Shown here in pieces: positions 1-64,000 of a stretch of 64,000 bases of DNA. The stretch lies in contig CAIRJF010000029.1 in assembly GCA_903878805.1 (NCBI GenBank), positions 1 through 64,000 of the forward strand. Direction: 5' to 3'. Origin of the DNA: an uncultured Verrucomicrobia subdivision 3 bacterium (lineage in GTDB: Bacteria > Verrucomicrobiota > Verrucomicrobiia > Limisphaerales > UBA11358). The notes under the pieces are model-generated. The model did no database searches, was not told the DNA's origin, and saw nothing but the letters and a program-made list of their open reading frames with translations. A program made the translations under genes and the position numbers. Within the stretch, counting starts at the first letter, position 1, and each line of letters opens with the position of its first letter.

Positions 1-98
1 AGCCGTTCCAGAAATTCGTTGGTCGGTGTGGCAATCATCAGGCTGTCCAGCAATCCCATCTGTGCGTTGGTCGTCGTTTGCATGGTTCTCTGACGCAT
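1..98 (-). CDS. partial hypothetical protein (N-terminus MRQRTMQTTTNAQMGLLDSLMIATPTNEFLERL..., runs off the window edge)
   Basis: Open minus-strand frame from ATG at 98 (or 83) to the window edge, directly downstream of the 114..677 ORF on the same strand. Confidence 0.4.
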   Translation of the reverse strand, partial: MRQRTMQTTTNAQMGLLDSLMIATPTNEFLER

Positions 99-113
99 CA
101 TCAAATCATCCGT

Positions 114-677
114 TCAAAAACGTTTTGCAGAGGTCTCATAATAAGTATAGAGCCCGATATGCTTCGCCATGTCCTCCGGCATCCGGCGCACTTTATATCC
201 AGCCTCCTTCAAAACTTGAACGAGCGAATACTCGACCAAACCACTGAGAACTTTTGCCGATGCTCCATATTGGTCAACTTCCAAGAAATCATTTTGAGAA
301 AGCACCGCCAGCACTTTCTCAAGCTCTGCCTTCTTTGAAGCCGAGCCGGTGTAGATTTCTCCTTCGGCAACGCCTGCTGCCCGATCCACCGAAAGAATCC
401 GGCCTTTGGCAATCTCCCGCCAGACGCCGCCATCCTTGTAAGCCTTCGACACAAACTTTCCGGTGCGTCCCGGCGCAACCAAATCCTCGCAGTCGGTGTC
501 AATCTTGATGGTGAAATTCGCCCGGTAGTGACTCTGCTTCGCAACCTTGTGAATCGTTTTGTCCAACGTGTGAATTGGAATGAGAACCGGACAGAGAATG
601 CTTTCAAGCGCCTTGGGCGTCACGTTGCCATAGCGTTTCGTCAGGCGCTCGAAAAGGACTTTGTAGTCAACGTCCAT
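114..677 (-). CDS. hypothetical protein, 187 aa
   Basis: Full ORF starting 4 bp after the carB stop; no family recognised. Confidence 0.6.
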   Translation of the reverse strand: MDVDYKVLFERLTKRYGNVTPKALESILCPVLIPIHTLDKTIHKVAKQSHYRANFTIKIDTDCEDLVAPGRTGKFVSKAYKDGGVWREIAKGRILSVDRAAGVAEGEIYTGSASKKAELEKVLAVLSQNDFLEVDQYGASAKVLSGLVEYSLVQVLKEAGYKVRRMPEDMAKHIGLYTYYETSAKRF

Positions 678-680
678 AAT

Positions 681-2264
681 TCAATTCTTCGCCCCCGCCA
701 GTTCTTCCTCGAAATCCACAATCTCTTTGATTTGAACCAAGAACCAGCGGTCTATCTTGGTCAGGCCAAAGATTTCCTCAATCGTGAATTCAGCCCGCAA
801 CGCATGACGGATGAAAAAAATTCGCTCGGCGTTGGGGACGGAGAGTTTTCTGGAAATGACATCACGAGGAAGAATGTCTCTGTCTCCATAAACTTCTGTT
901 CCAATCCGCCACGGCTTGCCGTCGCCACCCAGGCCGCTGCGGCCAATCTCCAGCGAGCGCAGGCATTTTTGCAGGCTTTCCTTGAACGTGCGACCAATGG
1001 CCATCGCTTCGCCCACGCTTTTCATCTGCGTGGTGAGCGTGGGGTCGGCCTGCGGAAATTTCTCGAAGGCAAAGCGCGGAATCTTGGTGACGACGTAATC
1101 AATGCTCGGCTCGAAACTCGCGGGGGTTTCGCGCGTGATGTCGTTCTTGAGTTCGTCGAGCAGATAACCGACGGCGAGTTTGGCGGCGATTTTTGCGATG
1201 GGAAAGCCGGTGGCCTTAGACGCGAGCGCGGAGCTGCGGCTGACGCGCGGATTCATCTCGATGATGACCATGCGGCCGTTCTCCGGGCTGACGCCGAACT
1301 GGATGTTAGAGCCGCCGGTCTCCACGCCCACGGCGCGGATCACGGCGAAGCTCTGGTCGCGCATGATCTGAAATTCCTTGTCGGTCAGCGTCTGGATGGG
1401 CGCGACGGTGATGCTGTCGCCGGTGTGGACGCCCATGGGGTCGAAGTTTTCGATGGAGCAGATGATGACGCAGTTGTCGGCCTTGTCGCGCATGACTTCC
1501 ATCTCGTATTCCTTCCAGCCGAGGAGGGATTCTTCGATGAGGATTTCGTTCACGGGCGAAAGCTCGATGCCGTTCTTGGCGATGGCTTCAAACTCTTCCT
1601 GATTGTAACCGATGCCGCCGCCCGTGCCGCCGAGCGTGAACGCCGGGCGGATGATGAGCGGGAACTTGCCAATCTTTTTCGCGACGTCGCGGGCTTCGTC
1701 CAGGTTGTGCGCGACGCCGGAGATGGGAACGTCGAGGCCGATCTGGAGCATCAATTCCTTGAACGCAAAACGGTCTTCGCCTTTGTGGATGGCCTCGGGT
1801 TTCGCGCCGATCATTTCGATGCCGTATTTTTCCAGGACGCCGCTCTTGTGCAAAGCCATGGCGGTGTTCAAGGCCGTTTGCCCGCCGAGCGTGGGGAGGA
1901 GGACGAGCTTGTGCGGTAGGACAGGCGTCGCGCCTGTCTCTGACTTTTGATTTTTTTCAGATGGAGACAGGCGCGCCGCCTGTCCTACGATGGGCACGCC
2001 CAGGCGTTTCATTTCCTCCAGTTCACGCACGATAATTTTCTCCACGCACTCGGGCGTGATGGGTTCGATGTAAGTGCGGTCGGCGAACTCCGGGTCGGTC
2101 ATGATGGTGGCCGGGTTGGAGTTGATGAGGACGACGCGGTAGCCTTCCTCGCGCAGGGCTTTGCAGGCCTGCGTGCCGGAATAATCGAACTCGCACGCCT
2201 GGCCGATGATGATCGGGCCGGCGCCGATGATGAGAACGCTGTGGATGTCGGTGCGTTTGGGCAT
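681..2264 (-). CDS. carB: carbamoyl-phosphate synthase large subunit, N-terminal half only (split or truncated)
   Basis: [44 protein letters not shown]..., [41 protein letters not shown] and [34 protein letters not shown] are CarB signatures; ORF ends at [22 protein letters not shown], about half of canonical length. Confidence 0.93.
1916..1988. repeat. palindromic interspersed element (REP/MITE-like) inside carB
   Basis: gtaggacaggcgtcgcgcctgtctc...gagacaggcgcgccgcctgtcctac: 25-bp arms with one mismatch, each arm itself near-palindromic (acaggcg..cgcctgt). Confidence 0.85.
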
Positions 2265-2350
2265 AAATCGAAACGGCAGAATGAAACACGAATTGAACGC
2301 AGATTAAAAGGCAAAAGCCTCTCCGTGTTTCATCCGTGTTCAATCCGTTG

Positions 2351-3379
2351 CTAAAAAAGTTTCGACTGGTTTCCCGTCGCCGGTTTCAATCCCAATTTTT
2401 TGTAGCTCAATTCCGTCGCGATGCGGCCTTGCGGCGTGCGATTGAGGTAGCCTTCCATGATGAGATATGGTTCATAGACTTCCTCAATCGTGTCCGGTTC
2501 CTCGCCGACGGCGACGGCGAGCGAGTTCACGCCGACGGGGCCGCCACCAAATTTCACGATGATGGCTTCGAGGATGCGTTTGTCCATTTCGTCGAGACCA
2601 TTCTCGTCAATCTCCAGCATCGCCAGCGCCTTGTCGGCGACGGCAGCGGTGATGCGGCCGTCGTGCCGGACTTGCGCGTAATCGCGCACGCGGCGGAGCA
2701 GGTTGTTCACGATGCGCGGCGTGCCGCGGCTGCGCCGGGCGATCTCATGCGCGCCGGACGGATCAATCTCCACGTTGAGCAGATTCGCCGAGCGGATAAC
2801 GATTTTGTCCAAGTCCGCCGCGCAATAATAATCCAGCCGCTCGCGCATCCCGAAGCGCGTGAGCAACGGCGCGCTCAACAAACCGCTGCGGGTCGTCGCG
2901 CCGATGAGCGTGAAGCGCGGCAAATTCAAACGCACGCTGCGGGCGTTCGGGCCTTGGTCGATGATGATATCCAATTTGAAATCCTCCATCGCCGGATAAA
3001 GATATTCCTCAATGGTCTTTTGCAAGCGATGGATTTCATCAATGAAAAGCACATCACCTTCTTCGAGATTCGTCAGCAAGCCGGCAAGATCGCTAGCCTT
3101 CTCAATGGTCGGGCCGCTGGTGGCTTTGACATTTGCGCCCATCGCCTTCGCCAAAATATTTGCAATGGTCGTTTTGCCCAAACCGGGCGGGCCGGAAAGC
3201 AGGATGTGATCGAGTGCCTCGCCGCGTTGCTTCGCCGCTTCGACGGCAATTTCCAAACGCTCCTTCACCTTGGGCTGGCCGGTGAAATCGGAAAAGAGCG
3301 ACGGACGCAGCGTCATTTCGAGCGCTACGTCAGGTTTGTTCAAAGTGGAAGCGGTATGTTCAGCCATCGCGTCCAGCAT
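2351..3379 (-). CDS. ruvB: Holliday junction branch migration ATPase RuvB
   Basis: [83 protein letters not shown]. Start set at internal MLDAMAEH (ORF opens at 3439). Confidence 0.95.
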
Positions 3380-3496
3380 GGGAAATGCGCCGCGCAGCAG
3401 CAAGCGCGTTTGTCGTCTAACGTGAACTCGTGATGCCAATGTGGAAATTTATCCTCGTCAAACAGCCGTTGTTTCGGCACGTTCTCAAGACTGCCT

Positions 3497-5977
3497 ATGT
3501 CAAAGTTAAAACTGTTAGTAGGATTAATTTTCATGTCCGCAACCAGCATGTTTGCTGGTGATGCCGACATCCAATTGCCTTCGCTCGATCAGGTTTCGTT
3601 TTACAGCGGTGCTTTGAGCAGCCATGCCATTTTGTATCTTGGCCTCGTTATCTGCGCTGTCGGCGTGCTATTTGGATTGATGGAATACTCAAACACTCGC
3701 GCACTGCCCGTCCACAAATCCATGCGCGACGTCTCGCACATCATTTGGGAAACGTGCAAAACGTATCTCTTCCAGCAGGGAAAATTTCTCGCCGCCCTGT
3801 GGATTCTCATTGCCGTGTGCATGATTTATTATTTCGGACATCTGCAAGGCAAGGCGCTTATTCCCGTGCTCGTCATCCTCGCCAGTTCGGTTTTGGGAAT
3901 TCTCGGCAGCTACGGCGTCGCGTGGTTCGGCATCCGCATCAACACCATCGCCAACAGTCGCGCGGCGTTTTCGTCATTGCGCGGCAATCCGCTGCAAACC
4001 CTTTTCATCCCGCTGCAAGCCGGCATGAGCATCGGGCTGCTGCTCGTTTGCGTGGAACTCACCTGCATGATTTCCATTTTGCTCTTCATCCCGCGCGAAC
4101 TCGCCGGGCCGTGCTTCATCGGTTTCGCCATCGGCGAATCGCTCGGCGCGAGCGTGCTCCGCATCGGTGGCGGCATCTTCACGAAGATCGCGGACATCGG
4201 ATCCGACCTGATGAAAATTGTTTTCAACCTGCCCGAAGATGATCCGAAAAATCCCGGCGTCATCGCCGACTGCACCGGCGACAACGCGGGCGATTCCGTC
4301 GGCCCGACGGCGGACGGTTTTGAAACTTACGGCGTCACCGGCGTCGCGCTCATCACGTTTCTCGCGCTGTCGCTCGTCGCGTCGCCGATTCTTTGCGGCA
4401 AACTTATTTTGTGGTTGTTCGCGATTCAAAGCCTGATGGTCGTCGCGTCGCTCGTGTCATTTTATTTGAACAAGGTCATCGCGAACATTCGTTACGGCGG
4501 CAAAAAAGATTTCAACTGGGAAGCGCCGCTCACGGATTTAGTCTGGATCACTTCAATTGTTTCCATCGTCGCCTGTTTTATAGCGAGCAAATGTTTGCTT
4601 GGCGATTTTACAATTACACAAACGATAATTCCTGATCCACACACAACTAACTACATTATTCAGCCGTTGCACAACCTCTGGTGGATTCTCTCCGCCATCA
4701 TCGCTTGCGGCACTTTGGCCGGTGCGCTCATCATGGAGTTCACGAAAATTTTCGTCAGCACCAAGTCGCGCCACGTCCAGGAAGTGACCAACGCCTCCGA
4801 CCACGGCGGCGCGTCGCTCAACGTCCTTGCCGGTCTCGTCGCGGGAAATTTCTCGGCTTTCTGGATGGGCCTCGTCATCCTCACGTTGATGTTCGTCGCG
4901 TTTTTATTTTCGCAGCAAGCCGACTTCATGGCGCTCATGCCGGACCAGTTCAAATTCGCCGCGCCCATCTTCGCCTTCGGCCTCGTCGCCTTCGGTTTTC
5001 TCGCGATGGCACCCGTCACGATTGCCGTGGACAGCTTCGGCCCCGTCACCGACAACGCGCAATCCGTTTATGAATTGAGCCGCATCGAAGCGCAGCCCGA
5101 CATCAGCGCGGAAATCGAAAAAGAATTCGGCTTCAAACCCAACTTCGCCGACGCCAAACACGAATTGGAAAAAGGCGACGGCGCGGGAAATACGTTCAAA
5201 GCCACAGCCAAACCTGTGCTCATCGGCACCGCCGTTGTCGGCGCGACCACGATGATTTTCGGCATCATCATGCTACTGGAACAGGCGTTCGGCGGCGCGA
5301 TCGCGCACTTGAGCCTCGTGAATCCACAGGTGATTTTCGGCCTGCTCATGGGCGGCGCGGTGATTTACTGGTTCACCGGCGCAAGCACGCAAGCCGTCGT
5401 CGCCGGCGCTTACAGCGCCGTTGTCTTCATCAAGAAAAACATCAAGTTTGACGCGGACACCGCTTCGATTGAAGACAGCAAGAAAGTCGTGGAGATATGC
5501 ACCCGCTATGCGCAACGTGGCATGATAAATATTTTCATCGTCGTTTTTTCCTTCGCGCTGGGCCTGCCGTTTTTTAATCCATATTTTTTCATCGGCTACC
5601 TCATCGGCATCGCCTTCTTCGGATTGTTCCAGGCGATTTTCATGGCGAACGCCGGCGGCGCGTGGGACAACGCCAAAAAAATTGTCGAAGTAGATTTGAA
5701 AATGAAAGGCACGCCGCTCCACGCCGCCACCGTCGTCGGCGACACCGTCGGCGATCCGTTCAAGGACACGAGTTCCGTCGCCATGAATCCGATCATCAAA
5801 TTCACGACGCTCTTCGGCCTGCTCGCCGTCGAGATCGCCGTCGAACTGAAAAAGAAAAATCCCGGTTCTAGCCTATCCTACGTCATTGGCTCGGTCTGTT
5901 TTCTCGTCGCGCTGATTTTTGTCTATCGCTCTTTCTACTGCATGCGAATTCCCGCCGAGCCGACTAGCGCGCATTGA
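3497..5977 (+). CDS. hppA: membrane-bound proton/sodium-translocating pyrophosphatase, divergent type
   Basis: Multi-TM protein, 826 aa, with GGIFTKIADIGSDLMKIVFNLPEDDPKNPGVIADCTGDNAGDSVGPTADGFETYGVTGVAL and GGAWDNAKKIVE...HAATVVGDTVGDPFKDTSSVAMNPIIKF. Confidence 0.93.
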   Translation: MSKLKLLVGLIFMSATSMFAGDADIQLPSLDQVSFYSGALSSHAILYLGLVICAVGVLFGLMEYSNTRALPVHKSMRDVSHIIWETCKTYLFQQGKFLAALWILIAVCMIYYFGHLQGKALIPVLVILASSVLGILGSYGVAWFGIRINTIANSRAAFSSLRGNPLQTLFIPLQAGMSIGLLLVCVELTCMISILLFIPRELAGPCFIGFAIGESLGASVLRIGGGIFTKIADIGSDLMKIVFNLPEDDPKNPGVIADCTGDNAGDSVGPTADGFETYGVTGVALITFLALSLVASPILCGKLILWLFAIQSLMVVASLVSFYLNKVIANIRYGGKKDFNWEAPLTDLVWITSIVSIVACFIASKCLLGDFTITQTIIPDPHTTNYIIQPLHNLWWILSAIIACGTLAGALIMEFTKIFVSTKSRHVQEVTNASDHGGASLNVLAGLVAGNFSAFWMGLVILTLMFVAFLFSQQADFMALMPDQFKFAAPIFAFGLVAFGFLAMAPVTIAVDSFGPVTDNAQSVYELSRIEAQPDISAEIEKEFGFKPNFADAKHELEKGDGAGNTFKATAKPVLIGTAVVGATTMIFGIIMLLEQAFGGAIAHLSLVNPQVIFGLLMGGAVIYWFTGASTQAVVAGAYSAVVFIKKNIKFDADTASIEDSKKVVEICTRYAQRGMINIFIVVFSFALGLPFFNPYFFIGYLIGIAFFGLFQAIFMANAGGAWDNAKKIVEVDLKMKGTPLHAATVVGDTVGDPFKDTSSVAMNPIIKFTTLFGLLAVEIAVELKKKNPGSSLSYVIGSVCFLVALIFVYRSFYCMRIPAEPTSAH

Positions 5978-6024
5978 ACAAATAATTTCTCGCTTAAATC
6001 CGGCGCGCGTTTCAGATTAGTCGC

Positions 6025-7176
6025 GTGTCCGTCATCGAACGCCAGATTCACGTCACTTGGCCGCTGCGTGTCTTCTTCACCGAAGATATTTTTGCGCCGG
6101 CAAATTTGACTTTAAGCGATGCCCTCGCCGACGTCGCCCCGCGCAAAGCCATTGTCATTCTTGAGGAATCTCTTGCTCAAGCGCTGCCGGAAATGGAACC
6201 GCGCATCGAAAAATATTTTTCCACGCACGCTGCCAGCCTGAAACTTGTCCGTCCGCCGCTGCCGGTCTGCGGCGGTGAGCGCGCCAAAAATTCCATTAGC
6301 ATTGTCACCGAAATTTTGTCGCACCTTGACCGCCATCACCTCGACCGCCACTCGTATCTCATCGCCATCGGTGGCGGCGCGCTGCTGGATGTCGCCGGAT
6401 TTGCCGCCGCGACCGCGCATCGCGGCCTGCGCCATGTCCGCATTCCCACGACAACACTTTCGCAAGCCGATTCCGGCGTCGGCGTAAAAAACGGCATCAA
6501 CGCCTTCGGCAAAAAAAATTTCATCGGCACGTTTGCGCCGCCGTTCGCCGTCATCAACGATTTTAATTTGCTCGCCACGCTGCCGCCGGATGACAAACGC
6601 GCTGGCTACGTCGAGGCCGTGAAAGTTGCCTGCATCCGCGACGCACAATTTTTCAACGAGCTCGAACGCGACGCGGAAAAACTGATTTCGTTCGAGCCCG
6701 CCGCGATGAAGCATCTCATTCGTCGCTGCGCTGAATTGCACCTCGACCACATCGCCGGCGGCAGCGACCCGTTCGAGATGGGTTCCGCGCGTCCGCTGGA
6801 TTTTGGCCACTGGGCCGCGCATAAACTGGAGCAGCTTTCGCACTTCCAGATTTCCCACGGCGACGCCGTCGCCATCGGCATCGCGCTTGATGTGATTTAT
6901 TCCCGCGACACCGGACTGCTCGCCGCGCCCGCATGCGAACGGATTTTGCAGTTACTCGAACGGCTCGGCTTCAAACTCTTCGCCGACGAACTGCTCAATA
7001 CCGACCACGCCGATCAGCTGACCATTTTGTCCGGCCTCGAAGAATTTCGCGAACACCTCGGCGGCGAATTAACCATCACGTTGCTCAATGAAATCGGGTA
7101 CGGCATTGAGGTTCACGAAATGAATCCGCAGAAAATTATCGAAACCATCCACGAATTGCGCGAACGCAAAAAATGA
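6025..7176 (+). CDS. eboD: 3-dehydroquinate synthase-like protein (EboD-like)
   Basis: AroB-like GGGALLDVAGFAAATAHRG and PTTTLSQADSGVGVKNGIN; downstream ATGA-overlapping phosphodiesterase partner matches eboD/eboF order. Confidence 0.75.
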   Translation: MSVIERQIHVTWPLRVFFTEDIFAPANLTLSDALADVAPRKAIVILEESLAQALPEMEPRIEKYFSTHAASLKLVRPPLPVCGGERAKNSISIVTEILSHLDRHHLDRHSYLIAIGGGALLDVAGFAAATAHRGLRHVRIPTTTLSQADSGVGVKNGINAFGKKNFIGTFAPPFAVINDFNLLATLPPDDKRAGYVEAVKVACIRDAQFFNELERDAEKLISFEPAAMKHLIRRCAELHLDHIAGGSDPFEMGSARPLDFGHWAAHKLEQLSHFQISHGDAVAIGIALDVIYSRDTGLLAAPACERILQLLERLGFKLFADELLNTDHADQLTILSGLEEFREHLGGELTITLLNEIGYGIEVHEMNPQKIIETIHELRERKK

Positions 7177-8606
7177 AACGCCTCGCCGTCATCAACGTCG
7201 TCGGCCTCACCGAAGCGCTCATCGGCGAACATACGCCGCGCATCGCGGAATTTCGCAGGCGCGGCGCGCTCGCGCATATCGCGCCGGCGTTTCCAGCCGT
7301 CACCTGCACGGCGCAATCGAATTATTTCACCGGCAAAACTCCGTCAGAACACGGCGTCGTCGGCAATGGCTGGTTCAATCGTGAATTTGCCGAAGTGCAA
7401 TTTTGGAAACAATCCAACCACATCGTTCACGGCAAAAAAATTTGGGATGCGCTGCGCACCCGATTCAACGATTCAACGATTCAACAATTCACGACTGCAA
7501 ATTGCTTCTGGTGGTTTAATATGTATTCGAGCGTGGATTATTCCATCACGCCGCGCCCGATTTACCGCGCCGATGGCGGAAAGATTTTCGACGTTTATTC
7601 CTGGCCGTATTCCATCCGCGAAGAAATCAAAAAGGATTTGGGCGAATTTCCGTTCTTCAGTTTTTGGGGGCCGGCGGCGGGAATTGATTCGCCGCAAGGC
7701 AACGCCGATGCCGCGTCGCGCTGGATTGCGGAATCTGCGAAGTGGATTGAAAATAAATATTCACCGACGCTGAACCTGATTTACCTGCCGCATCTGGATT
7801 ATAATTTGCAACGGCATGGAACTCACGACGCTTCAGGAAATCTAAATCCAAAAATCACCCGTGACGTGCGTGAGATTGATACCATCGTCGGTGACTTGCT
7901 GGATTTTTTTGCCAAGCGCGGCGTGCAAGTCGTTTTGCTTTCCGAATACGGCATCACGAACGTGGACACGCCGGTTCATCTCAACCGGATTTTTCGCGAG
8001 CGCGGCTGGCTGACGGTGAAGGACGAACTGGGTCTGGAAATTCTCGACGCGGGTGCGAGCAAGGTTTTAGCCGTCGCAGATCATCAAGTCGCGCACATTT
8101 ATTTGAACGATACGTCGCTGGAAAAATCCGTGCGCGACGTTCTGGAAAAAACTTCCGGCGTGGAAAAAATTCTCGGCGGCGCGGAGAAAATCGCGGTGTG
8201 CATTGACCATCCGCGCGCGGGCGATTTGATTGCGGTGGCGCGGGAAAACGCGTGGTTCACTTATTATTACTGGCTCGACGATGCGCGCGCGCCGGATTTT
8301 GCGCGGACGGTGGACATCCATCGCAAGCCGGGCTATGACCCGGTGGAATTGTTTCTTGATCCGAAAATTCCGGCGGTGAAATTAAAAATCGCGTGGCGGC
8401 TGCTGCAAAAAAAACTCGGCCTGCGGATGTTGATGGACGTGATTCCGCTCGACGCGACGCTGGTGAAAGGTTCGCACGGGCGGCGTCCGGCGGATAAAAA
8501 AGACTGGCCGGTATTCATCACCAGCCAGCCGGAATTTTTAAGCGCGAAGGAAGTGGAATCAACGGACGTTTTTCAAATTTTGATTAAGCATTTATCAAAA
8601 AACTAA
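7173..8606 (+). CDS. eboF: alkaline phosphatase superfamily nucleotide pyrophosphatase/phosphodiesterase-like protein (EboF-like)
   Basis: MKRLAVINVVGLTEALIGEHTPRIAEF...PAVTCTAQSNYFTGKTPSEHGVVGNGWFNRE, LLSEYGITNVDTPVHLNR, KGSHGRRP; 4-bp overlap with the upstream gene. Confidence 0.78.
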   Translation: MKRLAVINVVGLTEALIGEHTPRIAEFRRRGALAHIAPAFPAVTCTAQSNYFTGKTPSEHGVVGNGWFNREFAEVQFWKQSNHIVHGKKIWDALRTRFNDSTIQQFTTANCFWWFNMYSSVDYSITPRPIYRADGGKIFDVYSWPYSIREEIKKDLGEFPFFSFWGPAAGIDSPQGNADAASRWIAESAKWIENKYSPTLNLIYLPHLDYNLQRHGTHDASGNLNPKITRDVREIDTIVGDLLDFFAKRGVQVVLLSEYGITNVDTPVHLNRIFRERGWLTVKDELGLEILDAGASKVLAVADHQVAHIYLNDTSLEKSVRDVLEKTSGVEKILGGAEKIAVCIDHPRAGDLIAVARENAWFTYYYWLDDARAPDFARTVDIHRKPGYDPVELFLDPKIPAVKLKIAWRLLQKKLGLRMLMDVIPLDATLVKGSHGRRPADKKDWPVFITSQPEFLSAKEVESTDVFQILIKHLSKN

Positions 8607-8758
8607 AATATGACTAATCGTCCATTTGGTGCGACTGTCCGTGATTTTTCAAAAACCACAGCAGCGCGCGAATTTCTAAAATCAAAATTTAGGTTTGACG
8701 CAATACCTCGCCGAATCTTTCGCCAATAGAGACTGATGTAAATATTCCACCAAATCTT

Positions 8759-9604
8759 TTGGGTGCGACGTTTGATTATCTCTTGTTGCTTTTGATTGAG
8801 CGTTGCAATCCCGACTTTGTTTTTCAAGTGTCATTCAGTGACAAGTTTAAGGATGGCCGTTCTAAATTAGGACGGGCACTGAAAGATTATTTTCAAACTG
8901 GAACATTGAGCGATTTGCTTGTTGATGAACTGATTTCGTATGGCGAAGCACACCAAAAGTCATTTCAAAAACCTCTTCAGCGGAATAAGCTTATAATTTC
9001 TGATTCTTTGCGAAGTGAACTTCGGCGAATGCATCAACTAGCTGCAAAAATTGACTGGCATGTCAAAGGGTCGTTTCACCAAGTGTGGTTGACAGGCGGT
9101 CACTTTATGAATGCAAGGCCAGATCTGATTTTGGATAACAGGTTACTTGAAGTAAAAGCGGTAAAAGACGCAAAGCATCACGATGAATATTTAGCTCAAC
9201 TTTTTAGTTACTATTTGATGTCTCCGTCTTCGCTAGAGCGGCATTTAATGTCTATTGATAATCTCGATGAGGTTGGACTTTATTATGCGAGGCACGGAGC
9301 GCTGATAAACTGCAAGATTACAGACGCTGTTCGCTTTCCATTGGCACATCTGAAAAGAATCGACTTTGATTTTCAGGTGGAATTCCAATATTGGCGAGGT
9401 GGAGTTCATCCCTTACAAACAAATCTTCAATTGTCGACCAAGGAACTTGAACAGAGGCGCTGGATGTTATTTAACGAAGCTCTTTCAAACGTCCGCCCGA
9501 AACCAGATTGGCTTAAAAAGGCGCTAGAGAAGCGTTTTAGAGTAACCAAACAAGGATTCGTTCCACGGCAAATTAAAATACCAATGGATTTTTTAATCGG
9601 CTGA
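8759..9604 (+). CDS. hypothetical protein with PD-(D/E)XK-nuclease-like core; probably frameshifted at its 5' end
   Basis: ARPDLILDNRLLEVKAVKDAKHHDEYLAQLFSYYLM fits a D-x(n)-E-x-K core. TTG start only; frame is open upstream to 8699 and an in-register N-terminal peptide begins at ATG 8610 in another frame. Confidence 0.5.
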   Translation: MGATFDYLLLLLIERCNPDFVFQVSFSDKFKDGRSKLGRALKDYFQTGTLSDLLVDELISYGEAHQKSFQKPLQRNKLIISDSLRSELRRMHQLAAKIDWHVKGSFHQVWLTGGHFMNARPDLILDNRLLEVKAVKDAKHHDEYLAQLFSYYLMSPSSLERHLMSIDNLDEVGLYYARHGALINCKITDAVRFPLAHLKRIDFDFQVEFQYWRGGVHPLQTNLQLSTKELEQRRWMLFNEALSNVRPKPDWLKKALEKRFRVTKQGFVPRQIKIPMDFLIG

Positions 9605-9630
9605 TTTTATTTCTTGCGAGAAATTTGATT

Positions 9631-12237
9631 TTACCCGCCCATCTGGCCGCGCGTGACGCCGAGTTGATTGAATAATTTCAGTTCGCGCCAGAGCTGCGTG
9701 CCGGAAATTTCGCCGCGCAGCAACTGCCTATATTTCGTGATGGTGCGGACGACTTCATCGGGATTTTCATTCAGAAATTCCACGCGAAAATTACGGACGC
9801 CGAGCGCGAGGAGCCGTTCCACAAATTCCGCGCCGGTCTGCGCCTGCGAATTGAAGACGGTGTTGCGGCAGCCGGCATCGGCCTTGAGCGGATGCTCCGC
9901 GCCCACGCGGTCGCGCAGGCGCACGTCATGCGTGTCGCACGGGCGGCCGCAGTCGCGATAATCCTTGCCGCTGGAAAGAAACGCGCAGAACACGCAATGC
10001 TCCATGTGAAACATCGGCATGTGCTGATGGATCGTGACCTCAAACCAGTCCGGCGGCGCGGCGGACAACAAGGCGTCGAGCTGCACTACATTCAAATCGT
10101 AGCTGGCGGTGACGCGTTCGAGGCCGAAATGATTTTTTAAATAATCCGCCGTGATGCGGTTGGCCACGTTGAGCGAAAAATCCCCGACGCGACGCGTGTC
10201 CGCAAAAAATTTCAGGTGGTCGTAATTGCGGACGAGATAGCCGTCGGCATTGCAGGAACGAACCTGATTCAAAATCCATTCTTCGCCCATCTTGGTGATG
10301 CGCGGCGGCGCGGCGAAAATGCTCGGACGCGCAGAACCCGGCGCACCAACTGCGCAACCGTAAGCCGTGTGAAATGTGGTCACAGCTTCGCGATATTTTT
10401 TGGGATCTTCAAACTCGCAATAAACCGTCTGCACGCCGCATTTCAGCGCGGCTTCCAGTTGCGCGAGGTTGCGGACAAGGACAATCAATTGCGGATCAGC
10501 TTTGCCACCGAGACGCAGAGACGCAGAGGATTCAGAAATTGAAATAGCCGAGCTCTGTGCCTCTGTGCCTCTGTGGCTATTGATTTGCCAGCGCTTCGGC
10601 TGTGCGCGAAGATTTTCCAACTCGCTGACGAACTCGCGGCGCAGGCGGTTCAGTTCGCTGACGGCAACCATCACTTCGCCGGACAAATTATTTTTTAATT
10701 CGCCAAGTTTGAACGGCGTGCCGCCGAGGCGACCGAGTTGTTCCCGCAATTTTTCTTCGGTGAGCGGAACTTTTTCCGCCTTCGCCAGCGGCATCGTGGA
10801 TTCCACTTTCGCGACGTGACCTTTTTCGTCGCGCGCGATGAGCGTCAGCGGTTTGCCGACGAGACCGTGAACTTCAATTTGAATTGGGCGCTGAAATTTT
10901 GGCGCGTCGCCGGCGAAACTTTGGCGCAGCCGCTTGTCGAGTTCGGGATCGTTGGTTTTCCAAATTTTATCACCAACGTGGACGCGCAAAAAATCAATGC
11001 TGCCATAGCCGAAACGCAGTTCGGTCAATTTCTCGCCGGGAATTTTGAAACGTGGTTCCTGAATTTCGTAAATGCGACCGCCTTCTTCTTTTTCATCCGG
11101 CTTGCCCGCGTCAAAAACAATTCCGTCGCCGAGTTTGACCGGCGCGGCGAGATTTACAATCACGCCGTCGCGAACGATTTTTTTTACTTCGCCAAGAAAG
11201 ACACCACGCTTTTTACCGAAACGGGCGTGAACAAGTTTTTGATTGTCGTTGCCGCCGAACCAGCCGGTGAACAAGCCGCGCGAGAAGGACATTTCCAAGT
11301 CGTAACGGTCGCTTGGTGGAACCGCAGCGGCCTGTCCTTCGGCAATCTTGTTCAACGCCGCGCGATAGACGCGCGTGATGCTGGCGACGTATTCCGGCGA
11401 TTTGAGACGACCTTCGATTTTTAGCGAAGCAACACCAGCGCGCACGAGTTCCGGCAAAACTTCGAGGCCGGACAAATCTTGCGGGCTTAACAAATACCGT
11501 TTGTCGCCGAGAGGAACTTGCGCGCCGTCGGAAATTAGATCGTAAGGCATCCGGCACGCCTGCGCACACTCACCACGATTCGCCGAGCGGCCACCAAGCG
11601 ATTCGCTCGTCAAACATTGGCCGGAATACGCGACGCACAACGCGCCGTGGACAAAAACTTCCAAGGGAAGTTGCCGGTTGAAAGTTGAAGGTTGAAGGTT
11701 CGTCGCAGTTTGTGCCGCGTTTATTTTTTCAATCTCCGCAATCGAACATTCGCGCGCGAGGACGGCGAGATTGCAGCCGAGGTCGCGCGCGAACTCCACG
11801 CCGGCGGCGCTGGAAATCGTCATTTGCGTCGAGGCGTGGATGGGAAAATCGGGCGAGAGTTCGCGAATCAATTTACAAATGCCGACATCTTGAACGATGG
11901 CTGCATCCACGCCGGCGGCGATGATCGCGCGCAGATAATTTTCCGCGTCCGCTATTTCATTCTGAAAAACGAGTGTGTTGAAAGTAACGTAACCTTTGAC
12001 GCCGCGCCGGTGGAGAAATTCCATCAGCTTTGGCAAATCGGCTTCAGTGAAATTATGCGCCCGCATCCGCGCATTAAATTTATCAAGACCGAAATAAATC
12101 GAGTCCGCACCATTTTCCACGGCGGCCTTGGCGCATTCCCAATCGCCGGCGGGCGCAAGAAGCTCGGGCAATTTCAAATCTGATTTTTCAGATTTGAAAT
12201 TGCTGGCGGCGGAGTTGGCGGGTGCGGCAACGGTCAT
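9631..12237 (-). CDS. U32 family peptidase / RlhA-like protein
   Basis: LPELLAPAGDWECAKAAVENGADSIYFGL, NARMRAHNFT, HASTQMTISSAAGVEFARDLG, FVHGALCVAYSGQCLTSESLGGRSANRGECAQACRMPY, SLKIEGRLKSPEYVASI. Confidence 0.92.
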   Translation of the reverse strand: MTVAAPANSAASNFKSEKSDLKLPELLAPAGDWECAKAAVENGADSIYFGLDKFNARMRAHNFTEADLPKLMEFLHRRGVKGYVTFNTLVFQNEIADAENYLRAIIAAGVDAAIVQDVGICKLIRELSPDFPIHASTQMTISSAAGVEFARDLGCNLAVLARECSIAEIEKINAAQTATNLQPSTFNRQLPLEVFVHGALCVAYSGQCLTSESLGGRSANRGECAQACRMPYDLISDGAQVPLGDKRYLLSPQDLSGLEVLPELVRAGVASLKIEGRLKSPEYVASITRVYRAALNKIAEGQAAAVPPSDRYDLEMSFSRGLFTGWFGGNDNQKLVHARFGKKRGVFLGEVKKIVRDGVIVNLAAPVKLGDGIVFDAGKPDEKEEGGRIYEIQEPRFKIPGEKLTELRFGYGSIDFLRVHVGDKIWKTNDPELDKRLRQSFAGDAPKFQRPIQIEVHGLVGKPLTLIARDEKGHVAKVESTMPLAKAEKVPLTEEKLREQLGRLGGTPFKLGELKNNLSGEVMVAVSELNRLRREFVSELENLRAQPKRWQINSHRGTEAQSSAISISESSASLRLGGKADPQLIVLVRNLAQLEAALKCGVQTVYCEFEDPKKYREAVTTFHTAYGCAVGAPGSARPSIFAAPPRITKMGEEWILNQVRSCNADGYLVRNYDHLKFFADTRRVGDFSLNVANRITADYLKNHFGLERVTASYDLNVVQLDALLSAAPPDWFEVTIHQHMPMFHMEHCVFCAFLSSGKDYRDCGRPCDTHDVRLRDRVGAEHPLKADAGCRNTVFNSQAQTGAEFVERLLALGVRNFRVEFLNENPDEVVRTITKYRQLLRGEISGTQLWRELKLFNQLGVTRGQMGG
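10503..10579. repeat. inverted repeat of the (CC)ACAGAGGCACAGAG family, inside the U32 peptidase gene
   Basis: tgccaccgagacgcagagacgcagagg...ctctgtgcctctgtgcctctgtggcta; same family as 35275..35380. Confidence 0.8.
11676..11700. repeat. short direct-repeat tract ggttgaaagttgaaggttgaaggtt inside the U32 peptidase gene
   Basis: 8-bp quasi-repeat (gttgaaag/gttgaagg/ttgaaggt), read on the minus strand as NLQPSTFNRQL. Confidence 0.6.
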
Positions 12238-12348
12238 TGCAATTTGAATTTAACCATTAACATGCGAGGGCACAAAGCATCTTCGCGCGTCGGCCATTTC
12301 AAAAAACCATTTTCATCCGCAGACTTCTATGTTTAGCTGTGGCTGAAA

Positions 12349-13143
12349 ATGATTCATCCCACGGCCAGCATTCATCCGTTAGCGAAGCTCGGCGCGAACA
12401 TCCGCGTCGGCGCGTTTGCAGTGATTGACGCGGGCGTGGAACTTGGCGCAGATTGCGTGGTCGGGCCGCACGTCTATTTGACGGGCGCGACAAAAATCGG
12501 CAGCGGAAATAAATTTCACGCGGGCTGCGTCATCGGCGACGCACCGCAGGATCTAAAATACAAAGATGAGCCAACGTCTGTAAACATTGGTGATAATAAT
12601 GTTTTCCGCGAACACGTCACGGTGCATCGTTCCAATAAAATGGCCGAGGCGACGGTAATTGGTTCAAATAATTTGTTCATGGCGAGCGCGCATGTCGCGC
12701 ATAATTGCGTGGTTGGAAATCATGTCATTCTCGCGAATGGCGCGCTGCTTGGTGGGCACGCGACGGTGCAAGATCGTGCGTTTATCTCGGGCAACTGTCT
12801 TGTGCATCAATTCACGCGTGTCGGCACATTGGCTATCATGCAAGGGGGTTCGGCGGTCAGCAAAGACCTGCCGCCTTTCACTGTGGCGCGCGGGGACAAC
12901 CGAATTTGCGGCCTGAATTCGATCGGATTGCGCCGCGCTGGATTTTCGGCCGCGGAGAGACTGGAGTTGAAAAAGCTGTATCTTGCGATTTTTCGCAGTG
13001 GAAAATTATTTCGTTCCGCCATAACGGATGCGGAGAAAAATTTTAACAGTGCTGGTGCAAAAATAATGCTAGACTTTATTGTCGCCGCCAAGCGTGGCGT
13101 GTGTGCCGATACGAATGCGGGCGGCGGCTTCGAACACGAATGA
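12349..13143 (+). CDS. lpxA: acyl-ACP--UDP-N-acetylglucosamine O-acyltransferase
   Basis: Hexapeptide repeats, MIHPTASIHPLAKLGANIRVGAFAVIDAGVELG, VIGDAPQDLKYKDEPTSVNIGDNNVFREHVTVHR, HVAHNCVVGNHVILANGALLGGH. Confidence 0.95.
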   Translation: MIHPTASIHPLAKLGANIRVGAFAVIDAGVELGADCVVGPHVYLTGATKIGSGNKFHAGCVIGDAPQDLKYKDEPTSVNIGDNNVFREHVTVHRSNKMAEATVIGSNNLFMASAHVAHNCVVGNHVILANGALLGGHATVQDRAFISGNCLVHQFTRVGTLAIMQGGSAVSKDLPPFTVARGDNRICGLNSIGLRRAGFSAAERLELKKLYLAIFRSGKLFRSAITDAEKNFNSAGAKIMLDFIVAAKRGVCADTNAGGGFEHE

Positions 13144-13442
13144 TCGCTTTGCCGGAATATAAAGTAATGGGCGAAGACGGACACGAATACGGTCCCGTCT
13201 CGGCCAACCAAATCCGCTTGTGGATTGCTGAACAGCGATTAGAAAAAAAATCGCCCGTAAAGACGAGCGAATCGAGCGATTGGGTGTTTCTTGGATCATT
13301 GCCAGAGTTCACGAATGAATTTCAAACTTCTTCCACACCGCAAGAAGTAAGACAAAAATCACAGACGACCGTATTCGTGATGATTGTTTTGTTAATTGCA
13401 GCAATAATTATTATATCGTTAAATAAATTTAAATTACCCTAA
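13140..13442 (+). CDS. GYF_2 (DUF4339) domain membrane protein
   Basis: YKVMGEDGHEYGPVSANQIRLWIAEQRLEKKSPVKTSESSDWVFLGSLPEF plus C-terminal TM; ATGA overlap with lpxA. Confidence 0.75.
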   Translation: MIALPEYKVMGEDGHEYGPVSANQIRLWIAEQRLEKKSPVKTSESSDWVFLGSLPEFTNEFQTSSTPQEVRQKSQTTVFVMIVLLIAAIIIISLNKFKLP

Positions 13443-13444
13443 AA

Positions 13445-13936
13445 ATGTATAAAATCATTGGCAATGATGGCAAATCATACGGTCCGGCTACCGCAGCACA
13501 AATCATGGAGTGGATTGCAGAGGGTCGCGTCGAAAGTCGGACAGCAGTCCTCTATGAAGGCTCGACTGAATGGACATTTCTGGGCCTGCTACCGGAATTT
13601 GCATCAAAATTTTCCGGTGGACCCCCAATAATTGCACCAAACAAAATTGGGGCAATGTCTGCCCGCAGCACCAACAGCTTTGCAAATGCTGGTTTAATTT
13701 GCGGAATCGTTTCTTGCATATGTTGTTGTGGTTGTCCGTTCAACATTCTCGGTTTGATTTTCTCAATTATTGCTCTAGCCCAAATAAATACTCAAGTGGA
13801 AAAGCAAGATGGCTGGGGGATAGCGACGATTGGCTTAATTTGCTCTGCAGCCAGTTTAGTTTTTAGCTTTGGCCTGTGGTTTTTTGAAATTTTAAATTCA
13901 CCTGCTAACATAATTTTACACTTAAGTTCATTTTGA
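13445..13936 (+). CDS. GYF_2 (DUF4339) domain protein with C-terminal DUF4190-like membrane region
   Basis: MYKIIGNDGKSYGPATAAQIMEWIAEGRVESRTAVLYEGSTEWTFLGLLPEF followed by two hydrophobic segments. Confidence 0.75.
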   Translation: MYKIIGNDGKSYGPATAAQIMEWIAEGRVESRTAVLYEGSTEWTFLGLLPEFASKFSGGPPIIAPNKIGAMSARSTNSFANAGLICGIVSCICCCGCPFNILGLIFSIIALAQINTQVEKQDGWGIATIGLICSAASLVFSFGLWFFEILNSPANIILHLSSF

Positions 13937-14356
13937 ATGAATGTTATACCTCCAAAAATAAAACACACAAAATCTAGATTACCAAGCGCTTTTTTAATTG
14001 GAGTAATTTTAGTCATTGCAGGTCTGATTTATCTTTTTGATCCGACGAAGAACAGCTTTTACCCAGAGTGTCAATTTCACCGACTTACAGGTTTGAATTG
14101 CCCAAGTTGTGGTGCGACGCGCGCAATCTTTGCCCTTCTCCATTGGAAAATTATTGCTGCACTACATGACAATGCTTTATTTGTAATAACTATAATTTTA
14201 ATGATATTTCGTGCCATTTATTTGTTTTGTGTGGCTAACCGAATCGAAATAATGCAGAAATTTGTTTCAGTGAATGCTTTTCGATGGTTTGCAATCGTTG
14301 CAGTAATTTTTACAGTTTTAAGAAATTTGCCGGCATTAAGTTTTTTGTCACCCTAA
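13937..14356 (+). CDS. DUF2752 domain membrane protein
   Basis: YPECQFHRLTGLNCPSCGATRAIFALLHWKIIAALHDN is the DUF2752 CPxCGxTRA signature. Confidence 0.8.
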   Translation: MNVIPPKIKHTKSRLPSAFLIGVILVIAGLIYLFDPTKNSFYPECQFHRLTGLNCPSCGATRAIFALLHWKIIAALHDNALFVITIILMIFRAIYLFCVANRIEIMQKFVSVNAFRWFAIVAVIFTVLRNLPALSFLSP

Positions 14357-14393
14357 TCGTCTTTAGTCCAAATTTTATTTCAAGATAAATCAA

Positions 14394-16319
14394 ATGTTCA
14401 CTTATCCTAAAAAATATGACGTGATTGTAATTGGTGCAGGTCATGCTGGAGTTGAAGCAGCACTGGCTGCCGCTAGGATGGGATGTGAAACATTATTATT
14501 AACTATAAATGTAGATACAATAGGCCAAATGTCATGCAATCCAGCAATTGGAGGCTTAGCCAAAGGGCATCTAGTAAGAGAAATTGACGCGCTTGGCGGT
14601 GAAATGGGCAAAGTTACGGATATGTGTGGGATTCAGTATCGAATGTTAAACCGGAAAAGAGGCCCTTCGGTTTGGGCTCCAAGAGCACAATGCGACAAAA
14701 AAGCATACCAAAATAGGCTAAAATGGATTTGCGAGTCTCAATTTAACTTGGATGTAAAACAAGGCCAGTCTGTAAAAATAATTGAAAAAAACAACATCGC
14801 CTGCGGTGTTGAAACAATTTTAGGTGTAAAATATCTCGGCACAGCGATTATTATTACGACTGGAACATTTTTGCGAGGGTTAATGCATATCGGCTCTAAT
14901 CAGCAGTCTGGTGGCAGAGCTGGAGACGCTGCATCGATGAGTTTATCATCTTCATTACAAGAGATAGGGATTAAATTGGGCCGATTGAAAACCGGAACAC
15001 CGCCAAGGCTGTTAAAAAAATCAATCGATTTTAAAAAAACGCAAATCCAATCAGGAGAAGAACCGGTTCCATATTTCACATATTGGAAAGATGATTTGTT
15101 CCACATGGAACAACCCATATCAAGCATAGTCAATAAGAAAAATAGGCAAAAATCTGAATCAAAATATCCGCCCAGTTCTACACTTGCTAGAATAAATGGC
15201 CAATTGGAATGCCATATTACGTTTACAACTGGCAAAACAGCGGAAATAATCAAGAAAAATTTGCACAAGTCACCGATGTATTCTGGTATAATTGAAGGTA
15301 TTGGTCCAAGATATTGTCCTTCGATAGAAGATAAAATCGTCAAATTTTCTGACAAAGAGCGTCATCAGATTTTTCTTGAGCCTGAGGGAATTGAAACGGA
15401 TGAAATTTACGTAAATGGATTTTCAACCAGTTTGCCTTATGAAGTGCAAATCGAAATGGTGCAATCTATTATCGGCTGTGAAAACGCTGAAATAATGCGT
15501 CCTGCTTATGCCGTTGAGTATGATTTTGCGTTTCCAACCCAGTTATACCCTTCTCTTGAAACGAAGGTATGCAAAAACTTATACCTTGCAGGTCAAATAA
15601 ATGGAACGTCTGGATATGAGGAGGCTGGGGCGCAAGGTATAATGGCTGGCATAAACGCCGCTAGACGTGTTCAAAATAAAAATCCAATAATTTTAGGTAG
15701 AGACCAAGCTTACATCGGTGTTTTGATTGACGATCTTGTTACAAAAGGAACTACAGAACCATATCGGATGTTTACGTCACGGGCAGAATATAGGCTATTG
15801 TTGCGACAGGATAACGCAGATTTAAGATTGTCTAAAATAGGCTATGAAGTCGGACTTCTTCCAAGTCGCAACTTTCTGAATTTTTCCCAAAAAGAATTAT
15901 TGATAAATCAGGAGATTAAGCGTTTGTGCTCAAATTATACAAATGGAAATTCACTCGCAAAAATTTTGTCCAGACCTGAATTTTCATATGATGATTTGCC
16001 CAATAAAGACACCTCATTAAGCGAAGAGGTGGTCAGGCAGGTAGAGGTTCTTATTAAATATAACGGCTATATAAATCGGCAGGAGATTGAAGTAAACCGG
16101 GTAAAAAATTTAGATGACAAGATTATACCAGAAAAATTTAATTTTGAAACTGTCCCAAGCCTGCGAATCGAGGCCCGTCAAAAATTGGCGAAAATTCGCC
16201 CTCGAACAATCGGACAAGCTAGCCGCATTTCAGGCGTTTCACCTGCCGACATTAGCATTTTACTTATTTGGCTCAAACGCGGTGCAGAAAAACACGCTGA
16301 AAATTCCTGCGATGGTTAA
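14394..16319 (+). CDS. mnmG: tRNA uridine-5-carboxymethylaminomethyl(34) synthesis enzyme MnmG
   Basis: YDVIVIGAGHAGVEAALAAARMGCETLLLTIN, SCNPAIGGLAKGHLVREIDALGGEMGKVTD, LKTGTPPRL, YLAGQINGTSGYEEAGAQGIMAGINAA. Confidence 0.95.
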   Translation: MFTYPKKYDVIVIGAGHAGVEAALAAARMGCETLLLTINVDTIGQMSCNPAIGGLAKGHLVREIDALGGEMGKVTDMCGIQYRMLNRKRGPSVWAPRAQCDKKAYQNRLKWICESQFNLDVKQGQSVKIIEKNNIACGVETILGVKYLGTAIIITTGTFLRGLMHIGSNQQSGGRAGDAASMSLSSSLQEIGIKLGRLKTGTPPRLLKKSIDFKKTQIQSGEEPVPYFTYWKDDLFHMEQPISSIVNKKNRQKSESKYPPSSTLARINGQLECHITFTTGKTAEIIKKNLHKSPMYSGIIEGIGPRYCPSIEDKIVKFSDKERHQIFLEPEGIETDEIYVNGFSTSLPYEVQIEMVQSIIGCENAEIMRPAYAVEYDFAFPTQLYPSLETKVCKNLYLAGQINGTSGYEEAGAQGIMAGINAARRVQNKNPIILGRDQAYIGVLIDDLVTKGTTEPYRMFTSRAEYRLLLRQDNADLRLSKIGYEVGLLPSRNFLNFSQKELLINQEIKRLCSNYTNGNSLAKILSRPEFSYDDLPNKDTSLSEEVVRQVEVLIKYNGYINRQEIEVNRVKNLDDKIIPEKFNFETVPSLRIEARQKLAKIRPRTIGQASRISGVSPADISILLIWLKRGAEKHAENSCDG

Positions 16320-16495
16320 GAAGAAAAAATATTAATTGATTAAAATTTAAGCAATTCTAATAATTGGTCTTATAGTTTATTTTCTAAATTTGATTTAAGG
16401 GTGGTTCTCCTGCGTAATTATATGGGCTTTGAGCAACCAAGCACATTGTCCGCATTTCTATGTAGTTAGCCGATTATAAAAGCAACACGTCCCAA

Positions 16496-17539
16496 TTATT
16501 GGGATAAGCCCCTGTTTTTTGCCAATTGCTTGGCTAGGCGTATCGCGGCAATCATGCTACTGGGATTTGCAATTCCTTTTCCGGCAATATCGTAGGCTGT
16601 GCCATGATCAGGCGAGGTGCGTATGAAAGGCATACCTAGCGTCCAATTCACGCCGTTGTCAAACGCGACGGCTTTTAGCGGCGCGAGACCCTGGTCATGA
16701 TACATCGCGACGACGGCGTCGAAATCTCCCTTGAGCGCGTAGTGAAAAACCGTATCACCGCTCAGCGGGCCGATCGCGTCAAAACCATTTTTCTGTGCGG
16801 CCAAAACGGTGGGTGTAATCGTCGTAATTTCCTCGTCACCAAATTCTCCGCCTTCGCCTGCGTGCGGATTCAGGCCGGCGACGGCGATTCTGGCTCGCTT
16901 CAGGCCTAGATCACGGCAGGATTGCGCTGCGAGTTCGATGGCGAGCATGATTTTTTCCGCCGTCAATTTTTCCGGGACGGTCTTGATGGCAATATGGACG
17001 GTGGCGAGCGCGACGCGCAGCCAGCGTCCGCGCTCATCGGTGCCGAGCAGCATCATCGCGGTGCGTTTGGTTTGCGCGAGTTCAGATAGAAATTCCGTCT
17101 GTCCAATAAACTTGTGGCCGGCGCGAATGATGGCTTCCTTGTTGACCGGCGCGGTGACGAGTGCATCAAGTTCGCCGCGCATACAGCGTTTGCCACCGTC
17201 ATGCAGCGCGGCAATGGCGGCGTGGGCGGCGAGCGGTGAACCGGCGGGCAGTTGGTCTGGCAGCGCTGTGGCCAATGGATTGATGATGAAAAACCGGTCG
17301 TCGTCGGCGTAATCGGAAAATTTTTTCAGCGGCAAATTGAGGCCCAGCCAGCTATTCAGCCTGCGGATATAATTTTCGTCCCCGACCAAAAAGTATTTGC
17401 TGGCATCCATCGGCGCTTCGGCGGCGAGCGCCTTGAGCGTGACTTCGGGGCCGACGCCAGTGGCGTCACCGAGGGCGATGCCGATGAAATTACGGACTGG
17501 AAACAACGAGTTGCGAATTGGCTTTTCCACAGGATTCAA
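16496..17539 (-). CDS. pdxA: 4-hydroxythreonine-4-phosphate dehydrogenase
   Basis: IGIALGDATGVGPEVTLKAL, TAPVNKEAI, GLNPHAGEGGEFGDEE, DAVVAMYHDQGLAPLKAVAFDNGVNWTLGMPFIRTSPDHGTAYDIAGKG. Confidence 0.95.
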   Translation of the reverse strand: MNPVEKPIRNSLFPVRNFIGIALGDATGVGPEVTLKALAAEAPMDASKYFLVGDENYIRRLNSWLGLNLPLKKFSDYADDDRFFIINPLATALPDQLPAGSPLAAHAAIAALHDGGKRCMRGELDALVTAPVNKEAIIRAGHKFIGQTEFLSELAQTKRTAMMLLGTDERGRWLRVALATVHIAIKTVPEKLTAEKIMLAIELAAQSCRDLGLKRARIAVAGLNPHAGEGGEFGDEEITTITPTVLAAQKNGFDAIGPLSGDTVFHYALKGDFDAVVAMYHDQGLAPLKAVAFDNGVNWTLGMPFIRTSPDHGTAYDIAGKGIANPSSMIAAIRLAKQLAKNRGLSQ

Positions 17540-17559
17540 CTCATTCGCCCACGCAATTT

Positions 17560-18519
17560 TCAGAAGTAGCGGATGAAAGTTTTTTTCTTGAGGCCTTCAA
17601 TCCAGTCTTTCTGCAACTTGGCCTGTTCTTTGAGGCGGAGAGTTTTTTCGATGTCAATGGCGACTTCGGTCAGCGGGCGGATATGGCTGGCGTGTTTGTC
17701 CTCCACAAGCATGAGGTAGCAGGTGTCGGGCGTGTCCACGATGTCGCTGACTGTGCCGATGGGCAGCGCGAAGGCGACCTCGGCTAGTTCTTTGCGCAGA
17801 ACGGAGCGTTCCACCCAGCCCCAATCGCCGCCCTGATGCTGTTGCGAGCCTTGCGAATACACGCTGGCCATCTCGGCGAACGGCGTGCCTTCCTTGAGCT
17901 TGGACTGGATTTCGCGCGCAAGTTTGATGGCATTCGTGTCGTCCGGAGAATTTTTTGGGATGACAATCATACGCAGCTTAATCTGGTCTTCGAGCCGGAA
18001 TTCATTCTGATTAGCGAGATAATATTTTTGAACCTTGTAGGGCGAGATGAAAATTTCGCGCTGGACGTTCTGGTTGCGCAGGGCGGATTCGATGTATTGC
18101 TCGCGCACCTGTTTGCGAAATTGCTCCACCGTCATGCCCTGCGCCTGCAAAGTTTTCATGAAGGTCACGCGATCGCCGAAACGCTCGCGGATACGTTCCT
18201 GCACCAGTTCATCCACGACCGCATCGGGCAATTTGTAACCGTCCGTGTCGAAGCTTTTGAGAATCAGCGCGCGCTCGACGAGCTGCTCCATACTATCGCT
18301 CAAGGTATCATTGAGCTTCTGCTGAAAAACATCCGGCTCTGCCGAGTATTGGCGGCGAAGCGCATCCACCGCCGGGCGCGAATAATCTTCCACCTCAGCA
18401 AAAGTAACGACACGCGCGCTGACCACGCCCTTCACGCCGTCCACGACCGCCGGTTGTGCGCCAGCCGACAGCGCCACTGCAATCAAAAGACCGAAGATAA
18501 AATAAAACGCCTTCATCAA
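17560..18519 (-). CDS. surA: SurA-like periplasmic peptidyl-prolyl isomerase
   Basis: Signal peptide, SurA_N-like helical region, parvulin-like ANQNEFRLEDQIKLRMIVIPK...FAEMASVYSQGSQQHQGGDWGWVERSVLRKELAEVAFALPIGTVSDIVDT; precedes pdxA. Confidence 0.85.
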   Translation of the reverse strand: MMKAFYFIFGLLIAVALSAGAQPAVVDGVKGVVSARVVTFAEVEDYSRPAVDALRRQYSAEPDVFQQKLNDTLSDSMEQLVERALILKSFDTDGYKLPDAVVDELVQERIRERFGDRVTFMKTLQAQGMTVEQFRKQVREQYIESALRNQNVQREIFISPYKVQKYYLANQNEFRLEDQIKLRMIVIPKNSPDDTNAIKLAREIQSKLKEGTPFAEMASVYSQGSQQHQGGDWGWVERSVLRKELAEVAFALPIGTVSDIVDTPDTCYLMLVEDKHASHIRPLTEVAIDIEKTLRLKEQAKLQKDWIEGLKKKTFIRYF

Positions 18520-18563
18520 ATTTTTTGCATGGTAACAACCACGTCCGCCCGGTCAAGCGCCAC

Positions 18564-18740
18564 TCACAAATGTGGCTGCGCCTGCCACCACATCACCGCC
18601 GCGATAATCAGCCCAAAAATCACCGCCACCGAAATCGCCCAGCGCATGAAACGCTGCTGCTTGCGGTAATAATTTTTCCCGCCCTGGCCCGGCAACAGAT
18701 AAAAACGTTCGCGCGGTTTATTGGATTTGAAGCCGAACAC
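18564..18740 (-). CDS. small single-TM protein, 58 aa, upstream of surA
   Basis: GTG start; (M)FGFKSNKPRERFYLLPGQGGKNYYRKQQRFMRWAISVAVIFGLIIAAVMWWQAQPHL*. Below the size cutoff of the ORF track. Confidence 0.55.
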   Translation of the reverse strand: MFGFKSNKPRERFYLLPGQGGKNYYRKQQRFMRWAISVAVIFGLIIAAVMWWQAQPHL

Positions 18741-18818
18741 AACTCCGTTTTACCATGCGCCGCGCCGCGCCACAAGCCGCGTGCTTGCGATTGGAAAAAT
18801 TTTCGCTACCGTTCGCGC

Positions 18819-19634
18819 GTGCAACTCGAAGACCATCCCGGCGACATTGTCCGCAAAGCCTGCGCGGAAAAAAACATTTCCCATTCCGCCGCCGCCGCCG
18901 GACTTTCCGAAACCGAATTTACCAACTTCGGTCAGACCGGCCAGTGTGCAAAAAAAATAAATTTTTCCGCGCTCACCCAGCTCACCGGCCTCAATGCCAC
19001 CAAGCTCGAAGCCGTTGCGAACGGCTGGCTGCCCTCGCCGAAAGATTTGTCCGGCTGGCGCGAACTCCGCGTCATCACCACCAAACAAGACGACCTCACC
19101 GTCAACTGCTACCTAGTCTGGGACGAAGTCCAGCGCGACGCCGCGCTCTTCGACACCGGCGTGGATGCCCAGCCGATTTTGGAACTCATCGCGGCAGAAG
19201 GTTTGACGCTGCGGCACATTTTCATCACGCACTCGCATTGGGATCACGTCGAGGCGCTGCCGGAAATCCGCGCCGCGTGGCCGAAAGCGCGCGTTCACAC
19301 CGGCTCCAAAAACGCGCCCGTGGATCAGCGCAATAAAAATTCCGAGATCATCCACCTCGGCGGATTGCGCGTGACGCACCGCGAAACGCCCGGCCACGCG
19401 GACGACGGCGTGACCTATCTCATCGGCAACTGGCAGGAAGACGCCCCGCACGTCGCCATCGTGGGTGACACGATTTTTGCCGGCTCCATGGGCAATGGCA
19501 ACGGCCAATGGGCGCTGGCGAAACAAAAAATCCGCGAACAAATTTTAACGTTGCCGGCTGAAACCTTGCTTTGCCCCGGCCATGGCCCGCTGACAACCGT
19601 TGCGGAAGAGAAAGAACATAATCCGTTTTTTTGA
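18819..19634 (+). CDS. metallo-beta-lactamase-fold hydrolase with N-terminal helical (HTH-like) extension
   Basis: HIFITHSHWDHVEALPEI, HRETPGHADDGVTYLI, IVGDTIFAG, LLCPGHGPLTTVAEEKEHNPFF; GTG start at 18819 proposed within the longer ORF. Confidence 0.8.
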   Translation: MQLEDHPGDIVRKACAEKNISHSAAAAGLSETEFTNFGQTGQCAKKINFSALTQLTGLNATKLEAVANGWLPSPKDLSGWRELRVITTKQDDLTVNCYLVWDEVQRDAALFDTGVDAQPILELIAAEGLTLRHIFITHSHWDHVEALPEIRAAWPKARVHTGSKNAPVDQRNKNSEIIHLGGLRVTHRETPGHADDGVTYLIGNWQEDAPHVAIVGDTIFAGSMGNGNGQWALAKQKIREQILTLPAETLLCPGHGPLTTVAEEKEHNPFF

Positions 19635-19635
19635 A

Positions 19636-20084
19636 ATGAATACCTACATCGCAATTTTAAGTGCTGTCGCCGCTCTTCTTGGAACAATTGTTGGTGGTGT
19701 AATAAGTTATTTCACGACTCGCTACACGCTTACACAGCAACACAGACATGACCAAGGAATGCGGGAAATTGAGAGCGTGAATCTTTATATTCTGATTTTG
19801 TAGCAGAAGCAACACGCTTGCTGTTGTTGTCTGTTGAAGAAAACCAACCCTACGCGAGCCAATTCGAAAAAATAAATAGCCTCCACGCACGGATTAAAAT
19901 TATTGGGTCAAATGAGGTTGAGGCAGCGGCTAAAGATTTTGCAAAACAAACGATGCGAGAATTTGCCAAACAGAATAAAAAACCTAAAACAGGAGATGAA
20001 CCTGATAATGATGCAGGAAAATTAAGAATTCGATTTACTGACGTTGATAAAAAGGGATTGGATGAATTAAAGAAAAATGTTTAA
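19636..20084 (+). pseudogene. small membrane-anchored hypothetical protein, interrupted by a frameshift
   Basis: MNTYIAILSAVAALLGTIVGGVISYFTTRYTLTQQHRHDQGMREIESVNLY stops at 19803; the other frame continues as SLYSDFVAEATRLLLLSVEENQPYASQFEKI... to 20084. Confidence 0.6.
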
Positions 20085-20125
20085 GCGAGTTTGTAATTCA
20101 CAAACCCGCCGGTTGCCGAATGTAA

Positions 20126-20380
20126 TCAGCGGTAAATTTCCCGTCGATGGCCGATGGTGATGACGATGATTTGCAAAGTGCGGTCGTGGATTTCGTAGAT
20201 CACCCGATAGTCGCCCACGCGAATCCGCCACGCATCGCGGCCTTTGAGTTTTTTCATGTCCGCCGGACGCGGGTTGGTTTCCAGTCCGGCCAGTCGCGTC
20301 AGAATCCGTCGGGCAATTTCATCCGGCAAACGATCCAGTTCTTTCTGAACCGACTTGGGTAGGACGATTTGAAATCTCAT
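20126..20380 (-). CDS. relE: RelE/ParE-family toxin
   Basis: MRFQIVLPKSVQKELDRLPDEIARRILTRLAGLETNPRPADMKKLKGRDAWRIRVGDYRVIYEIHDRTLQIIVITIGHRREIYR. Confidence 0.9.
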   Translation of the reverse strand: MRFQIVLPKSVQKELDRLPDEIARRILTRLAGLETNPRPADMKKLKGRDAWRIRVGDYRVIYEIHDRTLQIIVITIGHRREIYR

Positions 20381-20607
20381 TTCGCCTTCGGCTTGCGTGC
20401 GGCGCGGTAAGATGTCAAGGTGGCAAACTGGCCAGCGGCGATTTCCGTGTGCGCCCGCTCGTGCAGCGCGTCGTAATCGCGGATGTCAGCCAGTTCTTCC
20501 TCGGCCTCGCGGAGATGCTCGTAAGTCTGTAAGTCGAGCAAGACGCCGGTGCGTTTGCCTTTCGCATCAGTTAGGAACTGTTCTTCCTTAACCATCAAAG
20601 TTTTCAT
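20377..20607 (-). CDS. type II toxin-antitoxin antitoxin (Phd/RelB-like)
   Basis: MVKEEQFLTDAKGKRTGVLLDLQTYEHLREAEEELADIRDY; overlaps the relE start by 4 bp. Confidence 0.82.
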   Translation of the reverse strand: MKTLMVKEEQFLTDAKGKRTGVLLDLQTYEHLREAEEELADIRDYDALHERAHTEIAAGQFATLTSYRAARKPKAK

Positions 20608-20727
20608 CGGGAGAATCTAGCCGTTCCAAAATCTTTCGCAACTCGTTACTGATTCCGTTGCGTATGGGAATTTGCGTAGCCATTGCCCGCCTGCTCGACA
20701 TTAGTTCCTTTTGTCACGGCCAACGGC

Positions 20728-22407
20728 TTATCCCTTCACACCTTTTTCTTTTTCACGCAGGCAATGTGTGAGATACGGCAGCAGTTGTTTTTTGCGCGAC
20801 ACGACATCGCGCAGTTCGTAGATGCCCGGTTCGAGGCGCGGATGGTCAATGCGCTTGATGAATTTCTCATCGCCCACAACGAGCAGCAGTGAACTTTGCG
20901 TGGCGACATCGGTGACGAGCAGCGTGGAAAAAAGATACGCGCGTTTGGCGCGGTAATCTTCCAGTGCGGCGAGCAGTTCGTCTTTGCGCTTCCAAAATTG
21001 TTCAAAGCCGATTTCTTCAATCTGCGCGACGCTGAATTTGACGCCGTTCTCGGCGTATTCCTTGCAGTCGGTCGCGACGGCCTGCGGCGCGGGCTTGAGC
21101 GTGAGCAGCGAGCCGCTGGCAAAAAGTTTTTCCGTGAACGTGCGCGCGTTGACTTGCGCAATTTCTTCGAGCTTCTTCAAAATTTCTGCATCGCGCGTGG
21201 TCGTCGTCGGCGAAGTCAGGTTCAGCGTATCGGAAACGACGCCGGCCAAAAGCAGTCCGGCAATTTGTCGCGGCAATTCCACGCTGCTGCGGAAAAAACA
21301 GTCGGCGACGATGGTGCTGGTGGAGCCGACGGGTTCGTTGCGAAATAAAATCGGTTGCTGCGTGGCCATCGAGCCGAGGCGATGATGATCAATGATTTCA
21401 ATGATTTCCACTTCGTCCGCGCCTTGCACGGCCTGGGAAAGTTCGTTGTGATCCACCAAAATTAATTTGCGCGTGACGGTTTTCAAAAAATCCGTTTTCG
21501 ACAAGATGCCAATCATCTGGCCTTCGCCGTCGAGCACGGGAAAAACGAGGTAGCCGGACGCGGTAGCCTCTTCGCGCACGGCGGCGAGCGGCGCATTTTC
21601 GCGGAAGCAGAGAAATTCCTCGTTGAGCACATGGCGCACGGCGACGGCGGCGCGGCAGAGCGACGCGGTGGTGGCACTGTCGTGCGGCGAGCTGATGACG
21701 CTGACGTTTTTTTTCTGCGCGGCCTCGATGGTCTTCGGGTCAACGGACAGTCCGCCGGTGACGACGAGCACGCGGACGCCTTCGCGGATGGCGATGTTCT
21801 GGATGTCCCAGCGGTCGCCGACAATGACGCAGCATTTTTCCGGCGGAAATTTGTCAAGCCGCGACGCAAACGATTCCAAGCCCATCGCACCGATCATCAA
21901 AATCAATTCTTCCTCGCGCTCCGCCTCGATGCCCACCAGCAACTGGCCGTTGAGCGTCTGCGCGAGGCTGTTCAACGACGAAAGGATTTCCCGCGAACCG
22001 TGGGCGTGGCTGGGATTGCGGTTGACCGCCGGAAAAAGAAACTTGCTCAGCTTGAACAGCGAAAGCAGGCCGAGACATTTCTGCGCGTCGTCCATCACGG
22101 GCAGGATGCGGAGATTTTTTTCATCCATCAGCCGCAGCGCGTCCGCCGCCGTCGAGTCGGGGCGCACGCTCAAAATCCGCCGCTGCATCACATCGGAAAT
22201 TTTCGGCGAAACGTCGGCAACGAATTTTGGCGCGGGCACGCCAAACGTGTTCAGGACGAAATCAATGCGGTCATTGAGGTCGCCACAGCGCGCGGCGATG
22301 GCTTCGGTCATGCCGGTGCGGCGCTTGAATTCTGCGTAGCCGATGGCGGAGCAGATGGCGTCAGTGTCCGGGTTGCGATGGCCGATGACGAGGATTTCAC
22401 TCATTCG
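20728..22407 (-). CDS. ppaC: family II (DHH) manganese-dependent inorganic pyrophosphatase with CBS/DRTGG regulatory insert
   Basis: MSEILVIGHRNPDTDAICSAIGYAEFKR, LVDHNELSQAVQG, IEIIDHHRLGSM, VGSTSTIVA, two CBS-like segments around a DRTGG-like region; start at internal Met. Confidence 0.9.
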   Translation of the reverse strand, partial: RMSEILVIGHRNPDTDAICSAIGYAEFKRRTGMTEAIAARCGDLNDRIDFVLNTFGVPAPKFVADVSPKISDVMQRRILSVRPDSTAADALRLMDEKNLRILPVMDDAQKCLGLLSLFKLSKFLFPAVNRNPSHAHGSREILSSLNSLAQTLNGQLLVGIEAEREEELILMIGAMGLESFASRLDKFPPEKCCVIVGDRWDIQNIAIREGVRVLVVTGGLSVDPKTIEAAQKKNVSVISSPHDSATTASLCRAAVAVRHVLNEEFLCFRENAPLAAVREEATASGYLVFPVLDGEGQMIGILSKTDFLKTVTRKLILVDHNELSQAVQGADEVEIIEIIDHHRLGSMATQQPILFRNEPVGSTSTIVADCFFRSSVELPRQIAGLLLAGVVSDTLNLTSPTTTTRDAEILKKLEEIAQVNARTFTEKLFASGSLLTLKPAPQAVATDCKEYAENGVKFSVAQIEEIGFEQFWKRKDELLAALEDYRAKRAYLFSTLLVTDVATQSSLLLVVGDEKFIKRIDHPRLEPGIYELRDVVSRKKQLLPYLTHCLREKEKGVKG

Positions 22408-22542
22408 AATGGCCGCGAGCCTAACCCGTTTTGACAATGGCGGCAAGCGGAACGGTCTGGTGGCAGCAGCAGGAACAGCGGCGGTGAACCGTGCGAAGCA
22501 TCTGGACTGCGGTGCTGCAACACCGTTTTTGGGCGTATGTTC

Positions 22543-23433
22543 TCACGGAACCACCACGCGCAACTTTTGTCGTTCAACAGAAAAAGTCGCGGGCAGGTTC
22601 CCGATCCACTCGCCGTCCAATTCAAACGCGGCGGGAATGTCGCTGACCATTTCAAATTTTTCCGCGCGCAGGCGGCGGACGCGGTGTTCGGACAATTTTT
22701 GGCGCAGCAAAAATCCCGGCGCGAGCTGCATCAACGCCGGCATGTTCACGCGCGGAAAAACGCAAACGTCCAAGCGGCCATTGCTCAAATGCGCTTCGGG
22801 AAAAATGTGGAACGAGCCACCGTAAAATTTGCCGTTGCCGAAGAGCGCGAGTTCGCCAGTGATTTTTTCGCCGCCGCCGTTGACGGTGATTTGCGGCTGC
22901 TTTTCCGCGAGCGCTTGAAAGCCGGCGACCACATACGCGAACGGTCCGGCGGTTTTTTTCAATTTCCAACTGACGAGTTCAATCGCGCGCGCGTCGAGGC
23001 CCGCGCCGCCAAGCTGCATGAAGTAACGCGACTGTGGTTTGCCGGCGTCGAGAAAATCCGCGCGGCCCAAATCAATTTTCGTTTCGCGCGCGCGCTTCAA
23101 AACTTGCCACGCGTTTTCCAGCTTCAACGGAATTTTCAGTTCGCGCGCAAAGACGTTGACCGTGCCGAGCGGCAGCACGCCGAGCCGCGTTTTCGCAAAA
23201 CCGTCCGGCTCGTCGCCGATGCCGTTGAGGACTTCGTTGACCGTGCCGTCGCCGCCCGCCGCCGCGATGACATCGTAGCCGGTGGCGACCGCCGCGTGCG
23301 CGAACCGGCGCGCGTCGCCGGGCGCGTTGGTGGCCTTGAGCGCGCATTGCTGCGACAGTTCGTTCAAAAATTTGCGGAAGCGCCGCGCCTTGTTGCCGCG
23401 CGCGGCGGGATTGAAAATGACGCAGATGCGCAT
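22543..23433 (-). CDS. diacylglycerol/sphingosine kinase family lipid kinase (YegS-like)
   Basis: MRICVIFNPAARGNKARRF, VIAAAGGDGTVNEVLNGI, LGVLPLGTVNVFARELKIP, FELDGEWIG. Confidence 0.9.
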   Translation of the reverse strand: MRICVIFNPAARGNKARRFRKFLNELSQQCALKATNAPGDARRFAHAAVATGYDVIAAAGGDGTVNEVLNGIGDEPDGFAKTRLGVLPLGTVNVFARELKIPLKLENAWQVLKRARETKIDLGRADFLDAGKPQSRYFMQLGGAGLDARAIELVSWKLKKTAGPFAYVVAGFQALAEKQPQITVNGGGEKITGELALFGNGKFYGGSFHIFPEAHLSNGRLDVCVFPRVNMPALMQLAPGFLLRQKLSEHRVRRLRAEKFEMVSDIPAAFELDGEWIGNLPATFSVERQKLRVVVP

Positions 23434-23521
23434 GGCCAAATGATTTTCGTTTCGCGCGGATAGTCGAGCCGAATCGCGCCGGTGGCTTGCGCTTCGACGA
23501 CATTTTTCGGACACTGGCGGC

Positions 23522-24313
23522 ATGAACGAATTCTCCGAATGGAAAATTTCCAAGACGCCATTTTACATCGCCAACGCCGCGCTGCTCCTCATCGCCGTCA
23601 TCGTGGTTGAGAAGGCCGCGCATCCGATTTCATTTATGGAAATGGTCGCCGTCATTGCCTGCGTCGCGCTTGGCGCGCTGTTTGGTTGTCTGCCGTTCAT
23701 TTTGGAATACCGCGCGACGAGCAAAATTCTTGAGGTCAACGCCGTCACGAGTGTTTCGGAGCAGTTGCTGAATTTGAAAACGTATTCATCGCAAATCGCC
23801 GTCGCGACCGACCAGTGGGCGCTGGTGCAGGACGCAACGAAGGGCAGCGCGGAAAAAACCGCCGCCGCCGCGCGCGAAATCGCCGACCGCATGGCGAAGG
23901 AGGTCAGCGCGTTCAATGAATTTCAGGCCAAGATGAACGACAGCGAGAAGGCCGCGCTACGGCTGGAAACGGAAAAATTACGCCGCACCGAGGGCGAATG
24001 GCTGCAGGTCGTCGTGCGCATTCTCGACCATATTTATTCGCTGCACAACGCCGCCGTGCGTTCGGGCCAGCCGGAAGTCGCGGAGCAGATCGGCCAGTTT
24101 CAAACCGCCTGCCGCGATGCCGCGCGGCGCGTGGGGCTGACGCCGTTCGCGGCAGAGCCAGCGGAAAAATTCGACGCACAAAAACACCGCGTGCATGGCG
24201 TGGAAAATCCGCCCGCCGATGGCATCATCGCCGAGTTGCTCGCGCCGGGACTGACGTTTCAAGGCCGGCTAATCCGTCCGGCGCTGGTGCGGTTGCGCGC
24301 GGCGGCGGAGTAA
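23522..24313 (+). CDS. hypothetical protein with N-terminal TM segments and coiled-coil region
   Basis: Full ORF, two hydrophobic segments then charged helical sequence, good spacing to radC. Confidence 0.7.
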   Translation: MNEFSEWKISKTPFYIANAALLLIAVIVVEKAAHPISFMEMVAVIACVALGALFGCLPFILEYRATSKILEVNAVTSVSEQLLNLKTYSSQIAVATDQWALVQDATKGSAEKTAAAAREIADRMAKEVSAFNEFQAKMNDSEKAALRLETEKLRRTEGEWLQVVVRILDHIYSLHNAAVRSGQPEVAEQIGQFQTACRDAARRVGLTPFAAEPAEKFDAQKHRVHGVENPPADGIIAELLAPGLTFQGRLIRPALVRLRAAAE

Positions 24314-24322
24314 TTTAATTTT

Positions 24323-25033
24323 ATGGCGGACAGTTTTCGGCTCAAAGACCAGCCGGCGAGCGAGCGACCGCGCGAGCGGCTGGCGGCGCTCGGCGCGGAC
24401 GCGTTGAGCCACGCGGAGTTGATCGCGATTCTTTTGCGCACAGGTTTGCAAGGCGCGAACGCGGTGGAGGTTGGCAGACAACTTTTGCAAAAATTCGGCA
24501 CGCTGCAGGCGCTCGCGCAGGCGTCCATCCAGGATTTGCAAAAGGTGCGTGGCATCGGCCGGGACAAGGCGGTGACGCTGGTGGCGGCGTTCGCTCTGGC
24601 GCGAAAAATGGCTGGCGAGTTGCAATATGAATCACCGGTGCTGGATAATCCACAAAACGTGGTGCGGCTGCTGCGGGAACAAAATTTATTGAAGAGCGTG
24701 GAGACGCTGTCGGTGCTGCTACTGAACGCGCGGCACAAACTCATTCGCATCGAGGAAATTTCCGACGGGACGCTGGACACGGTTCTGGTGCATCCGCGCG
24801 AGGTTTTCAAATGCGCGATCGCGGCGAACGCCCACGCCATCGTGCTGGCGCACAATCATCCGAGTGGCGACCCGACGCCGAGCGCGGCGGACATTCAGGT
24901 GACGCGCGATTTGATTCGCGCCGGGCAACTTCTAAAAATTGAAGTTGTTGACCACGTCATCATCGGCCGCGCGACGGCCACGCGAGCGAAGGATTATTCG
25001 TCGTTGCGCGAGCTCGGTTATTTTTACGCGTGA
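24323..25033 (+). CDS. radC: RadC family (JAB/MPN) protein
   Basis: LKDQPASERPRERLAALGADALSHAELIAILLRTG, VLAHNHPSGDPTPSAADIQVTRDLIRAGQLLKIEVVDHVIIG. Confidence 0.95.
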   Translation: MADSFRLKDQPASERPRERLAALGADALSHAELIAILLRTGLQGANAVEVGRQLLQKFGTLQALAQASIQDLQKVRGIGRDKAVTLVAAFALARKMAGELQYESPVLDNPQNVVRLLREQNLLKSVETLSVLLLNARHKLIRIEEISDGTLDTVLVHPREVFKCAIAANAHAIVLAHNHPSGDPTPSAADIQVTRDLIRAGQLLKIEVVDHVIIGRATATRAKDYSSLRELGYFYA

Positions 25034-25075
25034 AGCCGCTTGCTTTTGCGGGGCGATTTACGCGATAATTTGCCA

Positions 25076-25342
25076 ATGTCTGGCGAATACAAATCCAGCG
25101 GGTCGGTGACGCTGACCGAAGAGCAAATTCTCGTGTTGCATCAAAAGCTCCGCGATATGCGCCACGACGTGAACGGCCGGCTGGCCAACATCGTGGCGGC
25201 GGCGGAGCTGATGCGGCTGCGCCCGGATCAATCGCCGGAAGACCGTTTGCGCCTGTTGCTGGAGCAGCCGCACAAGGCCTCGGAGACCATCTCAGAATTT
25301 TCCCGCGTATTTGAGGGTGCGCTGGGAGTGCAGCGCCGATGA
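25076..25342 (+). CDS. small helical protein resembling an isolated histidine-kinase dimerisation (DHp) domain
   Basis: LTEEQILVLHQKLRDMRHDVNGRLANIVAAAELMRLRP; H-box-like RHDVNGRLANI, no ATPase domain follows. Confidence 0.55.
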   Translation: MSGEYKSSGSVTLTEEQILVLHQKLRDMRHDVNGRLANIVAAAELMRLRPDQSPEDRLRLLLEQPHKASETISEFSRVFEGALGVQRR

Positions 25343-25357
25343 AGCGCGCGAAGGGTT

Positions 25358-25942
25358 GTGCGCATGGAAGAACGGTCCGAAGCTGAACTCATCGCCGCCG
25401 TCTTGAAGGGCGACGCGGCGAGCTTCGAGCCGCTGGTGGCGAAATACTCGCCGCGCGTTTTCGCCACTGCCCGCCGGTATGCGCGCCGGGAAAGTGAAAT
25501 CGAGGACATCTGCCAGGAGGTCTGGCTCAAGGCTTTCGACAAGCTGAAAACCTTTCGCGGCGAGGCGCCGTTCGAGCATTGGCTGATGCGGATGGCGGTG
25601 CGGACGTGCTATGATTTTTTGCGCGGCCACCAGCGCAACCGCATTTCGAGCTTCAGCGAAATTTCCGAGCCGGAAGAAGACTGGCTGGAACGTTTCGTGG
25701 CCGAGCCGGGCAACGCCGCCGAGGATGCGGACGCGGCAAAACTGTTGATTGACCGCGTGCTGGAAAAACTTTCGCCGGAGGCGCGGCTGGTCATCCAGTT
25801 GCTTGAGATCGAGGATCGCTCGGTCAAGGACATTGCGGCACTTACCGGGTGGTCCGTGCCGCTCGTGAAAGTCCGGGCATTTCGGGCGCGCGGCGAGATG
25901 AAAAAAATCTTGGCGCGCATCACGCAGGAAAAATATTTGTAA
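25358..25942 (+). CDS. ECF-type RNA polymerase sigma factor
   Basis: FEPLVAKYSPRVFATARRYARRESEIEDICQEVWLKAFDKLKTFRGEAPFEHWLMRMAVRTCYDFLR; region 4 LIQLLEIEDRSVKDIAALTGWSVPLVKVRAFRARGEMKK (approximate). Confidence 0.93.
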   Translation: MRMEERSEAELIAAVLKGDAASFEPLVAKYSPRVFATARRYARRESEIEDICQEVWLKAFDKLKTFRGEAPFEHWLMRMAVRTCYDFLRGHQRNRISSFSEISEPEEDWLERFVAEPGNAAEDADAAKLLIDRVLEKLSPEARLVIQLLEIEDRSVKDIAALTGWSVPLVKVRAFRARGEMKKILARITQEKYL

Positions 25943-25982
25943 CTCTGCGCAATTTTTGCGCGTCAAACCTGATGAAGTATTT

Positions 25983-26294
25983 ATGAACCTTGCTGAACTC
26001 CAAAAAAAATTGATTGCCGCCGCCCGGCTCCAAACCCCGGACGAGCGCGTGCCCTATGCCTTTGAGAAGCGTATCACGGCCCTCATCGCAGCGCGCAAGG
26101 CTGCCGATCAATGGTTGTTTTGGACGCGTGGCCTGTGGCGCGCGGCGGCGGCGTGCGTGGCCGTGGCATGCTTCTTCGGCGCGGTTTCGTTATTCACCCC
26201 GAAAACTGTGGAAAACACGAACGACCTGTCGCAGGATTTTGAAAACACGCTGCTTGCCTCGGCGGATTTGCCGGACACTTCCCCGACGCCGTGA
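25983..26294 (+). CDS. hypothetical single-TM protein, possible anti-sigma-like partner
   Basis: Short cytoplasmic N-terminus, one TM (AAAACVAVACFFGAVSLF); directly downstream of the ECF sigma gene. Confidence 0.55.
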   Translation: MNLAELQKKLIAAARLQTPDERVPYAFEKRITALIAARKAADQWLFWTRGLWRAAAACVAVACFFGAVSLFTPKTVENTNDLSQDFENTLLASADLPDTSPTP

Positions 26295-26794
26295 ACAATT
26301 GGAGAGTCATTTTTGCGACTGCGGTCATTTTCGGCGCGGGTGTGATTACTGGCGGGCTGCTGGTAAATTATGTCCAGAACTCGCGGCCAAAATCCGCGCA
26401 TAAAGCGGCGGCGGAAATCCGGGTGGCCACTAATCAGGTCGCCCATCCTGCGCCCGAAGTTGCCTCCTTGCGTGCGCCGCAAATCTTGAGCAAACAATTT
26501 TTGCAGCGGCTGCAGGAAAAATTAAGCCTTACCAAAGACCAGAACGAGGCGATCCAAAAAATCATTGATGACGGCCAGAACCAGATGCGCAAGGTGATTT
26601 TTGATTCGTGCTTGGAAATCCGCGATGTCCTCACGCTCGAGCAGCAAAAGCAGTTTGATGATTTGATGAAGCGCCAATTTCGCAAAGTGCTTTACAACAC
26701 CAACTCGGTTCCGGCGCTCCCGCCCGCCACCAATTCGCCGGCGACCAACGCGCCGGCGACCAACGCGCCGGCGACCAACGCGCCGGCGATTTAA
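26291..26794 (+). CDS. membrane-anchored CpxP/Spy-like (LTxxQ-type) protein with repetitive C-terminus
   Basis: N-terminal TM, KLSLTKDQNEAIQKIIDDGQNQMRKV...VLTLEQQKQFDDLMKRQ, then PATNSPATNAPATNAPATNAPAI; 4-bp overlap with upstream gene. Confidence 0.65.
   Translation: MNNWRVIFATAVIFGAGVITGGLLVNYVQNSRPKSAHKAAAEIRVATNQVAHPAPEVASLRAPQILSKQFLQRLQEKLSLTKDQNEAIQKIIDDGQNQMRKVIFDSCLEIRDVLTLEQQKQFDDLMKRQFRKVLYNTNSVPALPPATNSPATNAPATNAPATNAPAI
26735..26790. repeat. 15-bp tandem repeat (gcgccggcgaccaac), in-frame
   Basis: Two exact copies (26750-26764, 26765-26779) with flanking partial copies. Confidence 0.85.
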
Positions 26795-26796
26795 AT

Positions 26797-27498
26797 TTAT
26801 TCCGTGTCCAGCACCGAACTGATCTTCTTGCGCAACTCCTTGTTCACTGCGTTGGCTGAACGGTTCGCATCCACGATGTCGAAGCCGTAAGTTTTCTGCA
26901 TCGCCTTGAAGGCGCTCTGCATCGAGGCTTGGTATTTCAAGAAGCTGTCAAAAACTTCGCGCGACAGGCCGAGGTCCATGCCGCTTTCCCAGTAATCCAA
27001 GGTGGCGTTTTTGGAAAGATTGCGTTGCACAAGTTCTTCGGGTTCCACCGACAGATAAAACACCGCGTCCGGCACCGGCGCGATGCCGTAAAGATTTTTC
27101 AGCCATTTTTCATCCATGCCGCGCACCATGTCGCGCGCCATCAGCGTGTAAATATAGCGATCCGACAACACGATGAAACCTGCTTTGAGCGCGGGTAGAA
27201 TGATGTTTTCCAACTGGTCGGCAAAATCTGTCGCGTAAAAAAGGCTCAAGGTCGTCCGGCTCAAAACATTCCCGTCCTGCGCCTTTTCGAGTTCCTCACT
27301 GACAAGCGTGGAACGTTTCAAACCGACTTGCACCGTCGGGCGGCCGCTCGTTTCCAGCCAGTTGACCAGTTCGGCGATTTGCGTGGAACGACCAGAACCA
27401 TCCGCGCCCTCGACGACAATTAATTTTCCGCCGAGGTCTTCGGGCTTCACGCGCGGAATGCCGTGGCCATAAAATTTATGCGATTTTTTTGCGCTCAT
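26797..27498 (-). CDS. thymidylate kinase-like P-loop NMP kinase
   Basis: GGKLIVVEGADGSGRSTQIAELVNWLE, VLSDRYIYTLMARDMVRG. Confidence 0.82.
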   Translation of the reverse strand: MSAKKSHKFYGHGIPRVKPEDLGGKLIVVEGADGSGRSTQIAELVNWLETSGRPTVQVGLKRSTLVSEELEKAQDGNVLSRTTLSLFYATDFADQLENIILPALKAGFIVLSDRYIYTLMARDMVRGMDEKWLKNLYGIAPVPDAVFYLSVEPEELVQRNLSKNATLDYWESGMDLGLSREVFDSFLKYQASMQSAFKAMQKTYGFDIVDANRSANAVNKELRKKISSVLDTE

Positions 27499-28244
27499 GC
27501 GGCTTTGTCCTCCAATTCCTCTTTTTCATCGCGGTCCGTCACAAGCGACGGCGGCAACGGTAGCGGGCTTTTCCGTTTGAATTTTTTCAAATCAATTTTC
27601 TCACTCACCAGTTTGCGGACGATGACCTGCTGTTTTTCCACGTTCACATTTGCGTCCATCGTCACAAAATTGAACTCTTTGCTCATCGCCATGTATTGCT
27701 CCAAAATGCGACCTTGGAAAATTTTGAAACTTTCATAAGGGTCTTTGGACAACCCCAAATCCATGCCCGCTTCAAAAAATTTCAACTTCGGACGGCCTTC
27801 CAAAATGCGGTTCAACGACACTTCCAAATCCGCCTTGAAAAACATCGTCAAATCCGGCGCGCAAGCAAAACTGTAATTGCCGCGCACCCATTCTGCCGGA
27901 CAACCACGCGTCACGTCGCGCGCGAAAGCCGTGAAAACATAACGGTCGCACAACACAATATATCCCGCGCGCAAAAGCGGCACGAGATGCCGTTCGTAGC
28001 GGTCGGCAAAATCCGTTGCATGAATCAAACTGAAAGTGGTTGGCGTGAGCAGTTCGCGTTTTTTACCTTTGCTTGTGGCAGATTTGACCAGCTCGGAAGA
28101 ATTCCATTCGCTGAAATAAACTTTGATGCCCTCGGCTTCAAGCCAGCGTTTGAGCAGATAAATCTGCGTGGACTTGCCCGAACCGTCGAGACCTTCGACG
28201 GCAATCAGACGGCCCGGAAAATTGGATTCGGCAAAAGTTTTCAT
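27495..28244 (-). CDS. thymidylate kinase-like P-loop NMP kinase (tandem paralogue)
   Basis: GRLIAVEGLDGSGKSTQIYLLKRWLE, VLCDRYVFTAFARDVTRG; 4-bp overlap with the downstream paralogue. Confidence 0.82.
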   Translation of the reverse strand: MKTFAESNFPGRLIAVEGLDGSGKSTQIYLLKRWLEAEGIKVYFSEWNSSELVKSATSKGKKRELLTPTTFSLIHATDFADRYERHLVPLLRAGYIVLCDRYVFTAFARDVTRGCPAEWVRGNYSFACAPDLTMFFKADLEVSLNRILEGRPKLKFFEAGMDLGLSKDPYESFKIFQGRILEQYMAMSKEFNFVTMDANVNVEKQQVIVRKLVSEKIDLKKFKRKSPLPLPPSLVTDRDEKEELEDKAA

Positions 28245-28459
28245 GCGTTGCGCAAAGCGCGTTTTTCTAAAATAGCGAAACTGGCGACGGTCACAAGCCC
28301 AACTTAATAACACAAATTTATCCACGCCGTGTTAAAATCAGGTGACAAAACCGGTGGGTTCAGTTCGCTTGTGAAAAAAATCACAAATTGGACTTGCCCG
28401 TTTTTGCGACGGCAGCTAGGCTCTCGCTTGCGCTTTTTTCGCGCAAAATTTTTTAGCAA

Positions 28460-28990
28460 ATGCAGACTCAAACCGAATACGGCTACAATTCAAAGGTGGA
28501 AGGCGACGTCGTCCTCACGACCGTGGACGCCGCGCTCGCGTGGTTCCGCAAAAATTCCGTCTGGCCGATGCCCATGGGTCTCGCGTGTTGCGCGATTGAG
28601 CTCATGGCCGTTGGCGCGAGCCGCTTTGACATTTCCCGTTTTGGTTCCGAAGTGATGCGTTTTTCGCCGCGTCAGGCTGACTGCATGATTGTCGCCGGCA
28701 CGGTTACTTACAAATCCGCCGGTTTTCTCAAACGCATTTACGACCAGATGCCCGAGCCGAAATGGGTCATCGCGATGGGCGCGTGCGCCTCGACCGGCGG
28801 GATGTATCGCAGCTACGCCGTATTGCAAGGCGTGGACAAAGTTGTGCCCGTGGATGTTTATATCGCCGGCTGCCCGCCGCGCCCCGAAGCCGTGCTGGAC
28901 GCGCTGATGAAAATCCAAAAGAAAATCGGCACCCAACCCATTTTGCAGGGAACCGTCGCGGCAAAATTGCTGCACCTCGAAGAAAAATAA
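28460..28990 (+). CDS. nuoB: NADH-quinone oxidoreductase subunit B
   Basis: [95 protein letters not shown]. Confidence 0.97.
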
Positions 28991-28994
28991 ATCC

Positions 28995-29621
28995 GTGTCC
29001 GCCCTCGAATCTGCCAATAAAATCAAGGCCAAGTTCGGCGCGCTCGTCGCCGAGCCGACGGAATTTCGTGGTGAGATCACGCTGAAAATTGCCGACGCCG
29101 AACAGATTTTTGACGTCTGCCTTTTTGCCAAAAAACAGCTTGGCTTCGATTATCTCGTGGATATTTCCAGCGTGGACAATTACGGCGAAGACCCGCGCTG
29201 GACGGTGGTTTATCATTTGCGCGGCGTCGCGAGCGGCGAGGAATTGCGCCTGAAAACGGACGTCAGCGAGGAAAAATCCGAGCTGCCGAGCGTGCTGCCT
29301 GTCTGGCGCACGGCCAACTGGCACGAACGCGAAATTTACGACATGATGGGCATCCGTTTCAGCGGCCATCCCGATTTGCGCCGCATTTTGATGTGGGAAG
29401 GTTATCCGTATCATCCGTTGCGGAAAGATTTCCCGCTCGCCGGCAAGCCGTCGGATTTGCCCGGCGTGGCGTTCACCCAAGTGACGCCGATGGAAGGCGG
29501 ACCGTTCGTGACGTTGCCGAGCAGCAGCGATTCGATTGCGCGCGAGCCGCGCGTTCGCGTGCCAGAAAGTGCCGAGCCCGCGATCAGCGACAAGCGACTT
29601 GTTGATGGGAAGCTTAAATAA
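28995..29621 (+). CDS. nuoC: NADH-quinone oxidoreductase subunit C
   Basis: LGFDYLVDISSVDNYG, VWRTANWHEREIYDMMGIRFSGHPDLRRILMWEGYPYHPLRKDFPLAG. Confidence 0.96.
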   Translation: MSALESANKIKAKFGALVAEPTEFRGEITLKIADAEQIFDVCLFAKKQLGFDYLVDISSVDNYGEDPRWTVVYHLRGVASGEELRLKTDVSEEKSELPSVLPVWRTANWHEREIYDMMGIRFSGHPDLRRILMWEGYPYHPLRKDFPLAGKPSDLPGVAFTQVTPMEGGPFVTLPSSSDSIAREPRVRVPESAEPAISDKRLVDGKLK

Positions 29622-29626
29622 TTTTC

Positions 29627-30115
29627 ATGGCCTTTTGGAATTCAAAAAAATCGCCGAAGCTTCAAGACCAAAGTTTTGAAGAGTTGGCGCAAATGTTTTT
29701 TGCATTGCCCGACGATCCAACGCCGGGTTCTGAATTTCTTGATGCAAGCCAGCTCAATTTTAGCGTTGAAAGTCTTGCCTCGGTTGACAAACACCTTGAG
29801 GTAATGCGTAAAAAGAATTTGGAAGGCCAATCGTTGATTAAATTTGTCCTTCGTTGCGGTGCTTATGTTGGTGAAGTTATTCGCCGCAACATCAAAGGCA
29901 AAGAATATCATTGGCTGGATTACGACGATGCTGCAAAGCTCGATAAAAATGTTGCGGGATTTGGAAAAAGTATCGGAACTGTTGGAATTCTGTGGGATGG
30001 CAAAACAGGATTCACTTTCCCGCTGAATAAAGTAGTTAAATTTTTGCAAAATGGATCGGAAGACAGTGTCAGAGCTTTTGCAAGAGTCATAATTTCTCAA
30101 CCGAGTGTAGTTTAA
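29627..30115 (+). CDS. hypothetical protein (162 aa) inserted between nuoC and nuoD
   Basis: AT-rich ORF; FVLRCGAYVGEVIRRNIKGKEYHWLDYDDAAKL...GTVGILWDGKTGFTFPLNKVVKFLQNG. Confidence 0.75.
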   Translation: MAFWNSKKSPKLQDQSFEELAQMFFALPDDPTPGSEFLDASQLNFSVESLASVDKHLEVMRKKNLEGQSLIKFVLRCGAYVGEVIRRNIKGKEYHWLDYDDAAKLDKNVAGFGKSIGTVGILWDGKTGFTFPLNKVVKFLQNGSEDSVRAFARVIISQPSVV

Positions 30116-30119
30116 TTAA

Positions 30120-31388
30120 ATGGCCACCGTTCAAGACATTGAAATTCCCGATTCCGCCGCGCGCGCTGCGGCGATTGAAGAGGCGCAGGATATTCAGGGT
30201 GAGCGCATGGTCTTGAACATGGGGCCGTCGCATCCGGCCACGCACGGCGTCTTGCGCATCGTGCTGGAGCTGGACGGCGAAGTCATCACCAAGGCCGATC
30301 CCGATGTCGGTTATCTGCATCGCGGCGACGAAAAAATCGCCGAGAACATGACTTACACCCAGTTCATCCCTTACACGGACCGGCTGGATTATTTGTCGCC
30401 GCTCGCGAACAACGTCGCCTACGCGCTTGCGGTCGAAAAACTTCTCGGCATTCACGACAAACTGCCACCGCGCTGCCAATACATTCGCGTGATGGTCGCG
30501 GAACTCGCGCGCATCTCGTCGCACTTGCTCGGCCTTGGCGCGTTCGCGATGGACACCGGCGCGGTCACGGTTTTTTTGCTGACATTCACCGAGCGCGAAA
30601 AAATTTACAACCTCGCCGAAGCCGCGAGCGGCGCGCGTCTTACCACGACTTACACGCGCATCGGCGGTTTGATGCGCGACGTGCCGCCGACGTGGTGCGA
30701 TCAAGTCCGACAATTTCTCAAAGAATTTGCCGTCGCGCTCGACGAGGCGCACACGCTGCTCACGCGCAATCGCATTTGGGTGGATCGCCTGCGCGACCTC
30801 GGCCACATCTCCAAAGAGATGGCGATTGACTACGGTTTGAGCGGCCCGAATTTGCGCGGCAGCGGCGTGGAATGGGACTTGCGCAAAAATCAGCCGTATC
30901 TTTGCTACAAGGATTTGGATTTTGACATCGCCGTTGGTTCCGCTGGTGATTGTTACGACCGCTATCTCGTGCGCATGGAAGAAATGAAGCAGAGCATGAG
31001 AATTTTGGAGCAATGCTGTAATAAAATTCCCGGCGGCGCGGAAAATAAATCGCACGAGCCGGTCAACGTGGCTGACGGAAAAATCACGTTGCCCACGAAG
31101 GAAAAAGTTTTGACGAGCATGGAAGAATTGATCCATCAGTTCATGCTCGTGACCGAAGGCGTGAATTGTCCGCCCGGCGAAATTTATTTCGGCCACGAAA
31201 ACCCGAAGGGCGAACTGGGTTTTTACATCAACAGCAAGGGCGGCGGCACGCCCTATCGCCTGAAAATCCGCGCGCCCTCATTTATTAATTTGAGCATCCT
31301 CGGCGAACTGATGCCGGGTGCGATGATCAGCGACGTGCCCGTGATTTTGGGCTCGCTCGATTTCGTGATGGGAGAATCTGACCGATGA
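30120..31388 (+). CDS. nuoD: NADH-quinone oxidoreductase subunit D
   Basis: MVLNMGPSHPATHGVLRIVLELDGEVITKADPDVGYLHRGDEKIAENMTYTQFIPYTDRLDYLSPLANN, PGAMISDVPVILGSLDFVMGESDR. Confidence 0.97.
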   Translation: MATVQDIEIPDSAARAAAIEEAQDIQGERMVLNMGPSHPATHGVLRIVLELDGEVITKADPDVGYLHRGDEKIAENMTYTQFIPYTDRLDYLSPLANNVAYALAVEKLLGIHDKLPPRCQYIRVMVAELARISSHLLGLGAFAMDTGAVTVFLLTFTEREKIYNLAEAASGARLTTTYTRIGGLMRDVPPTWCDQVRQFLKEFAVALDEAHTLLTRNRIWVDRLRDLGHISKEMAIDYGLSGPNLRGSGVEWDLRKNQPYLCYKDLDFDIAVGSAGDCYDRYLVRMEEMKQSMRILEQCCNKIPGGAENKSHEPVNVADGKITLPTKEKVLTSMEELIHQFMLVTEGVNCPPGEIYFGHENPKGELGFYINSKGGGTPYRLKIRAPSFINLSILGELMPGAMISDVPVILGSLDFVMGESDR

Positions 31389-31870
31389 GCTTTCAAGCAA
31401 CAAAAGAATTAGAAGCCGAAGTTGACGAATTGGTCACGCACTATCCGGTCAAGCGCGCCGCGTCGCTGATGGTGCTGCACGCGATCCAGGAAAAGTTCGG
31501 CTGGATTTCGCGCGAGGCGGTTTTGTGGACGGCGAAAAAACTGGAGTTGCCGCCGATCAACATCCAGGAAATTTTGACGTTTTATCCGATGCTGCGGCAG
31601 GAGCCGATGGGCAAATATCAGATCAAGGTCTGCCGCACGTTGAGCTGCGCGCTCGGCGGCGCGTATGAATTGCGCGAGCATCTGTGCAAAAAATTCGGTC
31701 TGGACGCGCACGCGCACGGCGCGCAGACGACGTCGGACGGAAAGTTCACCGTGGAATTTGTCGAGTGCCTCGCCAGTTGCGGCACCGCGCCGGTGATGAT
31801 GTGCAACGATGATTTTTACGAAGGCGTTTCGCACGCGAAGGCGGATGAAATTGTGGGGAAATGCAAATGA
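31385..31870 (+). CDS. nuoE: NADH-quinone oxidoreductase subunit E
   Basis: [2Fe-2S] thioredoxin-like: EILTFYPMLRQEPMGKYQIKVCRTLSCALGGAYELREHL, VEFVECLASCGTAPVMMCNDDFYEGV. Confidence 0.96.
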   Translation: MSFQATKELEAEVDELVTHYPVKRAASLMVLHAIQEKFGWISREAVLWTAKKLELPPINIQEILTFYPMLRQEPMGKYQIKVCRTLSCALGGAYELREHLCKKFGLDAHAHGAQTTSDGKFTVEFVECLASCGTAPVMMCNDDFYEGVSHAKADEIVGKCK

Positions 31871-31943
31871 AGACAGAATTAACAAAATTAACCGAATTAG
31901 GAATTTCCGGATTTAATTCTGTGAATTTTGTTAATTCTGTCTT
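31870..31943. repeat. inverted-repeat element between nuoE and tRNA-Gln
   Basis: Perfect 20-bp arms: aagacagaattaacaaaatt (31870-31889) and aattttgttaattctgtctt (31924-31943). Confidence 0.85.
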
Positions 31944-31959
31944 TAAGAAAATTGGCGAA

Positions 31960-32033
31960 TGGTTGCCCGACATGGATTTGAACCATGACAAACAGATTCA
32001 GAGTCTGCTGTGCTACCGTTACACCATCGGGCA
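31960..32033 (-). tRNA. tRNA-Gln (anticodon CTG)
   Basis: Reverse complement TGCCCGATGGTGTAACGGTAGCACAGCAGACTCTGAATCTGTTTGTCATGGTTCAAATCCATGTCGGGCAACCA folds as a cloverleaf: 7-bp acceptor TGCCCGA/TCGGGCA, D arm, anticodon loop CTCTGAA, T arm CATGG-TTCAAAT-CCATG, encoded CCA. Confidence 0.93.
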
Positions 32034-32046
32034 AGACGGGACGAGC

Positions 32047-32074
32047 AGGCTAGAGAAATTTATTGAAGAGTCAA
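32047..32074 (-). promoter_or_regulatory. candidate sigma70-type promoter for tRNA-Gln
   Basis: On the minus strand TTGACT-16 nt-TAGCCT, with -10 ending 14 bp upstream of the mature tRNA 5' end; overlaps the nuoF leader. Confidence 0.45.
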
Positions 32075-32083
32075 GTTGCTGAT

Positions 32084-33517
32084 ATGGCACAAGAATATAA
32101 ATTGATTTTGAAATACGCCGATGAACCGGGTTACACGCCGGACATCGAGTGCTATTTGCGTCACGGTGGCTACGCGGATTTGAAAAAGGCGCTCGCGATT
32201 GCGCCGAAGGATTTGGCCGATGGCAAAAAACTTTCGCCGCAGGAACAGATTCGCGAAGACGTGAAAATTTCCGGTCTGCGCGGTCGCGGTGGCGCGGGTT
32301 TTTCCTGCGGTCTCAAGTGGAGCTTCGTTGACCGCAAGAGCGGCAAGCCGATTTATCTCATCTGCAATGCGGACGAATCCGAGCCGGGCACGTTCAAGGA
32401 CCGGCAGATCATGTATAAGGATCCGCACCAGTTGATCGAAGGCATGGCCATCTCGTGCTTCGCGAACGACGTGCATCTCGCCTACATTTATATCCGTGGC
32501 GAAATGGTTGACGGCGCGAAAATCCTGAACGAAGCGTTGAAAGAAGCGCGTGCGAAAAATTTCCTCGGCAAAAATATTTGCGGCGGCGGCTACGATTTGG
32601 AGATGCACGTTCATCGCGGCGCCGGCGCTTACATTTGCGGCGAAGAAACAGGTTTGATCGAATCGCTCGAAGGCAAGCGGCCTTATCCGCGCATCAAACC
32701 GCCGTATTTTCCGGCGATCCTCGGTTTGTGGATGTGCCCGACCATCGTCAACAACGTCGAGACGCTTTGCAACGTAAAGCACATCGTCGCCATGGGCGGC
32801 GCGGCGTTCGCCAAGCTCGGCACGCCGAACAACACCGGCACGCGCATCGTGAGCTTGAGCGGCCACGTAAAGAAACCCGGCTACTACGAAATCGAAACCG
32901 GCAAGGCGACGATCGGCGAACTCATCAACGACCCGAAATTCGGCGGTGGTTTGCGCGATGGACGCAAATTGAAAGCCGTGATTCCCGGCGGATCGTCCGC
33001 GAAAGTTTTCAAGGCCGGCGAAAAATTCAAGCTCAAGAAAAAAGACGCCGAGGGCAAAGAAATTTTGGTCGAGACCGACATGCTCGATTTGCCTTACGAC
33101 TTTGATTCGCTCGCCGCCGCCGGTTCGATGAGCGGTTCCAGCGCGATCATCGTGATGGACGATTCCACCGACATCGTCGAGGCGCTCGCGAACTTGTCCG
33201 AATTTTACGCCCACGAAAGTTGCGGTCAATGCACGCCTTGCCGCGAAGGCGCGCTATGGATGAGCAAGACGCTGCATCGCCTGACGCACGGCGAAGGCCG
33301 CGCGGCCGACGCGGATTATCTCGTGAAGATCGCCGACAACATCCCCGGCGGCCGCACGATTTGCGCATTCGGCGAAGCCTGTTCCTGGCCGGTGCAAAGT
33401 TTCGTTGCGAAATTCAAAGACGAATTCGTCGCGAAAGGCGCGGCGGATGAAGCGCGTCACGCGAAGCAAGTTGCCGCGCCCGTTGAAACAAAAGAATTAG
33501 CCGCCGCGCACCATTGA
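32084..33517 (+). CDS. nuoF: NADH-quinone oxidoreductase subunit F
   Basis: VKISGLRGRGGAGFSCGLKWSF, ICNADESEPGTFKDRQIM, GAGAYICGEETGLIESLEGKRPYPRIKPP, FYAHESCGQCTPCREGALWM. Start at internal ATG. Confidence 0.97.
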   Translation: MAQEYKLILKYADEPGYTPDIECYLRHGGYADLKKALAIAPKDLADGKKLSPQEQIREDVKISGLRGRGGAGFSCGLKWSFVDRKSGKPIYLICNADESEPGTFKDRQIMYKDPHQLIEGMAISCFANDVHLAYIYIRGEMVDGAKILNEALKEARAKNFLGKNICGGGYDLEMHVHRGAGAYICGEETGLIESLEGKRPYPRIKPPYFPAILGLWMCPTIVNNVETLCNVKHIVAMGGAAFAKLGTPNNTGTRIVSLSGHVKKPGYYEIETGKATIGELINDPKFGGGLRDGRKLKAVIPGGSSAKVFKAGEKFKLKKKDAEGKEILVETDMLDLPYDFDSLAAAGSMSGSSAIIVMDDSTDIVEALANLSEFYAHESCGQCTPCREGALWMSKTLHRLTHGEGRAADADYLVKIADNIPGGRTICAFGEACSWPVQSFVAKFKDEFVAKGAADEARHAKQVAAPVETKELAAAHH

Positions 33518-33522
33518 TCGCC

Positions 33523-35268
33523 ATGTCAACTGCCGCCACAACTGAAATCAAGCCCGCGCCTCCGGTCGAAAAGATCAAGGTCAAGGTGGATGGTCGCGAA
33601 ATCGAAGTGCCGAAGACCATGGCCGATCCGATTTCCGGCAAGCCGATTCCGACCACGATGATCCAGGCGTGCGAGCTGGCAAAGCAGGAAGTGCCGCATT
33701 ATTGCTATCACCCGAAATTGCCGGTCGTCGGCAACTGCCGCATGTGCCTCGTGGAATATGGAATGCCCGCGATGGGGCCGGATCGCAAGCCGGTTTTGAA
33801 CGCCGACGGTTCGCCAAAAATTTCCAAAATGCCGCGTCCGGCCATTTCCTGCGCGACGCCCGTTTCACCGGGAATGGAAATTTACACGAATACGCCCGGC
33901 GTGAAGCAGATGCGCGAAGGCGTGCTCGAGTCCCTGCTCATCAATCATCCGCTCGACTGCCCGATCTGCGACCAGGCCGGCGAATGCAAGCTGCAGGAAT
34001 ACTCGGTGGATTACGGCCAGAGCGCGAGCCGCTTTGTCGAAGCGAAAGTTCACAAACCGAAAGCCGTTGACCTCGGACCGCGCATCATGCTCGACGCGGA
34101 ACGCTGCATCCTGTGCACGCGCTGCATCCGTTTCACGCGCGACATCGCGGGCGACGACGCGCTGGGCATCGTCAATCGCGGCAGCTACAACACAATTGCG
34201 ACGTTCCCCGGCTTGCCGTTCGACAATAATTATACGCTGAACACGGTAGACATCTGCCCCGTCGGCGCACTCACGTCGAAAGATTTTCGTTTCAAAATGC
34301 GCGTGTGGTTTCTCAAGGAAACGAAAAGTGTCTGCACCAGTTGCGCGACTGGCTGCAATATCATCATCGGTTCGCGCGAAGAAAAAATACAGCGCTACAC
34401 GCCGCGCGAAAACGACGCCGTCAACGGCCCGTGGATGTGCGACGCCGGCCGTTTGAATTATAAATGGATCGGGCGCGAAGACCGATTGAAAGACGTTTTG
34501 GTGCGCGGACAAAAATCTACCTGGACGGCGGCGCTCAACGAAATTTCTGACAAGCTCAAGAAAGCGCCCGCCGGTTCCGTCGCCATCATTGCTTCGGCGC
34601 GGCAGACGAACGAAGAGCTCTGGCTGATTTCAAAACTGAAAGCCAAGCTCGGCGCGATCAGCGATTCCATTCCGCGTGATGGCAAGGGCGATAAGATTCT
34701 CGTCAGCGCGGACAAAAATCCGAACACCAACGGCGCGCGGCTCACGGGAATTTGCTTCACCGAGATGGGAATCAATTTGGTGAAAATTTCCGACGGCATT
34801 GCGAGTGGAAAAATCAAGACACTCATTGTTTTTGGCGAGAACATCGTCAAGCGCGCGGTGGCGAACGAAAAATTGCGCGAACGCGAAACCATCAGCGAAG
34901 TCGTGGACGAACACGGCATCACGGCGGAATTGCTCCAGAAGCTCGACACGCTCATCGTCAGCGACATTTTGCCGAACGAGACCACGAAGCTGGCGCACTA
35001 CGTTTTGCCCGGCGCGGCGCACGCGGAAAAGCGCGGCTCGTTCACGAACACCAAAGGCCGCGTCCAGAAATTCATGAAGGCCGTCGAAGCGCCCGGCGAC
35101 GCGCGCGCGGAATGGGAATTTTTGCACGACCTCGTCCACAATGTCACCGGCCAGAACGGTTTTGTGACGATCGAAGGTCTGTTCAATCAAATGGCGAAAG
35201 AAGTGCCGGCGTTCAACGGCGTGACGTGGCAAGCACTCGGCGACACCGGCTTGACGGTGCAAATTTAA
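33523..35268 (+). CDS. nuoG: NADH-quinone oxidoreductase subunit G
   Basis: KQEVPHYCYHPKLPVVGNCRMCLVEYG, NHPLDCPICDQAGECKLQEYSVDYG, LDAERCILCTRCIRFTRDIAGDDALGIVNRG, VDICPVGALTSKDFRFKMRVW; C-terminal PGAAHAEKRGSFTNTKGRVQKF. Confidence 0.96.
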   Translation: MSTAATTEIKPAPPVEKIKVKVDGREIEVPKTMADPISGKPIPTTMIQACELAKQEVPHYCYHPKLPVVGNCRMCLVEYGMPAMGPDRKPVLNADGSPKISKMPRPAISCATPVSPGMEIYTNTPGVKQMREGVLESLLINHPLDCPICDQAGECKLQEYSVDYGQSASRFVEAKVHKPKAVDLGPRIMLDAERCILCTRCIRFTRDIAGDDALGIVNRGSYNTIATFPGLPFDNNYTLNTVDICPVGALTSKDFRFKMRVWFLKETKSVCTSCATGCNIIIGSREEKIQRYTPRENDAVNGPWMCDAGRLNYKWIGREDRLKDVLVRGQKSTWTAALNEISDKLKKAPAGSVAIIASARQTNEELWLISKLKAKLGAISDSIPRDGKGDKILVSADKNPNTNGARLTGICFTEMGINLVKISDGIASGKIKTLIVFGENIVKRAVANEKLRERETISEVVDEHGITAELLQKLDTLIVSDILPNETTKLAHYVLPGAAHAEKRGSFTNTKGRVQKFMKAVEAPGDARAEWEFLHDLVHNVTGQNGFVTIEGLFNQMAKEVPAFNGVTWQALGDTGLTVQI

Positions 35269-35274
35269 TTTTGA

Positions 35275-35380
35275 TTGCCACAGAGGCACAGAGACACAGA
35301 GATGAAAAATAAAACGAAAACAGATTTTGCCGAGGCGGGAGAAAATAAATTTTCTCTGTGCCTCCTTGTCTCTGTGGCAA
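35275..35380. repeat. inverted-repeat element (CCACAGAGGCACAGAG family) between nuoG and nuoH
   Basis: ttgccacagaggcacagagacacagag...ctctgtgcctccttgtctctgtggcaa; same family as 10503..10579. Confidence 0.85.
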
Positions 35381-35390
35381 AAGAATAAAA

Positions 35391-36449
35391 ATGGACTGGA
35401 ATTTCATCATCTTCAGCATCGTCAAGATCGCGATTGTCGTCGGCGTCGTGCAGGGACTCGTCGCGTATTCCGTGCTGGCCGAGCGCAAAATTTCCGCTTG
35501 GATCCAGGATCGCGTCGGCCCGAACCGCACCGCGCCGCCGTTCATGAAATTTATTCCCGGCGGACAATTTTTGACGCGGCTCGGACTTTTTCAGCCGCTC
35601 GCGGACGGATTAAAATTCATGTTCAAGGAAGATTTTACGCCGGCGGGCGTGAAGAAAATTTATTTCTTCCTCGCGCCGGCGGTGTCCGTGATTCCGGCGA
35701 TGCTCACGGTCGCGGTGATTCCGTTCGGCTCGAACATCGGCGCGCAGAAAATGGTCATCGCGGACTTGAACGTCGGCATTCTCTACACGTTCGGCATCGT
35801 CTCGATGGGCGTTTACGGCATCGTGCTCGCGGGCTATGCGGCAAACTCAAAATATCCCATGTTCGGCGGCATCCGTTCGAGCGCGCAGATGATTTCGTAT
35901 GAAATTTCCATGGGCATGTCGGTCATTCCCGTTTTGCTGATCGTCGGCAATTTGAATCTCGGCCAAATTATTTCGTGGCAGTCCACGCACGGCTGGATGG
36001 TCGCGTATGCGCCGATTTCATTCATCATTTTCATGGTCGCGTCGTTCGCGGAAACGAACCGCACGCCGTTCGATTTGCCGGAAGCGGAAACTGAACTCGT
36101 CGGCGGCTACCACACGGAATACGGCTCGATGAAGTTCGCGCTGTTTTTCCTCGCGGAATATTCCAACATGGTTTCCTCGTCCGCGATGATGGTGACGCTG
36201 TTTTTCGGCGGCTGGACGCTGCCGTTCTGGGGACTCGATCACGCGGCGACGTCGCTCGGCATGGGCATCGTGCAAATTTTTGTCTTCCTCGCGAAGATGC
36301 TGTTTTTCATGGTCGTTTTCATCTGGGTGCGCTGGATGTTCCCGCGTTTTCGTTACGACCAGTTGATGGACTTGGGCTGGCGGCGGTTTTTGCCGCTCGC
36401 GTTGGTAAACATTTTAATCACGGCCGTCTGGCTGTGGATGAGGAGTTGA
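35391..36449 (+). CDS. nuoH: NADH-quinone oxidoreductase subunit H
   Basis: VLAERKISAWIQDRVGPNRTAPP, QPLADGLKFMFKEDFTPAG, FAETNRTPFDLPEAETELVGGYHTEYGSMKFALFFLAEYSNM. Start at internal ATG. Confidence 0.97.
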   Translation: MDWNFIIFSIVKIAIVVGVVQGLVAYSVLAERKISAWIQDRVGPNRTAPPFMKFIPGGQFLTRLGLFQPLADGLKFMFKEDFTPAGVKKIYFFLAPAVSVIPAMLTVAVIPFGSNIGAQKMVIADLNVGILYTFGIVSMGVYGIVLAGYAANSKYPMFGGIRSSAQMISYEISMGMSVIPVLLIVGNLNLGQIISWQSTHGWMVAYAPISFIIFMVASFAETNRTPFDLPEAETELVGGYHTEYGSMKFALFFLAEYSNMVSSSAMMVTLFFGGWTLPFWGLDHAATSLGMGIVQIFVFLAKMLFFMVVFIWVRWMFPRFRYDQLMDLGWRRFLPLALVNILITAVWLWMRS

Positions 36450-36450
36450 T

Positions 36451-37014
36451 ATGGCCGTTGTTGTAAATCGCAAATCGCTCACGTTTTGGGAAAAACTTTA
36501 TCTGCCGGCCATCGTCGGCGGATTGAAAGTCACGCTCAAGCACGCCTACAACACGCTGTTCAAGGGCAAGGTCGTGACGATGGAATATCCGGAGCAGAAA
36601 TGGACGCTACCGCCCGGTTATCGCGGCGCGCCGTATCTCGTGAAGGATCAGGAGGGCAACACGAAATGCGTTTCGTGCCAGCTCTGCGAATTTGTCTGTC
36701 CGCCGAAAGCCATCCGCATCACGCCGCCCGGCGACACCGGCCTCAAGGCCGACCGCACGAACGCCGAAAAAATGCCGGCGGAATTTGAGATCAACATGCT
36801 GCGCTGCATCTTCTGCGGCTTCTGCCAGGAAGTGTGCCCCGAGGAAGCGATTTTTCTGCAGCAGGATTATTCGCTGACCGCGCTGAGCCGCAGCGAATTG
36901 ATTTACAACAAGGAAAAACTCCTGTCGCTCGGCGGTGAAGTCGGCGGCATCCAGAAATGGAAACACAAGCTGGAAGAAGCGAAGGCGCAGGAAAATTTCC
37001 CGGTGAAGCCTTAA
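36451..37014 (+). CDS. nuoI: NADH-quinone oxidoreductase subunit I
   Basis: Two 4Fe-4S motifs: CVSCQLCEFVCPPKAI and CIFCGFCQEVCPEEAIFL. Confidence 0.96.
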   Translation: MAVVVNRKSLTFWEKLYLPAIVGGLKVTLKHAYNTLFKGKVVTMEYPEQKWTLPPGYRGAPYLVKDQEGNTKCVSCQLCEFVCPPKAIRITPPGDTGLKADRTNAEKMPAEFEINMLRCIFCGFCQEVCPEEAIFLQQDYSLTALSRSELIYNKEKLLSLGGEVGGIQKWKHKLEEAKAQENFPVKP

Positions 37015-37020
37015 TCAGCA

Positions 37021-37554
37021 ATGGAACAAATCAACAACCTGGTCAGTGGCGGCGCGGTGGAGGACGTTTTGTTTTACGTCTTCGCGGCGCTGACGCTGCT
37101 GTGCGCCGTGCTCGTGGTCGCGAATCCGTTCAGCCGCAACCCAGTCACGAGCGCAATGTTTCTGGTGCTGACCATCATCTCGATGTCCGGCTTGTTTTTG
37201 CTGCTGCACGCATTTTTTCTCGCGGCGGTGCAGATTCTAGTTTACGCCGGCGCGGTCATCGTGCTGTTCATTTTCGTCATCATGTTGCTCGACCTGAAAG
37301 AAGAGCAGCGCCGTAAAATAAAATTCTTCGGCCTCGCCGCCGGCTTGGTTTCTGTCGGCATCGTGGTCAGCATTTTTGTGAAGTCGCTCGCGTCCATCAA
37401 ACCCAACGCCGCTCCGCCTACGCTCGAAGGCGAAACCTACGCGCTCGGCAAACTTTTGTTCACGCAATACACGCTCCCGTTTGAAATCGTCTCCGTGCTC
37501 CTGCTCGTGGCGATGATCGGCGTGATCCTGTTGAGCAAAAAGAAACTCGAATAA
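37021..37554 (+). CDS. nuoJ: NADH-quinone oxidoreductase subunit J
   Basis: NPVTSAMFLVLTIISMSGLFLLLHAFFLAAVQILVYAGAVIVLFIFVIMLLDL. Confidence 0.95.
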   Translation: MEQINNLVSGGAVEDVLFYVFAALTLLCAVLVVANPFSRNPVTSAMFLVLTIISMSGLFLLLHAFFLAAVQILVYAGAVIVLFIFVIMLLDLKEEQRRKIKFFGLAAGLVSVGIVVSIFVKSLASIKPNAAPPTLEGETYALGKLLFTQYTLPFEIVSVLLLVAMIGVILLSKKKLE

Positions 37555-37555
37555 C

Positions 37556-37861
37556 ATGCACGTCGGCCTCCATCATTATTTGTTCGTGAGCTTCATGCTG
37601 TTCAGCCTGGGGCTGCTCGGCGTCATCATGCGCCGCAACCTGCTGGTGATTTACATGTCTCTGGAGCTGATGCTCAACGCCGCCAACCTGGCGCTCGTCT
37701 CCTTTTCGCGGTTCAACAACAAACTCGACGGCCAAGTGCTGGTGTTTTTCATCATCACGGTGGCGGCGGCGGAAGTGGCGGTCGGCCTCGCGCTGATCGT
37801 GGCGCTCTACCGCAAACGCCAGTCCGCGCATGTCGAAGATTTGACCTCGATGAAACTCTGA
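37556..37861 (+). CDS. nuoK: NADH-quinone oxidoreductase subunit K
   Basis: LLGVIMRRNLLVIYMSLELMLNAANLALVSFSR, VAAAEVAVGLALIVALYR. Confidence 0.96.
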   Translation: MHVGLHHYLFVSFMLFSLGLLGVIMRRNLLVIYMSLELMLNAANLALVSFSRFNNKLDGQVLVFFIITVAAAEVAVGLALIVALYRKRQSAHVEDLTSMKL

Positions 37862-37864
37862 CGG

Positions 37865-39727
37865 ATGAAAAACGAACTTTTTCCATGGCTGATCCTGTTC
37901 CTGCCGCTGCTCTCAGCGACAGTGATTGCGCTATTCACATTGCGCAGTAAAACCGTCAGCAGCCTCATCTCCATCGGCGCGGTCGCGGCGGGCTTCGTGC
38001 TGACCTGCCTGTTCGTAAACGCCAACGGAATTCATTACAGCGGTGAAACGTCCGTCAACTGGCTCACCATCGGCGGTTTGAATGTGGACTTCGGCCTCAA
38101 GCTTGATGCGTTGAGCATGATGATGTTGTTCGTCGTCACCGGCGTCGGCGGCTTGATCCATATTTATTCCTACAGCTACATGGACGAAGATGCGGGCAAG
38201 GCGCGCTTTTTCGCGTTCTTGAGTTTGTTCACGTTCTCGATGCTCGGCATCGTGCTGGCAAATAATTTTCTGATGACGTTCATTTTCTGGGAACTCGTCG
38301 GTGTGTCCAGCTATCTGCTCATCGGTTTCTGGTTTGAAAAACCCAGCGCCGGCGATGCCGCGAAAAAAGCGTTCATCACCAATCGCCTCGGCGACTTTGG
38401 CTTTCTCGCAGGCATTTTGATGGTTTGGGGTTTGCTTGGTTCGCTCAATTTTTCTGCGTTACAAAATGCGATGGTCTCAAATCCCGCCGCGCTCGGAGCC
38501 AGTGCCACCATCGCGGGTCTGTTAATTTTCTGCGGTGCGGCTGGCAAATCCGCCCAATTCCCGCTGCATGTCTGGTTGCCGGACGCGATGGAAGGCCCGA
38601 CGCCCGTGTCCGCCTTGATCCACGCCGCGACGATGGTGGCCGCCGGTGTTTACATGCTTTGCCGGACGCTCTTTTTATACAATGCCGACGCGCTCCACGT
38701 CATCGCCTACATCGGCGGATTCACCGCGCTGCTCGCGGCGCTGATGGCGGTTCAGCAAAACGACATCAAGCGCATCATCGCCTACTCGACGCTGTCACAA
38801 CTCGGCTACATGGTCATGGCGGTTGGCTTGAGCGGTCCGACGCCCGCGATGTTTCATTTGACCATGCACGCCTTTTTCAAAGCACTGCTGTTCTTGAGCG
38901 CCGGATCCGTCATCATCGGCATGCACCACGAGCAGGACATCTGGCACATGGGCGGACTGAAAAAGAAAATGCCCGTCACATTCTGGACCTTCACCATCGG
39001 CGCACTGGCCTTGAGCGGTATCCCGCCGTTTGCCGGTTTTTATTCGAAGGATTCAATTCTCGCGCAATGCCTGGAACAGAAAAATTATTTGCTGTTCGCT
39101 GTCGCCGTGTTCGTCGCCGGGCTGACCGCGTTCTACACGTTCCGTTTATTCTTCGTCGTTTTCTTCGGCAAGGAAAAAACCGATCACGCCAAGCATGCGC
39201 ACGAATCGCCGCTGATAATTACCGCGCCGCTGGTGATTCTGGCCATCTTCGCGACCATCGGCGGTTTCATCGGCATCACCAACAATTACGGTTCGCAATT
39301 CGTCGCCGACCACGAAACGCTTTCGCTTGCGCAACAATTTCTCGAACCGCTGAAAACTCCTGTCCCGATGTTTATCGGCATCGGCGTTGCGCTCGCCGGA
39401 ATTTTCCTCGCGTTCGCGCTTTACAAAATTGGCGACAAAGATCCGTTGCCCGCGAAACTCGGTGGCCTGGCGACGGCGATGAAGAACAAATTTTATTTCG
39501 ACGAACTTTACGAAGCCACATTCATCCGCGCGCATGATTTTCTCGCGGCGGTGGCCGACTGGATTGACCGCTGGATTCTGGAAGGCGCGATCATCGGCGC
39601 GATTCGCGGCGGCACGGATTTGAGCGGACGCGCGCTGCGCCTCGCGCAAACCGGCAACCTCCAGACCTACGCCTTCCTGTTCGTGCTCGGCGTGGCGCTG
39701 TTGCTCTATTTCGTTTTGGGAAAATGA
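37865..39727 (+). CDS. nuoL: NADH-quinone oxidoreductase subunit L
   Basis: FWELVGVSSYLLIGFWFEKPSAGDAAKKAFITNRLGDFGFLAGI, GKSAQFPLHVWLPDAMEGPTPVSALIHAATMVAAGVYM, HAFFKALLFLSAGSVI. Confidence 0.97.
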   Translation: MKNELFPWLILFLPLLSATVIALFTLRSKTVSSLISIGAVAAGFVLTCLFVNANGIHYSGETSVNWLTIGGLNVDFGLKLDALSMMMLFVVTGVGGLIHIYSYSYMDEDAGKARFFAFLSLFTFSMLGIVLANNFLMTFIFWELVGVSSYLLIGFWFEKPSAGDAAKKAFITNRLGDFGFLAGILMVWGLLGSLNFSALQNAMVSNPAALGASATIAGLLIFCGAAGKSAQFPLHVWLPDAMEGPTPVSALIHAATMVAAGVYMLCRTLFLYNADALHVIAYIGGFTALLAALMAVQQNDIKRIIAYSTLSQLGYMVMAVGLSGPTPAMFHLTMHAFFKALLFLSAGSVIIGMHHEQDIWHMGGLKKKMPVTFWTFTIGALALSGIPPFAGFYSKDSILAQCLEQKNYLLFAVAVFVAGLTAFYTFRLFFVVFFGKEKTDHAKHAHESPLIITAPLVILAIFATIGGFIGITNNYGSQFVADHETLSLAQQFLEPLKTPVPMFIGIGVALAGIFLAFALYKIGDKDPLPAKLGGLATAMKNKFYFDELYEATFIRAHDFLAAVADWIDRWILEGAIIGAIRGGTDLSGRALRLAQTGNLQTYAFLFVLGVALLLYFVLGK

Positions 39728-39915
39728 AGCAAAGAGACAAAATGAAAGAATTAGTTGCTCGTTACAAAGGTGACGAGAAATCAGTCGTCATTGCGTATGC
39801 CGAAGCTGAACAAAAAGGTGAAGTTAGCCGAAAGAGCAATTCACATAATTGGGGTTCGATTTCGTATGCAAAAGCATTGATGCGTGACGGGAAAAGAAGA
39901 AATTGGATAAAGTGA
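39724..39915 (+). CDS. small conserved-looking protein (63 aa) inserted downstream of nuoL
   Basis: KSVVIAYAEAEQKGEVSRKSNSHNWGSISYAKALMRDGKRRNW; ATGA overlap with the nuoL stop; AT-rich. Confidence 0.65.
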   Translation: MKQRDKMKELVARYKGDEKSVVIAYAEAEQKGEVSRKSNSHNWGSISYAKALMRDGKRRNWIK

Positions 39916-39917
39916 AA

Positions 39918-40385
39918 ATGCAGCAACAGCAATTCAAACGGTTTTACAATCTCGCATTCGCGGTGATTGTAATCTGTTCTGTATTCTTTGTCTTCAAAGC
40001 CGCCGAGTCTTTAGTTCAATTATGCGTAATTGAAACTCAAAAGGAACAATATAAGAATTTGATGGATCATCAGAGACAGTTTATTTACGACGGTCTTGTA
40101 AAGGCTGGCAAACAAGAACAAGCGGATGAATTCATGCGCGACCCTCAACTAAATGACCTTGGTTTATTCGCCACCGATGATGAAAACGGGCAACCGTTTG
40201 GCCCGAAAGCGGTCTCGCTTGACCGCAGAATACAATTTTGTGAAGACAATCTTACCGCAATTTCAGTGGTTACTACATTGGTTGCCGTTGTTTTAGCGTA
40301 TTTCTTATTTTGGTATATTGCATTGTTTTCTGTGCGCTATGTCAGAGGCAAGGCTGACCCAGAACAAGTTATTTCAAGCAAATAA
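39918..40385 (+). CDS. hypothetical membrane protein with two TM segments, inserted upstream of nuoM
   Basis: AT-rich ORF with FYNLAFAVIVICSVFFVFKAA and VVTTLVAVVLAYFLFWYIALF; start at internal ATG (ORF opens at 39903). Confidence 0.6.
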   Translation: MQQQQFKRFYNLAFAVIVICSVFFVFKAAESLVQLCVIETQKEQYKNLMDHQRQFIYDGLVKAGKQEQADEFMRDPQLNDLGLFATDDENGQPFGPKAVSLDRRIQFCEDNLTAISVVTTLVAVVLAYFLFWYIALFSVRYVRGKADPEQVISSK

Positions 40386-40394
40386 ATTTAACGA

Positions 40395-41930
40395 ATGTCC
40401 ATACTGACTTACATCGCAGGTTGGCCGCTGCTGGCGGCGTTGGCGCTCATCGTCGTGCCGCGCAATTACCGCGTCATCATCCGCGCCATCGCGGTGCTGG
40501 CCACGCTTATCTCGGCGGTGCTGGCGGTGAAGATGTTCGCGCAGTTCGTGCCCGGCGCGACCGGCTTCCAGTTCGAGCAACAAATCCCGTGGGTCGAATC
40601 GCTCGGCATCAGCTATCATGTCGGCGTGGACGGTCTGAACGTCGGCCTGATCTTGATGGGCGCAATCGTCGCGTTCGCCGCCGCGCTCTGCTCGTGGGAA
40701 ATCCAGACGCGGGAAAAGGAATTTTACATCCTGCTGCTCGTGATGACCGGCGGCATCCTCGGCGCGTTCGCGTCGCTGGACTTGTTCTTCTTTTATTTCT
40801 TGCACGAACTCGCGCTGGTGCCCACGTTCATCATGATTGGCGTCTGGGGCCGTGGAGAAAAGAAGAACTACGCAACGTTCCAGATCACGCTTTACTTGAG
40901 CATCGGCGCGCTCATCGCGCTCATCGGCCTCATCGCGCTCTATCTGCAATCCGGCGCGAACACGTTCGACATCCCGAAAATCATCGAGCATGCCAAGACG
41001 AATCCGCTCGCGGTCAACGCGCAGAATTTCATCTTCCCGCTGTTGTTATTCGGATTTGGCATCTTGGTTTCACTTTGGCCATTCCACTCTTGGGCACCAC
41101 TCGGTTACGGAGTTGCGCCCTCGCCGACTGCGATGCTTCACGCTGGTGTGTTGAAGAAATTCGGTCTCTACGGTTTGATTCGCATTGCGCTACCGCTGTT
41201 GCCGCAAGCCGCGCAAAGCTGGGCGCACTTCCTCGCGCTGCTCTGCGTTGGAAATATTTTGTATGTCGGCTGGGTCGCAATGCGCCAGAAAGATTTGAAC
41301 CTGCTCATCGGTAATTCCAGCGTGGCGCACATGGGCTTTATTTTCCTCGGCATCGCCAGCCTGAACCTCATCGGCGTGACTGGCGCGGTGCTCATCATGG
41401 TCGCGCACGGTTTCCTCGCCGCGCTGACGTTCGCGCTGACCGGTTACATTTACAAACAGACCGGCACGCTGGAAATCAGCGCGCTCGGCGGACTCTGCCG
41501 CAAGCTGCCGTTCATCGGCACGGCGCTGCTCATGGCCGCGATGGCCGGCTGCGGATTGCCCGGCTTCGCGAATTTCGTCGGTGAAGCCACAGTGTTCTTC
41601 GGCGCGTGGAAAATGTTCCCGGCCATCACGATCATCGCACTCTGGGGCGCGCTGGTCATCGGCGGCATCTACATGACGCGCGCCATCCGCAACGTTTTGC
41701 ATGGACCGTTGCCGGAAAAATGGAATTCACTTTCCGACGCGAACCTGTGGCGCAAGCTGCCCTACGCGCTGCTGATCGTGAGCCTGCTGGTGTTCGGCTT
41801 CCTGCCGAAACTGCTCACGGAAAAAATCAATCCTGACGCGCAGAAAATTGTCGCCATGGCAACTGGCAACGTGATCGCGGCTAGCGAAACAAGTGCGCCC
41901 GCTGTCAATTTTGTTGCGCAAAACAAATGA
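40395..41930 (+). CDS. nuoM: NADH-quinone oxidoreductase subunit M
   Basis: FYFLHELALVPTFIMIGVWG, HSWAPLGYGVAPSPTAMLHAGVLKKFGLYGLIRIALPLLP, NLLIGNSSVAHMGFIFLG. Confidence 0.96.
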   Translation: MSILTYIAGWPLLAALALIVVPRNYRVIIRAIAVLATLISAVLAVKMFAQFVPGATGFQFEQQIPWVESLGISYHVGVDGLNVGLILMGAIVAFAAALCSWEIQTREKEFYILLLVMTGGILGAFASLDLFFFYFLHELALVPTFIMIGVWGRGEKKNYATFQITLYLSIGALIALIGLIALYLQSGANTFDIPKIIEHAKTNPLAVNAQNFIFPLLLFGFGILVSLWPFHSWAPLGYGVAPSPTAMLHAGVLKKFGLYGLIRIALPLLPQAAQSWAHFLALLCVGNILYVGWVAMRQKDLNLLIGNSSVAHMGFIFLGIASLNLIGVTGAVLIMVAHGFLAALTFALTGYIYKQTGTLEISALGGLCRKLPFIGTALLMAAMAGCGLPGFANFVGEATVFFGAWKMFPAITIIALWGALVIGGIYMTRAIRNVLHGPLPEKWNSLSDANLWRKLPYALLIVSLLVFGFLPKLLTEKINPDAQKIVAMATGNVIAASETSAPAVNFVAQNK

Positions 41931-43396
41931 ATTCCTCCCTGATCATGCTGGAAATTTCGGTGATCGGCCTCGGCCTTGTGCTGATGTTGGCTGATCTATT
42001 CGTGCCCGCCGAGCGCCGTCGTTTCATCGGTTACGCCGCCATCGCGGCCTTGGGTGTGTTGCTCGTCACGAGCTTGAGCGGCAACGGCAGCTGCGGTCAA
42101 TTCGGCACCGCCTTCGGTGGCATGTTCGTCAACGACGCATTGTCCCTGTTCTTCAAACAACTATTCATCGTCGCGGCGATCTTGGTGCTGTTCATGGCGG
42201 CCGAATTTTCGGACAAACTGGCCGAAGGCAGCGTGGCGGAATATTATTCACTTATTCTTTTTGCGCTCGCGGGAATGCTTTTCGCCGCGTCCTCAAACGA
42301 CTTCACGATGCTGTTCGTTTCCATCGAACTCATCACGATCACGTTTTACGTCCTCGTCAGTTTTCAACGCAGCAAACTCCAATCGCTCGAAGCGGGCGTA
42401 AAATATCTGATTCTCGGTGCGCTGTCGTCATCGTTCATGGTGTTCGGCATCGCGCTGATTTGGGGAACGACCGGTGAACTGAATTTCACCAAGCTCGCCG
42501 ATTTTCTCGTCAAAAATCCAGACGTTGCCAGCAGCCAAATCTTTTTGCTCGGCGTGCTGCTGGTTTTGGTCGGACTCGGTTTCAAAATCGCCGCGTTTCC
42601 GTTTCAGATCTGGGCGCCAGACGTTTATCAAGGCGCACCTACGCCAACGACCGCGTTTCTCGCCATTGGTTCGAAAGCCGCCGGATTTGTTTTGCTCCTG
42701 CGCGTGCTGTTCACCGCCGTGCCGAGCGTAACGGCGCATTGGGCGAACCTGCTCATCGTGATCTCCGCCATCACGATTCTCTACGGCAATCTCTGTGCTA
42801 TTCCGCAGCGCAATTTGAAACGCTTGTTGGGTTATTCTAGCATCGCGCACGCTGGTTACTTGCTGCTTGGTGTCGCGGCGTTAAGCGCGAGCGGACAATC
42901 TGCGCTGCTGTATTATCTTGCCGGGTATGTGTTCACGGTAATGGCCGCGCTTTTTGTCATCACGCTTGTGATGCGGCAACTGCCAAACGAAGATATTTCC
43001 GGTCTGGCCGGCTTGAACCAGCGCTCACCGCTGCTGGCCGCCACGCTGACCATCGCGATGGTTTCGCTAGCGGGTATTCCGCCGCTCGCGGGATTTTTTG
43101 GAAAATTTTTACTGCTCAAAGCGGTGATTGAAACCGCCCACATCACGCATAACCACGGTTACTATTGCCTTGCGTTCACTGTGCTCGCGGGTGTGGTCAT
43201 CTCGCTTTACTATTATTTCGGCGTCATCCGCGCGATTTATTGGAGCAAGCATCCCGAAGACATGTCGCCGATAACCTTGTCTTCACCGGCAAAATTCGCC
43301 ATTTGGGCTTGCCTCACGGGAATCTTCTGGATTGGTTTGTTTCCGAACACACTTTTGAACATCACTGACCTTGCGGCGGCTGCCTTGGGAAAATAA
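41927..43396 (+). CDS. nuoN: NADH-quinone oxidoreductase subunit N
   Basis: FVSIELITITFYVLVSFQRSKLQSLEAGVKYLILGALSSSFMVFGIALIWGTTG, FKIAAFPFQIWAPDVYQGAPTPTTAFLAIGSKAAGF, KRLLGYSSIAHAGYLLLG. Confidence 0.97.
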   Translation: MNSSLIMLEISVIGLGLVLMLADLFVPAERRRFIGYAAIAALGVLLVTSLSGNGSCGQFGTAFGGMFVNDALSLFFKQLFIVAAILVLFMAAEFSDKLAEGSVAEYYSLILFALAGMLFAASSNDFTMLFVSIELITITFYVLVSFQRSKLQSLEAGVKYLILGALSSSFMVFGIALIWGTTGELNFTKLADFLVKNPDVASSQIFLLGVLLVLVGLGFKIAAFPFQIWAPDVYQGAPTPTTAFLAIGSKAAGFVLLLRVLFTAVPSVTAHWANLLIVISAITILYGNLCAIPQRNLKRLLGYSSIAHAGYLLLGVAALSASGQSALLYYLAGYVFTVMAALFVITLVMRQLPNEDISGLAGLNQRSPLLAATLTIAMVSLAGIPPLAGFFGKFLLLKAVIETAHITHNHGYYCLAFTVLAGVVISLYYYFGVIRAIYWSKHPEDMSPITLSSPAKFAIWACLTGIFWIGLFPNTLLNITDLAAAALGK

Positions 43397-43412
43397 TTTA
43401 AGCTGTAAAATC

Positions 43413-43446
43413 AAAAACGCGCTGACAGATTTTGCCGGCGCGTTTT
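43413..43446. terminator. probable bidirectional terminator between convergent nuoN and pyk
   Basis: aaaacgcgc-tgacagattttgccg-gcgcgtttt hairpin flanked by A-rich and T-rich tracts. Confidence 0.75.
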
Positions 43447-43464
43447 GTTTTGGGTGGATTGAAC

Positions 43465-44883
43465 TTACACCGTCCGCATCTGCACGGCGTCCACGATTTC
43501 GGTGCCAACGGAAATCGCGCCGATGATGACGACGGTGTCGCCTTTTTGCAGGCGACCTTGCTCGGTCAGCATCTTCAAACCGAGTTCAATCGTGTTCTGC
43601 GGATCAATGAAATCAAACTCCATGACGAAGGGCGTGACGCCCCAGCTTAACGTCAGTTCGTTCGCCGATTTTTCGTTGTCACACATCGCATACACCGGCG
43701 AGTAGCGCGGGCGCATCCATGATGCGTAACGCGCCATGTGGCCGTGGCGTGTGAAGGACAAAATTGCGGCGGCCTTCAATTCATTCGCCATCACGACCGC
43801 GCTCTTGACGAGCTTTTGCCGCGCGTTATTGAGTTCCGCCAGATCATGAAATTGTGCGCTACCGCTGCGCTCGATGCGCGTGGCGATTTTGTCAAACACC
43901 TCGATGCACTTGAGCGGATATTTGCCGACCGTCGTTTCGCCGCTCAACATGATGGCGTCTGTCTCTTCAAAAATCGCGTTGGAAACGTCCGTCACTTCCG
44001 CGCGCGTCGGCATCGGCGATTGAATCATGCTTTCGAGCATGTGCGTCGCGACGATGACCGGACGGCCGATGCGCAAACACATCTTTACAATGCGCCGCTG
44101 CACGATGGGTAATTCGTAATACGGAATTTCAATGCCCAAATCGCCGCGCGCCACCATAATGCCGTCGGCTTCGCGCACGATGGCTTCAAGATTCTTGATC
44201 GCTTCTTGATCTTCAATCTTCGCGATGACAAACGGCGCGGGTTTACCTTCCTCAAACATTTCGCGGAGCTGCAACAAGTCGCGCGACTCGCGCACGAATG
44301 ACAGCGCAATAAAATCCACGCCAAGTTCCAAACCAAGTTTCACATCCTTGATGTCCTTCGCCGTGAGCGCGGGCAAACTGACTTTGACGCCGGGCAGATT
44401 GATGTGGCGACGACTGCCAAGTTTGCCGGCGGTGAGAACTTCGCATTCCACCTTGTTCCCGTTCTTCGCTAGCACTTTCATTTCGATCGCGCCATTGTCC
44501 ATGAGCACCACGTCGCCCACGCTGATGTCATTGATAAAATTTTCGTAGTTCACGTCCACGGAATGTTCTTCTTCAGATTTTTCACCGCGCACCGTCAAAG
44601 TGAATTTCTGTCCCGGCTTCAAATCCAGCGGCACGCTCAAGTCGCCCGTGCGGATGGCCGGTCCTTGCGTGTCCATGAGAATGCCGCTGTGGCGACCGCG
44701 CTTGGCGGATTCCGCGCGAATATCCGCGAACACGCGGCGCACCCACTCGTGCGGCGCGTGCGACATATTGAGGCGGAAAACATTGACGCCAGCGTCCATG
44801 AGCTTGCCGATCATCTCGGCGGAGTCCGTGGCCGGGCCGAGGGTGGAAACGATTTTGGTGTGCCGCAGCAATCCTCTTTGCAT
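43465..44883 (-). CDS. pyk: pyruvate kinase
   Basis: RHTKIVSTLGPATDSAEMIGKLMDAGVNVFRLNMSHA, FVIAKIEDQEAIKNLEAIVREADGIMVARGDLGIEIPY, ATHMLESMIQSPMPTRAEVTDVSNAIFEETDAIMLSGETTVGKYP. Start at internal Met. Confidence 0.96.
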   Translation of the reverse strand: MQRGLLRHTKIVSTLGPATDSAEMIGKLMDAGVNVFRLNMSHAPHEWVRRVFADIRAESAKRGRHSGILMDTQGPAIRTGDLSVPLDLKPGQKFTLTVRGEKSEEEHSVDVNYENFINDISVGDVVLMDNGAIEMKVLAKNGNKVECEVLTAGKLGSRRHINLPGVKVSLPALTAKDIKDVKLGLELGVDFIALSFVRESRDLLQLREMFEEGKPAPFVIAKIEDQEAIKNLEAIVREADGIMVARGDLGIEIPYYELPIVQRRIVKMCLRIGRPVIVATHMLESMIQSPMPTRAEVTDVSNAIFEETDAIMLSGETTVGKYPLKCIEVFDKIATRIERSGSAQFHDLAELNNARQKLVKSAVVMANELKAAAILSFTRHGHMARYASWMRPRYSPVYAMCDNEKSANELTLSWGVTPFVMEFDFIDPQNTIELGLKMLTEQGRLQKGDTVVIIGAISVGTEIVDAVQMRTV

Positions 44884-45002
44884 GGGCGCAGAATACTTAT
44901 TCTGAATTTCAAGGGAAGTTTTAATTCCCGCGCCGCTGGAATCTTGCTTGCCATCGCGCCGCCGCCCGGCCATTATTTTAATCTAACTTTTTAAATAAAT
45001 TT

Positions 45003-45236
45003 ATGGCTGACGCAGCGAACAAATACCCCGAAAACGCCACCGGCAAATACTATGTGGACAACCAGTGCATTGACTGTGACCTGTGCCGCGAAACCGCGCC
45101 GGAAAATTTCAAGCGCAACGACGATGGCGGCTATTCCGTCGTCTACAAGCAGCCGGGTTCACCGGACGAGGAAGCCCGTTGCAAAGAAGCCAAGGAGGGC
45201 TGCCCGGTTGAGGCCATCGGTGACAACGGTGTCTAG
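45003..45236 (+). CDS. small ferredoxin ([3Fe-4S]/[4Fe-4S] type)
   Basis: YYVDNQCIDCDLCRETAPENFKRNDDGGYSVVYKQP...CKEAKEGCPVEAIGDNGV. Confidence 0.9.
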   Translation: MADAANKYPENATGKYYVDNQCIDCDLCRETAPENFKRNDDGGYSVVYKQPGSPDEEARCKEAKEGCPVEAIGDNGV

Positions 45237-45352
45237 TCTCCGTAATTTCAAACCGCAGCCGGATCGCCTGCGCGGTATGGAAATCGCGCAAAAATTCGGC
45301 TGGTAATTTCTGCCGCCCGCCCGCCTAAAATTTCAGCCGCTGGCAACGCGGT

Positions 45353-45778
45353 TCACGCTTCCAATTTTGCGTCGAGCGAAATCTTGGCGTTGAGCAAACG
45401 CGAAATCGGGCAGCCCGCCTTCGCACCGTTCGCGATGGCGGTAAATTTTTCCTGGTCGATGTCAGGAATTTTCGCCGTCATATCCAAGTGCGATTCCGTG
45501 ACGGTAAAACCCGCGTCGGTTTTTTCCATCGTGATCGTCGCGGTGGTATTGATGGCCGCGGGCGTGAAACCAGCCTTGCCGAGTTCCGCCGAGAACGCCA
45601 TTGAGAAACAGCCCGCATGCGCTGCGGCGATGAGTTCCTCGGGGTTCGTGCCGACGCCATTCTCGAAGCGGGTGCTGAACGAGTATTGCGTTTCCTTGAG
45701 TGTGCCGCTCTCCGTGGAGATTTTGCCTTTACCAGATTTCAGATCGCCCGACCAGACGGCGGATGCTTTGCGTTTCAT
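45353..45778 (-). CDS. OsmC family peroxiredoxin
   Basis: MKRKASAVWSGDLKSGKGKISTESGTLKETQYSFSTRFENGVGTNPEELIAAAHAGCFSMAFSAELGKAG...CPISRLLNAKISLDAKL. Confidence 0.93.
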   Translation of the reverse strand: MKRKASAVWSGDLKSGKGKISTESGTLKETQYSFSTRFENGVGTNPEELIAAAHAGCFSMAFSAELGKAGFTPAAINTTATITMEKTDAGFTVTESHLDMTAKIPDIDQEKFTAIANGAKAGCPISRLLNAKISLDAKLEA

Positions 45779-45944
45779 AATTTAATTTGTCTTTCAATTG
45801 CTGAAACGTGAATTCGCTCCAGCGAGCGAAGAAATTAGCTCGAATTGGGAAAATCACAAGTGGGGTGATTCCCTGAGCGATTTCCCGCGTTGAAGCTGCG
45901 CGGATCAGCGGCTACTATTCGCGCATGCCATCAATCCTCTGCTT

Positions 45945-47003
45945 ATGGGTCTGACCAAGCTGGGCTGGAACGCGGCGCGCGACGAACAATTTGCGCCGTA
46001 TCTTGCCAAGGGTTTTATTCCGGCGCGCGTCGCGGTGGAGGATAAACATTTTTATCGCGTCTGGACCGTGGACGCGGAACTCACGGCGCAGATTACTGGC
46101 AAACTCATCCACGAAGCGCGCGGCGATCACGCGAAACTGCCCAAGGTCGGCGATTGGGTGGCGATCAAGCTCGTGCCGAATGAGGAGAAGGCCGCGATTC
46201 AAGCCGTCCTGCCGCGCTCCACGCAAATCACGCGCAAGACCAGCGGCCGCAATACCGCCGCGCAAATCCTCGCCACCAACATCGAAACTGTTTTTCTCGT
46301 CACCGCCGCCGACCCGACGTTCAACGCCGCGCGACTTGAACGAATGCTCGTGATGGGCCGTGAAAGCGGCGCGCGTCCGGTGGTGCTGCTCAACAAAATT
46401 GATTTGTGCGATGACCTCGACGCCAAGCTCGCTGAGGCCACGCAGGCGGCAGGCGATGCGCTCGTGCTCGCCGTCTGCGCGCTCACCGGACGCGGCATCA
46501 AAAAACTTTCCGCTCAAATCAAGAAGGGCGAAACCGTCGCGTTCATCGGCACTTCTGGCGTCGGCAAGTCGAGTCTCATCAACCAGCTTTACGGCGAAGA
46601 TTTGATGCCGACGATTGAAGTGCGCACGCAGGATTCCAAAGGCCGCCACACGACTTCGTGGCGTGAAATGATTTTTCTGCCGAACGGCGGCGTGGTCATT
46701 GACACGCCCGGCATGCGCGAATTTCATCTCTGGGGCGCAAGCGAAGGTGTGAAGGATTCCTTTCCCGAAATCGAAGCGCTCGCCGCCGGTTGCCGGTTTC
46801 GTGATTGCACCCACACGCAGGAAAAAGAGTGCGCCGTGTTGGCTGCCGTCGCCGCCGGCACGTTCCCGCGCGAACGCCACGATAGCTACGTCAAACTCCA
46901 GCGCGAGATGAATTACCTCCGCGAATCCGAAAAACAAGCCGGCTGGCAAACCCGCCGCAAGAGCGACCGCGCGGCGCATCGCGTGTTTAACAAGGGCGAT
47001 TAA
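45945..47003 (+). CDS. rsgA: ribosome small subunit-dependent GTPase A
   Basis: Circularly permuted GTPase: NKIDLCDD, FIGTSGVGKSSLINQLYG, TQDSKGRHTTSWREM, DTPGMREFHLWG, Zn motif CRFRDCTHTQEKECAV. Confidence 0.95.
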   Translation: MGLTKLGWNAARDEQFAPYLAKGFIPARVAVEDKHFYRVWTVDAELTAQITGKLIHEARGDHAKLPKVGDWVAIKLVPNEEKAAIQAVLPRSTQITRKTSGRNTAAQILATNIETVFLVTAADPTFNAARLERMLVMGRESGARPVVLLNKIDLCDDLDAKLAEATQAAGDALVLAVCALTGRGIKKLSAQIKKGETVAFIGTSGVGKSSLINQLYGEDLMPTIEVRTQDSKGRHTTSWREMIFLPNGGVVIDTPGMREFHLWGASEGVKDSFPEIEALAAGCRFRDCTHTQEKECAVLAAVAAGTFPRERHDSYVKLQREMNYLRESEKQAGWQTRRKSDRAAHRVFNKGD

Positions 47004-47058
47004 ACGCTTCTCCACCTTCGCCTTCACGCTTTCATCCGTTTTGCTGCCGCTGGCAAAG

Positions 47059-47595
47059 TCAATTATTGCCGGACGTTTCTACCGCTGATTTAATCGCAGC
47101 GAGTCCTTTTGCAAAATCTTTGCCAATCATGTCGTCGCAGTTCATGAACAGACCGAAGGCCTTGAAGAAAAAATTATTTTTGCCGGACATGGTCCAGGTC
47201 ACAGCGGTTTGGTTGCCCGCAAACTTGAAAGTAAACTCCGCCGTGTTCGTGGCCTTGAACGGTTTAAGAAATTCGAGTTTGATGCGGATTAAATCATTCG
47301 GCGCGCTTTCGGTGATGGTCATGCCGCCGGCGCCGACCTTTTTGTTTCCGTCCCACGCAAAGCCCGCGCCCACACCCGCCGCCGTGCCGCTGTAAGAATA
47401 TTTGCACGCCGGATCCATTTTCGCCCACGGCGACCACGCCTCCCATTTGTGGAAGTCGTTGACGTGCGGAAATACTTTTTCCGGCGGCGCAGAAATCTGC
47501 GTCGAACGCGTGACAATGAATTTATCCGGCCGACCGGCGACGACAACGATGAACAGAATGGCGATGAACGCGAACGCGAGGAAAATCGGCAGCAT
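47059..47595 (-). CDS. SRPBCC family protein
   Basis: IVTRSTQISAPPEKVFPHVNDFHKWEAWSPWAKMDPACKYSYSG... Confidence 0.85.
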   Translation of the reverse strand: MLPIFLAFAFIAILFIVVVAGRPDKFIVTRSTQISAPPEKVFPHVNDFHKWEAWSPWAKMDPACKYSYSGTAAGVGAGFAWDGNKKVGAGGMTITESAPNDLIRIKLEFLKPFKATNTAEFTFKFAGNQTAVTWTMSGKNNFFFKAFGLFMNCDDMIGKDFAKGLAAIKSAVETSGNN

Positions 47596-47616
47596 AATGA
47601 TTATCCTTCCGTCATT

Positions 47617-48003
47617 TTAATTCAGCAGACCGGAGAATTTTTTCCGCGCGTCCCAGAGCAGATACAGCGCGCAGACGATGATGATGTCGAGCATCGGATT
47701 AACCAGATGTTTCGGGTCATCCACCAAAACGTGGAACGCGATGATATTCACGATCACGGGGCCGAGCAGCAGCAAGCCGAGGTTGCGCACGCGCGGAATC
47801 AGCACGAGCAAACCGCCGATGAGCTCGAAGAATTTTACGAACTTGAGGTAGCCCGTCGGGACGAACGCCGCCATGAAATGCGCGGCGGGCGTGCCTTCCG
47901 GCAGATTCGGGATGGCGACGAGGTTGAACAGCACCGGGACGCTCGCGGCGAGGAAACAAAGTCCAAGCAGAACACCCGCGATGGTGGGCAGATATTTTTT
48001 CAT
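47617..48003 (-). CDS. DoxX-like small membrane protein
   Basis: Four hydrophobic segments, TGYLKFVKFFELIGGLLVLIPRVRNLGLLLLGPVIVNIIAFHVLVDDP. Confidence 0.75.
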   Translation of the reverse strand: MKKYLPTIAGVLLGLCFLAASVPVLFNLVAIPNLPEGTPAAHFMAAFVPTGYLKFVKFFELIGGLLVLIPRVRNLGLLLLGPVIVNIIAFHVLVDDPKHLVNPMLDIIIVCALYLLWDARKKFSGLLN

Positions 48004-48097
48004 GGCCCGGCAAAATTACATTTTCGCCGAAGATTCGCCAAGTCTTTCCCACATCTCCTGGCCACCCCCGATGCCACCGCGTTCGCGGGCTGGGGTT

Positions 48098-49057
48098 TTA
48101 ATTTACTTCCGCAATCTCAAATTGCAGCCACGGTGCGAGCGGCAGCGTGGCGAGATGATTTTCAACTGCGGCAACATCTGCCTCACGGAAGAGCATGAAA
48201 GCCCGCCACGGTTCGGCGGTCGGCGACATCATCCGAAAATCCAGCAGGAGCCCGAGACGACGCCATTCCGTCAGATGCGCCTGCTCTGCGGGAATGAGCG
48301 ATTTGAATTTTTCATCCATCGGCTTCACGCGCGTGACCGTGACCATGAAACGTTTCTTAGTATCTTTGCCCCAGCCGGGAAAATCCGCGAGCGGCGGCAA
48401 GACTTGCGGCGGTTCAGTGGCGATATTCTGCAACCGGGCTTCCAGTGCATCCAAATACTTCGCGCGTTCTTCCGGCGTGATGCGTGCCGGACTCCAAGCC
48501 ACGAATGGCGCGAGTGGCAGAAACCCGTTGAACCAAAACACGCCGTGCTGCACAGGCGCAAGAACTGTGGCGAGGGGCGGATTCACACCGTAGCCGCCAT
48601 AGACATCCGGCCCGCCGCCCGTCGTCATCAAAACCATTGCGCGTTTCTTCGCCTGACCTAAGCCACCTTCGTAGATTTTTGCGCCGCCGTAAATGCGCCC
48701 AGCTGCAAAGACGCGATCCACCCAACCCTTTAGAATCGCGGGCAGACCAAACCACCAGAGCGGGAAGCTGAAGATGAGCATATCGCACGCTTCGAGCCGG
48801 CGGATTTCCATTTCCAAATCTGGCGCGAAGCCGCCGACTTCCGTGGCGTGGGCTTCTTCGGTTTGTTGCTTGAGATAATTTGCGTCCGCCACTGTGGAGA
48901 AATTCCGGCGGTCGGAAACGGGATTGAATTCCTCCGCATAAAGGTCGGCGAAATCAACCGTGTGGCCTTGCTCCTTGAATGCTTCCTCGGCGCGCCGCGC
49001 AAGTGCGCTGGAAAAACTTTTTGGTTCGTGGTGAGCGTGAACGATGAGGATTTTCAT
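48098..49057 (-). CDS. NAD(P)H oxidoreductase (flavodoxin-like, NQO/KefF type) fused to a C-terminal YCII/muconolactone-isomerase-like domain
   Basis: MKILIVHAHHEPKSFSSALARRAEEAFKEQGHTVDFADLYAEEFNPV, DMLIFSFPLWWFGLPAILKGWVDRVFAAGRIY; C-terminal FMVTVTRVKPMDEKFKSLIPAEQAHLTEWRRLGLLLDF... Confidence 0.85.
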   Translation of the reverse strand: MKILIVHAHHEPKSFSSALARRAEEAFKEQGHTVDFADLYAEEFNPVSDRRNFSTVADANYLKQQTEEAHATEVGGFAPDLEMEIRRLEACDMLIFSFPLWWFGLPAILKGWVDRVFAAGRIYGGAKIYEGGLGQAKKRAMVLMTTGGGPDVYGGYGVNPPLATVLAPVQHGVFWFNGFLPLAPFVAWSPARITPEERAKYLDALEARLQNIATEPPQVLPPLADFPGWGKDTKKRFMVTVTRVKPMDEKFKSLIPAEQAHLTEWRRLGLLLDFRMMSPTAEPWRAFMLFREADVAAVENHLATLPLAPWLQFEIAEVN

Positions 49058-49065
49058 GCGAAAAT

Positions 49066-49725
49066 TTATTGGTAAATGATTTCCGTTTCAAATTGTCCCG
49101 GCGGTTGGCGGTGCAATTTCAAATACGCCTCGGCAATCTTATCTGGATCAAAATGCGTTCCCGCCGCGACCTGCCCAGCAATCAACACCGTGCCGACATG
49201 GATGCCGCTGCCGCCGAGTTCCTGCGCGAGTGTGTAAGCGAGACTACGAATGCCCGCCTTGCCGATACTTGGCGAAGCCGCGCCGTCCCACGGTTGTAAC
49301 GCCCAGCCGCCGCCGGTGAAGAGAATCGTGCCGTGCCCGCGCGCCTTCATACCGGGTAACACCGCGAGCGTGGCGGCAAGTGCGCCTGCGACATTGACCC
49401 GGAAATCCGCGACCAGCTGATCTGCCGTAAGCTGGGTGGGTTTCAGAAACGTCGGCGCAATGGCATTGTAAATCAGGACGCCAGTTTCACCCAACTCCCG
49501 CTCGGCCTGCGCGATGGCGAGCGCGAGGGAATCTTCATCGCCCGCATCAACGGCGAAAGATTTGAAGGTAAAATTTTCCTTGGCCAGCATCGCGGTGAGC
49601 GCGGCATGCTTGCTCGGATTGCGTGAAAGCAGCGCGAGTTGAAAGCCTTCCTGGCCGAAGGCTTTTGCGAGCGCGAGGCCGTTTCCGGGACCGAAGCCAA
49701 CGATGATGCAGAGTGCTTTTTTCAT
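49066..49725 (-). CDS. SDR family NAD(P)-dependent oxidoreductase
   Basis: Rossmann start CIIVGFGPGNGLALAKAFGQEGFQLALLSRNPSK, VLIYNAIAP, ILFTGGGWALQPWDGAASPSIGKAGIRSLAYTLAQEL. Confidence 0.88.
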   Translation of the reverse strand: MKKALCIIVGFGPGNGLALAKAFGQEGFQLALLSRNPSKHAALTAMLAKENFTFKSFAVDAGDEDSLALAIAQAERELGETGVLIYNAIAPTFLKPTQLTADQLVADFRVNVAGALAATLAVLPGMKARGHGTILFTGGGWALQPWDGAASPSIGKAGIRSLAYTLAQELGGSGIHVGTVLIAGQVAAGTHFDPDKIAEAYLKLHRQPPGQFETEIIYQ

Positions 49726-49821
49726 AAATTGTTTCTTTGTTATTTGCTGGCCAAAACCTTAAGGCGTAAAATTGTTCCCGCAAGTAGGCACTATTTGGTG
49801 ACCACCTAAACAAAACATTTT

Positions 49822-50145
49822 ATGCCCATCGAAGATTGCTCTGTTCGTCCAGCCCTCAAGGTGATTGGCGGAAAATGGAAGCCCGTCATCCTCTATCATG
49901 TCATGAACGGCAAGAAACGGTTTGGCGAACTACGGCGGTTGCTGCCGGATGCCTCGCAAAAAATGCTGACCCAGCAGCTCCGCGAATTGGAGCGCGATGG
50001 AATTATTTCGCGCCAAGTTTATCCCGAAGTTCCGCCCAAAGTTGAATACACGATGACCAAATTTGGCCGGACCTTGCGCCCGGTGATGCGGGAATTGTGC
50101 AAATGGGGAGAGGCTGTTCAGTCGAAATCGGTTGGCAAAGCTTGA
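49822..50145 (+). CDS. HxlR family transcriptional regulator
   Basis: CSVRPALKVIGGKWKPVILYHVMNGKKRFGELRRLLPDASQKMLTQQLRELERDGIISRQVYPEVPPKVEYTMTKFGRTL. Confidence 0.95.
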   Translation: MPIEDCSVRPALKVIGGKWKPVILYHVMNGKKRFGELRRLLPDASQKMLTQQLRELERDGIISRQVYPEVPPKVEYTMTKFGRTLRPVMRELCKWGEAVQSKSVGKA

Positions 50146-50181
50146 AGATGGATTATTGCGGGGTTCAGCAGGCTATTCGCG

Positions 50182-51711
50182 TTAGTGCAAACCAAACAAT
50201 TTTTCGACCTTCGCCTTCACCGCTACATCCATCTTGATCAACGGCGGCCACGCGCGTTTGAAACCTTCACCGGGAATTTTCTTCGTCGCGTCAAAACCCA
50301 TTTTGCTGCCGATGGCGATTTCGCTCGTCGCGTGGTCGAGCACGTCGGACGGGCCCTTGGTGAAGATGCTGTCGCGCTGCGGATCGGTGTTGGCCGTGAG
50401 ATGGAACAGCACTTCGCTGGTGTTGTGGACGTTCACGCCGGCGTCCACCACCACGATGTATTTCGTGAACATCATCTGCCCCATGCCCCAGAGGCCGTGC
50501 ATGATTTTGTAGGCCTGCATCGGGTAGGTCTTCTTGATGCTCACGAACACGAGGTTGTGGAACACGCCTTCCGCCGGCAGCGCGATGTCCACGATCTCGG
50601 GGAAATTCATCTTGAAGATGGGCAGGAACAGTTTCACGCTCGCGCCGCCGATGTAAAAATCTTCCATCGGCGGAATGCCAACGATGGTGCAGGGATACAC
50701 CGCGTCTTTGCGATGCGTGATGGCGGTGATGTGAAACACCGGATACGGCTCGGGCAACGTGTAATAACCGGTGTGATCGCCGAACGGCCCTTCATCGCGC
50801 AGCGGCTCGGTGGGGTCAATGTAACCTTCGATGACGAAATCAGCGTTGGCGGGAACTTCCAGGTCGTTCGTCTCGCACTTGATCATCTCGACGGATTTTT
50901 TGCGGAGATAACCGGCGAGCAGAAATTCATCCAATCCATCCGGCATCGGCGCGGTCGCAGCGAAGGGAAACATCGGGTCGCCGCCGATGAAAATGGCGAC
51001 GGGCATGCGCTCGCCCTTTTCGTAATAACGACGGCCATGGCGCGCGGCGACTTTCTGCAACTGCCAGTGCATGCCGGTGGTTTTGTCGTCGTAAATCTGG
51101 ATGCGATACATGCCCAGATTGCGCTCGCCCGTGTCCGGATCGCGCGTGACGACGCAGGGCAGCGTGATGAAACGCCCGCCGTCCAAAGGCCAGCAGCGGA
51201 GGATGGGAATATTCGCGAGCGTAGGCGGCTGCGTGTTGAATGAAGCGAGATTGTTCACGTCCGGCGCTTTCGGCCAGCTCTTCGATGCCGCGGGTGCATC
51301 GTATTTGTGAATCACATCTTTGCACGAGCCGCTCTTCACCGTTTTCGGTTTCGCATGACGCAAATCCAACGCGAGCGAGAGCAGCTTGATGGCTTCCTTG
51401 AAGCTCGTCGGCGGCTTGGCTTTCATCAGCGCGCCAAGCTCGTTGGCCACTTCGTCCACGGACTCCGCGCCCATGCTCATGGCCATGCGCTTGTGCGAGC
51501 CGAGCGTGTTGATGGCCACGGGAAACGGCGAGACGACGCCGTTGACGGTGGGCTTTTCGAACAGCAGCGCCTTGCCGCCGCCGGGTAATTTCATTTCGCG
51601 GTCGGCGATCTCGGTGATCTCCAGTTCGGTCGCAACGGGCTGGGAAATGCGTTTCAGCTCGCCCGCCTTATCGAGGGCGTTGACGAAATCGCGGAAGGAA
51701 TCAAAAGCCAT
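50182..51711 (-). CDS. ubiD: UbiD family decarboxylase
   Basis: DSFRDFVNALDKAGELKRI, LPCVVTRDPDTGERNLGMYRIQIYDDKTTGMHWQ, DEGPFGDHTGYYTLPEPYPVFHITAITHRKDAVYPCTIVGIPPMEDFYIG. Confidence 0.92.
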   Translation of the reverse strand: MAFDSFRDFVNALDKAGELKRISQPVATELEITEIADREMKLPGGGKALLFEKPTVNGVVSPFPVAINTLGSHKRMAMSMGAESVDEVANELGALMKAKPPTSFKEAIKLLSLALDLRHAKPKTVKSGSCKDVIHKYDAPAASKSWPKAPDVNNLASFNTQPPTLANIPILRCWPLDGGRFITLPCVVTRDPDTGERNLGMYRIQIYDDKTTGMHWQLQKVAARHGRRYYEKGERMPVAIFIGGDPMFPFAATAPMPDGLDEFLLAGYLRKKSVEMIKCETNDLEVPANADFVIEGYIDPTEPLRDEGPFGDHTGYYTLPEPYPVFHITAITHRKDAVYPCTIVGIPPMEDFYIGGASVKLFLPIFKMNFPEIVDIALPAEGVFHNLVFVSIKKTYPMQAYKIMHGLWGMGQMMFTKYIVVVDAGVNVHNTSEVLFHLTANTDPQRDSIFTKGPSDVLDHATSEIAIGSKMGFDATKKIPGEGFKRAWPPLIKMDVAVKAKVEKLFGLH

Positions 51712-51895
51712 AAGTGCGCTGAAGCTAACTTAAAATCCTGCGCCGGGCAATGCGGGGATAAACGGTGCGCGGCAATGAATCGTCTGGGGTTTTCACCCCA
51801 TTTTGTGAACGCCGCATCTTGATAAAATCATTTTGAGACGCGTGCCCGACAAGATTAGCACTCGGCGGACAATTCCATCTGGAGAAATCAACACC

Positions 51896-52162
51896 ATGAA
51901 CCACAATTCAATCACAGCGCAACCCCTCACACCGATTCCGGCGGACAATCTTCTTCGTAAGCTTACGGTCGCGGACTCCAACAAAGACGGGAGCCTGCGC
52001 CACCTCGGCATCGTGGGAGACACCTATACCATTTTGCTCTCTGGTGATGACACTGACGGTCGTTATTGCCTCATTGACATGCACGTTCCGCCGGGCGGCG
52101 TCCGACTCCAAAATGCCGAGGGCGCCGCGGTCGTTTGGATTGTTGAACGTCGGAAAACCTGA
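51896..52162 (+). pseudogene. truncated cupin-like protein
   Basis: HLGIVGDTYTILLSGDDTDGRYCLIDMHVPPGG resembles the N-terminal part of a cupin; the histidine-rich metal motif expected next is absent. Confidence 0.4.
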
Positions 52163-52253
52163 AGTATGGAAATTGATTGCCTTTCCACCTCGCGCGGACA
52201 TAATACACGCCCGTCTTTGCACAGCGATGACGCGTCAAGATGGTTGACATCAT

Positions 52254-52329
52254 GGGTTGGTAGCTCAGTCGGTAGAGCAGTGCCCTTTTAAGGCATTGGT
52301 CGAGAGTTCGAGTCTCTCCCAACCCACCA
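52254..52329 (+). tRNA. tRNA-Lys (anticodon TTT)
   Basis: GGGTTGGTAGCTCAGTCGGTAGAGCAGTGCCCTTTTAAGGCATTGGTCGAGAGTTCGAGTCTCTCCCAACCCACCA: cloverleaf, anticodon loop CTTTTAA, CCA encoded. Confidence 0.97.
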
Positions 52330-52375
52330 CTTCTTATTCGGTTGGCAGAAATCTGCGCGCCGTCTAATCTGCACC

Positions 52376-53494
52376 ATGCGGTTGCACGACCGATATTTGT
52401 TTCGCGAACTCCTCACGCCGCTGGCTTACTGCCTCGGTGGCTTTCTGGTTTTCTGGATTGCGTATTTTTTCTTCAGCGAAATGGACGTGATGCAGGAGCA
52501 TCAACTCCGGCTTTTCGACTGCGTGGAATATGCCGTCGCGATGACGCCGGGCTTCCTTGTGCTCGTGCTGCCCATCGCGCTGCTGCTCGCCCTGCTTTAT
52601 GCGCTCACGCACCATTCGCGCCACCACGAACTCACCGCGCTCCGCGCTGCCGGCGTGAGCCTGTGGCGTCTGTGCGCGCCGTATTTCACCGTCGGTATCG
52701 TCGCTGCGGGAATTTATTTTTGGATGAATGAAATCATCGTGCCGCGCTGCGCGAACTGGTCGGAGGAAATTCTTTCGCGTCATGTGCAACTGGAAAACAA
52801 TCCCAAGGCCAAAACCCATTTCACCAAAATTGGTTTCCGCACCGTGCACGCGAACCGCATCTGGCAAATTGGCGAATATGACGCCGTCACCCGAATCATG
52901 CTCAACCCAAACGTGACGTGGACGGCGGCGGACGGCACCTGGCTCGTGTTGCAGGCCAGTCGCGCCGGGCGCACCAACAACGTCTGGATCTTTTCCGACG
53001 CCAAGATGTTCGCTCAATCGCCGCGCGGCCAACTACTGCCGACGTTGACGACCAACCTGCTCGCCATGCCGGAGTTTGACGAGACGCCGCGGCAGATTTT
53101 GAGCAACATTAAAATGAGCGACTCCCAAAATATCCGTGGCTCGCGCAGCGCGGATATTCCGCTCAAAGATTTGCGCGAGTATCTCAAGCTGCATCCAGAC
53201 CTGCCGCGCGAAGACCGGCACACGTTGCTCACCAAATATTATGGCCGGCTCGCCGCGCCGTGGACGTGCCTTGTCGTCGTTTTTATCGCCATTCCGTTCG
53301 GCGCTCAATCGGGCCGACGCAATCTGTTTTTCGGCGTCGCCGGTAGCATCTTCATTTGCTTCGCGTATTTTGTCCTGCAACAAGTCAGCCTTGCGTTCGG
53401 CCTGAACGGCCATCTGCCAGCGTGGCTCGCGGCGTGGCTGCCGAATTTATTCTTCGCGACGGCGGGAACCCTTTTAATTGTGCGGACGCGATAA
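52376..53494 (+). CDS. LptF/LptG family (YjgP/YjgQ) LPS export permease
   Basis: MRLHDRYLFRELLTPLAYCLGGFLVFWIAYFFF...PGFLVLVLPIALLLALLYALTHHSRHHELTALRAAGVSLWRL; C-terminal TMs. Confidence 0.9.
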   Translation: MRLHDRYLFRELLTPLAYCLGGFLVFWIAYFFFSEMDVMQEHQLRLFDCVEYAVAMTPGFLVLVLPIALLLALLYALTHHSRHHELTALRAAGVSLWRLCAPYFTVGIVAAGIYFWMNEIIVPRCANWSEEILSRHVQLENNPKAKTHFTKIGFRTVHANRIWQIGEYDAVTRIMLNPNVTWTAADGTWLVLQASRAGRTNNVWIFSDAKMFAQSPRGQLLPTLTTNLLAMPEFDETPRQILSNIKMSDSQNIRGSRSADIPLKDLREYLKLHPDLPREDRHTLLTKYYGRLAAPWTCLVVVFIAIPFGAQSGRRNLFFGVAGSIFICFAYFVLQQVSLAFGLNGHLPAWLAAWLPNLFFATAGTLLIVRTR

Positions 53495-53505
53495 TTTATT
53501 TTCAG

Positions 53506-55230
53506 GTGAAAGAAGAACAACTGGAAAAATTGAAATCGAGCCACGAGCGCTTGCGCTTGTTGTATCAGGTCGGCAGCGTTATCCACTCGACGCTCGATTC
53601 GCAGGAGGCGCTGCAACTCATCGTCAGCGAGGCCGTGCGCGTGATGCGCGCTTCCAGCGGCTCGCTGGTGCTCATCAATCCCACATCGGGCTTTCTGGAA
53701 ATTCACGCGGCGCAAAATCTTTCTTCAGCGGCGCGCAAATTAAAACTCCGCGTCGGCGAAGGCGTCACCGGCTGGGTCGCGCAATCCGGCAAACCCGCGC
53801 GCGTCGGTGACGTGACGCATGATCCGCGCTACGTCAGCGTCCGCCGCGACGTCCGCTCGGAACTGGCCGTGCCGCTCGAGGTGCAGGGCGAAGTGCGCGG
53901 CGTTATCAACGTGGATTCCGACCGCGTGGATGCGTTTTCAGAAGACGACCAGGAACTCTTGCAGGAATTGGCGATTCAAGCGGCAAAGGTGATTCACAAC
54001 ACCTGGCTCTATGAACAACTGCGGTTGAAAGTGATGTTGTTTGAATCGCTTTCCAGCGTGAGCCGCACCATCAATTCTACTTTGAATTTGGACGAAGCGT
54101 TACGCGCCATCACGAAGGAGGCGTGCGAACTGATGCGGGCGCGAATGTGTTCGCTCATGCTGATTGACGAAACGCGCGAGTGGCTCGACTTGCGCGCAAG
54201 CTTTGGCGCGGGCGACGCCTACATCAACAAGCCGCGCCTGAACGCGGAAGAAAGCTTGATTGGCGTCGTCGTGCGGCGCAAAAAACCGTTGCAGGTCGCC
54301 AATGTGCAGACGGACACACGCTACCAAAATGTCGAACTGGCGCGGCGCGAAAATCTGGTTTCGCTCTTGAGCGTGCCGCTGATTTTTGCCGGCCAATGCA
54401 TCGGAGCATTGAGCGTTTACACGGCGCGTCCGTATAGTTTTTCCAATGAAGAAATAAAAATCCTTTCCGCGCTCGCCGAACTTTCCGCCATCGCGATTGA
54501 GAAGGCGCGGCTTTACGAACGCGTCGCGGATGTGGAAGAACAATTGCGCCAGAACGAAAAACTTTCCGCGCTCGGCTTACTCGCGGCGGAGGTCGCGCAC
54601 GAAATTCGCAATCCGCTCACGGTGATTAAACTGCTGTATCACTCGCTCGACTTGAAATTTGAGCCGAAGGATCCGCGTAATAAAGACGCGCAAATCATCG
54701 AGGCAAAAATTGAGCACCTGAACAAAATCGTGGAGCAAATCTTGGACTTTGCGCGGACGACGGAGCCGAAGTTTGCGCCGGTCAACCTCAACGATCTCGT
54801 GGATGAATTAAGTTTGCTCGTGCGCCACAAGCTCGCGAACCAGGACATCAAGCTGGTTCACGATTTGCAGCCGGACTTGCCGCTCGTCTCCGGCGATGCG
54901 CCGCAATTGGAGCAGGCGTTTCTCAATTTGATTTTGAATGCCGCCGAGGCGATGGGCGGCGGCGGCACGTTGACCATCCGTTCGCACGTCTTGCGCGGCG
55001 CGGACAAAGCTTTGCGCGTGGCGGTGGAATTCAAGGACACCGGTGGCGGCATGACGTCGGAGCAGCAGCAGCAGGCGTTCAAGACCGTGCTGGCGACGAC
55101 GAAGGCGAAAGGCACTGGCCTCGGCCTCGCCATTGTCGGGCGCATCATCGAGACGCATCACGGCGCAATCCGCATCCGCTCGCGCGCCGGCCGTGGCACC
55201 ACGATGCAGATTACCTTGCCAGCTATATAA
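53506..55230 (+). CDS. sensor histidine kinase with two GAF domains
   Basis: GAF regions around EALQLIVSEAVRVMRASSGSLVLIN and EALRAITKEACELMRARMCSLMLID; H-box LLAAEVAHEIRNPLTVIKLL; N/G boxes LEQAFLNLILNAAEAMGGGG, KDTGGGM, GTGLGLAIVGRII. GTG start proposed. Confidence 0.9.
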   Translation: MKEEQLEKLKSSHERLRLLYQVGSVIHSTLDSQEALQLIVSEAVRVMRASSGSLVLINPTSGFLEIHAAQNLSSAARKLKLRVGEGVTGWVAQSGKPARVGDVTHDPRYVSVRRDVRSELAVPLEVQGEVRGVINVDSDRVDAFSEDDQELLQELAIQAAKVIHNTWLYEQLRLKVMLFESLSSVSRTINSTLNLDEALRAITKEACELMRARMCSLMLIDETREWLDLRASFGAGDAYINKPRLNAEESLIGVVVRRKKPLQVANVQTDTRYQNVELARRENLVSLLSVPLIFAGQCIGALSVYTARPYSFSNEEIKILSALAELSAIAIEKARLYERVADVEEQLRQNEKLSALGLLAAEVAHEIRNPLTVIKLLYHSLDLKFEPKDPRNKDAQIIEAKIEHLNKIVEQILDFARTTEPKFAPVNLNDLVDELSLLVRHKLANQDIKLVHDLQPDLPLVSGDAPQLEQAFLNLILNAAEAMGGGGTLTIRSHVLRGADKALRVAVEFKDTGGGMTSEQQQQAFKTVLATTKAKGTGLGLAIVGRIIETHHGAIRIRSRAGRGTTMQITLPAI

Positions 55231-55262
55231 TTTTACGGCGACGAGACCGTTGGCGTCCGCCG

Positions 55263-55294
55263 CCATTTTCGCGCCAAACCAGTGCGCGAAATGG
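55263..55294. other. stem-loop between convergent genes
   Basis: ccattttcgcgc-caaaccagt-gcgcgaaatgg, one bulge; no T-tract follows. Confidence 0.4.
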
Positions 55295-55374
55295 GGTGCG
55301 TGACCAGCGCCGCATTTTTACAACGGGAAATTCGACAGCCAAAACCTTGTGGCGAGCGTCGGAAAAATTTTATC

Positions 55375-56916
55375 TCAGCCCCACAACTGCCGGTCAAGCG
55401 AGCGGAACTGAATCGCCTCGGAAATGTGATCGGCAGAAATTCTCTCCGCGTCCGCCAAATCCGCAATCGTCCGCGCCACTTTCAAAATTCGGTCGTAAGC
55501 ACGGGCACTCAAATTATATTCCGTCATCGCGTGCTTCAGCAAATCGCGCGTCGCGTCGTCCATTTCGCAAAACGATTTTAATTCGCGCGCGCCCATCCGC
55601 GCGTTGCAAGTCACCTTCGGTTTGCCGACAAAGCGCGTGGTTTGGAGCTGGCGCGCGGCGATGACGCGTTCGCGAATTTGCGCCGAAGTTTCGCCCGGTT
55701 GCGCGGACGACATTTCACGAAATTTCACCGCCGGAACTTCGATGTGCAAATCAATGCGATCAAGCAGTGGCCCGGAAATTCGGCCGAGATAATTTTGAAT
55801 CTCGCGCGGCGAAGATTTTGATTCGCCCGGCATTTTTCCATCCGGCGTCGGGTTCATTGCCGCAATCAGCATGAATTGACTGGGGAAAGTCATCGTGCCC
55901 GCCGCGCGCGAAATCGTGACGATGCCTTCTTCGAGCGGCTGGCGCATCGTTTCCAAAACGCTGCGTTTGAACTCCGGCAATTCATCGAGAAACAAAACGC
56001 CGTTGTGGGCGATAGAAATTTCGCCGGGCGTCGGATTAATATTTCCGCCCAAAAGTCCCGCGTCACTCGCAGTGTGATGCGGCGCGCGAAAAGGTCTTTG
56101 CGTGACCAGCGCCTGGCCTGATTTCAGCAAGCCGACGATGCTGTGAACCTTCGTCGTTTCGAGTGCTTCACCCAAAGTCAGCGGCGGCAAAATGGTCGCC
56201 AGCCGTTTCGCCAACATAGATTTACCCGTTCCAGGCGGACCGATGAGAATGACGTTGTGTCCGCCGGCCGCCGCGATTTCTAACGCGCGTTTTACGTTCT
56301 CCTGACCTTTGACCTCGGAAAAATCGTGTTCGTCGTCCGATTTGTGTTCAAAAAGTTTCCCGATGTCCACGCGCGTTGGCGCAATTTTGATTTCGCCTTC
56401 CAAAAATTGTGCGGCTTCGCGCAGGTTCTGGACGGGAATGACATTCAAGCCGTCAACTACGGCGGCCTCGGCAGCGTTTTCGGCGGGAACTAAAATTCCG
56501 GTTTTGCCATCGGCCTTCGCGCGCAAGGCGATGGGCAAAATTCCCTTGCACGAACGCACCGCACCGGTGAGCGCGAGTTCGCCGACCGCGATGAAATGAT
56601 CGAGTTGGTCGGTTTCAATCTGTTCGCTTGCGGCGAGCATTCCGAGCGCAATGGGCAGATCAAAACTCGGTCCCTCTTTTTTCACGTCGGCTGGAGCGAG
56701 GTTGATGGTCGTCTTGCCCATCGGAAATTTGTAGCCGGAATTCGCGAGCGCAGTGGAGACGCGATCTTTAGATTCTTTGACCGCCGTGTCGGGCAGACCG
56801 ACCAGCGCGATAAAAGTTTCGCCATAGCCGCAATTCACCTCGACTTCAATTGTGTAGGCGTCAATCCCGTTGACCGCCGCTGAAAAAACCCGTGCGAGCA
56901 TGGCGCACTTTATCAC
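55375..56916 (-). CDS. comM: YifB/ComM family Mg-chelatase-like AAA+ ATPase
   Basis: VFSAAVNGIDAYTIEVEVNCGYGETFIALVGLPDTAVKESKDRVSTALANSGY, DFSEVKGQENVKRALEIAAAGGHNVILIGPPGTGKSMLAKRL, RPFRAPHHTASDAGLLGGNINPTPGEISIAHNGVLFLDELPEF. Confidence 0.95.
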   Translation of the reverse strand: MIKCAMLARVFSAAVNGIDAYTIEVEVNCGYGETFIALVGLPDTAVKESKDRVSTALANSGYKFPMGKTTINLAPADVKKEGPSFDLPIALGMLAASEQIETDQLDHFIAVGELALTGAVRSCKGILPIALRAKADGKTGILVPAENAAEAAVVDGLNVIPVQNLREAAQFLEGEIKIAPTRVDIGKLFEHKSDDEHDFSEVKGQENVKRALEIAAAGGHNVILIGPPGTGKSMLAKRLATILPPLTLGEALETTKVHSIVGLLKSGQALVTQRPFRAPHHTASDAGLLGGNINPTPGEISIAHNGVLFLDELPEFKRSVLETMRQPLEEGIVTISRAAGTMTFPSQFMLIAAMNPTPDGKMPGESKSSPREIQNYLGRISGPLLDRIDLHIEVPAVKFREMSSAQPGETSAQIRERVIAARQLQTTRFVGKPKVTCNARMGARELKSFCEMDDATRDLLKHAMTEYNLSARAYDRILKVARTIADLADAERISADHISEAIQFRSLDRQLWG

Positions 56917-57031
56917 CGGCGGCGCGGCGATGGCAAAGCCAGAATTGTTTTTTCAACTGGCTGCACTGGAATCTTTCTGGCAAACCATGCCTTTCCCGCA
57001 GTTCAAAAATCTTGGCAGAACGAAATTAATT

Positions 57032-58720
57032 ATGCAAAAAAACAAAATCTTCATTGCGCTGTCCGCGTTTGCCTGTGTGGTTACACCGGCGCAGTCGGCG
57101 GATGTGACTAATACGTTTCTGCCCGTAAACATTAGCGTAGATGCGGCCAAGCCGATGGGAGACGTGAAACCAATCTGGCGATTTTTCGGCGCGGACGAGC
57201 CGAATTACGCTTACATGAAAGAAGGGGAAAAATTATTGTCCGAACTCGGACAGCTCGGCGCACCGCAGGTTTATTTTCGCGCGCATCATTTACTCACCAG
57301 CGGTGACGGTGCGTATGCGCTCAAGTGGGGTTCGACCAGTGCCTACAAGGAAGATGCGAATGGTAATCCGGTTTACGACTGGACGATCAACGACAAGATT
57401 TTCGACACCTATCTTGCCCGCGGAATTAAGCCGTATGTGCAACTCGGTTTCATGCCGGAAGCGCTGACTATGCATCCGCAAAATTATCCGCACCATCCGC
57501 CGGTGAATGAAAAAGCTGACCCGGCGGGCGGGCAATCGTATCCGCCGAAAGACTACGTGAAGTGGGGAAATCTCGCTTACGAGTGGGCGAATCACTGCGT
57601 GGAAAAATACGGACAAGCGGAAGTTGAGAAGTGGTATTGGGAAGTTTGGAACGAGCCGAACATCATGTATTGGCACGGCACACACGAAGATTATTTCAAG
57701 CTCTACGACTACGCGATTGCCGGCGTGCGCCGCGCGCTGCCAACCGCGCGTGTGGGCGGACCAGAAACTGCCGGTGGACCTGGTGGAAAATTTTTGCACG
57801 AATTTTTACAGCACTGCGCGCATGGCACAAACTATGTCACGGGCAAAATTGGTTCGCCGCTGGACTTCATTTCGTTTCACGCGAAAGGCTCGCCGGAATT
57901 CACAAACGGTCATGTTCGTATGGCGATGTCCAGTCAGTTACGCAACATGGACGACGCATTCGCCGTCATCGCGTCGTTTCCTGAATACAAGAAAACGCCC
58001 ATCGTTATTGGCGAATCTGATCCCGATGGCTGCGCCGCGTGCCGCGAACCGCGCGATGCGTATCGCAATGGCACGATGTATTCCAGCTATACGGCGGCAA
58101 GCTTTCCGCGCGCGCTGGAACTCGCAACGAAGCACGGCGTCAATCTTGAAGGCGCTCTGACGTGGGCGTTTGAATTCGAAGACCAGCCGCCATTCGCTGG
58201 TTTCCGCCAACTCGCGAGTGCGGGACTTGATTTGCCGGTGCTGAATGTGTTTCGCATGTTCGGCAAAATGGACGGCCAGCGACTCGCGGTGACGAGCAGT
58301 GCCGGCTTGAACGCAGAAATCATCCGCGCCAAAAACGTGCGCGAAAATCCCGACATCGCCGCGCAGGCGAGCCTCAGCAAAAATAAATTGTGCGTGCTCG
58401 TCTGGTATTATCACGACGACGACTTGCCCGGCCCAAACGCAGCGATTGATCTCGTGCTGAATGGAATTCTGCTCGCGAATGGTAAGGCAACGCTGACGCG
58501 CTATGTCATCGACGCCGACCACAGCAATTCTGACGAAGCGTGGAAGAAAATGGGTTCGCCGTTCCCGCTTTCGGCGGCGCAAAACGCGCAATTGGAAAAA
58601 GCTGGTCAACTTGCAGCCGTCGGTCAGCCGGAAAGTGTTGCTGTGAATAATGGCGTGGCAGAAGTTAAATTTTCATTGCCGCGCCAGGGCGTTACTTTGC
58701 TCGTGTTCAATTGGGATTAA
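57032..58720 (+). CDS. secreted glycoside hydrolase, GH39-like
   Basis: Signal peptide MQKNKIFIALSAFACVVTPAQSA; YWEVWNEPNIMYWHGTHEDYFKLYDYAIAGVRRALPTARVGGPETAG with putative acid/base NEP; VIGESDPDGCAACR with candidate nucleophile. Confidence 0.82.
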   Translation: MQKNKIFIALSAFACVVTPAQSADVTNTFLPVNISVDAAKPMGDVKPIWRFFGADEPNYAYMKEGEKLLSELGQLGAPQVYFRAHHLLTSGDGAYALKWGSTSAYKEDANGNPVYDWTINDKIFDTYLARGIKPYVQLGFMPEALTMHPQNYPHHPPVNEKADPAGGQSYPPKDYVKWGNLAYEWANHCVEKYGQAEVEKWYWEVWNEPNIMYWHGTHEDYFKLYDYAIAGVRRALPTARVGGPETAGGPGGKFLHEFLQHCAHGTNYVTGKIGSPLDFISFHAKGSPEFTNGHVRMAMSSQLRNMDDAFAVIASFPEYKKTPIVIGESDPDGCAACREPRDAYRNGTMYSSYTAASFPRALELATKHGVNLEGALTWAFEFEDQPPFAGFRQLASAGLDLPVLNVFRMFGKMDGQRLAVTSSAGLNAEIIRAKNVRENPDIAAQASLSKNKLCVLVWYYHDDDLPGPNAAIDLVLNGILLANGKATLTRYVIDADHSNSDEAWKKMGSPFPLSAAQNAQLEKAGQLAAVGQPESVAVNNGVAEVKFSLPRQGVTLLVFNWD

Positions 58721-58775
58721 TTCAAGCCAGTGTGTGCGCTTGCCGATTGCGGCGAACTTGGCAACATCACTTCGC

Positions 58776-59465
58776 ATGGAGATAAAAATTTTCGCCGATG
58801 CCGATGCCGTGGCGATTGCCGCTGCAAAAATTATCGCCACCGAAGCGCGCGCGTCGGTCGCGGCGCGCGGAAAATTTGTCATGGCCCTGAGCGGTGGACG
58901 CACGCCTTGGCAAATGCTGCGCTCGCTCGCCGGAGAAGATGTGCCGTGGAAAAATGTCCACGTCGTGCAAGTGGACGAACGCATCGCGCCTGCTGACGAC
59001 GCCGACCGCAACCTCACGCACCTGCGCGAAAGCTTACTTTCGCACGCGCCGCTGCCGCCGGAACAAATTTACGCCATGCCCGTGGAATCTAGCGATCTTG
59101 ACGCCGCCGCGAAAAATTACGCACACACATTGGAACAAATTTGCGGCTCTCCGCCCGTGCTCGACCTTGCGCATCTCGGCCTCGGCGCGGATGGCCACAC
59201 GGCTTCGCTGATTCCCGGCGATCCCGTTTTAGAAGTCAACGACCGCGACGTGGCTCTCACCGGCATTTATCAAAAACGCCGGCGCATGACGCTGACGTAT
59301 CCTTTGCTGAACCGCGCGCGACGCATTTTGTGGGTCGTGACCGGCGCGGAAAAAGTGGAAATGCTCGTGCGCCTGCGCGCGGCGGATGTTTCGATTCCTG
59401 CGGGAAAAATCCGGCAGGAGAATGCGTTGGCGCTAGCCGACTGTGCCGCAGCGGAAAAACTTTAA
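58776..59465 (+). CDS. pgl: 6-phosphogluconolactonase
   Basis: FVMALSGGRTPWQMLRSLAGEDVPWKNVHVVQVDERIAPADDADRNLTHLRESLL, LGLGADGHTASLIPGDPVL. Start at internal ATG. Confidence 0.93.
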   Translation: MEIKIFADADAVAIAAAKIIATEARASVAARGKFVMALSGGRTPWQMLRSLAGEDVPWKNVHVVQVDERIAPADDADRNLTHLRESLLSHAPLPPEQIYAMPVESSDLDAAAKNYAHTLEQICGSPPVLDLAHLGLGADGHTASLIPGDPVLEVNDRDVALTGIYQKRRRMTLTYPLLNRARRILWVVTGAEKVEMLVRLRAADVSIPAGKIRQENALALADCAAAEKL

Positions 59466-59518
59466 ACAAGCCGTAATTTCCGTTGTCTCCTGTGAGCAAA
59501 CTGAAGTATTTTTAGGCC

Positions 59519-60229
59519 ATGAAATTCATTTGTATTTTGACTTTGGCACTAACTCTGGGATTGCTGAATGTCCACGCGAACGAAAACACCCTGAGCGATG
59601 CGGAAAAGGCGGCGGGCTGGCAGTTGCTTTTTGACGGCAATTCATTTGCCGGCTGGCACAATTTCAAAAAAGATGGCGTGCGCCCGGGCTGGCAGATCAA
59701 AGACGGTGCGCTCGTTTGCGCCGACCCGCATAACGCTGGCGACATCGTGACCTCCAATCAATTTCAATGGTTTGAACTGCAACTCGACTACAATATTTCG
59801 GAGGCTGGCAACAGCGGCATCATGTTTCACGTCACGGATGCGGGCGATCGGGTGTGGGCGACCGGCCCCGAATTTCAATTGGAAGACAACGTCAAAGCCA
59901 CCGACCATCAGCGTTGTGGCTGGCTCTACGCGCTCTATCAACCGCCGCTGGATCCCGCGACTGGTAAAATTCTTGACGCGACCAAACCCGTCGGCGAATG
60001 GAATCATGTCCGCCTGCTCATCACGCGCGAAAAATGCGAGCATGAAATCAATGGCGTGAAATATTTTGAATACGTCCTTGGCAGCGATGACTTCAATGCC
60101 CGCGTTGCGAAAAGCAAGTTCGGCAAAATGCCATTCTTCGCCAAGTCCGACAAGGGTTTCATCGCGCTGCAAGGTGACCACGGCAGCGTTTCCTTCCGCA
60201 ATATCAAAATCCGTTCCATCGCAGAGTAA
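59519..60229 (+). CDS. secreted DUF1080 (3-keto-disaccharide hydrolase-like) protein
   Basis: Signal peptide; GWQLLFDGNSFAGWHNFKKDGVRPGWQIKDGALVC, FELQLDYNISEAGNSGIMFHV, GFIALQGDHGSVSFRNIKIRSI. Confidence 0.93.
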   Translation: MKFICILTLALTLGLLNVHANENTLSDAEKAAGWQLLFDGNSFAGWHNFKKDGVRPGWQIKDGALVCADPHNAGDIVTSNQFQWFELQLDYNISEAGNSGIMFHVTDAGDRVWATGPEFQLEDNVKATDHQRCGWLYALYQPPLDPATGKILDATKPVGEWNHVRLLITREKCEHEINGVKYFEYVLGSDDFNARVAKSKFGKMPFFAKSDKGFIALQGDHGSVSFRNIKIRSIAE

Positions 60230-60234
60230 TATTT

Positions 60235-62331
60235 TCAGGCGCGAATTTCCGGCGCGCGGCGGCTGACTTGAAACACCGCGAGACAAACTTGCGCCGTCGC
60301 CGGATCATTCAAACAAAGTGCGCCTTCGCGGATGCGCGGCAGCGGCTCGCCTTCGAGTTGCAGCGGGAATTTTTCCGCTAACATTTGCGCGTAAGCCGGA
60401 AAATTTTCAAAACCTTCCGCCCGCAACTGCGCCGCGTTCACGAGTCGGAACGAGCCGAAACTATTTTGAAAAGTTTGCCGCATCAATTCCACCAGCACGC
60501 GGCCCATCGTGTAACGCGGATTGATTTCGACGACAGGTTTCAATTTGACCGTGCCGTTTTCAGCGCGATAAACAAAGGCGTCAATGCCGATTGGTCCGGT
60601 GAAATCGATTTTTCGTAATTCAATTTCAAGCGCCGCAAAAACTTCGCCGTAAAATTCTAGCAACCGGTTGGAAATGTCCGCCGGTTCGCGAAATAGTGAA
60701 ACAATTTTGGCCGGAATTCGTTTGTGGTGATGCGATTCGGCAAAGTTGGCGACGAATTGGCCACGCGCGTCGCACTGCAAGCCAGTGTAACCGCACAGTT
60801 TCAAACCATTCGCCGTCATTTCGAGTTGGGCAGAAAAATCCAGATCGCGTTCCAACCACGGCTCGACGACCAATTCGCGATTTTGCGCGAACTTATTTTC
60901 CAGCCAGCGGAGTTGTGGTGGCAAAATTTCCGGTTCAAACAGCCGCATCGCGTTACTGCCGGCGACGCCGAAGGCTTCCTTCACGACGATTTTGTGATGG
61001 CCGCGCGCACGGATTTTGGCAATCGCGGCGAATGCTTCTTCAACTGAATTTACCGCCACGCCGACTTCGTTTTCACCGCAAAGCCAAACTTGTTCCTGCA
61101 ATTTTGACGAGATGATTTGCCGCAGAAAATTGGCGCTCCAGGTTTTGGAATAAAGTTGAGCAATTTTTGGGTTGAATCGTTTTTCGTCCGCGCGTTTTTC
61201 GCCGGTGACACTGGCGAATATGGGTTTTAATAATTCATAGCTGTCCGGTCCCCACGCCCACGGACGCAGGCTGCCGAGTTTGCGATTTTTTAAATCGCCG
61301 ACATTTTTTGTTTCCACAAATTCCGGCAACGGAAAACCGGCGGACTTGACGCGGCTCAAAAATTCGACGGATGGTTTTTGACTCGTCAGCACGATGTCAT
61401 CTTGCCGACATAAAAACTGCGGCAGATTTTCTAAATCGCGCGCGAGCTGTGCCTGATGTTTGGTGGGATTAAAAGTTTTGCCCTCGGCGATGCGACCTTC
61501 GGCGAATGGATTGAAAATAAAAACGCTCGGTGTGCGGCCTTTGGATTGCGAATAGACATTGATTTCGGCGATGAATTGCGCGTCGAATCCGGCGGCACGG
61601 CGACCTTCGACGTTCAGCGAAAAGCCTTTGGCCCGCTGCGGCGAGAGCGGAAATTTCAGCACGCGGCAGAAAGCGTCCCAGTCGTTTTCGCCCGGATTTT
61701 TCCAGCGGCGAAACCATTTCAAGCCGTAGGCGACATGACCAATTTCATCGCGATAAATTTTTCCGAGCAGATCGGAAGTCTCATTATCGCCAATGTTGGC
61801 AAAGCTTTTCGCGAAATGGCCGGCAAAGTCGAGATTTGCCTGCTCGAACGTCAGGCACAAGCTGGAGACGTAATCAATCGGATGTTCCATCGGCGAGACG
61901 CAACGCCAAAAGTAGCCGCTGACGGGCAGTTCGCCGAATTCGATGCCGCAACTTTTCATGCGCTCGATGTAGAGGCGCGTGTGTTCCTGCTCGTCCTTGA
62001 GTGTGCGAAAAACGCCCTGGCGAAAGGCGGCAGGTGCATCGGGAAATTTCAACAGCACGAGCGCCATGAGTTCGGTGGCGAGGAGTTCGTGGTTGCCGAA
62101 AAAATGGAGCAGCTTGCCGCGCTCGGATTTTTTTTCGAGCTGGTGTAGGCCAGGAAATTCGCTTTTGCCGGCGGCGTGCGGTTTGAAAATCAAATTTGCC
62201 GGGCGGCTGGGCGCGTCCGGCGTGACGAGCGCGATGCCGGGACGTTCGTCGGTAATGGAATCGGGCGCGCGAAGTTTTTCTTCGAGCGAGGTGGCGAACA
62301 AAACTTGTTCGGCAAATTCACGGAGTTCCAT
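60235..62331 (-). CDS. fusion: N-terminal DUF455 ferritin-like (diiron-type) domain and C-terminal ATP-grasp-like domain
   Basis: N-term HELLATELMALVLLKFPDAPAAFRQGVFRTLKDEQEHTRLYIERM...EQANLDFAGHFAKSF...YRDEIGHVAYGLKWFRRW; C-term KIVVKEAFGVAGSNAMRL, LVVEPWLERDLDFSAQLEM, IGIDAFVYR...LKPVVEINPRYTMGRVLVEL. Confidence 0.82.
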   Translation of the reverse strand: MELREFAEQVLFATSLEEKLRAPDSITDERPGIALVTPDAPSRPANLIFKPHAAGKSEFPGLHQLEKKSERGKLLHFFGNHELLATELMALVLLKFPDAPAAFRQGVFRTLKDEQEHTRLYIERMKSCGIEFGELPVSGYFWRCVSPMEHPIDYVSSLCLTFEQANLDFAGHFAKSFANIGDNETSDLLGKIYRDEIGHVAYGLKWFRRWKNPGENDWDAFCRVLKFPLSPQRAKGFSLNVEGRRAAGFDAQFIAEINVYSQSKGRTPSVFIFNPFAEGRIAEGKTFNPTKHQAQLARDLENLPQFLCRQDDIVLTSQKPSVEFLSRVKSAGFPLPEFVETKNVGDLKNRKLGSLRPWAWGPDSYELLKPIFASVTGEKRADEKRFNPKIAQLYSKTWSANFLRQIISSKLQEQVWLCGENEVGVAVNSVEEAFAAIAKIRARGHHKIVVKEAFGVAGSNAMRLFEPEILPPQLRWLENKFAQNRELVVEPWLERDLDFSAQLEMTANGLKLCGYTGLQCDARGQFVANFAESHHHKRIPAKIVSLFREPADISNRLLEFYGEVFAALEIELRKIDFTGPIGIDAFVYRAENGTVKLKPVVEINPRYTMGRVLVELMRQTFQNSFGSFRLVNAAQLRAEGFENFPAYAQMLAEKFPLQLEGEPLPRIREGALCLNDPATAQVCLAVFQVSRRAPEIRA

Positions 62332-62423
62332 CTCACCAGTGCTATCAATTGTGGAGTCCGCTGAAAATATAAAACGGCGGCGGGAATGTGAATTCGCGCC
62401 GCCGAAGTGAAGGCGAAATTATT

Positions 62424-63893
62424 TCAAGCAGCATCTTTGGCTTCCAGCCTCTGCCAGACGAGGCCGTAGAGGGCGATGAGGACGAAGCACACGAGCGGCA
62501 CGACGAAGCCGGCACGCATCGAGCTGGTATCTGCGAGGTGACCCATGAACGGTGCGGCGATAGCGCCGCCAACGATAGACATGACAATCATCGATGAACC
62601 CAGCTTGGTGTAGTCTCCGAGGCCGCGGATGCCGAGTGCGAAAATGGTCGGGAACATCACAGACATGAAGAAGAACGTGCCAAACATCGCATACAGACCG
62701 AGCTTGCCGCCGCCCATGCAGATGGCCGTGAGCGCGATATTGATGGCCGCGTAGGCTGCGAGAACAAAATGCGGTTTGAACTGGCTGATGATGAAGCTGC
62801 CGCACAGACGCCCGGACATGAACAGCACGAAACCAATGGCACCAAGCCAGTGCGCCGCCTGCAATTTGGTTACGCCAGGATCGTTTTCCAAAATGTAGTT
62901 CACGCAGAAACTGAAAATGCCCGTTTGCGCCGCGACGTAAAGGAACTGTGTGCCGATGCCGAGCGTGAAATGTTTGCGCCGGAACAAATCCCAATTTTTG
63001 GAGACCAACAGGAATCCGCCGATGTAAGCGGCCACGAGCAGACCGTATTTGGCCGGGTCAAACAACGCCGCCGGCATGTTTAGCAGCGCCCAGATCAGGC
63101 CCAAAATCGGTGCGATGAAGAAATAGAGCAGACCGCAGACAATCGCCAAACTAACGGCAATGCCCGCCAGTTGACCGCCGGAAGGCTTGAGGGAATTTTT
63201 CTGCTCGGCGGATTTTTTACTTTCGTCCTCGGCGTGCAAATCCGGCACTTTGGACACGGCGAAGATGACCAGCAAGATGGCTACAAAGATGCCGATGCCC
63301 AGATAGGGCGTGGACAAACCGGCATTGGCATTCGCACCCTCGCCGCTGCCGAAGACGAATTGTCCGCCGACAATCGGGCCGAGAATCCAGCCGCCGCCGT
63401 TGATGGTCTGGGCGATGTTGATGCGCGTCGCGCCATGCTCCGGCGCGCCTAGCACCGTGGTGTAAGGATTGGCGATGGTTTCCAAACAGGTCATGCCCGC
63501 CGCGATGACGAACAAGCCAAGCAGAAACGCCCAGTATTGACCGATGCCGACGGCGGGAATAAACCAGAACGCGCCCGCTGCAATGAGTGACAAACCGACC
63601 AGGATGCCGCCCTTATAACCAAACTTCCGCGCGATGAGCCCGGCGGGAATCGCCATCAGGAAGTAAGCGAGATAGTTGGCCGATTGCACGAGGCCGGACT
63701 GCTGCTTGTTGATGTGCAGTGAATCCTGAAAATGTTTATTCAGAATGTCGATCATCCCGTTGCAAAAGCCCCAGAGCAGAAACAATGAGGTGACTAACGC
63801 AAAGGTGACGAAGAGGTTCTGGCCGTCGGCCGTTTTGAAAAGCCCGCCGCCCGAGGTGCCCGATGATTTTGGAGATTGAACTGGTGTAATCAT
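62424..63893 (-). CDS. fucP: MFS sugar transporter, FucP-like (L-fucose/glucose/galactose permease)
   Basis: FVTFALVTSLFLLWGFCNGMIDILNKHFQDSLHINKQQSGLVQSANYLAYFLMAIPAGLIARKFGYKGGILVGLSLIAAGAFWF, CLETIANPYTTVLG. Confidence 0.92.
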   Translation of the reverse strand: MITPVQSPKSSGTSGGGLFKTADGQNLFVTFALVTSLFLLWGFCNGMIDILNKHFQDSLHINKQQSGLVQSANYLAYFLMAIPAGLIARKFGYKGGILVGLSLIAAGAFWFIPAVGIGQYWAFLLGLFVIAAGMTCLETIANPYTTVLGAPEHGATRINIAQTINGGGWILGPIVGGQFVFGSGEGANANAGLSTPYLGIGIFVAILLVIFAVSKVPDLHAEDESKKSAEQKNSLKPSGGQLAGIAVSLAIVCGLLYFFIAPILGLIWALLNMPAALFDPAKYGLLVAAYIGGFLLVSKNWDLFRRKHFTLGIGTQFLYVAAQTGIFSFCVNYILENDPGVTKLQAAHWLGAIGFVLFMSGRLCGSFIISQFKPHFVLAAYAAINIALTAICMGGGKLGLYAMFGTFFFMSVMFPTIFALGIRGLGDYTKLGSSMIVMSIVGGAIAAPFMGHLADTSSMRAGFVVPLVCFVLIALYGLVWQRLEAKDAA

Positions 63894-64000
63894 GTTTTTG
63901 GAAGTGCTTTGTTCGAAAAGAGTCTTTAGAAATGTTTCCCTGGGTCAAGTTTCAATTGTGCCCGAACAATTCACTTTGTTTTCACCCGGCTTAAATTTGC

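Follow-up and report, generated by a model that had tools for sequence, protein, structure and literature searches.

A single open reading frame of 698 aa with an ATG start, at positions 60235..62331 on the minus strand of the window (the whole stretch of 64,000 nucleotides analysed here), joins a DUF455 ferritin-like domain to a C-terminal ATP-grasp ligase module. The earlier note had proposed such a fusion within one protein, and we found the ORF in place with all six of the motifs quoted there. The fusion is not due to chance, since the protein recurs in 31 of 59 close relatives, dN/dS is 0.10–0.14 for both domains, and both active sites are conserved in 93 members. The architecture is new and built from known superfamilies: neither domain is new, only their combination. 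In a literature search, DUF455 and ATP-grasp appeared together in no paper, most subscription journals lying outside the search, so that an earlier notice is possible; among the titles returned for COG2833 and HI_0077, nothing was evidently functional. On balance, we think it somewhat probable that the protein is an enzyme with two active sites, in which the ATP-grasp ligase would make an amide while the diiron domain would oxidise the product or a substrate as an optional tailoring step.

Domain architecture and predicted folds

The features of the gene and of its upstream neighbour are as follows.

60235..62331, minus strand: whole gene, 698 aa (ORF; PF04305 match; a single conserved ORF in relatives, too)
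61570..62226, minus strand: DUF455 ferritin-like (predicted diiron) domain, aa 36–254 (Pfam PF04305)
61456..61569, minus strand: junction or linker, aa 255–292, with an S-x-G-R-[TS]-P motif and an F-[NH] motif (alignments)
60262..61527, minus strand: predicted pre-ATP-grasp plus ATP-grasp ligase module, aa 269–690 (Foldseek against the PDB; residue invariance)
62424..63893, minus strand: MFS fucose-permease-like gene (TIGR00885, 296 bits, cut-off 280)

The gene is present in one copy in the window genome, and a second DUF455 is absent elsewhere in that genome. The DUF455 assignment made in the earlier note is well founded, as PF04305 matches aa 36–254 with E=3.5e-44 and 151.7 bits against a gathering cut-off of 34.3. 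The predicted metal ligands are E82, E114xxH117, E163 and E196xxH199, and the same E, ExxH, E, ExxH pattern aligns in four stand-alone DUF455 proteins (from Sinorhizobium, Sphingomonas, Azospirillum and Geobacillus), which share the domain and all six predicted ligands but are unfused, only ~275–380 aa long and 27–31% identical where aligned. A separate AlphaFold2 model of aa 1–265 (pLDDT 91.3, pTM 0.91) consists of four long helices arranged as a ferritin-like bundle. When this model was compared with the PDB using Foldseek, mostly ferritin-like proteins were retrieved as weak matches (E ~0.1–0.3), including the bacterioferritin 1nf6, 5ux1, a protein with aldehyde-deformylating oxygenase activity, and the tRNA-monooxygenase MiaE (6zma). 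The Foldseek probability to bacterioferritin and 5ux1 is 1.00, yet E is ~0.1. Since E is ~0.1 or more throughout, the model supports a ferritin-like fold class for the N-terminal half, but not a function.

As for the C-terminal half, zero Pfam and NCBIfam models scored above cut-off (the best was DUF3182, E=0.099), and the curated ATP-grasp models of both libraries also stayed below it, so that no named subfamily was assigned. The full-length AlphaFold2 model, built from an alignment of 26 relatives, has a mean pLDDT of 84.5 and a pTM of 0.65; because of the latter value, the placement of the two domains relative to each other is uncertain. With this model, ATP-grasp enzymes alone are found among the 50 Foldseek matches listed for the PDB. 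The best is 8ynd (E=7.6e-14), and the other top matches are 8ynq, 3wvq/3wvr (which we take to be PGM1), 7r8p/7r8q (SAOUHSC_02373) and BesA (8yi6), all of them peptide or amino-acid ligases, then PurK and biotin carboxylases. The proteins 8ynd, 3wvq/3wvr, 7r8q and BesA share the fold and the catalytic residue pattern with the window protein, but they are 11–14% identical to it, are separate proteins and have no diiron domain. The likeness is at the fold level only, as phmmer and hmmsearch against the PDB left 8ynd, PGM1 and BesA-type chains unmatched, and PDB searches with the single sequence or a close-family profile gave nothing useful. The best match of a broad ligase profile, 7r8p (E=0.0036), covers 78 positions only and would be too weak for transferring a substrate.

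The features described for the ATP-grasp superfamily, namely a linker Lys, a Lys on RAGNYA strand 2, an Asp and an ExN motif (PMC4431377), map to K396, K451, D584 and E602-I-N604, respectively. These four canonical catalytic features, together with the AlphaFold2 model and the Foldseek matches, uphold the earlier assignment of the C-terminal half, which extends from ~aa 268 to 690. Structure prediction, suggested in the earlier note as a check, thus returned an ATP-grasp fold for the full model and a long-helix bundle for aa 1–265.

Conservation and spread of the fusion

Among 93 distinct fused members, there is no variation in the six predicted metal ligands E82, E114, H117, E163, E196 and H199 (one member is gapped at E82, E114 and H117). 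The same is true of K451, E490, D498, S500, D584, E602, N604 and R606, and likewise of K396. Homologues in which the metal or Mg/ATP residues are missing, which the earlier note had named as one way to refute its reading, were looked for in this set, and both groups of residues proved invariant. Under a random-column model, the probability of finding all six ligands invariant is 3e-5 and that for six chosen ATP-grasp residues is 1e-8, both values being a rough guide, as the model treats E, H and K like any average residue and leaves aside that the positions were chosen with the alignment already in view. Besides the ligands, N80, H81, E87, Q115, T161, Q164, N166 and D168 are invariant in the 93 fused members; N80, H81, Q115, T161, Q164 and N166 are additions of the fusion family as compared to stand-alone DUF455 proteins. 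Both halves are under purifying selection: between the window protein and three relatives, dN/dS is 0.10–0.14 for DUF455 and 0.11–0.12 for the ligase, and another fused pair gives 0.09 and 0.16, respectively.

Within the order, a model of the whole protein matches 128 of 293 genomes, a count that includes a minority of contig-edge fragments or DUF455-less genes; for the better assemblies the figure is 79 of 153. Across the phylum, a model of the ligase matches 14 of the 289 genomes sampled, every frame being 648–727 aa long, and 13 of those 14 (the window's own set aside) align across the DUF455 half as well. This spread over genomes of the order and of the phylum points to a fusion that is old within the phylum. 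Nearly all of the best 80 named loci are labelled as Verrucomicrobia or Limisphaerales MAGs. Some of the 80 carry implausible species labels (e.g., L072, L077, L078, L081 and L090), and the proteins of MAGs labelled Akkermansia muciniphila or Klebsiella pneumoniae fall among Limisphaerales- or Pedosphaera-labelled sequences on the tree; judging from these sequences, the two species labels look wrong.

The fusion was found in none of the plasmid records (other phyla), the protein has no match in phages, and PADLOC assigns it to no defence system. In some relatives tblastn returned the protein in pieces; a split gene was rejected, as the pieces share one open frame, in which variable insertions follow aa 345 and aa 411. 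A natural fission into N- and C-terminal genes was considered for one genome (G018), where the two parts lie on two contigs; the N-terminal piece reaches the end of its locus, so that a contig break is likelier. A separate group of ~440–550-aa proteins from other Verrucomicrobiota (L164, L174, L190 and others) shows a weak DUF455 match at ~aa 255–410, with 52 bits in L164, 40 bits in L174 and a sub-threshold score in L190, while the N-terminal half of this group is without assignment.

Orthologues and homologues without the DUF455 domain

Seven genomes of the order (L180–L186: G391, G450, G430, G419, G517, G047 and G525) keep the ligase and lack the DUF455 core. Their frames are 449–520 aa long with all ligase residues intact in the seven members, and they resume at 'VFVFNPFAEGY' or near variants. 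Some of these genes retain a DUF455 stub of 25–36 residues: L183 starts MELRDLAEPVLFATTLDDKLQSPAVLVFNPFAEGY, i.e., the first ~25 residues of the fused protein joined straight to the start of the ligase, the stub of L185 is more diverged, and L184 retains MELRE alone. L186 starts at a contig edge, and its N-terminus is possibly incomplete. Nowhere else in the seven genomes does PF04305 find a DUF455 above cut-off; in two of them it gives a weak, sub-threshold match to ~475-aa proteins of another kind.

The earlier note had also asked for a phylogeny of the fusion. In a ligase tree with a Bacteroidales outgroup, made with a quick method and SH-aLRT support only, the DUF455-less genes nest inside the fused clade, where the seven members occupy two places and the starred branches require two changes or more. 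This placement argues for at least two nested losses of the diiron domain. Assembly error is unlikely behind the group of six members, because it is found in four families; L184 is a single MAG. In two DUF455-less pairs the dN/dS of the ligase is 0.20 and 0.26, as compared to 0.10–0.16 elsewhere, so that the ligase is still constrained. Since these genomes keep it without the DUF455 core, the ligase must be of use by itself. The two predicted chemistries are indeed paired in one protein, as the earlier note had it, with both residue sets complete, but their coupling is not obligate.

That DUF455 can be lost with the ligase staying would also be expected if this half were a non-catalytic or regulatory module that senses iron or oxygen and gates the ligase. 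Iron binding by a ferritin-fold domain need not go with oxygenation of an organic substrate, and bacterioferritins are among the top weak Foldseek matches; nevertheless, the invariant N80, H81, E87, Q115, T161, Q164, N166 and D168 would hint at a site that is tuned or at a pocket for a substrate, and we regard a sensor as improbable. The naturally trimmed genes offer a ready comparison, in which full-length and diiron-less orthologues can reveal the role of the diiron domain.

Stand-alone homologues of the C-terminal half are present in Parabacteroides, Bacteroides, Phocaeicola, Prevotella and Streptomyces, with hhalign probabilities of 98.7% for the Parabacteroides protein and 98.8% for WP_310869115 of Streptomyces sp. 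BB1-1-1. At their N-termini ('YFNPGHE', 'IFNPEHD', 'LFNPEHD'), the Bacteroidales proteins align with ~aa 270–280 of the window protein, which places the fusion joint near aa 265; the start of the ligase at ~aa 268 matches the N-terminus of these homologues. The Bacteroidales 'hypothetical proteins' have the region from ~aa 269 in common with the window protein and keep K451, D498, D584, ExN and R606, but they are without DUF455, ~20% identical and carry Arg at the position of K396. Their annotated neighbourhoods contain no obvious pathway, and the plasmid-borne Bacteroidales copies are ligase only. Bacteroidales hosts are anaerobes, and their ligase-only state fits an extra step that depends on O2, as a correlation based on few records. 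The Streptomyces protein is homologous over the ligase and shares K396, K451, D584 and the ExN motif, but is unfused and has Gln at the position of E490. It adjoins radical SAM, acyl-carrier, condensation-domain and oxidoreductase genes in a plasmid cluster (L130:8936-24675) that looks biosynthetic; Gfo/Idh/MocA and phosphotransferase genes are also found there.

The earlier note had taken the protein for an uncharacterised biosynthetic or modification enzyme. Indeed, the searched libraries give no pathway for either half, the protein is unassigned in them, and we found no functional assignment for stand-alone DUF455 or for the fusion family. One amendment concerns the C-terminal half, which is a pre-ATP-grasp/ATP-grasp module with stand-alone homologues and so not new in itself.

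Proposed chemistry and gene neighbourhood

In the enzyme that we favour, which would stand alone and have two active sites, the C-terminal half would be a carboxylate-amine (amide-bond) ligase, with K396, K451, E490 and a Mg site formed by D584/E602-x-N604 binding ATP. The ligase would activate a carboxylate as an acyl-phosphate, which would then be attacked by an amine, and its substrates would probably be amino-acid-like. The metal of the DUF455 half, which we infer to be a diiron centre, would use O2 and hydroxylate, desaturate or otherwise oxidise the ligase product or one of the two substrates. We read this oxidation as optional tailoring, given that the ligase is retained where the predicted oxygenase is missing, and it is probably O2-dependent, as DUF455 has been lost with the ligase kept and stand-alone ligases occur in anaerobic Bacteroidales and in Streptomyces. 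An extension of this proposal, which we hold only tentatively, is that a single polypeptide would make and, at its ferritin-fold diiron site, oxidise an amide-linked metabolite, which would be a widespread and hitherto undescribed small molecule of Verrucomicrobiota; an unoxidised version of it would be made in the diiron-less lineages and in anaerobic Bacteroidales.

The pairing of an iron oxygenase with ATP-grasp enzymes, in which the earlier note saw a candidate for new biochemistry, has precedent in separate genes (PMC13185094; PMC12568646). The mbo pathway for mangotoxin uses a haem-oxygenase-like diiron enzyme, MboA, and the ATP-grasp enzymes MboC/MboD, and 1447 haem-oxygenase-like oxidases were counted near an ATP-grasp ligase (PMC13185094). 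As proposed here, a diiron oxidase and ATP-grasp ligases act in one amino-acid pathway; unlike here, the mangotoxin genes are separate and clustered, and the diiron fold is haem-oxygenase-like rather than ferritin-like (PMC13185094). In E-64 biosynthesis an iron oxygenase first makes the warhead, and an ATP-grasp enzyme follows (PMC12568646). In neither system is a ferritin-fold domain fused to the ATP-grasp enzyme.

The E-64 order of steps could hold for the window protein too: the diiron domain would make an oxidised (e.g., hydroxylated or desaturated) amino acid, and the ligase would be specific for that substrate. However, in the seven genomes that keep the ligase with DUF455 above cut-off absent, such an enzyme would be useless unless its specificity had shifted or another oxidase supplied the substrate. 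The somewhat higher dN/dS of the ligase in the DUF455-less lineages allows for a change in specificity, and we consider this reversed order unlikely, though a serious contender. The fusion gives DUF455, a ferritin-like family without assigned function, a physical link to predicted amide-bond chemistry. If the proposal is true, roughly one in two of the order's better-sequenced genomes carries a two-step enzyme that, having no surrounding gene cluster, would be overlooked by cluster-based metabolite searches.

Clustering of the flanking ORFs at ~90 loci gave no conserved neighbour, and hence no pointer to a pathway or substrate: the commonest family occurs at 11 loci in inconsistent positions, and immediate same-strand neighbours are common to at most 4 loci. 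An operon or pathway partner was rejected on these grounds. In the window genome the MFS gene lies 92 bp upstream on the same strand and is possibly co-transcribed, but it is not a conserved partner, as just 2 of 97 loci have it directly upstream. A TauE/SafE exporter gene found directly upstream on the same strand at four loci (L122, L123, L127 and L187) is lineage-specific, and miaA was likewise dismissed as a partner, since it lies directly downstream in three DUF455-less loci of one clade alone (L180–L182).

The miaA neighbour, the isolation of the gene and the presence of MiaE among the weak structural matches could also be taken to indicate modification of a macromolecule, such as tRNA or protein, by MiaE-like hydroxylation together with amino-acid ligation. 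We consider this very improbable: the restriction of miaA to loci that lack DUF455 is the opposite of what a MiaE-type enzyme would predict, and an RNA-binding domain was not found in the protein. No known structured RNA lies near the gene. Elsewhere in the window, mnmG (gidA; 14394..16319, plus strand) is located in a low-GC stretch (38% at 14001..16000 vs. ~55% for most of the window) and is preceded by DUF4190 and DUF2752 genes.
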